Shown here: piece after piece, positions 1-33,657 of the stretch
How positions within the stretch are numbered: position 1 is the stretch's first letter
Layout of the letters: each line of letters begins with the position of its first letter
Source of the DNA: a virus
DNA: 33,657 nt
Virus record (IMG/VR): IMGVR_UViG_3300043464_000774
Location: 1 to 33,657 of that record
Direction: 5' to 3' (one strand)
Notes under the pieces: model-generated
Database searches by the model: none
Told to the model about the DNA's origin: nothing
What the model saw: the letters and a program-made list of their open reading frames with translations, nothing else
Program-made: the position numbers and the translations under genes

Positions 1-122
1 GATAGCGCAACTGTCAAGGATCGCTTGACGGTTGGACTCTCTCTAAGGTGTATACGGTCGCGCCGAACTATCCGGAGATTCCGGATGGTTGCCGTATGTT
101 GTGGGCCTAGCGCAACCCAGCG
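1..122. other. Left-edge non-coding stretch with two short inverted repeats
   Basis: No gene is supported here. The sequence has a 5-bp inverted repeat GTCAA/TTGAC at about 13-28 and a 7-bp inverted repeat ATCCGGA/TCCGGAT at about 68-86. The second lies downstream of the last leftward gene, so it could be part of a terminator, but no T-run follows it. A 34-codon + frame closes at 108-110 and is blocked upstream by a stop at 3-5. Confidence 0.3.
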
Positions 123-464
123 CTAGATCGCCGCCTTGCGAGCCGCGTACTCGCCGCTCAACGCGGCGCGGTGCTGCCCGTAGCCCAGCATGACGGCCGT
201 CATCTCTGCCATTGTGAGCGACCGGGGCGTGCCTCCTTGGTCAATAATGGGAGGAACGTCTAAGCCAAACGCCGCCGCCTCTTTCGCCAAGACGAACGCG
301 CCGGTGAGTAGCGTTACGTCTTGCTCTAAAAGCCCGAGCCGCCACCCGTAGGTCGTTTCGTAGCCAGCGGCGACCTGTTCGGCAAACCACGCATCGACCT
401 CGGCCATCGCCCGCTGCCGGTCGATCTCTGCTTTCTTGGCTGGGTCAATTTGAATGGTTGGCAT
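123..464 (-). CDS. DUF4376-like tail-fibre-associated protein
   Basis: A 113-residue protein, last gene of the leftward fibre cassette. The C-terminal half (about residues 45-113: LLTGAFVLAKEAAAFG, then a Leu-Thr-x-x-Glu motif and a basic end) resembles the DUF4376 domain of phage tail-fibre-associated proteins. That is recognised from pattern only. The start at 464 is chosen because AGGAG lies 7 nt upstream. It overlaps the end of the preceding gene by 20 bp. The peptide AWFAEQ near residue 27 also occurs at the C-terminus of the upstream gene (see the direct repeat). The exact role, assembly chaperone or virion component, is not shown. Confidence 0.6.
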   Translation of the reverse strand: MPTIQIDPAKKAEIDRQRAMAEVDAWFAEQVAAGYETTYGWRLGLLEQDVTLLTGAFVLAKEAAAFGLDVPPIIDQGGTPRSLTMAEMTAVMLGYGQHRAALSGEYAARKAAI

Positions 465-492
465 TCGCCTGCTCCTGTTCAGCAAACCACGC
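374..492. repeat. 19-nt direct repeat spaced exactly 100 bp
   Basis: CCTGTTCGGCAAACCACGC at 374-392 and CCTGTTCAGCAAACCACGC at 474-492 differ at one base. Both encode the peptide AWFAEQ on the minus strand, once at the end of the 445-708 gene and once inside the 123-464 gene. It may be a trace of duplication or recombination between fibre-associated genes. Confidence 0.7.
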
Positions 493-708
493 TTCAGCGC
501 CGATGCCGTAGCCGTCTGGCTGCGAGAAGTTGGCCGTCCATGCTGCCCTGTATGTGCGATCCGCAGGAATATCGCTCGCGTCGATGATGAGGTACGGAAC
601 GCCAGCCGGAACGTCCTTGCGGGCGATCTCGGCAACCGGCAGGCCGCAATCGCACGGCACGATTACCGACAGCCCGGACTCGCTTGGGTGAATGATGCGT
701 TCTCTCAT
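445..708 (-). CDS. Small fibre-associated protein
   Basis: An 87-residue protein starting 2 nt after the collagen-like fibre gene ends, so probably co-translated with it. The N-terminal part (MRERIIHPSESG, then a Cys-x-Cys pair and a VPAGVPYLIIDASDIP segment) looks like the small proteins that follow tail fibres in many siphoviruses. These often act in fibre assembly, but the role here is inferred from position. It ends in AWFAEQEQANANHSN, which shares a hexapeptide with the next gene. No signal peptide or membrane segment is visible. Confidence 0.6.
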   Translation of the reverse strand: MRERIIHPSESGLSVIVPCDCGLPVAEIARKDVPAGVPYLIIDASDIPADRTYRAAWTANFSQPDGYGIGAEAWFAEQEQANANHSN

Positions 709-710
709 GG

Positions 711-3413
711 TTATCGAAACACGGCGATGTTGACGGAGGAAAAGTCAAACAAGCCCGCGCTGGATACGGACGCGCCTGACGCAGAGATGAAGTTGGTAGA
801 GATGTTTGCGTGGTTTGTCGCCACAGTGCCTAATCTTGCGGCGGCTACGACTGGCTGCCCGTTGTCGTTATGGCCAACGGTGACGACGAGCGAGTAGTTC
901 GTGTCAGGCATGGCGGTTGCGAAGTTGATCGTGTAGTTACCCACGCCGTTGTCCGCGATGCTAGACACGTTCCCGCTGGCTCGGATCGTGTTGCGAACAA
1001 TCGTCACGTTCCCGCTGGTCGTCGCGGTAGCGCGGGTGACAGTGAACGAGTTTGCGTTCGGCACGGTAGCCACCGTGAAGGCGGCGTCCGTGGCGGTGCC
1101 TGTCGTAAAGTCAAGAAACACGGCCTGCCCGACCGCGAGGCCATGAGCCGTCGCCGTGACGGTGACAGTCGTTCCGGTCTGTGAATATGTGCCGCTCAGA
1201 TTGCTCGCTGCCGTGCCGTCGAAGTTGACCCACGCGCGGCAGGCAAAGTCGGGCAGGAGCGTAGAGCCGCCGGGGATGACGGACCGAGTTGCGCCGTCCG
1301 CGCCGACACGCAATCGCTCCACGCCGCCGGTCACGATGCTGAGGCTGTCGGCTCCACCTGTCTGGGCAAGGCCCGTGTTCGTGTCGCCCGAGATCGTCAC
1401 GCTAGGGGCCGTAGCCGTCCCGGCCGGGATTGTCACGACGCCTGTCGCCCGGAGCGTCGTAAACGCCCCGGTCGATGCCGTAGATGCACCGATGGTAGTG
1501 CCGTTGATACTGCCGCCCGTGATCGCGACGGAGTTGGCGGCCTGCGTGGCAATGGTGCCGAGGCCGGTGATGTCCGTGGTCGCGTGGGTGTGGATGGAAG
1601 CGGCCTTGCCCGCGAGCGCGGACTCCAGCCCCGACACGGCCGTCGCGGGAATGGTCGCGGCAGGAACGATCACGCCCGACGAGTTTGTCACGACCAACGG
1701 GCTATGGACAGGAGGAGCGACGAACGGGAATGGGGCCGTGGGTGGGGTGAAGTTGCTCGCGTAGCGGACTGCCTTCGTGATCCTCAAATCGTCGATGTAT
1801 CCGCGATAGAAACCGTCGCCGCCAACGCCGATAAAAACGGTAGTGTCGCTGCCATTGGCCGCATACGGCACGTTTATGTTTGAAAACGAAGCGTCGGCCA
1901 CGCCGTTGATGTAAAGCGTCGTGCTGCCGGTCGAAGTGATAACGAGTGCAACGTGCGACCACTGATCGGTAACTAGCGCGGTCGCGCTGGCGGCAGTCGG
2001 GATGCTGATCGCCCAGAAGCTGCCGTCGTAGGCAAGCAGTTGCAGCGTCTTATCGTTGCGAATCGAAAACTCATAGCCGCACAGCACAGCCCCGGTCCGG
2101 AGGGACACGATGGCACCGGCGTTACCATTGCCAGACGAACCGCCGGACTGCGCATTGTCTGGACGCAGCCAGCACTCAATCGTCATCGCAGAACCGACTG
2201 GCGAAAACGCCGACGAAAACGGCAGCGACAGGTAGTCGCCGCTGCCATCGAAGTAGGCACTCTTCCCGCCAAACTGCGACTGCGCCGTCGATTGCGTCGC
2301 GCCGCCATAGGCCGTGATCGTTTTCGGCGTGCCGCTGGTATCGACAAACGTGTTGCCGTTGCCGTCCATGCTCAAGAGCAGCGAGACGTTGGCGAAGTCG
2401 GGGTCGCTACTGCCGCCACCACCGCCCGTCACCGCGCCAGTGAGAACGCCAGCGTTTGTGATGTTGCCGTGGGCATGGCTGGCAGCGGCGAAATCGGTCG
2501 CGGCCGCTGCGGCTGCGGTGCCAAGCGTGGGGCGGCCCGTAAGGTCTGAATAGGCTCCGCTGGTGGCAACGGCGGCGAGGCCGCTTACGTCTTGTGCGCT
2601 ATGCGTATGACCTACGGCACTGGCTCCGATGTCGCTGGCCGTGAGAGCGTCCGAGCCGCCCGTGGCGTGGGTGCTCTTGTGGGCCGCCAGGGCGAGCGAG
2701 CCGCTCGAGGTCGTCAGCCCCGTGCCGATGGACAGGGCGACGGTCTTCGTGCCAGCGTCATAGGTGACGGGAGCCGTCGCGGCAGCCACGCCGCTATCGC
2801 CCGTGTCGCCCTTTGGTCCAGTGGCTCCCGTCGCCCCAGCGGCCCCGGTCGCGCCGGTGGCACCGGTTGCCCCCGCTGGTCCTTGCGGGCCGGTGTCGCC
2901 CGTATCGCCCTTTGCACCTTGGGGGCCAGTAGATCCCGTCGAGCCCGCCGGGCCTTGTGGTCCGGTGTCGCCCTGGTCGCCCTTCGGGCCTTGTGGTCCC
3001 GTGGCACCTTGCGGGCCTTGCGGTCCAACGTCGCCAGTGTCTCCCTTCGGCCCTTGCGCGCCGGTAGCCCCGGTCGCTCCAGTGGCCCCCGTCGCGCCGG
3101 TCGGGCCTGCGACTCCTTGCGGTCCCTGTGGGCCGGTCGGTCCTGCCGGGCCTTGGTCGCCTGTGTCGCCCTTCGCTCCCTGCGGGCCGGTGGCACCAGT
3201 TGCACCAGCGGCACCCGTGGCCCCTGTGGCCCCTGCGGGACCCGCCGCACCCTGCGGCCCCTGCGGACCAGCCGGGCCTTGCTCGCCCTGCGGACCCTGC
3301 GGGCCTGTGGCACCGCTCGGGCCAAAGCCACCGCTTACCGTGGCGTCGATCTGCGTCTCGCCGACGCTTGCCGTGATCTGCTGCCCGCCGGATACGTTTG
3401 CGTTGATCGGCAT
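711..3413 (-). CDS. Collagen-like tail fibre with LamG/ConA-type lectin domain
   Basis: A 900-residue fibre. A short N-terminal segment (1-30) is followed by 59 uninterrupted Gly-X-Y triplets (residues 31-207, rich in GPQ, GAT and GDT), which in phage fibres form a trimeric stalk. Residues about 210-335 carry fibre-type repeats with [13 protein letters not shown] and SHAHG. Residues about 336-557 form a LamG/concanavalin-like domain ([30 protein letters not shown]), probably the receptor-binding lectin. Residues about 600-900 hold a [13 protein letters not shown] element typical of phage spike linkers and a beta-rich C-terminus. The start at 3413 overlaps the upstream stop (TGATG). Strand and domain order are clear; the ligand is unknown. 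Confidence 0.9.
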
Positions 3414-3730
3414 CAAAGTACCTCGACGAATCCGGTGAGCGCCGTCCGCGTGGCGTTGTTCTCCGTCCAACGCATCTGCCATCCGTAGGTGCCGCGAGCC
3501 AGGGCGGCGGTCTGCGTGTCGGTCAGGCTCACGTTCACCTGCCCGGCCGTGGCCGAGACGAACGACACGGTGAGCGGCTGCACCTCGGCACCGCTGACGA
3601 GCGACGTGATGCCAGCGGTGACGGTGTAGCCGGTCATCGTGATCGGGCTGAAGTCGATGAGTGCGCTGAAGTCGTCACCCCTCTTGAACGAGAGGCCCAG
3701 CGTGCCGGGTGTTTGGTCGTAGGAGGGCAT
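3413..3730 (-). CDS. Small beta-sandwich phage structural protein
   Basis: A 105-residue protein immediately upstream of, and translationally coupled to, the collagen-like fibre. The pattern is [22 protein letters not shown], a G-x-V-x-V-S-L-T-D-x-Q-T stretch and a final [10 protein letters not shown]...GFVEVL. It resembles the beta-sandwich domains found in phage baseplate or fibre-attachment proteins (BppU N-terminal-like). It may link the fibre to the tail tip. Assignment rests on pattern and position only. Confidence 0.6.
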
Positions 3731-3739
3731 TGGATCGCC

Positions 3740-4000
3740 TCAGTTGTGCCGGTCGGTGTCGGGCAGGCTTGTCGCGGCTGACTTTGGTTGTAGGGCATAC
3801 AGCAAGCGGGTCTGCTCTTTGATCGCGCTGCCGATCTCGCGCTGCGTCTCGCCCAGCTGCTGGACGAACTCTTGATGTGCCGCCACGAGCGGGAGCAGCA
3901 CGTCCTGACGCAGCACCCAGCCGAAGGCGATGGCCACCAAGGTGGGAAATCCCCACCGCTCGATAATTGAAAACAGCGTGTTCTTTGCGTCGTCGGTCAT
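3740..4000 (-). CDS. Holin-like small membrane protein
   Basis: An 86-residue protein with one hydrophobic segment at about residues 15-40 (ERWGFPTLVAIAFGWVLRQD), then an amphipathic, probably coiled region with QQLGETQREIGSAIKEQTRLL. This layout resembles BhlA/UviB-type small holins. The start ATG at 4000 overlaps the upstream stop by 4 bp (ATGA), so the longer open frame to 4309 is rejected. It sits last in a run containing a peptidase, a lipoprotein and another membrane protein, which supports a lysis role by inference. Confidence 0.6.
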   Translation of the reverse strand: MTDDAKNTLFSIIERWGFPTLVAIAFGWVLRQDVLLPLVAAHQEFVQQLGETQREIGSAIKEQTRLLYALQPKSAATSLPDTDRHN

Positions 4001-4338
4001 CGCCGCATCTCCGTCTGCCAGCCTACAAGTGCGATCCGATTGCTGGCAGATTTCATCCACCACGCCAGGATCGCTTTGACAATTTCTTGAATCAGCACGC
4101 CCAGCACGAGCGAGAGGATGATCCCCATGCGGACATTCTGACGTTCGCTGCGTTCGATGCTCGCTGACACTTGTTCGAGCATCACGCCGTAGGAGTCGGG
4201 CCGGGCCTGAGCGATTGCCACCGTGGGCCACTTGCGGACCACGCGCCGCACCAGGCGGGAGACAAGGGGCCGCCCGGCGAGGTGCTTCCTCGGGGAGAGG
4301 CTGGCCCACACGGCGGCGTCGAGGTCTTCGAGGCTCAC
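3997..4338 (-). CDS. Small single-span membrane protein of the lysis-like cassette
   Basis: A 113-residue protein with a basic N-terminal half and one transmembrane segment at about residues 72-98 (MGIILSLVLGVLIQEIVKAI). The GTG start at 4338 is chosen from a GTGA overlap with the upstream stop and an AAGG-type ribosome site. Its place between the zinc-motif lipoprotein and the holin-like gene suggests a membrane role in lysis, such as an antiholin, holin or inner-membrane spanin partner. No family is recognised. Confidence 0.6.
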   Translation of the reverse strand: MSLEDLDAAVWASLSPRKHLAGRPLVSRLVRRVVRKWPTVAIAQARPDSYGVMLEQVSASIERSERQNVRMGIILSLVLGVLIQEIVKAILAWWMKSASNRIALVGWQTEMRR

Positions 4339-4595
4339 TTCGCCACCTTCTTTCCGGTGCCTTTGCAGACGGGGCACGTCATCACGATCCGGCCGTCACC
4401 GATTTTCCCGGTGCCATCGCAGTTGTCGCACTTGTCCGACGCCGGGGCCGGTGCCATCTCTTGGCTGAGCTTGACGCTCATGCGGGCTGTCTCGCAGGCG
4501 AGATCCGCCACGATGTCGGGGTGGTCGGGGGCCGGGGCTCCGCAGCTTTGCAGCGTCAGCATGAACACGCCCGAGACAAGGGCCGCCGTCTTCAT
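4335..4595 (-). CDS. Lipoprotein with DnaJ-type CxxCxGxG zinc motifs
   Basis: An 86-residue protein. The N-terminus is a lipoprotein signal (hydrophobic residues 4-15, lipobox LQSC with Cys18). The C-terminal third holds two CxxCxGxG motifs (Cys56/Cys59 and Cys74/Cys77), the zinc-binding pattern of the DnaJ cysteine-rich domain, with no J domain. It overlaps the peptidase gene by 4 bp (ATGA). A membrane-anchored periplasmic zinc module inside a lysis-like cassette could be an outer-membrane spanin or a redox/zinc accessory to the cysteine peptidase; both are inferences. Confidence 0.75.
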   Translation of the reverse strand: MKTAALVSGVFMLTLQSCGAPAPDHPDIVADLACETARMSVKLSQEMAPAPASDKCDNCDGTGKIGDGRIVMTCPVCKGTGKKVAK

Positions 4596-5503
4596 AGGAC
4601 GCCTCCGGTCCAGTCGGGGAGCGTGCGGGGCGGGAAGCCTGCGTAGCCGCTCAGGGCGAACGAGTCTTCCCCCGAGAGCATCGACGTGCAGGTGGCGGCC
4701 TCAACCCACCCGGCCGACCGCTGGAACTGCGGCGGCAGGTTGGGGTCTACGCTGCCCGAGTAACAATCCGCCCATGAGTTCACGCAGAGCAGGGCAGGCT
4801 TCGGGCTCCACCGCACGCCCGCGAACATCATGCAATGAGCCCACTGGCCCATCGGCGTGAGGTAGCCGTCACGAAGCGTCATGGAGAAGCCACGCATGGA
4901 GCACACGGCCACCGGGTAGCCGTTCTGGATCGCCCGTGCGGCATCCTCGAACGTCTTCACCAAGGCCACGCTGCTCACCTTGTGCTTCGCTGCGAACGGC
5001 TCGAACCGATCCGGCACGCCGTCACGGCCCCACTCCTTTTCCCGCTGGCCCGAGTTGTCGGTGAACGCCACGCCGTCGTAATTCACGCCGTAGTGCAGGG
5101 TGCCGTAGTTCGTCACGGCCTTCGCTGCCGCGCCGCCATAGGAACCGTCGCCCCCTAGGTTGCGGCCGCCGCGAATTTCCACGCGGGAAAAGGCGTAAAC
5201 CGAGGCTTCGAGCACACGCCCGCCGTAACTTTCCCGCTCGTTCCGCAGGAGGATGTCGCAGGCCGCGAGGATGTCGCATGACAAGGCCCAGCCCCAGCCG
5301 ACGCAGCTGCCGATCTTCTGCGCCCCACGCTTCCAATCGGGGGCCACCTTGAGCAGGTAGTGCCCGAGGTTCACGTCTTTGCGTTCGTCCAGCACGAGAT
5401 CGGGGCCAGCCTGTGCGAGCGTCGGCCGGGCGAGCGTCGCCAGGAAGTCGTCGGTGCCCTTCCGGTCGGGCTGGTATCCCATTAAGGGGATGAAGTCGGC
5501 CAC
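4592..5503 (-). CDS. Papain-like (C1-fold) cysteine peptidase
   Basis: A 303-residue protein with a papain-type order of catalytic residues: Gln62 and Cys67 in AQKIGSCVGWGWA, His223 in GQWAHCMMFAGV and Asn242 in LLCVNSWAD. No signal peptide is evident. It lies in a cassette of membrane and lipoprotein genes, so it is the best candidate for a lytic peptidoglycan peptidase here, because no classical lysozyme or amidase is visible. A structural or virion-associated protease role is the alternative. The GTG start at 5503 has GGAGG just upstream and begins 3 nt after the preceding stop. Confidence 0.75.
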   Translation of the reverse strand: MADFIPLMGYQPDRKGTDDFLATLARPTLAQAGPDLVLDERKDVNLGHYLLKVAPDWKRGAQKIGSCVGWGWALSCDILAACDILLRNERESYGGRVLEASVYAFSRVEIRGGRNLGGDGSYGGAAAKAVTNYGTLHYGVNYDGVAFTDNSGQREKEWGRDGVPDRFEPFAAKHKVSSVALVKTFEDAARAIQNGYPVAVCSMRGFSMTLRDGYLTPMGQWAHCMMFAGVRWSPKPALLCVNSWADCYSGSVDPNLPPQFQRSAGWVEAATCTSMLSGEDSFALSGYAGFPPRTLPDWTGGVL

Positions 5504-5506
5504 GGT

Positions 5507-5986
5507 CTAGCCTCCGTTGCCGATGCCAGCCCACGCAATCGCCCTGCACGCTTCGCCGTAGGCCCGCCGGAGGTCAGCGTCCACCGGCTTCACGTCGAGG
5601 CCTACGACGCCCGTCATCGCCTTCTCGACGGCTTCACGCAGGCCGGGATACTGGCCCGGCTTAACGCCGCCGAGCCGACGCCAGGCGATGTCGAGGCTCA
5701 GGACGGTGAAGCCACGCAGCGAGCGCGTGTCGGTGAAGATCACCTCGGTGGTCACTGCGTCGCCCGCCACGACGACAGCGGCCTTCTCCCAGACGCTCGC
5801 CCAAATGGCCCGCTCGGCCGGGCTGGCCGCCTTCAACGCACGGGCAACGTCGGCCACCTTCGTCTTCATCTCGTCGCTCACGTCCTCAACCACAAACGTC
5901 GGCGCGGCATGCCTGGGCTGCGGCATCCCAAACGCCGCAACGCAGCCGAGTACAAACGCGATGGCAAGTCGGGTACCAATGCTCAT
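5507..5986 (-). CDS. Exported protein of unknown function
   Basis: A 159-residue protein with an N-terminal signal peptide or anchor (SIGTRLAIAFVLGCVAAFG, possible cleavage near HAAP). The rest is mixed alpha/beta with no recognised motif (AERAIWASVWEKAAVVVAG, then a C-terminal YGEACRAIAWAG). ATG at 5986 overlaps the upstream stop by 4 bp. Its position just before the papain-like peptidase suggests a shared periplasmic or envelope role. No family is recognised. Confidence 0.6.
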   Translation of the reverse strand: MSIGTRLAIAFVLGCVAAFGMPQPRHAAPTFVVEDVSDEMKTKVADVARALKAASPAERAIWASVWEKAAVVVAGDAVTTEVIFTDTRSLRGFTVLSLDIAWRRLGGVKPGQYPGLREAVEKAMTGVVGLDVKPVDADLRRAYGEACRAIAWAGIGNGG

Positions 5987-6264
5987 TTCTTCGCCTTGGG
6001 TGCGTTGCCGAGCATCACGTCGAGCAGCTGCTGGCACAGGGCCACGCCTTCGGCACAGCCTGCCGCCCGTAGCCTCGTGGCCAGGTCAAGCACGACGTGC
6101 AAGTCCTTGCCCGTCACGCTTGGGGCCGTTTCACCTGGGGCCGCCACCGCACGGTCTTTCCAGTGGGCTTGGGCTTTCCGAGCCACGGCGGCAATCGCGG
6201 GGCCAGCGACGAGAGCCACTGCCGCCAGAGCGGCGACGATACGAATGGCAGCATCAAGGCTCAC
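5983..6264 (-). CDS. Small N-terminally anchored membrane protein
   Basis: A 93-residue protein. A hydrophobic segment at residues 4-27 (AAIRIVAALAAVALVAG) is followed by a short soluble domain with two cysteines (CAEGVALCQQLL). The GTG start at 6264 is set by a GTGA overlap and GGAGGGA 5 nt upstream. No family is recognised. It lies in a tightly coupled run leading into the peptidase cassette. Confidence 0.55.
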   Translation of the reverse strand: MSLDAAIRIVAALAAVALVAGPAIAAVARKAQAHWKDRAVAAPGETAPSVTGKDLHVVLDLATRLRAAGCAEGVALCQQLLDVMLGNAPKAKK

Positions 6265-6560
6265 TTCGCTCCCTCCACTTGGAGAAGGCACCACCGAAGC
6301 AACGCCTCGCCCTCCTTGGTCTTCATCACGTCGCCGATGTGCCGCACGAGTTGGTCATCGAGCGGGCTCGAAGTCTTGGCCGCGAGCCATTCGCAGGCGT
6401 CAGCCGCGACGAGAGCCCGGCGGTGCGGGTCCATCTCATTGACGAACCGCTGGCCGTAGCCGATGAGCGGTGCCCAGGTTTGCAGCAGGCGAATCTGGTC
6501 CCAGATCGACAGGCCCGCCCCGTACTTGGCGGCTTCCTCGGGGGTCATCTCGTAACTCAT
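6261..6560 (-). CDS. Hypothetical protein
   Basis: A 99-residue soluble, mainly helical protein (MSYEMTPEEAAKYGAG; WDQIRLLQTWAPLIGYGQRF). The ATG at 6560 is preferred over the GTG at 6569 because AGGAGG lies 8 nt upstream of it and would overlap the GTG. It overlaps the next gene by 4 bp. No family is recognised. Confidence 0.5.
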   Translation of the reverse strand: MSYEMTPEEAAKYGAGLSIWDQIRLLQTWAPLIGYGQRFVNEMDPHRRALVAADACEWLAAKTSSPLDDQLVRHIGDVMKTKEGEALLRWCLLQVEGAK

Positions 6561-6572
6561 GGCGGGCACCTC

Positions 6573-6824
6573 CTACCCCGAGTCTGCCCCGCCACCCCCA
6601 CCGTCTTGCAGTTCGTCCGACAAGCCGTTCACCGTGTCATTGCAAAAGTCGTAGAACCAATCGAAGCAGTCTTTCACTTCCTGCCGGGCGTCCTTCACGT
6701 CCAGGCGGTACGGCCAGCGGAAATGGTCGCCATCCTTCACGGTGCCGTCGCCTTCGCAGAGGTAGACGCTGATGTACTTCTGCGAGAAATCCACGACGAT
6801 CTTGCCCAGGATTGGGTCGCTCAT
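6573..6824 (-). CDS. Small acidic hypothetical protein
   Basis: An 83-residue acidic protein ending in a glycine-rich tail (QDGGGGGADSG). The core has alternating hydrophobic strands (LGKIVVDFSQKYISVYLCEG) and an aromatic acidic helix (DCFDWFYDFCND). ATG at 6824 overlaps the upstream stop by 4 bp. No family is recognised; an acidic surface of this kind can occur in DNA mimics, but nothing here proves that. Confidence 0.5.
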   Translation of the reverse strand: MSDPILGKIVVDFSQKYISVYLCEGDGTVKDGDHFRWPYRLDVKDARQEVKDCFDWFYDFCNDTVNGLSDELQDGGGGGADSG

Positions 6825-7165
6825 TCGCCGCCCTCCATGTGCCGCAGATCCTCGGGCGTCTCGATCTGTCGCAGCTGGAACTGCGTGGGCTTCGTCACGG
6901 CCCGCTCGTAGCGGGTGTGTTCGTCCCATCGGGCCTGGATCTCCCGGCAGGCTTGCGCAATCTCGCGGGGCGTGGGGTCGCGCTGACGTTCGGGCTTGAA
7001 TCGGAACCGGCGGTCGTGCCGGGGCGGCAGGTGGGCCACCGCTTTAAGGCGGATTAACTGGTCCTTCGTGATCGTCCAATGCGTGCAGATGGCGTACATC
7101 GACGAGTGCGATGCCCACTGAATCCGCAGCGTCTGGAAATCAATGGTCGCCGTCACGCCCGCCAT
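6821..7165 (-). CDS. Hypothetical protein with PTPxEI C-terminal motif
   Basis: A 114-residue protein with a helical N-terminal half (HWTITKDQLIRLKAVAHLPP) that may bind DNA. A C-terminal module RDPTPREIAQACREIQARW is closely similar to the C-terminus of the HTH protein at 9457-9693. It overlaps the glycosyltransferase gene by 26 bp if ATG 7165 is used; a GTG 9 nt further in is also possible. No named family is recognised. Confidence 0.5.
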   Translation of the reverse strand: MAGVTATIDFQTLRIQWASHSSMYAICTHWTITKDQLIRLKAVAHLPPRHDRRFRFKPERQRDPTPREIAQACREIQARWDEHTRYERAVTKPTQFQLRQIETPEDLRHMEGGE

Positions 7166-8039
7166 CGGTCGGCTCCATCCAGTGCATGACCGTTCTCATC
7201 GACGGGTCGAGATACAACTTCTGCCCCGTCCGCTCCGTGATGCTGCGATGAAAGGGCACATGCTCGCAGTCCTTTTCGCCGTCGTAGTGCCCCCGCAGGT
7301 ACGCGAACGTGTCGTAGATCGCCATGCCGCCGAAGGCGCTCACGACGGGCACCGGCGGCGATCCCACGGGCGGAAGCCACTGGTGCTTCCAGCCGCCGAG
7401 CCCGGCCGTGTAGTCGTCGAACGCGGAATTAAGTCTTAGGCACCATGCATCGTAGTGAACAAAACCGCGCACGAGCTTCGGCTGCTTGTCTTCGCCCATC
7501 GACATCACTGGGTATTCGATGAGCGACACGCTCGCCATGCCGTAGGCGTCGGGCGTGTCGGCCAGCGCCCCCACGCCATGCAGGAAGCCCGAGTGTGACC
7601 ATCCGCCCCACGCATCCCAATCCACGACCACCACGAAGTCGGCGTTGGCGTGGTGCTTGCGGACCCACTCTTGGCAAGCGGTCCGGTACTCAGCCAGCGC
7701 GATCGTGCGGCGTCCCGCGAACTCGGCCCCGTAGTGCTCGCGGCCCAGCGTGCGATCTCGGAAAGACGCCTGCCGGTGAGCAGCGCAAAACGTCTCGAGC
7801 ACCTCCACCGTGTCGTCGGTGTTGTCGTTGCTTTCAACGTGCAAGGCCCACGAGCCGCACGACTCAACCAGCTGCTCTAGCCGCAGGAGGTTGTTCCGCA
7901 GGTGCGGCCCGCAGTTGCGAGCCAGGCCCACGAAGACCACCGACGAGTCTTTCAGGATCGACTCGCCCGCCTCGGCAAGCCGCAGGTAGTCGGCCGCGAA
8001 CGGCTCCAGCGGATAGACCAAGTGCTCGGGGATCTTCAT
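7140..8039 (-). CDS. GT-A-like glycosyltransferase
   Basis: A 299-residue protein with a nucleotide-sugar-transferase layout: VVFVGLARNCG (residues 34-44), HVESNDNTDDTVEVL (67-81) and a DxD-type metal site in VVVVDWDAWGG (137-147). It ends in MRTVMHWMEPTDGG. Overall it recalls the CAP59/CMT1-type mannosyltransferases. It is coupled by ATGA to a class I methyltransferase, so the pair may decorate a virion or host-surface glycan, or modified DNA. The acceptor is unknown. The start at 8039 is set by the overlap. Confidence 0.7.
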   Translation of the reverse strand: MKIPEHLVYPLEPFAADYLRLAEAGESILKDSSVVFVGLARNCGPHLRNNLLRLEQLVESCGSWALHVESNDNTDDTVEVLETFCAAHRQASFRDRTLGREHYGAEFAGRRTIALAEYRTACQEWVRKHHANADFVVVVDWDAWGGWSHSGFLHGVGALADTPDAYGMASVSLIEYPVMSMGEDKQPKLVRGFVHYDAWCLRLNSAFDDYTAGLGGWKHQWLPPVGSPPVPVVSAFGGMAIYDTFAYLRGHYDGEKDCEHVPFHRSITERTGQKLYLDPSMRTVMHWMEPTDGGRDGDH

Positions 8040-8563
8040 CGCTTCACCGCCACGGCCACGCCGTATGGTTCGAGCACCTGTCGCCAGACGGCAATCTCGG
8101 GCCGCCTCTCTTCCACCCACTCGTCGAACGCAGTCAGCAGGTAGGGATGCGCCGGATGCGTGATATCGTGAAACGCAACGCAGCCGCCGGGTCGGCAAAG
8201 CGGCCACACGTTTCGCAGATCGGCCAGGCCGCCCTCGTAGGAGTGGTCGCCGTCCACGAGGATCAGATCGAACTGCTGGGCCAGCGTCGGGATCGTCTCT
8301 TTCGAGTCGCCGTCGAGGTATCGCACCTCGCCCGTGTAGAGCATCCCGGCCAGCAGCCGGTCGATGTGTTCGTGCGAGCCGCGCGAGGAGCCGCCCCACT
8401 CGCCGCCCCATGTGTCGGCGCAAACGATCGACTCCAAGGCCGGGGCGTTCTCCACAACCACCCGCAGGCTGCCGCCGTCACGGGTGCCGATCTCAAGGTA
8501 AGACCGCACCGTGTTCTCGTGGCAGTGGCCCGACAGAAAATCGTAAAGGCTTTGGTTGCTCAT
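8036..8563 (-). CDS. Class I SAM-dependent methyltransferase (Methyltransf_24-like)
   Basis: A 175-residue protein. SAM motif I is YLEIGTRDGG (22-31), followed by the family signature LVDGDHSYEGG (102-112) and GGCVAFHDI (126-134). This combination is typical of the Methyltransf_24 group, which often modifies sugars or small metabolites. It overlaps RusA upstream and the glycosyltransferase downstream by 4 bp each, which suggests a joint modification function. It does not look like a DNA base methyltransferase: no DPPY or NPPY motif is seen. Confidence 0.75.
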   Translation of the reverse strand: MSNQSLYDFLSGHCHENTVRSYLEIGTRDGGSLRVVVENAPALESIVCADTWGGEWGGSSRGSHEHIDRLLAGMLYTGEVRYLDGDSKETIPTLAQQFDLILVDGDHSYEGGLADLRNVWPLCRPGGCVAFHDITHPAHPYLLTAFDEWVEERRPEIAVWRQVLEPYGVAVAVKR

Positions 8564-8967
8564 TGGATTCGCACGGTCGTCCGCGCCTCCTGGCCGTAAG
8601 ACTTCTCCACCACGAGCTTCGCCACTTGCGAGTCGTCCTCGAACGCCACGCCGTTCAAGGCGTCGAGGCACGCCTTCGCGGCGTTGTCCACGTCGCAGCG
8701 GGGCAGGGCCGGTGCCCCCTTCCGCAGTCCCTTCTTGGTCAGGTGCGAGGCCGGGCGGGCAAACACCAGATCCAGTATCACGGTCAGCGGCTCCGTGGTT
8801 GTCGGCGTTGCCCCGGCCTCGACGGCCGCCGCTGCGATGGATGCCCGGTACGCATGCACTGGGTGCTTGCCCGGCACATACGCCCGTGCGAACCCGCCAC
8901 GAGTCGAGACGCGCGGCCTCGGCTGCGGGACGGGATCGCCCGGTACTGAGAACGTCAGCGGGTTCAA
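8560..8967 (-). CDS. rusA: RusA-type Holliday junction resolvase
   Basis: A 135-residue endonuclease that would resolve branched DNA during replication or packaging. Key features are FSVPGDPVPQPRPR at the N-terminus, the acidic metal-binding motif RCDVDNAAKACLDAL (Asp92, Asp94, Asn95, Lys98, Asp102) and FEDDSQV (Asp111, Asp112). No in-frame ATG fits. A TTG at 8967 with GAGGT 5 nt upstream forms a TTGA overlap with the preceding stop, so I place the start there. Confidence 0.85.
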   Translation of the reverse strand: MNPLTFSVPGDPVPQPRPRVSTRGGFARAYVPGKHPVHAYRASIAAAAVEAGATPTTTEPLTVILDLVFARPASHLTKKGLRKGAPALPRCDVDNAAKACLDALNGVAFEDDSQVAKLVVEKSYGQEARTTVRIQ

Positions 8968-9113
8968 GGTGACCTCGCAGCGAGGTACAAACCCACGTTT
9001 GCAAAACTGTACCCGAGGTAGGCGAGCGCGAGGCCCGGCTTGTTGTGCAGGGCCAGGTCGGCCGCCACCACGAGATAGATGCCGCCCGTCAGGGCGATGA
9101 GCCAGGGGGCCAT
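8964..9113 (-). CDS. Small membrane protein (49 residues)
   Basis: The frame reads MAPWLIALTGGIYLVVAAD, then a short HNKPGL loop and a second hydrophobic stretch AYLGYSFANVGLYLAA. This gives two short transmembrane helices. It starts 3 nt after the secreted-protein gene stops and its stop overlaps the RusA start, so it fits the operon exactly. Small two-helix membrane proteins of this type recur in phage early operons; function unknown. Confidence 0.65.
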   Translation of the reverse strand: MAPWLIALTGGIYLVVAADLALHNKPGLALAYLGYSFANVGLYLAARSP

Positions 9114-9116
9114 TGG

Positions 9117-9410
9117 TCACCTGTAGCGGATGACGGCGTACCAGCGGCGCGTAACCGGCGAGTAGGCCACGCCTTCCTCGACGATGACCCGTTTGCCGAA
9201 GTAGCAGCAGTTCCTTCTCGCGGCCTCGGGCGTGCTGCCCATGCCGATGCCCTCGGTCTGGCTGCACTGGGAATGCACCAGCGCCCCACGCCGGGCGATG
9301 ATCGTGGCGTGATCCTGGGCAGAGATCACAGCCGGGCCGCGCACCACGATGGTCTGTCCGTAGGCACACGAAGCGGCGAGAGCGAGAAACACGACGAAAG
9401 CAAAACGCAT
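9117..9410 (-). CDS. Small secreted cysteine-containing protein
   Basis: A 97-residue protein with a signal peptide (MRFAFVVFLALAASCAYG, likely cleavage after AYG). The mature part has a cysteine pair in EAARRNCCYFGKR and the C-terminal YSPVTRRWYAVIRYR. ATG at 9410 is chosen for AGGAG 7 nt upstream. Similar small secreted CCY-containing proteins are, to my recollection, common in planctomycetes; this is a weak host hint. Function unknown. Confidence 0.6.
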   Translation of the reverse strand: MRFAFVVFLALAASCAYGQTIVVRGPAVISAQDHATIIARRGALVHSQCSQTEGIGMGSTPEAARRNCCYFGKRVIVEEGVAYSPVTRRWYAVIRYR

Positions 9411-9456
9411 GGCGTTGCTCCTGGAGTGAGTGAACCCCCGCAGGATGGCAACCGTG

Positions 9457-9693
9457 TCAAGCGTCAGGCTCGGCCCGTCGCTGGGCGAAGTGCCGCTCAC
9501 GGCACTCCCGCGCCCGCTCTGCGATCTCGTCGGGCGTCGGGTCCACGATCCGCTTGCGGTACTTGCATACCCGATCCGGTATACCGTGCTCGCGGCGAAG
9601 TTCGTGCAGCCGTTGCCGCCGGATGCCGAGGTGCGCTGCGATCACGTCAGCAGGCACCCCGGCATCCCAAAGTTCGCGAAGGGTGTCGAGCAT
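9457..9693 (-). CDS. Small helix-turn-helix protein with PTPxEI tail
   Basis: A 78-residue protein. Residues 2-36 form a helix-turn-helix (LRELWDAGVPADVIAAHLGI, then RRQRLHELRREHGIP). The C-terminus is VDPTPDEIAERARECRERHF, which resembles the tail of the 6821-7165 protein. The ATG at 9693 overlaps the stop of the sliding-clamp gene (TGATG), so translation is probably coupled to the clamp. A regulatory or DNA-binding role is likely; the target is unknown. Confidence 0.65.
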   Translation of the reverse strand: MLDTLRELWDAGVPADVIAAHLGIRRQRLHELRREHGIPDRVCKYRKRIVDPTPDEIAERARECRERHFAQRRAEPDA

Positions 9694-10808
9694 CAGTCCT
9701 TCGCCAACGGCATGACAACGCCGGTGCAGTCGCCGCACCGGAAGACCACGGCACTCTGGGCGTCCACCGCCTCGACCTCGACGGGCTCGGCCTCGTCCAC
9801 GCCCCGCAGGAACTCGACCACGAAGCCGGGGTCGAGCGCCACGCTCGCCGTCTGGCCCGCTTCCAGCAGACCGCACGTCACGCTCGACTGCCCCGCCTCG
9901 GCGCTCTGAGCGGTCAGGTGGATGCCGTTCTCGACGAACGCGAACGTCACACCCTTCGACTGCTCACTCGTCACGATGGCCGCCTGCCGCGTCGCCGCCA
10001 GCAGCTCGGCCCCGTTCACGAGCGTGGCCTTCGCGTCCCGCTCGGGGATCACGTCACGCCACCTGGGGAAGCGTCCCTCGACGAGCCGGGCCGTCACCAC
10101 CGTGCCGTCGATGGTCGCCACCACCTCGCGGTCGGTGGCCTCCAACTGCACCGCCCCCTCGCTGTGCGAGGCGATGCTGCTGATGGTCAGGATCGCCCGC
10201 GCCGGGATCAGCGTCGTGGAGTCGTCCACGGCCTGGTCCACCTCGATCCCGTAGGACGAGAGCCGCCGCCCGTCCGTGCCCACCAGCGTCACCGTGCCAT
10301 CCTTCACCTCGACGAGCACCGCCCCGAGGGCGAACCGGCTCGAATCGGTGTCCGTGGCGTAGGCCACCGCCTTCACGGCCCGCACGAACTGGTCGGCCGG
10401 GATGCGGCAGATCGGCTTCACGGTGGGAGTTTCCCACCGGGGGAACTCCGCCGCATCCTCCGTGGGCAGCGTCCAAGTGCCGCCGCCCACGCTCACGATG
10501 CAAGACGTGTCGCCTGGGGCCAGCGTCACCTCGTCGCCCGAGGCGGCCCCGAGGATCGCCTGCAAGCGGGCGAACGGGAGCAACAGCGGAGCGTCGGTGT
10601 ACGGCACCTCGGCCGACACCTGGAGTTCCAGATCACTCGCCGTGATCCCGCCGTTGGCCAGCAAAACGTTCAACAGGATCGGCTTCGGGCTTCGGCTTGG
10701 AACAGCGGCCCGAACCGCAGCCAGGGCGGCACGGAGCGTTGCTATGGGGAGGGAGATGCCACTGGCGCGAGACTGAGCCTTCCGTGGCTTCGTTGCTGTT
10801 GCGGTCAT
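9693..10808 (-). CDS. dnaN: DNA polymerase III beta sliding clamp (phage-encoded)
   Basis: A 371-residue clamp-family protein. After an 18-residue basic extension come the three-domain features: LPIATLRAALAAV, PKPILLNVLL, ASDLELQVSAEVPY, AVAYATDTDSSRFALGAVLV (domain 2), TLVGTDGRRLS, EGRFPRWRDVIP and the C-terminal CGDCTGVVMPLAKD. Clamps tether DNA polymerase and partners that carry QxxLF-type peptides. It is unusual for a phage of this size with no recognised polymerase in the window. The start ATG has AAGGA 6 nt upstream. A membrane-protein frame overlaps its first 59 codons. Confidence 0.85.
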   Translation of the reverse strand: MTATATKPRKAQSRASGISLPIATLRAALAAVRAAVPSRSPKPILLNVLLANGGITASDLELQVSAEVPYTDAPLLLPFARLQAILGAASGDEVTLAPGDTSCIVSVGGGTWTLPTEDAAEFPRWETPTVKPICRIPADQFVRAVKAVAYATDTDSSRFALGAVLVEVKDGTVTLVGTDGRRLSSYGIEVDQAVDDSTTLIPARAILTISSIASHSEGAVQLEATDREVVATIDGTVVTARLVEGRFPRWRDVIPERDAKATLVNGAELLAATRQAAIVTSEQSKGVTFAFVENGIHLTAQSAEAGQSSVTCGLLEAGQTASVALDPGFVVEFLRGVDEAEPVEVEAVDAQSAVVFRCGDCTGVVMPLAKD

Positions 10809-10914
10809 GGGAATCCTTTCGAGTTAAAGAGCAACCAACCAAAATGCCCAAGCAGAACGTGGCCGCGTTGGCCGCGATTCCTGCCGAGACAAGGACAAGA
10901 TCGGAGAGCGTCAT
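10633..10914 (-). CDS. Small membrane protein overlapping the sliding-clamp gene
   Basis: A 93-residue frame: MTLSDLVLVSAGIAANAATF with CLGILVGCSL gives one transmembrane segment (4-29), followed by a polar, cysteine-containing tail. ATG at 10914 overlaps the upstream stop (ATGA) and has GGAGG 10 nt upstream, so it is probably translated. Its last 176 nt overlap the clamp gene in another frame. The N-terminal half is well supported; the overlapping tail could be neutral read-on. Function unknown. Confidence 0.55.
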   Translation of the reverse strand: MTLSDLVLVSAGIAANAATFCLGILVGCSLTRKDSHDRNSNEATEGSVSRQWHLPPHSNAPCRPGCGSGRCSKPKPEADPVERFAGQRRDHGE

Positions 10915-11105
10915 GAGTGGGCGGCCTCCAGGGCTTCGAGCTTCTTGGCTACCCGCACCAAACGATTGCAAAGATCTTCAATGGTGTCGGCGCTCCACTC
11001 GTGAAACTTCCTGCTGTCGTCGTCGATGTCGTCTTTCCACATCTGGATTCGGAGCATCTGCACGAGCACGACGGGAGCCGGGGGCAAGTACGGGTTGTCA
11101 GCCAT
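10911..11105 (-). CDS. Small hypothetical protein
   Basis: A 64-residue protein. MADNPYLPPAPVVLVQMLRI is followed by an acidic stretch with KDDIDDDSRKFHEW and a helical end (LCNRLVRVAKKLEALEA) that could form a coiled coil. It overlaps the LexA-like gene by 8 bp and the membrane protein by 4 bp, matching operon spacing. No family is recognised. Confidence 0.55.
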   Translation of the reverse strand: MADNPYLPPAPVVLVQMLRIQMWKDDIDDDSRKFHEWSADTIEDLCNRLVRVAKKLEALEAAHS

Positions 11106-11352
11106 TGGCCACCTCCACCGGGCGAAGGGTGCGGGCCTGGCCGGGCTGCCACTGCACCCAGCCCTTGCGGCGCAGAGACCAGACGTGATTCACCACGGCG
11201 TTCTTGTGAATCCCGAAGTGGTTGGCGATGTCGTCAATGGCCACGCAGTAGCCGTTGCGGTCGCGGAAGTCGGTGATGTACTCAAAGACTTCACGCTGGC
11301 GGTCGGTCAGCTGGGGGCGTTCGGTGGCGGTGGCGGTTGCTGTTTCGGTCAT
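11098..11352 (-). CDS. Stand-alone LexA-type winged-helix DNA-binding domain
   Basis: An 84-residue protein that aligns by eye with only the N-terminal domain of LexA: LTDRQREVFEYITDF (helix 1), IDDIANHFGIHKNAVVNHV (helix-turn-helix), LRRKGWVQWQPGQARTLRP (wing). The S24 Ser-Lys autoproteolysis domain is absent, so it cannot be RecA-cleaved. It could be a phage repressor or an antagonist at LexA-like sites. The start overlaps the upstream gene by 4 bp. Confidence 0.75.
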   Translation of the reverse strand: MTETATATATERPQLTDRQREVFEYITDFRDRNGYCVAIDDIANHFGIHKNAVVNHVWSLRRKGWVQWQPGQARTLRPVEVANG

Positions 11353-11858
11353 TTGATGGCTCCAAAAGAAATGGGTGAGATGTCTCCGTCTGCGGTCACT
11401 CGCCCGAAGAGGGCTTCTTGTCCGAGCAGTCGCTTCTTCGCGTACATCAAGACCCGTAGGGCCGTGGCAGCGTGCATGCGGGGCAGCTTGTCGAGCACCA
11501 TGTTTTCGATGGACTCGTATTGGTCGGGCGATGCGGCGTCGATCACGGCGATGAAGTCGCTGGCCAGCCTCTTGTCCTCGTCGGCCGAGATGTTTAGGTC
11601 GAGCTTCTTGTGCTTCTCGCCGGTCTGCCGGAGCGCCCGACGCTTAAGCGAGAACAACTCGCGGTAGCCGTCGAGCATCCACTTCAACTGCGGGTAAAGC
11701 GTGTCGTGCCCGCGCTTCACGTTGCGGATCGCGTCGTAGAGCACGTCCTGGTCGAGGTTGCTGAGGTCTTCGCGCCAGAGACGCTTCTCCTCCTCCGTGA
11801 ACTGCACCATCGGCCAGAGTTGGTTGATGGCGGTCTTGTTGTCTTCCCAGGTTCTCAC
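11349..11858 (-). CDS. Putative helicase-loader-like replication protein
   Basis: A 169-residue protein directly after the replisome organizer. The N-terminal region (INQLWPMVQFTEEEKRLWRE, DVLYDAIRNVKRGHDTLYPQ, LKWMLDGYREL) resembles the W...A...P pattern of phage helicase loader/inhibitor proteins of the G39P type. This is weak and pattern-based. The C-terminal LLGQEALFGR contains QEALF (147-151), which fits a sliding-clamp-binding pentapeptide. The GTG start at 11858 forms a GTGA overlap. Confidence 0.5.
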   Translation of the reverse strand: MRTWEDNKTAINQLWPMVQFTEEEKRLWREDLSNLDQDVLYDAIRNVKRGHDTLYPQLKWMLDGYRELFSLKRRALRQTGEKHKKLDLNISADEDKRLASDFIAVIDAASPDQYESIENMVLDKLPRMHAATALRVLMYAKKRLLGQEALFGRVTADGDISPISFGAIK

Positions 11859-12631
11859 AGGTTCCCTCCTACTGGTTGACGTGTCCTGACTCGATCTTTC
11901 TTCGCGTTGTCAAACTCACCGGCCAAGATGCGATCGACGTACTCAAAGAACCGAGTGACGGCGAGCGGCTGGTCGAAGAACTCGCAGCGGGGCAGGCGAT
12001 CCATCGCGTGATGGGCCTTCTCCAGCCACGACGGGTAACTGGCGTTCTGAACCCAGCCATCCGGTGCCATGAAGCCGGGCCAGCGGGCGGCCCTCTCGGT
12101 GGCGTTCCACTTGGCGAGGAAGCGTTGCCACTCGTCTTCTGCCCAGCCGTCCTCGCGAGAGCCGCCTGGGCCTGTGTGTGTGTGTGTTTCTTTTAAGAAC
12201 GAATCCGAAACAGAATCCGAAACCGAAACCGAAACCCCCCTGTTTTGCTTGTCGGTTTGCTTGGGCTTTGCTTGAGTTTTGCTACCCCCTTTGCTTCCGT
12301 TTTGCTTGCGGGTTTCGCTCAGTTCGGCCAGCCGGGAAATGCGGCGACTGAACAAAACACCGCGAGAATCGCGGGAAAGAACGCCACTTTTCTCCAATTC
12401 GGCCAGCGCGGCGAGTTTTTCATCGCGCCCGCCGCCAGAAACGGCATCCACGATCTGCTCGTCGGTTCGGGCCGAGCCGTCAGGGTTGCTTGCGTATCCC
12501 TGCTCGTTTGCTTCAAACAAGATGCAAAGCAAATCGACAAGCAAACCTCTAGCAAAAAGCGAGCAAAACCTGAGCTCTGGATCTTTCATCCAGTCGCCAG
12601 TGAAGAACCAGAAGCCGGGTGACTTAGCCAT
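11855..12631 (-). CDS. Replisome organizer / DUF1376-like replication initiator
   Basis: A 258-residue protein. The N-terminal winged-helix domain (MAKSPGFWFFTGDWMKDPEL, ARGLLVDLLCILFEANEQGY, ALAELEKSGVLSRD, ISRLAELSETRKQNGSKGG) matches phage replisome-organizer or DUF1376 proteins. A low-complexity Lys/Gln/Ser linker (about residues 108-150) follows, then a C-terminal domain (WQRFLAKWNATERAA, YPSWLEKAHHAMDRLP). By analogy to lambda O it would bind iterons in its own gene and recruit helicase. Its linker and N-terminal domain contain phased heptamer arrays. AAAGGA lies 7 nt before the ATG. Confidence 0.7.
   Translation of the reverse strand: MAKSPGFWFFTGDWMKDPELRFCSLFARGLLVDLLCILFEANEQGYASNPDGSARTDEQIVDAVSGGGRDEKLAALAELEKSGVLSRDSRGVLFSRRISRLAELSETRKQNGSKGGSKTQAKPKQTDKQNRGVSVSVSDSVSDSFLKETHTHTGPGGSREDGWAEDEWQRFLAKWNATERAARWPGFMAPDGWVQNASYPSWLEKAHHAMDRLPRCEFFDQPLAVTRFFEYVDRILAGEFDNAKKDRVRTRQPVGGNL
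12173..12238. repeat. (TG)7 tract and CCGAAAC repeats inside the replisome organizer gene
   Basis: Seven TG dinucleotides run at 12173-12186. The heptamer CCGAAAC occurs at 12205, 12217, 12223 and 12229 on the + strand. Both lie in the linker of the coding region (encoding ETHTHT and an SVSVSDSVSD stretch). They adjoin the TTTGCT array and may be part of the same origin-like region, or slippage-prone simple repeats. Confidence 0.75.
12244..12307. repeat. Iteron-like array 1: six TTTGCT(T) copies
   Basis: TTTGCT occurs on the + strand at 12244, 12256, 12267, 12278, 12290 and 12301, that is with spacings of 12, 11, 11, 12 and 11 bp, about one helical turn. The spacing is not a multiple of three and the copies fall in different codon frames, so an amino-acid repeat does not explain it. 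It lies inside a replication initiator gene, as lambda iterons do, and is a candidate origin. Confidence 0.75.
12507..12567. repeat. Iteron-like array 2: four AGCAAA copies in inverse orientation
   Basis: AGCAAA, the reverse complement of TTTGCT, occurs on the + strand at 12528, 12540, 12551 and 12562 (spacing 12, 11, 11). One TTTGCTT at 12507-12513 has the opposite orientation. It lies about 220 bp from array 1 within the same gene. The coding sequence here uses TTG, CTT and AGA codons, which are uncommon in the rest of this GC-rich genome, suggesting selection at the DNA level. Confidence 0.7.
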
Positions 12632-12679
12632 AGTGGATTCCTTTCCATTCCGCCCCGCCGCGTCGAAGCGGCTTCGTGC

Positions 12680-13153
12680 CTACCTCAAGGGCCGCACATT
12701 CACTAATCGCCTGAAATACTCTGCTGCTGCGTGCAAGTCATGCACGCGAACATCCGGCCATGCCTTTTCAAAAAGGCCAGCCCACCAGTACTTATCTGGC
12801 CAGCAATCGGGTTCGATAAACCCGTAGCCAAAATCGTTGTCTATCCCAATGCACTGAGCAGAAAAGCAGATTCGCCATTCGCCAAAAGTTTTATGCACGA
12901 ACCACCCGTCATCTTCTTGACGCTCAATTAGGTCGTGCGGGAAAACGATTGAGTCAGACTTGCGGCCATTGCACGTCTTGCAAGCCGTTACAAAGTTCTC
13001 CGCGTGGTCACTTCCTCCGCGCGACCGTGGAACGAGATGATCGACTTCCAAAAACTCAGAGCCGGGCATTGCAGCGCAATACCTGCAAGTGAACCTGTCG
13101 CGGTGCAGGATGCGGAACCGCTCGGCCCTGTCCTGTCGCCATGCCGTCTTCAT
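12680..13153 (-). CDS. HNH endonuclease
   Basis: A 157-residue nuclease with a complete HNH/zinc motif: CRYC (Cys23, Cys26), LEVDHLVPRSRGGSDHAENF (catalytic His39, Asn53) and CKTCNGRKSD (Cys58, Cys61). Beyond residue 70 comes an uncharacterised C-terminal domain rich in Trp (DDGWFVHKTFGEW, WPDKYWWAGLFEKAWPD). It lies among recombination genes, unlike the packaging HNH nucleases next to terminase. Local GC is lower (about 45% over 12841-12900), so recent acquisition or a mobile nuclease is possible. ATGA overlap with the upstream gene sets the start. Confidence 0.8.
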   Translation of the reverse strand: MKTAWRQDRAERFRILHRDRFTCRYCAAMPGSEFLEVDHLVPRSRGGSDHAENFVTACKTCNGRKSDSIVFPHDLIERQEDDGWFVHKTFGEWRICFSAQCIGIDNDFGYGFIEPDCWPDKYWWAGLFEKAWPDVRVHDLHAAAEYFRRLVNVRPLR

Positions 13154-13515
13154 GCCGCGCCTCCTTGCTGAATCGCCTCCAACCCCTTATCCGTCACGCG
13201 GCAAATCCGCTGCATCTCGCCAGCCTGGCTGCGGCGCTGCTCGCCCGTGTCTGCGATGTAGCCGTGCTCGAGGAGCTCGCCGCACCGCTTCCAGTAGCAG
13301 CAGCCCTTGCGGTCGCTCAGGCCCGAGAGATCGCCCGCCTGCTCGTTGGTGAGCGGGCCGTGCTCGACGTACTGGCGAAGGAGTTCCCATCGCTGCGAGC
13401 CAGCCCGCACGCGCAGTTCCTTCGAGACGGCGCAGCGTATGGGCAGTTCGATCCTCGGCTCGGGCCGCGCCGCGAACAGCGGCAGGTCGCAGTTGTCGTC
13501 AATGAACACGCCCAT
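13150..13515 (-). CDS. Winged-helix protein with N-terminal clamp-binding-like peptide
   Basis: A 121-residue protein. A winged-helix domain spans about residues 42-115 (RWELLRQYVEHGPLTNEQAG, CYWKRCGELLEHGYIAD, RICRVTDKGLEAI). The flexible N-terminus contains NCDLPLF (8-14), which resembles the QLSLPLF hexapeptide that docks on beta clamps. The ATG at 13515 (GGAGG 10 nt upstream) is preferred to ATG 13563, which has no ribosome site. It precedes the HNH gene with an ATGA overlap. Role in replication or regulation is inferred. Confidence 0.6.
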   Translation of the reverse strand: MGVFIDDNCDLPLFAARPEPRIELPIRCAVSKELRVRAGSQRWELLRQYVEHGPLTNEQAGDLSGLSDRKGCCYWKRCGELLEHGYIADTGEQRRSQAGEMQRICRVTDKGLEAIQQGGAA

Positions 13516-13621
13516 TTCCTTGAGCCCTCCGTTTCCTTGATTTGGCCGCGTGACGTGCGGCATCCGGTCGAGTCACTGGCCGGGAGTTTTTTTGTTTGGG
13601 CCAGCCTCGGCTGCGGTGGAT

Positions 13622-14047
13622 TTACGCCTCTCCCGCTTGGCTGCCGCTCCCGTCTGCCGGGCTTCCCCCTGCGGCTGGGGCTGTTTCTTCTTTCGCATCT
13701 GCGTCCAGCTGTCGTGCCACGGCATCGGCGTCTTCCTTCCAAGTTGCTGCGTCTTCCACTGTGTTCCTGGCTGCGAGCCACGCGCTCATCAGCCTGTTGG
13801 TCCATCTGCCGTCCCACTCCTCGCCATCCAAGGCGTCGATCAACAGCACGAGGCGGGCGTGTATCCACTTCGCTTTCCTGGCGATCTGCGCGTCGGTCAG
13901 CATGGGCAGCGGGTCCGGGCCTCGACGGCCCGTAGGCTTCGGGGCGGCACGTCGCCGCCGCTCGAAGACCTCGGGCTGCCGGGCCTCGAACTCGTTCCAC
14001 TCGCCAGTGCTCGGCGGGTGGCCCTCGTTGATGCCACGTTCGCTCAT
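13622..14047 (-). CDS. Hypothetical protein downstream of RecT
   Basis: A 141-residue protein coupled to RecT by a 4-bp ATGA overlap. The N-terminus is basic and proline-rich (RRRRAAPKPTGRRGPDPLP). A helical middle (DAQIARKAKWIHARLVLLID, then WDGRWTNRLMSAWLAARNT) and a low-complexity acidic/Gly-Ser C-terminus follow. No nuclease motif is visible, so it is not an obvious RecE or lambda-Exo partner. Linkage suggests a recombination accessory. Confidence 0.55.
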   Translation of the reverse strand: MSERGINEGHPPSTGEWNEFEARQPEVFERRRRAAPKPTGRRGPDPLPMLTDAQIARKAKWIHARLVLLIDALDGEEWDGRWTNRLMSAWLAARNTVEDAATWKEDADAVARQLDADAKEETAPAAGGSPADGSGSQAGEA

Positions 14048-14904
14048 CGGGCGTTGGCCTCCGCTTCGACCTCTTGCCCGTCGAAGTGCTCGGTGCCGTT
14101 GTCGATCGCGTTCGCCTTGTCGAGGATCGACTTGGCGAGCTCGTCACGCTCGAACTTGGTCAGAGCCCCTTCGCCAAATCGCTCCTCGACCTTGCGGCGG
14201 ATGTCGTCGAGTCGGTCCACGGTCGTCGCCCTGGCGATCGAACGCTCGGCCTTTTCGTAGACGCTCGCTTCCGGTGCCGAAGCAGCCAGCGGCTGTGCCA
14301 CTTGGGCGGTGGCTTTTGCAGGCTCCTGCGCACGAGCCACAGCCGCCGGTGCTTCGGGGTAGTCTTGGGCCTCCTCTGCCGTGATGAGGCCACGCAGGGC
14401 GTCAGCGAAGGCGTTGCGAAGTGCAAAGCCCCGAGCACGTAGGGCCAGCATCCGCTCGGGGTACTGGCTCCACGGGCCGCTCTTGCCAGCCAGCCCGGCC
14501 CGCTTGGCGTCGGCCATCGAAAACCGGCTGATCGTCGGGGCCGGATAGCCACGACGCTTGGCCTCGCACACGGCGGTCAGGTTGTCGCCCTGGCCCTCGG
14601 TGTATTCCTTGACGTATTCGCAGACGGGGCTGCTCTGCACCAAGGCCAGGGCAGCGTCGCCCCAGATCGTCGGCCTGCCGTTGATGACGGCGATGCTCTG
14701 GAGCGATTGCATCGGGCTCAGGCCGACTTCGCTCCCGTGCTGGATCGCCAGCATGCAGGACTCGGGCTTGCCCCGGAAATCCTTGGGGGCGAACTCAGAC
14801 GCCGCCACCATCTTCGAGAAGCGGAAGGCGTCGTCGAATGATTGAAGAGCCAATCCTCGGGCCTGCGTGTTGTCTGCGGTCAGTGCTAGTCCTGTCGTTC
14901 CCAT
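14044..14904 (-). CDS. recT: RecT-family single-strand annealing protein
   Basis: A 286-residue protein. Core motifs are LAIQHGSEVGLSPMQSLQSI, INGRPTIWGDAALALV, a FSMADAKRAGLAGKSGPW stretch and GPWSQYPERMLALRARGF, ending with a DALRGLITAEEAQDYP segment; these are characteristic of RecT-type annealases. The C-terminal part (200-286) is a linker plus charged helical region. It would anneal homologous single strands for phage recombination. No partner exonuclease is seen nearby. The ATG at 14904 is preferred to the longer open frame to 15429: AAAGGGA lies 8 nt upstream and homology begins shortly after. Confidence 0.8.
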   Translation of the reverse strand: MGTTGLALTADNTQARGLALQSFDDAFRFSKMVAASEFAPKDFRGKPESCMLAIQHGSEVGLSPMQSLQSIAVINGRPTIWGDAALALVQSSPVCEYVKEYTEGQGDNLTAVCEAKRRGYPAPTISRFSMADAKRAGLAGKSGPWSQYPERMLALRARGFALRNAFADALRGLITAEEAQDYPEAPAAVARAQEPAKATAQVAQPLAASAPEASVYEKAERSIARATTVDRLDDIRRKVEERFGEGALTKFERDELAKSILDKANAIDNGTEHFDGQEVEAEANAR

Positions 14905-14983
14905 TTCTCGCGTCCCTTTCGTTGCGATGTGTGAAAGCCGCTTCCCCGTCCTGGCTCGGCGGCACGATCCCTTCCGTGGCTTA

Positions 14984-14998
14984 CCCGGCTCCGCCGGG
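14984..14998. other. Short GC hairpin after the 73-residue gene
   Basis: CCCGGC-TCC-GCCGGG forms a perfect 6-bp stem with a 3-nt loop, 10 nt past the stop at 15008 and before RecT. It has no T-run, so it could be an attenuator or a processing hairpin. It shares the GGCTCCGCC core with the hairpin at 15886-15902. Confidence 0.4.
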
Positions 14999-15007
14999 CT
15001 CCGTGGT

Positions 15008-15229
15008 TCAGTGCGTGATGTCTTTGAGCGGCACGCGAAGCCAGCCGCCGCCCACGTCGATGGCAACCAAGTGGCCGTCGATCCACTCGACGCGCCCACT
15101 CCACGCTTTGCCGCTCGTGGTGCCGCTGATGAAGTCGCCCACGGCGGGCTCGACAGGGGCAGCGGTGTGGTCAGCCATCCCAGCGACGGCGGCCAAATAC
15201 TCGTTGTGATGGGGGTCGGTACTGAACAT
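15008..15229 (-). CDS. Small hypothetical early protein
   Basis: A 73-residue protein and the first gene behind a strong predicted promoter (15263-15290), so probably expressed early. The C-terminal part (VGDFISGTTSGKAWSGRVEW, then IDGHLVAIDVGGGWLRVPLK) reads as a small SH3/KOW-like beta-barrel by pattern. The ATG at 15229 is used; the longer frame would need a TTG at 15283 that lies upstream of the -10 box. Function unknown. Confidence 0.55.
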   Translation of the reverse strand: MFSTDPHHNEYLAAVAGMADHTAAPVEPAVGDFISGTTSGKAWSGRVEWIDGHLVAIDVGGGWLRVPLKDITH

Positions 15230-15262
15230 TTGAATAGTGGCTCCGTTTGGGGGTGGGGCGTG

Positions 15263-15290
15263 AATGTATCGACGAGTGAACAACTGTCAA
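15263..15290 (-). promoter_or_regulatory. Predicted sigma70 promoter of the early operon
   Basis: On the minus strand TTGACA (15290-15285) is followed by a 16-bp spacer and TACATT (15268-15263). It directs leftward transcription into the 73-residue gene and RecT. Operator copy A lies about 27 bp upstream of the -35 box. The -35 is perfect; the -10 matches at 4 of 6. Confidence 0.6.
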
Positions 15291-15316
15291 CCGGCCGCCT
15301 GAAAAATCTTTTGCTT

Positions 15317-15333
15317 CCGGTAGCGGTAGTTCC
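15317..15333 (-). promoter_or_regulatory. Operator-like motif copy A
   Basis: Minus-strand GGAACTACCGCTACCGG. It matches copy B at 15 of 17 positions, and its ACTACCGCTAcCGG core recurs in copy C. It lies just downstream of the 47-residue gene and upstream of the early promoter. A likely regulator binding site. Confidence 0.55.
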
Positions 15334-15334
15334 A

Positions 15335-15478
15335 TCAACCAAGAAAAACACTGGCGAACGTCGCCAGGAGTTCGATGCTGTCGTGGACCGCACGGGCCAG
15401 CTTGGAGTCACATCCAAGTTCTTGACCAAGGCGAACCAGCACGAGGCAGCGAATCATTTCATCCCAATCGATCTTCAT
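15335..15478 (-). CDS. Very small early protein (47 residues)
   Basis: Start ATG at 15478 has AGGAG 7 nt upstream. The product MKIDWDEMIRCLVLVRLGQE continues into LGCDSKLARAVHDSIELLAT, apparently two helices, and ends in FASVFLG. It is directly behind a promoter that contains operator copy B, so it is probably a regulated early product. Size and placement would suit a small regulator or anti-repressor; no family is recognised. Confidence 0.5.
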   Translation of the reverse strand: MKIDWDEMIRCLVLVRLGQELGCDSKLARAVHDSIELLATFASVFLG

Positions 15479-15506
15479 GGCAGCACTCCTTTGCGTGCGT
15501 GGGGGT

Positions 15507-15535
15507 ACTGTACGGTATCGGTAGTTCCCTGTCCA
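15507..15535 (-). promoter_or_regulatory. Predicted promoter with embedded operator copy B
   Basis: Minus-strand TGGACA (15535-15530), 17-bp spacer, TACAGT (15512-15507), driving the 47-residue gene. The operator-like motif GGAACTACCGATACCGT (15528-15512) fills the spacer, so a bound protein would block RNA polymerase. Each box is close to consensus (5/6 and 4/6). Confidence 0.55.
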
Positions 15536-15578
15536 GCCCAACACAAAAAGATTTTTTGGGGCCGAGAAATCCCGAGAT

Positions 15579-15818
15579 TCAGGGCTTCTTTCGCGGGCTG
15601 GCCTTCTTGGTGGCCCGCTTCCCGATCGACCGGGCGGTGAGGTTGGCCTTGGCTTCCTTGGCCGCAGCCAGGGGGATCAGCCAGACCCGCTCGCCAAATC
15701 GCTTGCCTTCGAGGCGGCCGGATCGCAGGAGCATCCGCACCCAGCCGTCCGTGCAGCCCATGAATTCCACGGCCTCCGCGACCGTGAGGTATTCGCCGCC
15801 ATCGACTTTGTGGGCCAT
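15579..15818 (-). CDS. Excisionase-like helix-turn-helix protein
   Basis: A 79-residue protein. A MerR/HTH_17-type domain covers residues 9-55 (EYLTVAEAVEFMGCTDGWVR, then MLLRSGRLEGKRFGERVWLI), followed by a lysine-rich tail (KRATKKASPRKKP). Proteins of this type act as excisionases or as small repressors. It is divergent from the integrase and its promoter contains operator copy C, consistent with a lysogeny/excision switch. ATG at 15818 has GGAGG 10 nt upstream; ATG 15827, 9 nt further upstream, is also possible. Confidence 0.7.
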   Translation of the reverse strand: MAHKVDGGEYLTVAEAVEFMGCTDGWVRMLLRSGRLEGKRFGERVWLIPLAAAKEAKANLTARSIGKRATKKASPRKKP

Positions 15819-15834
15819 TCCAACCATGCCTCCG

Positions 15835-15862
15835 ATACTACCGCTAGCGGTGGCGGTGTCAA
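15835..15862 (-). promoter_or_regulatory. Predicted promoter with embedded operator copy C
   Basis: Minus-strand TTGACA (15862-15857), 16-bp spacer, TAGTAT (15840-15835), upstream of the excisionase-like gene. A perfect 12-bp palindrome ACCGCTAGCGGT (15840-15851) sits in the spacer and belongs to the same motif as copies A and B, in inverted orientation. The start of transcription would be near 15828, almost at the upstream ATG. Confidence 0.55.
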
Positions 15863-15885
15863 ATCGCCCGCCCGGCAGTTGCCGC

Positions 15886-15902
15886 CGGGGGCTCCGCCCC
15901 CG
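15886..15902. other. Perfect GC-rich hairpin in the int/xis intergenic region
   Basis: CGGGGGC-TCC-GCCCCCG makes a 7-bp perfect stem with a 3-nt loop, between the excisionase-like promoter and the integrase. It has no T-run on either strand. It could be a transcription or recombination element; GGCTCCGCC hairpins are also common in GC-rich genomes. Confidence 0.4.
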
Positions 15903-15988
15903 TAGGCTTCCCTGCGTCACGGATTCAAGTGGAGGATAGGGGAACGAAACTGATGTACACTAGTGGTCGTTACCCGCAGGAGGAGCCA

Positions 15989-16879
15989 ATGATGTTACTT
16001 CGAGATGTTCTTGAGAACGAGTACGGTCCTTTGCGGTCGCTGAAACCACAGGCGCGCCGCCAATACCAGCTCACGCTCACCAGATGGAGCGAGACGCTGG
16101 GCCGCGAGCCGACGATGGACGACCTCCAGCCGCTCGTCGTCCAGGCGTTCCTCTCGGCCCGCCGCACCAAGGTGTCCGCCGCCTCGGTTCGGAAGGATCG
16201 CACCCACGTCTGCTGCCTCTGGTCCTACTGTGCCAAGGTTCGCCGCACCCGGTCTGACGGCCAACTGCTGGAGTTTCCCACCGTCGCCCCGGTGCGAGCC
16301 CCTACGAGGCTTCCACGGGCCTACCGGGTGGCTGATGTCTCGGCCTTGGTCCGCACGGCCCTCGGCTACCCATCGCCCGTCTGCGGGCTTCCTGGGGGCT
16401 TGTACTACGCCAGCATGATCCGCATGTGCTGGGAGACGGCATCCCGCATCGGGGCCGTGAGGCAGCTGCGGTGGGGCGAAGTGGACCTCGAAGGGCGGGC
16501 GGTCATCTTCCTGGCCGAAACCACGAAGACCGGCGACCGGGATCTGCGGCGGGCGATCTCGCCCGAGTTGGCCGGGTGGCTGAAGCAGATCGAGCGGAAG
16601 CCGAATGACCTCGTTTTTCCTTGGGATCGCGACCCGACGAGCCTGTGGTACGAGTTCAAGAAGATCTGCCGGGTGGCGGGGGTGCAGCCGAGGGGATTCC
16701 ACGCGCTCCGCAAGAGTAACGCCAGTTATGTGACGGCCGCCGCCGGGGTCGGGGAAGCCGCCAGCGTCTGCGGTCACAAGGATTCCAAAGTCACCATCGA
16801 TCACTACATCGACGAGACGATCGCGAAGCCGAAGCACACGGCACTCGACTTCCTGCCGCCGCTCGACCTAAGCGAATGA
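15989..16879 (+). CDS. int: Tyrosine-type site-specific integrase
   Basis: A 296-residue recombinase, the only + strand gene. A SAM-like core-binding domain spans about 1-95 (RRQYQLTLTRWSETLGREPT). The catalytic domain has the complete residue set: Arg153 in ETASRIGAVRQL, Lys180 in ETTKTGDRDL, His238 and Arg241 in GFHALRKSNASY, His263 in CGHKDSKV and the nucleophile Tyr273 in IDHYID. It would integrate phage DNA at an attachment site. The ATG at 15989 is chosen for AGGAGG 5 nt upstream; the frame is open back to a GTG at 15929. Length is somewhat short for the family, but all catalytic parts are present. Confidence 0.92.
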   Translation: MMLLRDVLENEYGPLRSLKPQARRQYQLTLTRWSETLGREPTMDDLQPLVVQAFLSARRTKVSAASVRKDRTHVCCLWSYCAKVRRTRSDGQLLEFPTVAPVRAPTRLPRAYRVADVSALVRTALGYPSPVCGLPGGLYYASMIRMCWETASRIGAVRQLRWGEVDLEGRAVIFLAETTKTGDRDLRRAISPELAGWLKQIERKPNDLVFPWDRDPTSLWYEFKKICRVAGVQPRGFHALRKSNASYVTAAAGVGEAASVCGHKDSKVTIDHYIDETIAKPKHTALDFLPPLDLSE

Positions 16880-16880
16880 A

Positions 16881-16945
16881 CCGGGCGCGGAAGGGAGGCT
16901 AGGCACGGAAAGGAGACGTGCATAGCCTGCAACCTTCCGGCCCGG
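16881..16945. terminator. Long interrupted hairpin between convergent operons
   Basis: Outer arms 16881-16894 and 16933-16945 pair over 13 bp with one bulged G. Inner arms 16896-16906 and 16918-16928 pair over 11 bp with one mismatch, and an 11-nt loop closes the structure. It starts right after the integrase stop and ends 1 nt before the stop of the convergent gene. This suits a bidirectional terminator, although no T-run is present. A recombination (attP-type) role is an alternative. Confidence 0.55.
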
Positions 16946-16946
16946 C

Positions 16947-17147
16947 TCATTGTTCCGCTGGCCGCTGGATGTTCTCTCGGCTCGCCAGCATCGCCAGCAG
17001 CCGCTCGCGTTCCTCAAGCAGCCGCCCGATCATCCTGGCCGCCGTGCCGTTGGTGGCCGTCCACGAGTTGCTCGGCCCGTGGCGGCCCACCCACAGCCAC
17101 GCCTCTTGGGCCTCGTCCTCGGAGTAGGGCACGCGGCGGTCAGTCAC
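16947..17147 (-). CDS. Small hypothetical protein
   Basis: A 66-residue protein, the last gene of the structural-side operon. The sequence EDEAQEAWLWVGRHGPSNSW is followed by a helical ARMIGRLLEERERLLAMLAS segment. Its ATG overlaps the stop of the upstream gene by 4 bp. No family is recognised. Confidence 0.55.
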   Translation of the reverse strand: MTDRRVPYSEDEAQEAWLWVGRHGPSNSWTATNGTAARMIGRLLEERERLLAMLASRENIQRPAEQ

Positions 17148-17500
17148 TCGTGCTCCTCTTGGAAGAGCAAAAGGGCCAACAGGCTGTAACTGGCCAGATC
17201 GAGCAGGTTGTCCTCAACCGACTCGTGCGGAAGGTTGCCCGTCTTGTTGAAGACCGCCAGCCGCGTCACCTTGTCCGAGAGCCGCACCATCGCTCCCTGC
17301 CACGCCGGGATGCCGACGAACTCCGCACCGCGCCGGATGTTGAGCAGCGGGTCGGTGCCATCTGGGCAGCCGTACCCCGCTGACTTGGACAAGTGGAGCT
17401 TTCGCAGCGTGTCGAGCAGGTCGAAATACTTCTGGCTCGTGGGATGCAGGCCCTCGCGCATCACGCCATCACCATTGAGTCGGTCGGCCACAGTAATCAT
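17144..17500 (-). CDS. MazG/DUF1599-like all-alpha nucleotide-metabolism protein
   Basis: A 118-residue helical protein. The pattern YFDLLDTLRKLHLSKSAGYG, then GIPAWQGAMVRLSDKVTRL and ESVEDNLLDLASYSLLALLL resembles DUF1599/Nmad1-type proteins related to MazG NTP pyrophosphatases; the E-D-x-L-x-D-x-A-x-Y segment is the most telling. A role in nucleotide pool control or base modification is inferred. ATG at 17500 overlaps the phosphoesterase stop (ATGA), so the longer frame to 17572 is rejected. Confidence 0.6.
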   Translation of the reverse strand: MITVADRLNGDGVMREGLHPTSQKYFDLLDTLRKLHLSKSAGYGCPDGTDPLLNIRRGAEFVGIPAWQGAMVRLSDKVTRLAVFNKTGNLPHESVEDNLLDLASYSLLALLLFQEEHE

Positions 17501-18672
17501 CCCTTTCTGTTCCCTTCGCTGACGTGCATTGATCGCAGCCCGCCATCGGGGCTGTAGAGAAATGTTTCGCATGCCTGTCTAGCGCCGAGGAATCCGTTGG
17601 CTGAGTGCCAATCGTCAGGCGGGCAGATCGTCGGGGCCGTCCGCACGATCACGCCGTCGAGCGTGTCCAGCGGCTTGTTGTGCTCGGCCGCCTGGTGGTG
17701 CAAGTGGCCCGTGTGCCACTCGCGATAGGTGCTGCGGCTCCACGCCTCGCGTTGCTCAAGGGCCATGATCTGCGGGAGTTTGCGTTTTGCCTTGTGCCCG
17801 TGCGTGAACCCGAGCAGGTTGCGCCCGTGCGTGAGGTATTGCCGCGAGAGGAAGTCGGGCTTGATCGTCACCGCCTTCGAGCCACGGAACCGCTCCACGA
17901 GAATCCGCTGAAAGGCCCACGTCAGCACTTCGTCGTGGTTGCCGTTCACGATCACCACGTCGGTGGGGGCCGAGGCCGCCGACCGCTCGACGATGCCGAG
18001 CAGCGAGTCGCAACCCACCTGAATCATCTTCTGCAATCGGCCGTCACGCTCTAGCGGCGTGCCGCCGGTTGTCGTTCCACTCGGAGTGTCGTAGTGAAAC
18101 AGGTCGCCAAGGAAAGCGATCGTGCGGCGGGTGGGCTTGTGGGCATCTCCCACCGCCACCAGTTCGGCCCCGGCTTTGCCCACGAGCTGCTCGGCCAGGT
18201 CGAGGTCGTAGTCGCTGCCGCCCGTGGTCTTGCTCCACGAGTATGCCCCGAAGTGCGTGTCGCTGATGACGAGAACCTGCCAAAGACCGTCTGCCTTGGG
18301 TGCCTTGACGGTCTTGGTCAAGGGCTTGCGGAGCGTCTTCTTCGCGGCGTCGATCATCGCCTCGACCACTTCGATGGTGGTCGGCCCGCCCTTGGGCTTG
18401 AGTCGCACGAAGACGCGGTGCAGTTCAATGGTGCCGCCGTCGCCGTCGCCGCACTCCCACTTGGTCGCCTCGCTGGCTGCGACCTCGAAGCGGGTCATGT
18501 CGGCTTCAATGTGGCGAAGCAGATCCTCCACCGTCTTGATGCGGCGGCTCGTCGAGCGGGCCTCCAGCGAATCGCCGTCCTGCCGCTGCGTCACCTGCTC
18601 GGCATCGGCAGCAGGCTTCGCGGGCGGGAGCTTCGACGCCACGGAAGCCGCTAGCGTTTTCCGTTTAGCCAC
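17497..18672 (-). CDS. Calcineurin-like metallophosphoesterase
   Basis: A 391-residue protein. The phosphoesterase core begins near residue 130 with motifs ISDTHFG (136-142), FLGDLFHYD (187-195), VNGNHDE (242-248), THGHK (290-294) and TGHLHHQ (321-327), giving the full two-metal site. Residues 1-125 are a basic linker and an uncharacterised helical/beta region. Such enzymes are frequent in phage late operons, with roles proposed in DNA ends, cyclic nucleotides or repair; the substrate is unknown. The GTG start at 18672 has AAGGAG 7 nt upstream and overlaps the previous gene by 22 bp. Confidence 0.85.
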   Translation of the reverse strand: MAKRKTLAASVASKLPPAKPAADAEQVTQRQDGDSLEARSTSRRIKTVEDLLRHIEADMTRFEVAASEATKWECGDGDGGTIELHRVFVRLKPKGGPTTIEVVEAMIDAAKKTLRKPLTKTVKAPKADGLWQVLVISDTHFGAYSWSKTTGGSDYDLDLAEQLVGKAGAELVAVGDAHKPTRRTIAFLGDLFHYDTPSGTTTGGTPLERDGRLQKMIQVGCDSLLGIVERSAASAPTDVVIVNGNHDEVLTWAFQRILVERFRGSKAVTIKPDFLSRQYLTHGRNLLGFTHGHKAKRKLPQIMALEQREAWSRSTYREWHTGHLHHQAAEHNKPLDTLDGVIVRTAPTICPPDDWHSANGFLGARQACETFLYSPDGGLRSMHVSEGNRKG

Positions 18673-18905
18673 TGGATCACTCCTTGCAAGCCGCTTGTTT
18701 TCCAGCCCCGCTCTCGTGCGGCTTCGATGATCGCACGAGCGAAGGCCGTCTTCTGGTGTGTCGCGTGATCGAACGAAGCCCGCACCGCCTCCAGTTCCGC
18801 CTGGGCCTCGGCTGGCAGCCTCTCAAACCACGTCCCGAATCCAGGGCTGCGGTTCCGCGTCCGAGCCAGCACGTCATCGAGCAGGCTTGTCGGCTTTTTT
18901 GCCAC
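18651..18905 (-). CDS. Small helical hypothetical protein
   Basis: An 84-residue protein. SLLDDVLARTRNRSPGFGTW is followed by helices FERLPAEAQAELEAVRAS and FARAIIEAARERGWKTSG ending in VIQWLNGKR. The last part looks like a helix-turn-helix and may bind nucleic acid, for example as in a small-terminase DNA-binding domain, but this is not established. The GTG start at 18905 overlaps the upstream gene by 32 bp. Confidence 0.5.
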   Translation of the reverse strand: MAKKPTSLLDDVLARTRNRSPGFGTWFERLPAEAQAELEAVRASFDHATHQKTAFARAIIEAARERGWKTSGLQGVIQWLNGKR

Positions 18906-19059
18906 GGGGCTTCCCTTTCGGCTTGGGCTTCGCAGAACGCCGCAGGACCATATTCCCGTCGTCGTCCAGCGTGAAGGGCGGCGAGGCGTCGTCGTCCTCG
19001 TAGTCGAGCTCGGCGAGGTTAGGCCGGGCCGCTTTCGGCTGGCTGGGCTTCCTTGGCAC
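18874..19059 (-). CDS. Small charged low-complexity protein
   Basis: A 61-residue protein: a basic N-terminus, a central acidic stretch (LDYEDDDASPPFTLDDDGN) and a lysine/proline-rich tail (AKPKPKGKPRGKKADKP). The GTG start at 19059 has GGAGG 6 nt upstream. Its frame overlaps genes on both sides (41 and 32 bp). It looks disordered; function unknown. Confidence 0.45.
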   Translation of the reverse strand: MPRKPSQPKAARPNLAELDYEDDDASPPFTLDDDGNMVLRRSAKPKPKGKPRGKKADKPAR

Positions 19060-19465
19060 GGCGGGCCTCCGCTTTGCGGGCGTTGCTAATCGCCCGCTTC
19101 ACCAGCACCCTACCGGCCATGTCAACGAACGGGAGGCCGCGCTTCGTCGCTTCCTCGCGGAGCCAGCCCACGATCTCGTCTAGGTGGGCTTCGCACCACT
19201 CGCAGCCGTTCGCGTCCATCGTGCGAGCACGGGCGTTGCAGGAGCAGTTGGGCGTGGCCGTGATGCCTACCCCGGCAAGGAGTTTTTTTAGTTCTGTGCC
19301 GGGGCCGCTTCCGTGAAGGGCGTGGCCGAGGGCTATGTTTTCTGCCTCATAGCCAGCAAATGCACGGCAAGCCGCCTTGACGTTGGTGCTCTTCGTGCGC
19401 ACCACTCTCCCGCACCTGACGCAGGTCGCTACGCCGTCCGAGTATTGAAAATCGCAGCGGCTCAT
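19019..19465 (-). CDS. Cysteine-rich zinc-site protein of unknown function
   Basis: A 148-residue protein. Residues 1-25 hold a CxxC zinc site (ATCVRCGRVVRTK) with Cys4 nearby. The C-terminal domain has the ordered pattern GTELKKLLAGVGITATPNC, CSCNARARTMDANGCEWC, and WLREEATKRGLPFVD. I recall this Cys-x-Cys/Asn-Gly/Trp-Cys pattern in other viral and planctomycete proteins without a known function. ATG at 19465 overlaps the fibre stop (ATGA), so it is probably a late gene linked to the fibre. Confidence 0.65.
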   Translation of the reverse strand: MSRCDFQYSDGVATCVRCGRVVRTKSTNVKAACRAFAGYEAENIALGHALHGSGPGTELKKLLAGVGITATPNCSCNARARTMDANGCEWCEAHLDEIVGWLREEATKRGLPFVDMAGRVLVKRAISNARKAEARRAKEAQPAESGPA

Positions 19466-22200
19466 TGGATCGATGCCGACACTGTTGGGGTGCCACACCG
19501 CCGCGTATAGCGGATGTATTCCGGGCCTGGGTTTATTATTGCGCTGTAGAATCCGCCAACAGATGGAGGCCCATTGGAGGACTGGCCTTCTGCGGTTGGC
19601 GAAGAAAGCGGGCCGACCAGCTCCCAACTGCCGAGGCTGCCCATGCAATTTACGGTCACTGGCACGTCTCGGGTGATCGTCGTGGTCTTGTAAAAGCGCC
19701 CTCCGCGGTGAATTGTGACGCCGACCACATGCCTGTCCTGAGCGTACATGCGTCCGCGCGCGTCAATGTCTACCCCGATCACAGCCCCAGTCTCAGGGTT
19801 CGTGCGCACATAGAGGTCTTCGTAAAAACCGGGAACCCGTTCTGTTTTTTCATCAAACAAAACCACTAAATACTCGCGGTCATTGTAGTTGACTCCTGGG
19901 GCCACAACCGTGACTTGATCGACCTCCCAGAGTCCTTCGCCTGCGGGGCGAAGCGTGACGGAAAATTGCGCGCCGGTGCCAGCGCTTGTATTTACATAAG
20001 CAGACGTGACGATCGGCACCCTCCTTGGAGGGATGCTTACCGTGGCGAGCGCGGGAGATTGCTCTGTCGAACCGTCTAGAAGCGAGAGCCGCAGCCTCTC
20101 TCCGTCCGCGTACCAGTCTCCCGCAGAGACAATGTTGATCGCAGAAATCGTCCAGCACGGATTTCCTGCGGAATCTTGCAACTGCGACAGAACGGCCTCA
20201 AATGAAGCACCAGATCCTGGCCGAAACGTGCGGCCGGAAAGCGGCGGCAGCACCGCAACGGTTGGCTGTGAGTAGTGCGTCTCAAGAAGCACTGTTTCAC
20301 TTCCGGCCGCACGTCCTGACGGAGTGATCTGCGCAGATAAGACTGTCGCCGGGCCACGAAAGAGCCCTCTGGTATTCAGAGTCACGGAGGTGACTGTCCC
20401 GCCAGATACGGAAACTCGTATATCAGGCAGTTGAACAACGCGGCCGGTCGCGAGCGTCAACTGAACCGCCCTGAGCCCGCTGGCAGAAGTGTATGGCTCA
20501 ACCTGCCCGCCGCTCACAATCGCAATAGTGTCTATCTCATACATATTGCCAGCCGAAACCTGCCGAAACGTGACCTGAAACAAAGGCTGATCGGCAAACT
20601 GGCCGCTTTGCCCAAAAAATAGGTCCACTATCGTTGCGAACGCAACGGTCGGCGCGCTCCAGCTAAAAGAGGCGTTGACCTGGCCGACTGACGAGAAGCC
20701 AAGCGCGTTTGATTCAACGGGCTGAACTTGAACAGCAACTGGGGCAGGTTCGTTGATGTCAACGGCCAGGTTCTCGCCACCGCTGACAACTGAAACTGCC
20801 GTCGCCTGCCAGTACGGGTCGCCTTTTTCATCTGTCAACTGCTGCCAAGTCAATCCAAACTCAGCGGCCACGCTTGATGAAGGCTGCCCACCCAATACCA
20901 CTCTTACGACTGGCTGAGTCCTTGTCAGGTTGCGACGCACTAAATATTTTCTCTCAATTAAGAGTCTATCGAATGCAATGCGCGATCCACCCCACCACCT
21001 GTCAATCAAGGCGACAAATGCCTCGCCAGAAAACCACAGCAGCGGCGCGGACGAACTGGTAGTGCCGCCACTAAGACTGAGATCGACGCTAACGTCCCAG
21101 CGAACAGACTCTCCGATCGGCGTGGTCGTAGATTGGGAATAATTACGCGGAAACTTTCCATTCGTTGAATCTGCTGGATAATCAAAATCCGACGAATCGC
21201 CAGGTCTGCACCCGCTTATATCAATTACGATCGTCTCGTCTGTTGATAAGACTGCGAACGCCTCCGCGCCTGAGCCGCCGCCACCGGAAAAGGTAATCTG
21301 CGATGACTCGCAGTTAGTGCCAGCCTGACTTCCAAGTGATGAAACTGCGACATGCGTTACCGTGCCGCTCCAGTTCAATTGCGCCGCAGCGCCAGAGCCA
21401 TTGCCGCCCGTGAATGCGACTGTCTGCAAGCCGTGCCCAGATCGGATTTCGTAGAGCCCTGGGGCGTCCACGATTACCCGAGCGACAACGCCAGTTATTT
21501 GAGACGTTGCCGTAGCACCAGAGCCACCGCCGCCAGAAAAAGACACGGCTGGCGGCGTCTTGTATCCGCTTCCCCCGTTTGTCACCACGAGCGTATTTAT
21601 GCGGCCGCCTGCCGTAATTGTCGCCACTGCCGTAGCGCCCGATCCACCGCCACCAGTCAGCGTAACACTCGGTGGCGACGTGTACCCAGAGCCACGAAGT
21701 CCGCGCACAAGAGACGTTACGGAAGCCGACAACTCGCACGACAGCGACGCTTGCTGTGTCGCAAATATTCCGCTTGTTCCCGGCATGGAAACTACCGGTG
21801 GCGAGGTGTAGCCACTGCCAGAACTCACGAGGTCCACCGAGGCAACGGGAGACGTGATCGTTGTAGAAAGGGTCGCCCCGCATGTGCTGCTTGCGGATGG
21901 GGCTGACGTGTAGCCCTCGCCGCCACTGGTGACGACTACACGTCTAATTTTCTTGCCTTCGGCTGACGGCTCGCATGACTGAGACACCTCTCCGAAATCA
22001 AAACCAGGATAAGAGGAGTAGTCTCCGCAGTTCGCGTTTGGAAATCCCAGGCAGGCATTGTTCCCGGCCCCCGTGACTACGCCGCTGCCGCCTGGGTAAT
22101 CGACCTCGATGACCAACTGCACCGCCCCGTCAGTGCATTTATTGCAGGGTGATGATGGCGGCGAGCAACACGGCGAACAAGCAGCGCCAAGCATTGACAT
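19462..22200 (-). CDS. Large repeat-containing tail-tip/fibre protein
   Basis: A 912-residue protein. The N-terminus is cysteine-rich (CSPCCSPPSSPCNKC). Residues about 85-325 contain at least four clear copies of a roughly 38-residue repeat with the cores GEGYTSAPS, GSGYTSPPVVSM, GSGYTSPPSVTLTGGGGSGA and GSGYKTPPAVSFSGGGGSGA, plus two weaker copies. This beta-rich repeat is common in phage fibres. The remainder is beta-rich with no recognised domain. Start ATG at 22200 has AGGAG 7 nt upstream; the frame to 22275 is rejected. GC is visibly lower than in flanking genes (42% over 20941-21000), suggesting a swapped host-range cassette. Confidence 0.75.
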   Translation of the reverse strand: MSMLGAACSPCCSPPSSPCNKCTDGAVQLVIEVDYPGGSGVVTGAGNNACLGFPNANCGDYSSYPGFDFGEVSQSCEPSAEGKKIRRVVVTSGGEGYTSAPSASSTCGATLSTTITSPVASVDLVSSGSGYTSPPVVSMPGTSGIFATQQASLSCELSASVTSLVRGLRGSGYTSPPSVTLTGGGGSGATAVATITAGGRINTLVVTNGGSGYKTPPAVSFSGGGGSGATATSQITGVVARVIVDAPGLYEIRSGHGLQTVAFTGGNGSGAAAQLNWSGTVTHVAVSSLGSQAGTNCESSQITFSGGGGSGAEAFAVLSTDETIVIDISGCRPGDSSDFDYPADSTNGKFPRNYSQSTTTPIGESVRWDVSVDLSLSGGTTSSSAPLLWFSGEAFVALIDRWWGGSRIAFDRLLIERKYLVRRNLTRTQPVVRVVLGGQPSSSVAAEFGLTWQQLTDEKGDPYWQATAVSVVSGGENLAVDINEPAPVAVQVQPVESNALGFSSVGQVNASFSWSAPTVAFATIVDLFFGQSGQFADQPLFQVTFRQVSAGNMYEIDTIAIVSGGQVEPYTSASGLRAVQLTLATGRVVQLPDIRVSVSGGTVTSVTLNTRGLFRGPATVLSAQITPSGRAAGSETVLLETHYSQPTVAVLPPLSGRTFRPGSGASFEAVLSQLQDSAGNPCWTISAINIVSAGDWYADGERLRLSLLDGSTEQSPALATVSIPPRRVPIVTSAYVNTSAGTGAQFSVTLRPAGEGLWEVDQVTVVAPGVNYNDREYLVVLFDEKTERVPGFYEDLYVRTNPETGAVIGVDIDARGRMYAQDRHVVGVTIHRGGRFYKTTTITRDVPVTVNCMGSLGSWELVGPLSSPTAEGQSSNGPPSVGGFYSAIINPGPEYIRYTRRCGTPTVSASIQ

Positions 22201-22210
22201 TTCATCACTC

Positions 22211-22543
22211 CTAGCACTGGGCCGCGATGAGATACCAAGCGGTGCCATCCTTGGCGACGGCGCAGTTTTTTGCACCAGACGGTGCAGTGATCTCGGCGAA
22301 CAGATTCACCGCCGACAGCGTCGCCGTCGAGCCGCGCAACGTCACCGTCTTGGTGCCATTGATCGACCACGCGCCGGTGAAGGTGGCGATGCGGAAGGTC
22401 TTGCGGCTCGCACTCGGCGGCATCGCCTCGAACGACAGAGGCCGCCCGCGTGTCGGCGTCAGTTCCGTTGCGCGCACCACGTTCGCGATGCGCTCGGCGG
22501 ATTCGCGCGTAAACTGAACGGCGTCGCGGCCGGAAGGCGTCAT
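22211..22543 (-). CDS. Hypothetical tail-associated protein
   Basis: A 110-residue protein between two tail-tip genes. The N-terminal half is basic and helical (FTRESAERIANVVRATELTP). The C-terminal half is beta-rich (GAWSINGTKTVTLRGSTATL, AVAKDGTAWYLIAAQC). It overlaps the upstream gene by 4 bp and lies 10 nt before the fibre gene. It is probably a minor virion protein; no family is recognised. Confidence 0.55.
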   Translation of the reverse strand: MTPSGRDAVQFTRESAERIANVVRATELTPTRGRPLSFEAMPPSASRKTFRIATFTGAWSINGTKTVTLRGSTATLSAVNLFAEITAPSGAKNCAVAKDGTAWYLIAAQC

Positions 22544-23451
22544 GTTGGCGGAGTCCCGAAGAGCGTGGCGAAACTCGTCTCGGGATTCACGCGGCGATTT
22601 AACACAACGGCATTTCCCGTCATGTTTATGCCGCCAGTGCCATTAAGCCCCACGGGATTCGGCGACGGCACCCACTCGGAGTTTTGAAAATCAAACACCA
22701 TTGCCCGCTGCTTCTGCCCGCCGTCAATGAAATTGAAACCCACATCTGGCAGCAGGAGGTTGTGCCCGCTCTGGCGGTAGGCCAGCGTGGCCGTCGCCTG
22801 CCAGAACTTCACGACACTGCCGCCAAATTCTTCGTACTCGTAGGTGGTGTCGATGCCAGCCACGCGGATCGTGTGGGCGGCGCAGCCGAAGTAGGTGGCG
22901 TCGTTCACGCTGTTGTTCGCGGCGTACCACGAGGACGGGAACGTAGAGAAGTTCTGCGTGACCTTCATCAGCACCACGCTCTCGGTGGTCATCAAGCCGG
23001 GATAGAAGTCGAAGGCCGAGTTGGTCAGCGGGTAGGTCGTGCCGTTGCCGCTGCCGTCGAAATAACGCAGGGCCGGGAACTCGCCGCTACTGCCCTCAAA
23101 ACTCCACACGGTGGGGCGCGAGGTCGGCGTCACGAACTCCTCGTCACGCACGACGCCGTATTCCAGCACTACCTCGACGTGATAGGGCGAACCCTCGAAT
23201 CCTTCGTTGATCCAAAACTTCCGCAGCTTCCACGCCGCAAGCCGTGGGTGCGGCTCACCGAAAATCGCAGAGGACGCGATCACCCCCGTGGTCGTGTTGA
23301 AGACGGCGGCCAGGATTTCCAATTCCGTCGCCGGGTCGTTTTGAAGCGTGCCGTCGGCGAGAACGCAGACGAATCGACGCTTGACGATGGCGGGCCTGCC
23401 GACCTCACGCTCGAACGTCTGCGCCAGTTCTTTGGTCGATACAACGCTCAT
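22540..23451 (-). CDS. Putative tail-tip/baseplate structural protein
   Basis: A 303-residue protein immediately after the tape measure, where lambda-like phages place distal tail proteins. The sequence has beta-rich stretches (VEVVLEYGVVRDEEFV, TYEYEEFGGSVVKFWQATAT) and a conserved-looking NLLLPDVGFNFIDGGQKQRA near the C-terminus. No known Dit/Tal or lambda gpL signature could be identified. The start is ATG 23451, 3 nt after the tape-measure stop. Placement makes a virion role likely. Confidence 0.6.
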   Translation of the reverse strand: MSVVSTKELAQTFEREVGRPAIVKRRFVCVLADGTLQNDPATELEILAAVFNTTTGVIASSAIFGEPHPRLAAWKLRKFWINEGFEGSPYHVEVVLEYGVVRDEEFVTPTSRPTVWSFEGSSGEFPALRYFDGSGNGTTYPLTNSAFDFYPGLMTTESVVLMKVTQNFSTFPSSWYAANNSVNDATYFGCAAHTIRVAGIDTTYEYEEFGGSVVKFWQATATLAYRQSGHNLLLPDVGFNFIDGGQKQRAMVFDFQNSEWVPSPNPVGLNGTGGINMTGNAVVLNRRVNPETSFATLFGTPPT

Positions 23452-23454
23452 GCG

Positions 23455-26400
23455 TCACCCCATTCTCGCCGCGCCGACAATCGCCACCGGCTGGTTGAAG
23501 TAGTTCGATGCGGCACCCGTGATGCCCGATGCGATGGCGTTGAGCAGCCGCGTCTGGAGGCGGGCCTCGATGAGCGCGGGGTCTTGGGCCTGTGCGGCCA
23601 CGTCCTGCACCAACGCCTGCCCCTCGGCGGTGCGAATGTCAGCGACGTTTACGCTGGCGTTCGTCGGCCGCGTCAGCGCCTCCATCCGGCGGGCCTGCTC
23701 CTCCGCGACGCGGGCACTCTGGGCCAGGGCGGCGTTCGCCCCGGCGTAGGCGTTTTGGAAGCCTTGCAGGAAGGCGTCGTTCTGGCGGGCGACGAGCGAT
23801 TGGAACTGCTGGGCGGCGCTGCTGCCCTGCTGCAACTGCTGGGCTTGCTGGCGGTTGGCCTGAACGCGGCCGTCCACGATGCCCTGTTCGAGGCGGCGGG
23901 CTTGCTCTAGCTGCCTGACCCGCTCCACCCCGGCGCGAGCGTCCTTCAGTCGCCCCTTGTCGCGGGCCTCCTCAATCGCCTTCTGCTCGGTCTGAATCTT
24001 CGCCTCAAGGGCTTGGATATTGACCGCCGCCTGTTTCTTCCGTTCCTCAAGTTGCTTGACGGCTTCCAGTTCTGCCCGCTGCCGCTCGTCGATCTTCGAC
24101 GCGAGGAAGTCTTCGACCCGCTGGGCGGCGGCGAGTCGCTGATTAAACAACTCCTGCTGCTGGTTCACCTCGCGCTGGTACGTCTCGGCGGTCAGAATGC
24201 CCGCGCTGGCCTGCTGCTGGGCTCGGGCGACGCCTTGCTCAAGAGCCTGCGCCGCGAGTGCCCCGACGTTGCCGAACTGCGTGGCCTTTTCAATAAGGCC
24301 GTCGATGGTCTTGTCTGTGGCTTCAAACGCCCTGGCGAACCCGTCGCCGAAGCCCTGCTCAAGAGCCTGCTCTTGCTCTTCGAGCTTGGCCTGGATCTGG
24401 TCGAGTTGGGCCAGCCGGGCCGTCGCGGCGTCGGCGGCCATGACGGCACCGCGCTCGCGGGCATCGGCGATCTCTTCGACGAGTTGCTTCTGCTGCCGCA
24501 GGACAAACTCCAGATCGGTCTCGACCTGCTTCGTCTCCCGCTGCGCGGCCACCAGTTGGGCAAGTCGCTGCTCGTCGGCGGCGGCGATGTTCCGCTGCAA
24601 CTGCTCGATCTTGGTGAACGCATCGACTTGCTTCTGGTACTCGGCGGCGGCCGCTGCGGCGTTTTGCTTGAGCGTGGCTTCGTTGATGATCCGCTTGCCG
24701 AACTGCTGTTCAAGTTCGCCGATCGCGTTCTGGTACTTCAGGGCCGCGTCGAATCCGGCCTGGCCGAACCGGGCCGAGTCTTCGATGGCAATGGCGAGTT
24801 GAGCCCGCACGGCCTCGACGGCCTTGGCGGCGGCGGCGTTCTCCTGCTCGGTCGCCTTGCGAGACTCCTCGGCGGCCTTCGTGCGAATGTCGGCCTCCTC
24901 GCGAAGCGCCTCGATCCGCTTGCCGAAGTCGGTCAGCGCGTTGTTCTGTGCCGCCGTCAACTGCTCCTGCGACAGGCCAGCGTCCTCGGCGGCAGCCGCC
25001 ACGTCCTCAAGCGACTTCACGAGAGCCTGCACGGCCTTGGAGCCGTCATTGCCAAACGCAGCCGCCTGCTCCTGGGCCTTGGCGATCTCGCCGGAAAGAT
25101 TGATGGCTCCGTCGAGCGATTGGTCGAGCTTGCCGATGAACTCCGCAAGGGCTTCATTCGAGGCCAGCCGCTGCGATTCCTGGATGGCATCGTTGCGTTG
25201 CTTGAGTAGTTCGGCGTCGGCCTGGAGCCTCGCCTGCGTCTTCTGGAAGCCGAGGAAGGTCCGGTCGCTCGCCGTATCGTCGAGCGCTCTGATGAGCCGG
25301 TTGATGCCGCCAATCGACTCGGCCGTGGAGTTGGCAATGGCTGTGCCGATCCCGGCGAAGTTGGCCGTGATCTGACGGTAGAGCCCCTGCGATGCGACAC
25401 CCACGCGGTCCATCGCGTCGCCGAAGGAGTCGATGTCGGCCCGCTGCTGTTCCGTGAGGGCACCGCCGAGCCGTTCCAGATCGCTTGCGGCCGTCCCGAG
25501 TTGCTTGATGACCGGCAGAAGTTCGGCCCCGCTCTTCCCGAAGAGCGCCATGGCCGTGGCTGTCCGCTGGGCCGGGTCTGGCATCTGCGCCAACGCCTGC
25601 GCCGCCTGCTGGAAGAGCGTCTCCGGGTTGCCGTCGCGAACGGCGTCGGTACTGATCCGCAGGTTCTTGAACGCCTCAACGGCCGACTTCGTGCCGTCGC
25701 GGGCCTCGTTCACCGCACGCAGGAACCTTGTGAACCCGCCGCCCAACTGCTCGACGCTGGTGCCGGTTTGCAGGGCCGCCGCTTCAAGCACTTGGATGAA
25801 CGAGAAGGAAACGCCGACGCGATCCGCCAACTGCCCCAGCCGCTCGACCTCGCCTTCGAGTTGCACGAGGTTCCGGCCAGCCGCCACGGCCCCAGCACCA
25901 AGCGCCGCGAACGCAGCCGCCCCGGCGGTGAACGGATTGACGAGCCCTGCCACGCTCGCCCCGATGCTGGCGAGACCGTTCTGGAGGCCGCCCGAGAACA
26001 CCCGAGCGAGCCCTTCGCCAGCCGACGCGAGGCCCGAGAGCCGACCGGCCACATTGCCAATCGGGCCGGGCAGGGCCGACAGGATGCCGGTCAGTTCGTT
26101 GAACTTCAGCACCCCCTGCTTGCCAGCATCTTCGATCGCCTTGCCTGACCTGTTGGCGGCAATCGTGGCCTCGGCGAACAGGTCGGCCTGGCGTTGCAGT
26201 TCGCGGTTGAACTCCTGCTTTGTGAGCAGGTTGGCCTCTTCCAAGACTCTGGCGCGGCCGACCTCTTGATCGAATCGCTCCTGGGCCGTCAGGTTCCGCT
26301 GGCGAATCGCATCCGCCTCGGCTTCCAGCAATGCCCGCTGGCGGTTCGCTTGGGCGGCCGCCTGCTCCTCAGTCCTGCGGGCTTCCGCAAACGCCTCGGA

Positions 26401-26907
26401 CTGCTTGCGTTCGGCGGCTGCAACAGCGTCGGCTCTGGCCCGCGCTGAGTCTGCCGTCTGCTTGTCGAGGCCAAGCCTTGCGATGGCGGCGTTATTCAGC
26501 GCCGTCTGGTCAATCGCCCCGAGCCGCTCAAGTTCCACGAGCCGCTCGATCTCGTCGGCCACCACCTTCGTCTGGTCGCCGTACTGCTTCTGGATGCGAA
26601 CGCCTTCCGCAAACGCCTCGGCCGACCTCTTGGCTTCTTCAGTCAGCTGGGCAAACGCCGCCGCGTATTCCTGCGGCTTGATTGTGTCCGCCTGCAACTG
26701 ATCCGCCAGCCTGGCGAACCGCTCGGCAAACTGCTCCTGGGCGCGAGCCGCTGCGGCAGAGCTTTCCGTGAACGGGGCGAATACCTTCGTGGCCCGGTCC
26801 ACCTGCGCCTGCAAACTGTTCAGCGCACGCTCGGCCTGCGTGAGCGACTTCGGGACGCTTGAAGCGTCCGCCGTCACCTTCATCGCAAGTCCGAGGATCG
26901 TCGCCAT
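23455..26907 (-). CDS. Tail tape measure protein
   Basis: A 1150-residue, almost entirely helical protein with long coiled-coil stretches rich in Ala, Gln, Glu and Arg. A hydrophobic segment lies at about 308-347 (SIGASVAGLVNPFTAGAAAF, then AALGAGAVAAG). The N-terminus MATILGLAMKVTADASSVPK is typical of tape measures. At about 0.15 nm per residue (the known rule) it predicts a tail of about 170 nm. Position directly after the G/GT chaperone pair confirms the call. The ATG follows the GT stop by 2 nt. Confidence 0.93.
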   Translation of the reverse strand: MATILGLAMKVTADASSVPKSLTQAERALNSLQAQVDRATKVFAPFTESSAAAARAQEQFAERFARLADQLQADTIKPQEYAAAFAQLTEEAKRSAEAFAEGVRIQKQYGDQTKVVADEIERLVELERLGAIDQTALNNAAIARLGLDKQTADSARARADAVAAAERKQSEAFAEARRTEEQAAAQANRQRALLEAEADAIRQRNLTAQERFDQEVGRARVLEEANLLTKQEFNRELQRQADLFAEATIAANRSGKAIEDAGKQGVLKFNELTGILSALPGPIGNVAGRLSGLASAGEGLARVFSGGLQNGLASIGASVAGLVNPFTAGAAAFAALGAGAVAAGRNLVQLEGEVERLGQLADRVGVSFSFIQVLEAAALQTGTSVEQLGGGFTRFLRAVNEARDGTKSAVEAFKNLRISTDAVRDGNPETLFQQAAQALAQMPDPAQRTATAMALFGKSGAELLPVIKQLGTAASDLERLGGALTEQQRADIDSFGDAMDRVGVASQGLYRQITANFAGIGTAIANSTAESIGGINRLIRALDDTASDRTFLGFQKTQARLQADAELLKQRNDAIQESQRLASNEALAEFIGKLDQSLDGAINLSGEIAKAQEQAAAFGNDGSKAVQALVKSLEDVAAAAEDAGLSQEQLTAAQNNALTDFGKRIEALREEADIRTKAAEESRKATEQENAAAAKAVEAVRAQLAIAIEDSARFGQAGFDAALKYQNAIGELEQQFGKRIINEATLKQNAAAAAAEYQKQVDAFTKIEQLQRNIAAADEQRLAQLVAAQRETKQVETDLEFVLRQQKQLVEEIADARERGAVMAADAATARLAQLDQIQAKLEEQEQALEQGFGDGFARAFEATDKTIDGLIEKATQFGNVGALAAQALEQGVARAQQQASAGILTAETYQREVNQQQELFNQRLAAAQRVEDFLASKIDERQRAELEAVKQLEERKKQAAVNIQALEAKIQTEQKAIEEARDKGRLKDARAGVERVRQLEQARRLEQGIVDGRVQANRQQAQQLQQGSSAAQQFQSLVARQNDAFLQGFQNAYAGANAALAQSARVAEEQARRMEALTRPTNASVNVADIRTAEGQALVQDVAAQAQDPALIEARLQTRLLNAIASGITGAASNYFNQPVAIVGAARMG

Positions 26908-26909
26908 TG

Positions 26910-27559
26910 CTATTGCCCAAGGGTTCCTAACAGTTTTTGCAGTTCCGCCTTCATCTGGTCCGTGTGCTGCGGCGGCTTCTCAATCGGAATGAAATCGCTG
27001 GCCTGCGGTGCCTTCCCCTTCTGGGCGTAGGGGGCAAGGATCGCACTGGCGAGCAACCCCGTTTCCGCCCATGAGTCAGGGATAGCCTCAAAATACCTCG
27101 TGTAAGCAATCCACTCCGTGAGTTCTCGGCTGTCCATCCGCATGGACAACTCGCCGACCGTCATGCCTAAGTGACCCGCCAGCCGAAACAGCAGCCGTCG
27201 CAGCGGGCGGGCGTTTAGTTTTTTGCCAACTCCTCCACGTCCGCTTCGCTCATCGCGTTGTGCTTCATGGCTCGATCAAACAGCCGCGTCATCACGGCCG
27301 CCGACTTCTGCCCGAGCTTCTCGATCTGCTCCCGCGTGAAGAGAAGGTTGCCCTTCTCGTCGCAGAGCACCCGCTGGAGATACTCCGTGCGGAAGTTTTC
27401 GATGCCCGTTTCCTTCTTGCCGATCCACATGCGCTCGTAGGCGTCGCGTTCCGAGACGCTCATCACGCGAACGAAAACGCTGCCGCCCCACTCCTTGACC
27501 TTCACTTCGAGGAGCGATGCGTCGTTTGCTGCCAGGATCTGGTCTGCCGTCAGTGCCAT
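26910..27559 (-). CDS. Tail assembly chaperone GT fusion via -1 frameshift
   Basis: A fused product of 216 residues, formed when ribosomes slip -1 at A_AAA_AAC (27224-27218) just before the G stop. The T part (102 residues) reads through without a stop: RPLRRLLFRLAGHLGMTVGE, then SMRMDSRELTEWIAYTRYFE. This matches the tail-assembly T/DUF4035 pattern. In lambda, G and GT chaperone the tape measure. The frame offset is exactly -1 and the T frame is open from the slip site, so an internal start at 27164 is less likely to be the main product. Confidence 0.8.
27174..27212 (-). promoter_or_regulatory. Possible frameshift-stimulating hairpin
   Basis: Arms GCCCGCC (27212-27206) and GGCGGGT (27180-27174) can pair over 7 bp, including one terminal G-U, with a 25-nt loop. 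The spacer to the slippery heptamer is 5 nt, a usual distance for -1 stimulators. Pseudoknot potential was not tested. Confidence 0.45.
27215..27559 (-). CDS. Tail assembly chaperone G
   Basis: A 114-residue protein translated without frameshifting. The sequence VKVKEWGGSVFVRVMSVSER, YERMWIGKKETGIENFR, DEKGNLLFTREQIEKLGQ and DRAMKHNAMSEADVEELAKN is the usual pattern of phage tail assembly chaperones. It lies between the tail-tube and tape-measure genes. It ends two nucleotides of context after the slippery site, in AAA AAC TAA. It would act only during tail assembly and not be in the virion. Confidence 0.85.
   Translation of the reverse strand: MALTADQILAANDASLLEVKVKEWGGSVFVRVMSVSERDAYERMWIGKKETGIENFRTEYLQRVLCDEKGNLLFTREQIEKLGQKSAAVMTRLFDRAMKHNAMSEADVEELAKN
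27218..27224 (-). promoter_or_regulatory. -1 ribosomal frameshift site A AAA AAC
   Basis: The minus-strand heptamer AAAAAAC is in the correct register (gcA AAA AAC TAA) to permit tandem slippage of P- and A-site tRNAs. It sits directly before the G stop, and the -1 frame behind it is open for 102 codons. Confidence 0.8.
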
Positions 27560-27569
27560 GCGTGTGTCC

Positions 27570-27890
27570 TCATTCGGGCGTGATTTTGAACGTCACCGCA
27601 TACCGTGCGATGTCGTTGACTTTGCCCGAGAGTTGCACCCGCTCGCAGACGGCTTTCGTGGAGAAGGTCAGCCCACCACCGGAGATGGCGAGCGTGGCCT
27701 TCTTGCCGTACTGGGCCAGCGAGACGTTGGCAGTGCTCAGGCACGAGATATCTATAGTGCCAACGTCAAATGCCCAGGTGCTCGCCCGCGCGAGCGGCAG
27801 ACTGCCGCCCGCGTTGACCTTGATCTCCACGACCTCGCCGAAGTCCGTGGAGTTCCACGAAGCCGTGACGCCCGTGCATACGTTTGCCAT
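27570..27890 (-). CDS. Tail tube protein, second copy (short)
   Basis: A 106-residue beta-rich protein. The patterns VGTIDISCLST and NDIARYAVTFKITPE correspond to EDTIDVSHLGL and NDAVRGQVTFRVAR in the adjacent 126-residue protein, so the two look like diverged tandem copies. Tail-tube proteins stack into the tail. The ATG at 27890 has GGAGG 7 nt upstream. It lies right before the G gene. It may be a minor or tail-end tube protein. Confidence 0.65.
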   Translation of the reverse strand: MANVCTGVTASWNSTDFGEVVEIKVNAGGSLPLARASTWAFDVGTIDISCLSTANVSLAQYGKKATLAISGGGLTFSTKAVCERVQLSGKVNDIARYAVTFKITPE

Positions 27891-27909
27891 GACGGGCCTC
27901 CGTCACGGA

Positions 27910-28290
27910 CTAGCGGGCAACCCGGAACGTGACCTGACCACGGACGGCATCATTCGTCGCAAGCGTCAGCGTCGAGGACGACACGGTGGCCGCCTTGCTA
28001 ATCAAGGCACTGCCGCCTACCGTCAGCACCAGCGTGCCGGTGCTGGCATCAGCGATGATGCTCGTGCCGAGGTAGTCCACGACAACCTCTCGGCCCGTGT
28101 CGGTCGCCGAGCCTTGGAGCGGGCGCTGGATGGTGCGGATGGCATTGCCGGTGGTGAGGCCCAGGTGCGACACGTCAATGGTGTCTTCGGCGGACGGATC
28201 CGTGTTGCTGACGACGATGTTGGTGACGGTATAGCCGACACCAGCGAACGAGAACGTGGTGCCCGATCCATCATGCGGCGTTGCGGACAT
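27910..28290 (-). CDS. Major tail tube protein, first copy
   Basis: A 126-residue beta-rich protein (GTTFSFAGVGYTVTNIVVSN, EDTIDVSHLGLTTGNAIRT, GTLVLTVGGSALISKAAT) of the lambda gpV-like tail-tube type. It follows the tail terminator gene, the standard order. The ATG at 28290 has AGGAG 9 nt upstream. It is probably the most abundant tail protein. Confidence 0.75.
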   Translation of the reverse strand: MSATPHDGSGTTFSFAGVGYTVTNIVVSNTDPSAEDTIDVSHLGLTTGNAIRTIQRPLQGSATDTGREVVVDYLGTSIIADASTGTLVLTVGGSALISKAATVSSSTLTLATNDAVRGQVTFRVAR

Positions 28291-28293
28291 CTG

Positions 28294-28710
28294 CTAAGTC
28301 TCCTGCCAGAGGATTGCGTAGGTTTGTGAAACGGAATAAACCGGCGGAAGGTCGCCACCGGCCAACTGGACGAATCCGTCCGCCTCGTTTTGGAGACTGA
28401 CGTTCTTCACTTCCACATTGTTCACGGTGCCGCCGTACCCATCCAGAACCTTGCGGCACTTGTCAGCAAGGTCTCGCACGGCCTCATAGGTCTCGGCATA
28501 GATGTCTAGCGTCATGTTCACCGTGGGCACGCCCATTGGGCCGGATAGCGTGTGCGCTCGAATGACGCCCGACCGGCGATAGGTGGCGAACGGCAGGGCG
28601 GCCGTTGCTGGGGCCAGCACCGGGAACACGCGCGTGCCGATCACGGCAGCCACGGCTGTGTTTGCTACCAGGGCCGACCGCGCCACAGACTCGGGGGATT
28701 TGAACGACAT
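28294..28710 (-). CDS. Tail terminator protein (DUF3168-like)
   Basis: A 138-residue protein. The pattern ALVANTAVAAVIGTRVFPVL, LPFATYRRSGV, VPTVNMTLDIYAETYEAVRD, then LQNEADGFV and SVSQTYAILW at the end matches the DUF3168/gp17-type tail completion family. These proteins cap the tail tube and set its length. It lies between gp10-like and tail-tube genes, the conserved order. The first methionine (28710) is used. Confidence 0.8.
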   Translation of the reverse strand: MSFKSPESVARSALVANTAVAAVIGTRVFPVLAPATAALPFATYRRSGVIRAHTLSGPMGVPTVNMTLDIYAETYEAVRDLADKCRKVLDGYGGTVNNVEVKNVSLQNEADGFVQLAGGDLPPVYSVSQTYAILWQET

Positions 28711-28747
28711 GCCCCCATCGTGCCAGCGAGCCCGCCTCTGCTTGCAG

Positions 28748-29569
28748 TTACGGCGTGCCGCTCACTGTGCCCGTGCCGCTGTAGTTCAGCGACGACAAGG
28801 CCCGCTCCAGCGAAATCCGAAGTTCCTGCTGGAGGATGAAGGCGACCTGCCGCTGGGATTGCCGCCATGCCGTTTCCACTGGCGGCTGGCCTTCGGTGCC
28901 GCCGGGCTGCATTCGCGGAATCACGATTGGCCTGTTCGACTTCTTGAAGAAAGCGTGCGGGTTGTCCGTAGAAACACCACCGTCGCTTTTCCTCATGATC
29001 TTGAACGGGCCGGTTCCGCTGAGGCTCGACGCGATATAAGTCGGGACTCGCTCGCGCACCTCGTGCAGCACGCCGCTGCCCTGAACGGTCTCGATAATGA
29101 GCCTTCCGTTTCGCCGTCTAGCCCGCTGGTATGGCGCTGTCGGGCTGCGTCGCTGGTACTGCCGCTCCTTGGGGCCGCCGGTGGGATTCCTCCCGCTAGG
29201 CACCTCGCGCTGCTTCGTTCCGAACTCCAGCCACCACTGGTGAAAGGCCCGGTCTGGCCCCAGCTGCACACCGCCCGGCGTGATCTCTTGGGCTTCGCCT
29301 TTGCCGGATCGGTTGTATCCAATGAGGCCCACGGCACCGCCGTCTTTGCCGTACACCCTCACCTTGTGATTGACGGCCCGCTTCAGGTTGCCAGTGGGGC
29401 CAACAGGCGTCACCTCGCGCAGCCGCAGGAACGCGGGCCAGATCGCTTTCTCCAGCGCCTCGCCCAGGATCGGGGCCACTTCCTTCGGGGCAAACAGATT
29501 CCGCAGCGAATCGCGAAGGCCCGCTATTTCTTTGGAGTCGAGTTGGAGCTTGATCCCGGCGACGGCCAT
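28748..29569 (-). CDS. HK97 gp10-like head-tail/tail-completion protein, extended
   Basis: A 273-residue protein. The N-terminal part (GIKLQLDSKEIAGLRDSLRN, VTPVGPTGNLKRAVNHKVR, AFHQWWLEFGTKQREVPSG) matches HK97 gp10-type minor tail/completion proteins. It is much longer than a typical member (about 120-160 residues), with an added basic central region and a C-terminal helix LQQELRISLERALSSL. ATG at 29569 shares one base with the upstream stop (TAATG), so the open frame to 29803 is rejected. Confidence 0.75.
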   Translation of the reverse strand: MAVAGIKLQLDSKEIAGLRDSLRNLFAPKEVAPILGEALEKAIWPAFLRLREVTPVGPTGNLKRAVNHKVRVYGKDGGAVGLIGYNRSGKGEAQEITPGGVQLGPDRAFHQWWLEFGTKQREVPSGRNPTGGPKERQYQRRSPTAPYQRARRRNGRLIIETVQGSGVLHEVRERVPTYIASSLSGTGPFKIMRKSDGGVSTDNPHAFFKKSNRPIVIPRMQPGGTEGQPPVETAWRQSQRQVAFILQQELRISLERALSSLNYSGTGTVSGTP

Positions 29570-29889
29570 TAGCCGACGTTCTCCTGGCAGATGATCTCGT
29601 GCTCGCTGCGGTTGTTGTGTTCGAGCAGGCTGACGATCTCCAGAACACGGCCCCCCCACGACAGCCGCATGTTTTGCGTCAGGCCCGGCAGGTAACGCAT
29701 CCGCACGCGGTGGCTCATCGAGACCTGATTCTGCCCGGCAAGGAGAGCCTCGCGGGCGCTCACGCCGTCCACGCTCGCCCAGACGCTCGTGGAGTTGCTC
29801 CACGCCAGCACCGTCTCGCCCAGGGCATTGGTCGTGCCGCTGGCGATCTGGACCGTAACGCGATCGCGGAGCTTCCCGGCGTCGATCAT
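29569..29889 (-). CDS. Head closure protein (SPP1 gp16/Phage_H_T_join-like)
   Basis: A 106-residue protein. The pattern MIDAGKLRDRVTVQIASGTT, then TSVWASVDGVSAREALLAGQ, SMSHRVRMRYLPGLTQNMRL and ILEIVS-like GGRVLEIVSLLE matches the head-tail joining family. It plugs or extends the connector below the portal. ATG at 29889 overlaps the upstream stop by 4 bp (ATGA). Confidence 0.85.
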   Translation of the reverse strand: MIDAGKLRDRVTVQIASGTTNALGETVLAWSNSTSVWASVDGVSAREALLAGQNQVSMSHRVRMRYLPGLTQNMRLSWGGRVLEIVSLLEHNNRSEHEIICQENVG

Positions 29890-30497
29890 CGGTACGAGCC
29901 CCACTTCTGCGAGTCGAGCAGGGACGACACGGCGAACTCCAGTTCTTTGGAGATCGAGCCCACCAGCACCGTGCTGCGGTTGTCGTACCAGAAGCCCACG
30001 AGCATCAGCATTGCGTGGCGGATCGCGGCGGGCACGTCGCTCCCGCTGTTCCCGTAGCCAGCCCACCACGTCACACTGATCGCGTTGTCGTCTTGCAGGT
30101 GCGGGGGCCACGTCTGGCCGTACAACGCCTTCACGGCCCCCGGCGTGCTGTGCCGATCCACGCGGTAACTCGCCGACGAGTAGGTGGCCGTCTCGCCCGT
30201 CTGGAAGGTGAACGTCAGGGCGACGGCCGTGGCTGTGCCAGCGGTCGCCATTGGCGGGCGGGGGAGCTCGATGTCCATCGTGCCGTCTGGTGGGAATCGG
30301 TCGAACCTCATCACCCACTGCGTGTAGACGAGCGTGCGGTCGAGGTACTGCTCGCACCACTCACGCGCTGAAGTCACGAGGGATTGGACGTAGGCATCGT
30401 CTGCGTTGCCGTCGATGCGGCAGTGGGCCTTCGCCTCGGAGAGCGTCACGGGCTCCACGGCGGGCGGCGTCTGGCGGCTGAGGCTGCGGTACTTCAC
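29886..30497 (-). CDS. Head-tail connector protein (gp6-like)
   Basis: A 203-residue protein. PVTLSEAKAHCRIDGNADDA, YVQSLVTSAREWCEQYLDRT and the C-terminal PAAIRHAMLMLVGFWYDNRS are typical of HK97 gp6/phiE125 gp8-like connector proteins that bind beneath the portal. The GTG at 30497 overlaps the previous stop (GTGA), so the long frame to 30800 is not used. Gene order protease-capsid-connector-closure-tail completion is standard. Confidence 0.85.
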   Translation of the reverse strand: MKYRSLSRQTPPAVEPVTLSEAKAHCRIDGNADDAYVQSLVTSAREWCEQYLDRTLVYTQWVMRFDRFPPDGTMDIELPRPPMATAGTATAVALTFTFQTGETATYSSASYRVDRHSTPGAVKALYGQTWPPHLQDDNAISVTWWAGYGNSGSDVPAAIRHAMLMLVGFWYDNRSTVLVGSISKELEFAVSSLLDSQKWGSYR

Positions 30498-30694
30498 TTC
30501 TTGCGTCTCCGCTTGGGCGTGGCGTCGGCCGTCTCCACGTCGCGCTCGACGGCGGCCGTCTCGATCAACTCCTGCTGCCGGTCCTCCACCGCGAACCGCC
30601 GGGCGATCAACTCTTGAGCGAGCCCGCCGGGGATCTCCACCACCTGCCCGGCGCGGTAGCTTCGGAACGAACGCAGCATCCTTAGTTTCTTCAT
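30494..30694 (-). CDS. Small head-module protein (66 residues)
   Basis: MKKLRMLRSFRSYRAGQVVE continues into IPGGLAQELIARRFA, then an acidic, finally basic tail (TPKRRRKK). Small proteins with the YRAGQVVEIPGGLA pattern frequently sit between capsid and connector genes in siphoviruses; function unknown. It overlaps both neighbours by 4 bp (ATGA and GTGA). The start is shortened from a spurious frame reaching 31177. Confidence 0.7.
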   Translation of the reverse strand: MKKLRMLRSFRSYRAGQVVEIPGGLAQELIARRFAVEDRQQELIETAAVERDVETADATPKRRRKK

Positions 30695-31458
30695 TGGGGC
30701 ACGCTCCATGCAGTTTCGGGCTTCTGCATCGTGTTGCAGTATTCGGTGGCGTGCTGATAGACGGGCTTGCCGAGGTCTTTGCCGGGCCATGTGAAGACAT
30801 ACTCGCCGTGGCCGATGCACACCCGTGGCGTCACGAACAAGCGGTTTCCGCTTTCTCGCCAGTTGACCCAGAATGCAATGTCGGCATCTCGCCGTGGCCG
30901 CCAGTTCGGATCGCCCGGCGTCTTGGGCTGCTCCTCCCAGGTGCCGTCGCTGTTGGGCAGTTCCTGCATCCACGGCAGTTTGCACCGCTTCAGGGCGGCC
31001 GTGCTCAGGATGGTGCAGCCGAAGTGCGCCGTGTCCACTTCCTGCACCGGCTCGGCAAACCATTCCTTCGGCAGCGTTGTCTTGCCGCCCTCGGGCGGGT
31101 TTTCGAGCGTGCCCTTTAGGGTCAACATCGGCCTGCCGTCTTCCCGCTTTGTTTGCAGCGGGGCGAGCGCGTCGCACTGGAACGTCATGGCAAGGGCGAA
31201 TAGCTGCTCAAGATCATCGCGGCTGAACGCGCTGTCGTAATCGATAACGAGAAGGTACTCGCATTTGTCTACGAACTTCTCGCAAACCCTCGACAGGCAT
31301 TGGGACCAAAACGCCCCCTGCATCATTGTGGGCCGTATGCCGAGCGGCATGAGCGCCTGCGCCCATGTGTAGAAGTTCGACATAAACCCGAGCCGGGGGA
31401 CGCTCATCACGGCCTCCACCCGAACGTCTGCCTCAGTACCACCCACGCGAACGATCAT
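30691..31458 (-). CDS. GT-A-like glycosyltransferase next to the capsid gene
   Basis: A 255-residue protein. A GT-A fold is suggested by YLLVIDYDSAFSRDDLEQLF (DxD at Asp73/Asp75), DALAPLQTK, HFGCTILSTAALKR, DADIAFWVNW and RVCIGHGEYVFTW. It sits between the capsid gene and the connector genes, within the structural operon, so virion glycosylation (capsid or tail) is likely but unproven. The ATG at 31458 has GAGGT 5 nt upstream and follows a terminator-like hairpin. Confidence 0.75.
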   Translation of the reverse strand: MIVRVGGTEADVRVEAVMSVPRLGFMSNFYTWAQALMPLGIRPTMMQGAFWSQCLSRVCEKFVDKCEYLLVIDYDSAFSRDDLEQLFALAMTFQCDALAPLQTKREDGRPMLTLKGTLENPPEGGKTTLPKEWFAEPVQEVDTAHFGCTILSTAALKRCKLPWMQELPNSDGTWEEQPKTPGDPNWRPRRDADIAFWVNWRESGNRLFVTPRVCIGHGEYVFTWPGKDLGKPVYQHATEYCNTMQKPETAWSVPQ

Positions 31459-31468
31459 GTGCTACCTC

Positions 31469-31507
31469 AAAAAGAGAGCGGGCCGCCCCGTTGTGGAGCG
31501 GCCCGCC
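31469..31507 (-). terminator. Rho-independent terminator after the major capsid gene
   Basis: On the minus strand a perfect 9-bp stem GCGGGCCGC/GCGGCCCGC (31506-31498 and 31486-31478) with an 11-nt loop is followed by CTCTTTTT. It lies about 30 nt after the capsid stop and just before the glycosyltransferase gene. Partial read-through would explain lower expression of the downstream genes. Confidence 0.8.
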
Positions 31508-31537
31508 CAGTTTGCACATCACGTCAAGCCGTCAGGC

Positions 31538-32848
31538 TCACGCACCGACGAGGCCGATGACCGGACCGGCGACGGTGGACGAACCGAGGTTCGGGTGAGC
31601 GATCGCCACGCGGGCGACGGCCCGAATCACGGTCTGGTCGCTGAGGAAGTTCACCTGGTCGCTGCTCGCGATCTCGATGGACTGCCGCACGCCGTAGTAG
31701 GAGCTGTTGGCCATGTTGCCGTACAGCGCCATGACCGCACCCGTCGAGTCCGCACCGCTCGGGAGCCGGTCGGTGAGGACCACCGGCGAGCCGAGGAACG
31801 TCAGACCCATGCCCTGCGACAGACCGACCGAACCGCCCTGGTTCAGGTCGAGAGCCTGCATGCAGGTCGCGAAGAAGAACGGCGAGCAGAACCACTTGGC
31901 ACCCTGACGCGAGTGCTGCGGCACGGCCGCCATCATCGCGAGCAGGTTGGCCTTGGTCACCTCGTCGGGGGTGTCACCGGCAGCGGTCACGAGCGACGCC
32001 GCGTAGGTAGCACCCGAGGAGGCCAGGAGGCCGCCCGTGTGGCTGGTCACAAGACCGGCCACGCCAGGAGCGTTCGCCGGGTTGCCGCTCCACGCAGCCG
32101 CCTCGACGGCGTTGGCGAGCGACAGCCCAAGTTCCGTGGCGATGAAATCCGAAATCGAAACGATCGAGTCAGCAAGCAACTCGCTCGCGATCACCACGGC
32201 CCCACTGACCTTGCGAGCCGTCAGCGAGACCTGATTCATGGTCGGGTCGCTGGCAGTGATCGCGGTGTTCTCGTCGATCCAGTACGCGGTCGTTCCGCCG
32301 GACCTGCGAGGAAACTGGAGCACGTCGCTCGGCATCGCCACGCTCGTGGCGTTCTGAGCGAAAGCCGAATACTGATCGACGAGCCGGATGACCGTCGAGG
32401 AGAGCACGTCGGGCACCACGGCCGAACCGCTGTTCGCCGAGGTCGAACCCATCGCACGGGCCTCAACGCCGTGATCCTGGCACCACCGCTTGGCCTCAGC
32501 GTCGCCGCTCTTGGCCTTGAACCACATGCCCACCTTGTAGGCGTCTTCGGCCTTCTCGAACGCACGGAGGCGGCCGGAGAAGGGGACGGCCTCGATGCGG
32601 ACCTTGGGCTCGTCGGCACGGACCTCGGGGGCGGGCGAGCAACGCTCGACCACGGATCGCAGGCTCTTGGCCGACTCGACGACCTTCTTCTCGAAGTCGA
32701 TCTTGGCGGTGAGTTCGTCGGCACGCTTGTTGAGGTCGATCAGTTCGACATCGCGAGCGGTCGTGTCTTCGGCCTCGATCGCACGAACGGCGTCGATCCG
32801 GTTGGCGAGGGCAGCCGCCTCGTCCTGAAGCTTCTTGAGGTTGTCCAC
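31538..32848 (-). CDS. HK97-fold major capsid protein
   Basis: A 436-residue protein. The N-terminal delta/scaffold domain (about 1-130) is a coiled coil (NLKKLQDEAAALANRIDAVR). The mature HK97 fold follows (GSAVVPDVLSSTVIRLVDQY, WIDENTAITASDPTMNQVSL, SIVSISDFIATELGLSLANA, SRQGAKWFCSPFFFATCM, GSPVVLTDRLPSGA, ending ARVAIAHPNLGSST...). The protease upstream would remove the N-terminal domain. The GTG at 32848 has AGGAG 9 nt upstream; a GTG at 32896 overlapping the zinc-ribbon stop is possible but lacks a clear ribosome site. The 47-nt gap is therefore leader. Confidence 0.93.
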   Translation of the reverse strand: MDNLKKLQDEAAALANRIDAVRAIEAEDTTARDVELIDLNKRADELTAKIDFEKKVVESAKSLRSVVERCSPAPEVRADEPKVRIEAVPFSGRLRAFEKAEDAYKVGMWFKAKSGDAEAKRWCQDHGVEARAMGSTSANSGSAVVPDVLSSTVIRLVDQYSAFAQNATSVAMPSDVLQFPRRSGGTTAYWIDENTAITASDPTMNQVSLTARKVSGAVVIASELLADSIVSISDFIATELGLSLANAVEAAAWSGNPANAPGVAGLVTSHTGGLLASSGATYAASLVTAAGDTPDEVTKANLLAMMAAVPQHSRQGAKWFCSPFFFATCMQALDLNQGGSVGLSQGMGLTFLGSPVVLTDRLPSGADSTGAVMALYGNMANSSYYGVRQSIEIASSDQVNFLSDQTVIRAVARVAIAHPNLGSSTVAGPVIGLVGA

Positions 32849-32895
32849 TGTGTGAATCTCCTGGCGGCGGTATTGCCGTGGAGTCCACAGTGCCA

Positions 32896-33066
32896 CTAGC
32901 GGGCCGACCTCTTGCAGAAGCGCACTTCAGAAACTGTTGTTTTGACAAACGCCACCGCCCGAGCCCCGCACCGGGGGCAGCGTAGATACCGCTGCCGCTC
33001 GTCACCGCAGGGGCGGCTGGAACGGCAGCGGAGTTTCTCGCCGCAGGTGCAGCGGGCTTCAGACAT
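32896..33066 (-). CDS. Small Com-like zinc-ribbon protein (56 residues)
   Basis: The frame MSEARCTCGEKLRCRSSRPC continues into RYLRCPRCGARAVAF. The pairs Cys6/Cys8 and Cys30/Cys33 form a likely zinc ribbon. It overlaps the protease stop by 8 bp and precedes the capsid gene. By analogy with Mu Com, it may be a translational or regulatory zinc finger, but no match beyond the cysteine pattern is claimed. Confidence 0.65.
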   Translation of the reverse strand: MSEARCTCGEKLRCRSSRPCGDERQRYLRCPRCGARAVAFVKTTVSEVRFCKRSAR

Positions 33067-33657
33067 TGCGGAGCCTCAGAGTCCACGCCGCAGCGGCGTC
33101 ACGGACCAGGGAACGCTTGGCGACAACGGCGGCCACCGCCTCGGGCTCGGGCTGCGACTGCGCCGCCAGCCAGGCTTCGTAGGAACGCATGGCAACCGAA
33201 GCCGACGTGCTTGGGTACGCTGGCACCAGAACAGGGCCAACGTCATACAGCCCGCTCACCTCGCGGATCTGCCGCACGGCCTTGCCGTCCTCGCCAGTAC
33301 GGAAGGATTCGTTCTTCGGGTCCACCGTGAAGGCGAACGAACTGCCCTGCACGTCGCGCCGCTGGATCAGTTCGAGCACGTCGGCCCGGCTCACGGGCGG
33401 CGTGACGACATACCGCAGCCCCTTCGTGTCGCTGGAGAGTTCAAGCGTGCCGCTCGACGTGCGGCCCAGGACAATGTTGCTGTCGTGGTTGAACAGGGCA
33501 ACCACGTCGCCCTTGCCCCGCTGGCGGTTCAGAATCTTGTCGAACGCGCCCGGCAGGATCTCCTCGCGGAACCCACCGAGGTCGAGAGAAAGCCGGTTGT
33601 AGACGGCGGCGTAGCCGATGATCGCGGCCCGGCCATCGGCCCGGCTCTCGACGATCA
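33059..33657 (-). CDS. HK97-type prohead protease (partial)
   Basis: The last 198 residues of a prohead protease; the 5' end lies beyond the right edge. Reading enters in frame at the edge: IIGYAAVYNRLSLDLGGFRE, then EEILPGAFDKIL, VVALFNHDSNIVLGR (the HD motif), VQGSSFAFTV (catalytic Ser region) and LVPAYPSTSASVAMRSYEAW. This is the U35 serine-protease family that matures the capsid and releases scaffold. The familiar order protease-capsid is kept. Confidence 0.93.
   Translation of the reverse strand, partial: IVESRADGRAAIIGYAAVYNRLSLDLGGFREEILPGAFDKILNRQRGKGDVVALFNHDSNIVLGRTSSGTLELSSDTKGLRYVVTPPVSRADVLELIQRRDVQGSSFAFTVDPKNESFRTGEDGKAVRQIREVSGLYDVGPVLVPAYPSTSASVAMRSYEAWLAAQSQPEPEAVAAVVAKRSLVRDAAAAWTLRLRNV

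Follow-up and report, generated by a model that had tools for sequence, protein, structure and literature searches.

Descriptions of excisionase-fold proteins usually present them as DNA binders of weak specificity. The operators of Apl, from phage 186, are 6-bp direct repeats placed 10–11 bp apart and bound with weak specificity (PMC7498355). BldC recognizes 9-bp direct repeats in AT-rich DNA, with Arg30 making a bidentate base contact and Lys33 a phosphate contact (PMC5859096), and RdfS autoregulates without a consensus motif (PMC11963761). The excisionase-fold protein described here appears instead to read its operators sharply and to have switched specificity several times, with matching changes in the operators. 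The regulator, its operators and their specificity code, all belonging to uncultured temperate phages, were obtained from sequence alone.

The window, by which we mean the whole stretch of DNA analyzed, is the 33,657-bp IMG/VR virus record IMGVR_UViG_3300043464_000774, encoding a tail fibre, major head protein, RecT, exonuclease and tyrosine integrase. Nearly all genes are carried on the minus strand, the exception being the integrase. The virus is an uncultured temperate phage with a lysogeny-control region beside the integrase, and belongs to a widespread group. No cultured phage encoded a recognizable relative of the helix-turn-helix (HTH) protein, a search of 50,697 phage records having found none, and the capsid protein had only distant matches to cultured phages, at up to ≈25% identity. 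The sole cellular match in a host search was a 3.3-kb contig of a MAG titled "Proteobacteria bacterium"; since 96 other genomes of that MAG's order gave no match, this is possibly a stray phage contig. The genes referred to in the following are:

11098–11352: LexA-like protein of 84 aa, with a LexA DNA-binding domain
14044–14904, minus strand: RecT-like annealing protein (PHROG 561, E 3.4e-48; Pfam RecT)
15008–15229, minus strand: small ORF of 73 aa, behind promoter P3
15335–15478, minus strand: ORF of 47 aa (MKIDWD...) between sites B and A, with no family match; similar ORFs in relatives stop just before A
15579–15818, minus strand: HTH_17/excisionase-type protein of 79 aa, the putative binder; alternative start at 15827; specificity residues M29 and R32
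15989–16879, plus strand: tyrosine integrase (Pfam; PHROG 1, E 5.6e-30), divergent from the HTH gene, an adjacency kept in relatives

A preliminary description of this DNA had proposed three copies of a 17-bp operator motif in the lysogeny-control region, two of them within promoter spacers. All three sites, including the core and palindrome of C, were present where they had been placed:

15317–15333, minus strand: site A, GGAACTACCGCTACCGG, with core ACTACCGCTA at 15330–15321; single in the window
15512–15528, minus strand: site B, GGAACTACCGATACCGT, with core ACTACCGATA at 15525–15516, within the early-promoter spacer behind the HTH gene
15838–15854: site C, of dyad type and within the promoter of the HTH gene itself, with core ACTACCGCTA at 15837–15846 (plus strand) and palindrome ACCGCTAGCGGT at 15840–15851
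15263–15290, minus strand: third promoter, P3, TTGACA-16-TACATT, ahead of the small gene and recT
15507–15535, minus strand: early promoter B, TGGACA-17-TACAGT (TTGACG in most relatives), holding B in its spacer
15545–15557, minus strand: A-tract AAAAAATCTTTTT upstream of the B −35 element, resembling an UP element and kept in relatives
15835–15862, minus strand: HTH gene promoter, TTGACA-16-TAGTAT, holding C in its spacer

When the 17-mer was allowed up to three mismatches, it had exactly three matches in the window, with 0.18 expected, and three were reached in 0 of 100 shuffles; as the pattern was derived from the sites themselves, this count is post hoc on its own and the independent test lies in the relatives. 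The scan of the 33,657-bp record found no copies other than A, B and C, in agreement with the preliminary description. Between 14800 and 16200 three sigma-70-like promoters were predicted (0.2 expected), and these were exactly the ones previously named, with B and C inside the spacers at 15535–15507 and 15862–15835 and A ending 26 bp before the P3 −35 element. The idea of three equal copies was rejected: C is weaker, with three mismatches and the opposite orientation, it is a dyad-type site in relatives, and it tracks the specificity class only loosely. The reading of the sites as operators of a lysogeny-control region is strongly supported, by their conservation in promoters next to a divergent integrase and by their covariation with the HTH protein.

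A search with the 79-aa HTH protein identified 28 IMG/VR loci, and with an alignment of 15 relatives as the query, 129 loci were found, of which 80 were kept. The layout was common to the 28, and then to the 80 (of 129), listed HTH relatives, recurring in dozens of IMG/VR phages down to ≈50% identity in the HTH protein, and the integrase was divergent from the HTH gene in 76 of the 79 loci with an integrase match. A scan of 2.9 million contigs for the DNA pattern AACTACCGATANNNTAYAGTA alone returned 43 loci, every one (43/43) with the HTH gene; the three DNA-pattern scans gave 43, 85 and 72 stretches. Twelve of the 243 records had no HTH gene, ten from the later pattern scans, most of which look truncated, and two (L035, L036) from an integrase search. 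Near copies of the window (L004, L005, L006) sit in the sets of relatives, and counting was therefore restricted to HTH proteins, or HTH/B combinations, that differ from one another. Some phages (L023, 1650–1899; L156, 5386–5749, on the oriented strand) had a further, weaker HTH relative close to the first.

The order behind the HTH stop codon in the relatives was an A-tract (AAAAAATCTTTT-like) followed by TTGACGCCYA-ACTACCGATA-NNC-TAYAGT, in which the operator core makes up the spacer. Because part of the core was fixed in the regular expression that collected the B sites, conservation is overstated by the 100% columns of the B alignment; the HTH-based listing of promoter and A-tract is free of that bias. 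B was a single site. A usually came as two tandem copies with 22-bp spacing, of which only one is present in the window, with none at +22. A followed small ORFs at a variable distance of 214–2,414 bp from the HTH stop, and in 63 of 75 cases its start lay 4–5 bp past a stop codon. Close site pairs were 22 bp apart in 49 of 55, the others being at 28 bp (three) or 6 bp (three). Within A, 43 of 75 cases had a TAG at one constant offset, against 1 and 2 cases at other offsets, making CTACCG-N5-CNNTAG a dyad with a weak right half. A was also considered as a promoter and rejected: the TTGACG that precedes it in some relatives stems from the stop-codon context, and the −10 is poor. The interval from B to A (15334–15511 in the window) is a variable small-ORF cassette with fixed borders, and possibly holds early accessory genes, for example for counter-defence. 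The ATG of the HTH gene lies 7 nt past the −10 of its promoter in the window (15827–15840, minus strand), and ≈6–10 nt past it in most relatives; being so close behind the −10, it suggests that the HTH transcript may be leaderless.

Another conserved element, TAGTGTACAGCGTTTCTAGT, was observed in the integrase–HTH gap, ≈45 bp ahead of the HTH promoter (15939–15962, minus strand, in the window). It was also found upstream of the HTH promoter in L009, L030, L061, L154 and L203, and some relatives repeat a version of it, TGTACGCCGTTTCAAGTCCCC, between A and P3. The element may serve as an integrase arm site or as a further operator.

The identity of the binder is best addressed by the covariation between operator and protein. 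With the core written A-C-T-N4-N5-C-G, the covarying positions are bases 4 and 5 and residues 29 and 32. The covariation was first spotted by eye; in a later scan that treated every column of the HTH alignment alike, residue 32 ranked top for base 5 (92% of the entropy) and residue 29 top for base 4 (80%). Base 5 was C if and only if residue 32 was Arg, in 76 of 76 distinct loci (74 loci plus L166 and L172; 73/73 in an earlier set), and Gly32, replaced by Cys32 in one case, paired with A5 or G5 with no exception. Of the Gly32 proteins, those with A29 or M29 were paired with AA, those with H29 or T29 with GA. This pairing of the Gly32 proteins had no exception at the tandem A sites, which showed AC in 25 pairs from Arg32 phages (one having GC in the second copy), GA in 23 pairs with His/Thr29 and Gly32, and AA in the single pair with Ala29 and Gly32; with Met29 and Gly32, both B and A had AA. 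The two tandem copies agreed in 50 of 51 pairs, and A matched the helix class in all. Residue 24 (D/E) was also considered as the determinant, and was weaker than residue 32, ACTACCG being kept in phages with E24 and R32. In our alignment, made through the shared HTH_17 pattern, residue 29 falls on BldC Arg30 and residue 32 on Lys33.

On a tree with the three trait residues masked, the Arg/Gly residue changed at least four times and base 5 likewise changed four times. The four switches are likely to be independent as judged from these sequences, although this falls short of statistical proof because the HTH tree is short and strong branch support extends to just one of the four. When independent traits were simulated on the best tree, 0 of 20,000 runs matched all tips; simulations on bootstrap trees were left out, their branch lengths having looked unscaled. 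In a few phages B departed from A (L080, ACTAGCG; L195, ACTAACG; L171, mixed), and L172 had the B site ACTTCCG together with H29/R32 and G25S. These four possibly represent further operator classes or transitional states.

Exact copies of AACTACCGMTA occurred two to three times per record, always on one strand and all in this region, in 24 of 24 Arg-class records. The sequence was absent from all eight (8/8) Gly-class records, and the backwards control gave four in 32 records. Within the 4.5 kb behind the HTH gene, sites were oriented forward in 214 cases vs. 4 in reverse. A random scatter of the motif, which had been named as the outcome that would overturn the proposal, is thus excluded. That the sites are chance repeats or an inherited, functionless relic would fit the three-site count, post hoc as it is, but we give this next to no credence in view of the fixed positions, the single strand, the 22-bp tandem spacing and the covariation. 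Rather, A, B and C form a real and non-random set of predicted operators, conserved and with a readable specificity code.

Site C fitted this code less tightly. Several phages (L017, L052, L074, L125, L131) had a perfect CTACCG-N5-CGGTAG at C, and the CTACCG half was found there in 18 of 30 Arg-class vs. 4 of 29 Gly-class phages, a loose following of class as would be expected for a weaker site.

Two candidate binders had been put forward, the HTH protein (15579–15818) and the LexA-like protein (11098–11352), and the covariation favors the former. The LexA-like protein does have a LexA DNA-binding domain, and its relatives, winged-HTH proteins lacking a protease domain, were present in 23 of 32 records. 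That it binds these sites is nevertheless very improbable, since the sites covary with the recognition helix of the HTH protein, and no LexA-like protein turned up in 9 of the 32 module-carrying records (fragments). A better candidate target for it is an element of the P3 spacers: those of L011, L013, L023, L028, L104 and L151 carry their own element, TGAACGNNCGTACA (GAAC-N4-GTAC, resembling a LexA box), which is not clearly visible in the P3 spacer of the window (15263–15290). As this GAAC element is conserved and different from the operators, another regulator, perhaps the LexA-like protein, may act at P3.

The HTH protein matched Pfam HTH_17 with an E-value of 4.7e-5 and 24 bits, against a cut-off of 27, and PHROG 1840 (excisionase) at 2e-5. 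Its predicted structure had a pLDDT of 73 overall and 79–85 over residues 11–60, and Foldseek gave the model a probability of 1.00 for BldC and Pukovnik Xis (TMt 0.75–0.80), but at E-values of 0.02–0.06; the model also resembled RacA and RdfS. The modelled winged-HTH fold groups the protein with BldC, Xis and RdfS, the sequence match remaining below the Pfam cut-off.

This kinship raises the question of whether the protein is mainly a recombination directionality factor (RDF) that, like Apl or Cox, also represses early promoters, with a separate, unseen protein keeping lysogeny. The best family matches are indeed excisionases (PHROG 1840), as many fold homologues are, the divergent integrase adjoins, and Apl is both an RDF and a regulator encoded at a similar gene position (PMC7498355). 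We find this reading doubtful all the same, because Apl and other RDFs use direct repeats 10–11 bp apart with little specificity, and RdfS lacks a consensus, whereas the sites found here are single, keep about ten bases fixed and covary strictly; direct repeats about one helix turn apart were not found, none of the 55 close pairs being spaced at 9–12 bp.

MerR regulators bind between the −35 and −10 elements, and the promoters they activate have long spacers of 19–20 bp. Given its MerR-like fold, the HTH protein might thus distort the DNA from within the spacer and turn the B promoter on. The spacers here are 16–17 bp, however, which is already optimal, and such activation is unlikely.

There is a good case from these comparisons that the HTH_17 protein is a sequence-specific, probably autoregulated repressor of the early region that reads its own operators. 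Based on the covariation of operator bases with the recognition helix, it very probably binds A and B, the helix reading ACTACCGMTA. By occupying B, which lies between the −35 and −10, it would block the early promoter behind its own gene; such repression, by filling of the spacer, is likely in view of the site position and normal spacer length. Binding at C would limit its own synthesis. Site A separates the end of the B operon from the recT promoter, and binding there might limit transcription into or from the recT operon; tandem A sites, two helix turns apart, would probably be bound cooperatively. Whether A controls P3 or read-through from B is the least certain part, as the distance from A to P3 varies from about 12 to 110 bp among relatives.

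A more speculative extension is that this excisionase-fold protein is the immunity repressor, with immunity groups set by the two-residue code (29, 32) and tandem A sites acting as transcription roadblocks. One feature of immunity repressors is present, in that B and C overlap the early promoter and the HTH gene's own promoter in relatives. We regard this as tentative; if true, Arg32 (AC), Ala/Met29 with Gly32 (AA) and His/Thr29 with Gly32 (GA) would define the groups. The code is predictive and testable as to which phages should share regulation or immunity.

A limited literature search found no description of such a module; several systems share parts of it. Like Apl of phage 186 and Cox of P2, which act both as excisionases and as lysis–lysogeny regulators, the protein is a small winged-HTH product of an early-region gene in integrase-carrying phages, and would similarly repress early promoters (PMC7498355). 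Unlike with Apl, the sites are single with a core of ≈10 bp, or tandems at 22 bp, and they sort by base into three classes that are coupled with the recognition helix. BldC and RdfS, of the HTH_17/MerR-like winged-HTH type, share its fold according to the model, and the residue aligned with BldC Arg30 covaries here (PMC5859096, PMC11963761); in contrast to both, the motif is sharp and contains GC, and C and A have dyad character. A correlation study of MerR-family proteins and DNA likewise linked recognition-helix residues to operator bases, although those proteins are cellular metal regulators with effector and coiled-coil domains (PMC5045206). The Cluster A mycobacteriophage repressors (L5, Bxb1) resemble the present system in their asymmetric sites with an orientation fixed relative to transcription, in having one site in the early promoter, and in a specificity that drifts together with the repressor (PMC6550527, PMC9283540). 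They differ in having up to about 30 stoperators per genome, vs. 2–4 sites here, where the 2–3 exact sites per record were confined to this region rather than spread genome-wide, and their fold is unrelated to HTH_17.

Follow-up and report, generated by a model that had tools for sequence, protein, structure and literature searches.

Where AAAAAAC directly precedes the stop codon of a phage gene and a second reading frame overlaps that gene one base back, the question arises of how the second frame is reached by the ribosome. Such a locus is found in a viral record of 33,657 bases (64% G+C), which was analysed as a whole and is called the window here. The first-pass annotation had read the locus as a lambda-like G/GT pair joined by a programmed -1 frameshift, and this reading is supported by the gene order, the -1 frame, the slip site, the family of T, and the predicted fold of G. 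The tail assembly chaperone pair is very probably made by -1 programmed ribosomal frameshifting, which is probably aided by a stem-loop.

Gene order around G and T

G, the heptamer, the hairpin, and the T frame all lie on the minus strand, which had been left unstated. On this strand a prohead protease gene (PF04586) and a major capsid protein gene (PF05065) are followed, further on, by a tail completion protein gene (PF11367), after which come two short ORFs, G, T, and the tape measure gene (Table 1). A chaperone ORF between the major tail region and the tape measure gene, overlapped by a -1 ORF, is the G/GT-type arrangement, and this is what the window holds. The two short ORFs upstream of G (27570-28290, minus strand) are candidates for the major tail protein by their position; neither had a Pfam match at E up to 1.

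In contrast to the structural genes, a phage integrase family gene (PF00589) lies on the plus strand (15929-16879), and its presence suggests a temperate phage. The phage also encodes a DNA polymerase III beta subunit, the sliding clamp (PF02767 and PF02768), at 9693-10808 (minus strand). A protein of 923 residues encoded at 711-3482 (minus strand) combines collagen-like repeats (PF01391) with a concanavalin-like domain (PF13385) and is likely a tail fibre. The closest cellular relative among 16 cellular loci is a Pirellulales metagenome genome with a T that is 61% identical. The other 15 matches come from Planctomycetales, Phycisphaerales, Chloroflexota, Actinomycetota, Pseudomonadota, and others, and the host probably belongs to the Planctomycetota.

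Table 1. Features of the G/T locus in window coordinates.
Feature	Position	Strand	Remarks
G, tail assembly chaperone (114 aa, TAA stop included)	27215..27559	-	phrog_344, 4.7e-25; AlphaFold2 model near 2OB9
Slippery heptamer A_AAA_AAC, in register with G and abutting its stop	27218..27224	-	slip site kept in relatives
Zero-frame TAA stop codon of G	27215..27217	-	
-1 frame T extension after the slip (102 codons plus stop)	26910..27218	-	conserved peptide LN..P.RRF.F.LAGHL.MTV from the slip site
PF06223 Phage_tail_T match	26925..27134	-	residues 30-99 of P0002, given here in window coordinates
Internal ATG of the T frame, start in an ATG-based gene model	27162..27164	-	ATG here in 100/103 relatives
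Stem-loop, 5 nt past the heptamer	27174..27212	-	arms 27212-27206/27180-27174, 27204-27201/27185-27182, 27199-27195/27191-27187
Tape measure protein gene, next downstream of T	23455..26907	-	phrog_8462 tail length tape measure protein, 2.2e-22

Anatomy and protein families

The 3' end of G reads GAG GAG TTG GCA AAA AAC TAA, so that the heptamer sits at 27224-27218 in register directly before the stop, as had been proposed. The -1 frame is open from 27275, and the 102 sense codons that had been counted are present, running from CTA (27218-27216) to the stop at 26912-26910. The predicted GT fusion has 216 residues.

G matches the tail assembly chaperone profile phrog_344 over most of its length (residues 2-114 of 114), and had no match to PF06894, the family of lambda G, at E up to 1 in Pfam. 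The nearest PDB entries to its AlphaFold2 model (mean pLDDT 75.8) are the HK97 tail assembly chaperone 2OB9 (Foldseek E 1.8e-4, TM 0.58/0.61; VIA Z 8.4 over 99 residues, rmsd 4.0) and YqbN (3KLU, Z 8.8). Both Z values are modest, yet they stand well apart from the next unrelated rows. The T part scores 30.6 bits against PF06223, above the curated cut-off of 25.9, and matches the tail protein profile phrog_337 at 9.3e-16 (residues 7-98). The initial label, T/DUF4035-like, is corrected to PF06223; for DUF4035 there was no Pfam match of that name at E up to 1, in a release that may not hold the name. A search of the PDB with T gave no chain by fold (best Foldseek E 3.7) and none by profile.

The heptamer by itself is weak evidence, because AAAAAAC occurs five times in the window where 1.58 copies are expected, and another copy is also in frame. 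This second in-frame A_AAA_AAC lies in an open frame at 22265-22271 (minus strand), and the -1 frame is open for 64 codons beyond it. As a second slip site it was judged to be chance: DNA matches in five of six related records end before it, and four of the five loci are without AAAAAAC on either strand, the fifth (L266) carrying one about 700 nt off. The site between G and T is more than chance because of its conservation in relatives.

Conservation of the slip site

Protein searches of IMG/VR yielded at least 159 loci, several of whose contigs came up twice; together with the window these give 103 distinct G-T sequences, and the counts that follow are of distinct sequences among the matches listed. 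T lies in the -1 frame in 103/103, the window included, and an in-frame XXXYYYZ heptamer is found at the end of G in 102/103. Two main types can be differentiated, A_AAA_AAC abutting the stop and G_GGA_AAA three bases ahead of it. Rarer forms are G_GGA_AAC in L132 and an overlapping A_AAA_AAC and G_GGA_AAA in L117 (L117:2995-3054, GGGAAAAAAC); the latter may be an in-between form of the two main types. The remaining sequence, L125, has GGGGGAA abutting the G stop, with an ATG that overlaps this stop (AATGA, L125:2992-3051). Although not counted as XXXYYYZ, GGGGGAA is probably the slip site there; in its accessible text, one study reports it as a motif of annotated phage frameshifts (PMC10885494).

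The codons of the slip site are nearly fixed there and rare elsewhere in G. AAA occupies codon -2 in 101/103 sequences, whereas it makes up 11.9% of the 812 Lys codons in the rest of G, and GGA is used for 78/78 Gly at codon -3, compared to 7.1% of 812 Gly codons elsewhere. Since the sequences are related, the counts from the 103 are not independent. An upstream Shine-Dalgarno-like stimulator was also considered, as GGAGGAG precedes the slip site in the window, and it is unsupported by Glu codon usage: in 145 distinct G genes, GAG encodes 46/120 Glu at codon -5 and 93/119 at codon -6, compared to 1109/1529 Glu elsewhere.

A profile search added at least 80 viral and 16 cellular loci, some of them already in the first set. 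Both genes were found in 92 of these 96 loci (no G match in L179, L184, L217, and L247), which among the matches listed comprise 64 distinct sequences, all with T in -1; 57 of them carry a heptamer at most 3 nt from the stop. The other seven only have in-frame heptamers at least 33 nt upstream of the G stop, where chance is a fair rival. Relative to the first set 54 of the 64 are new, all in -1, and in 47 of these a heptamer lies no more than 3 nt from the stop. As the 57 sites were picked for a heptamer within 3 nt, the total of 122 is no test of presence. An in-frame slippery heptamer in the G/T overlap is conserved in the relatives.

In a tree of 56 GT proteins, well supported branches require a minimum of two switches between the main types of slip site, and the A_AAA_AAC group of the window belongs to a well supported cluster of 28 sequences, 22 of them with G_GGA_AAA. 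The columns used for the tree included the slip codons, whose effect, if any, is to hide changes. It is conceivable, and proposed here only tentatively, that the frameshift ratio is what has been conserved, rather than any single sequence.

The downstream hairpin

A stem pairing 27212-27206 with 27180-27174, which begins 5 nt downstream of the heptamer, had been noticed previously. The stem is present; its extent had been underestimated, as it forms the base of a longer hairpin of 39 nt and 16 bp (27212-27174, -25.1 kcal/mol) with a z of -2.81 against dinucleotide shuffles and -3.09 against synonymous codon shuffles. The fold might be an idle by-product of high G+C content and of the conserved RRF.F.LAGHL peptide at a frameshift that is itself real, and it was examined in relatives with shuffles that preserve the -1 peptide and its codons (42-nt segments on a 3-nt grid).

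In 30 representatives less than 90% alike, segments that start 3 nt after the last G codon have a mean z of -2.47, with 22/30 below -1.64, compared to mean z values of -0.99 to +0.70 for control segments of the same 30 (starts -150 to -3 and +12 to +190). A coarse 21-nt grid that straddled the hairpin had given a mean z of -1.06 at -3 and is superseded by the 3-nt grid. The result was replicated in 29 further representatives less than 90% like the first 30 (mean z -1.93, median -2.50, 18/29 below -1.64), the controls that start 24 to 108 nt on ranging from -0.81 to +0.05 in mean z. Within this set the mean z is -2.71 where the slip site lies at most 3 nt from the stop (n = 22), while among the seven sequences with a far slip site the hairpin is there only in L180. 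The near relatives L100 (z +1.31), L127 (+0.09), and L074 (-0.14) have no hairpin at this place. The hairpin is under selection beyond protein coding.

The individual base pairs are less constant than the position. The spacer between heptamer and stem measures 8 nt for G_GGA_AAA and 5 nt for A_AAA_AAC, and the A_AAA_AAC clade pairs in a register one base away from that of a large part of the G_GGA_AAA clade. No column-wise consensus structure was obtained, RNAalifold on 69 sequences returning no pairs. The covariation score of the pairing in the window (0.226, compared to 0.154) exceeds all 500 shuffles, and is still 0.195 when slid by one base; 10 pairs change on both sides, compared to 9.1 in shuffles (109/500 reach this number), and a structure shifted by +1 pairs equally many cells (64.4% versus 63.6%). 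A search of Rfam gave nothing at gathering score, and a sub-threshold group II intron match (16.5 versus 49 bits) was judged to be chance. Selection thus appears to keep the hairpin where it is, while the pairs that form it may have drifted.

The absent consensus and the registers that vary between clades are what an idle by-product would leave, as are the G+C content of the window and the existence of cultured relatives without a hairpin. Shuffles that hold peptide and codons fixed, however, leave the signal in both sets here and not in the control segments, which makes a mere by-product unlikely. The conserved stem-loop is probably stimulatory. Among the papers listed on tail frameshifts with a stem-loop or hairpin and on planctomycete phages with tail frameshifts, no title or abstract describes such a hairpin.

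Coding upstream of the internal ATG

T could instead be a separate gene whose translation begins at its ATG (27164), either after re-initiation or from a separate site, with no fusion being made. An ATG at this place in 100/103 sequences among the matches listed fits such a gene, and so does the annotation of T as a separate gene in several cultured phages (Mcat32, P1312, AbIPP1, Yara, and REQ1). The codons between slip site and ATG, however, specify a peptide that is conserved in the relatives when it is read in the -1 frame. Over 69 distinct sequences, the three positions of the -1 codons have entropies of 0.81, 0.50, and 1.18 bits, the third positions being the most variable, which argues that the -1 frame is coding from the slip site onward. 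Furthermore, L107, L111, and L113 have AAG in place of the ATG among the matches listed. In the second set the ATG is at the same place in 53/57, one codon earlier in L176, L181, and L182, and absent in L175. The model of T (mean pLDDT 76.0, pTM 0.44) places its first helix at residues 5-18, before the internal ATG at residue 20, and the maintenance of a slip site with otherwise rare codons also speaks against a T made from its own start. A separate T is therefore very improbable.

For annotation, an ATG-based model had been expected to miss about 17 residues of the T domain. It loses 18; the phrog_337 match begins before the ATG, whereas the PF06223 match begins after it. Annotators of such contigs can place the true start of T 18 codons ahead of the ATG.

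Indel errors of sequencing or assembly are typical of runs such as these six A, which could suggest that the two frames are one gene broken by such an error; this is refuted, and has a negligible probability, because 103/103 distinct relatives, drawn from many assemblies and using two main types of slip site, show the same -1 layout, as do cultured phages.

Proposed mechanism

In the frameshifting reading, most ribosomes would terminate at TAA, yielding G (114 aa). A smaller fraction, positioned with AAA in the P site and AAC in the A site, would slip one base back on A_AAA_AAC, aided by the stem-loop 5 nt downstream, and would continue in the -1 frame to produce GT (216 aa). By analogy to lambda, the tape measure protein would be covered by many copies of G and few of GT, the latter recruiting the major tail protein through their T part; according to the accessible text of a review, the G part binds the tape measure and the T part the major tail protein. 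Slippage itself and its rate, like the stimulation by the hairpin and the role in tail assembly, we infer from the anatomy, homology, and conservation of the locus.

Several points weigh against frameshifting: the relatives are not independent, 7/54 of the added sequences have far heptamers only, and the hairpin is missing in some. In addition, the accessible text of the review describes A_AAA_AAC as much less shift-prone than A_AAA_AAG in E. coli, and also names it as the slip site of a haloarchaeal virus.

Comparison with known systems

G/GT is named as a case to bear in mind in the accessible text of the Phage Annotation Guide (PMC8785237). The text accessible for PRFect describes training data with 2397 joined tail chaperone genes and the use of downstream folding energy (PMC10885494), and that of a genome survey gives 7% for a phage tail chaperone cluster (PMC3711429). 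The present locus extends this classic recoding device to phages known here only from environmental contigs, and its more than 100 related slip sites offer a natural series for measuring how heptamer and hairpin jointly set the frameshift rate.

Among cultured phages, homologous G and T occur in the Streptomyces phages Dubu and phiSASD1 and in Rhodococcus phage Jflix2, which are annotated with a joined two-piece gene plus G and thereby back the G/GT reading. Dubu and phiSASD1 carry G_GGA_AAC at the stop, while in Jflix2 G continues for about 33 nt beyond its in-frame GGGTTTC. A hairpin is present in Dubu (z -2.54 at +3) and absent in phiSASD1 and AbIPP1; that of Mcat32 differs and lies directly at the stop of G (z -2.55). 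HK97 2OB9 resembles G in its predicted fold, with about 20% identity and a weak sequence profile match (E 0.35).

Lambda shares the overall layout, with a chaperone G, T in the -1 frame, an in-frame heptamer near the end of G, and the tape measure gene next. Lambda T belongs to the same PF06223 family and reaches phrog_337 at 4.7e-07. The G proteins differ in family, as lambda G matches PF06894 at 206.9 bits and phrog_344 only at E 0.049, the reverse of the G described here. The slip site of lambda is G_GGA_AAG, 15 nt before the stop, instead of an A_AAA_AAC that abuts it, and lambda has no hairpin at its slip site (z +0.19 to +1.06), unlike this phage and many of its relatives. The locus represents a known device in well conserved form, and the conserved downstream stem-loop is its one unusual feature.
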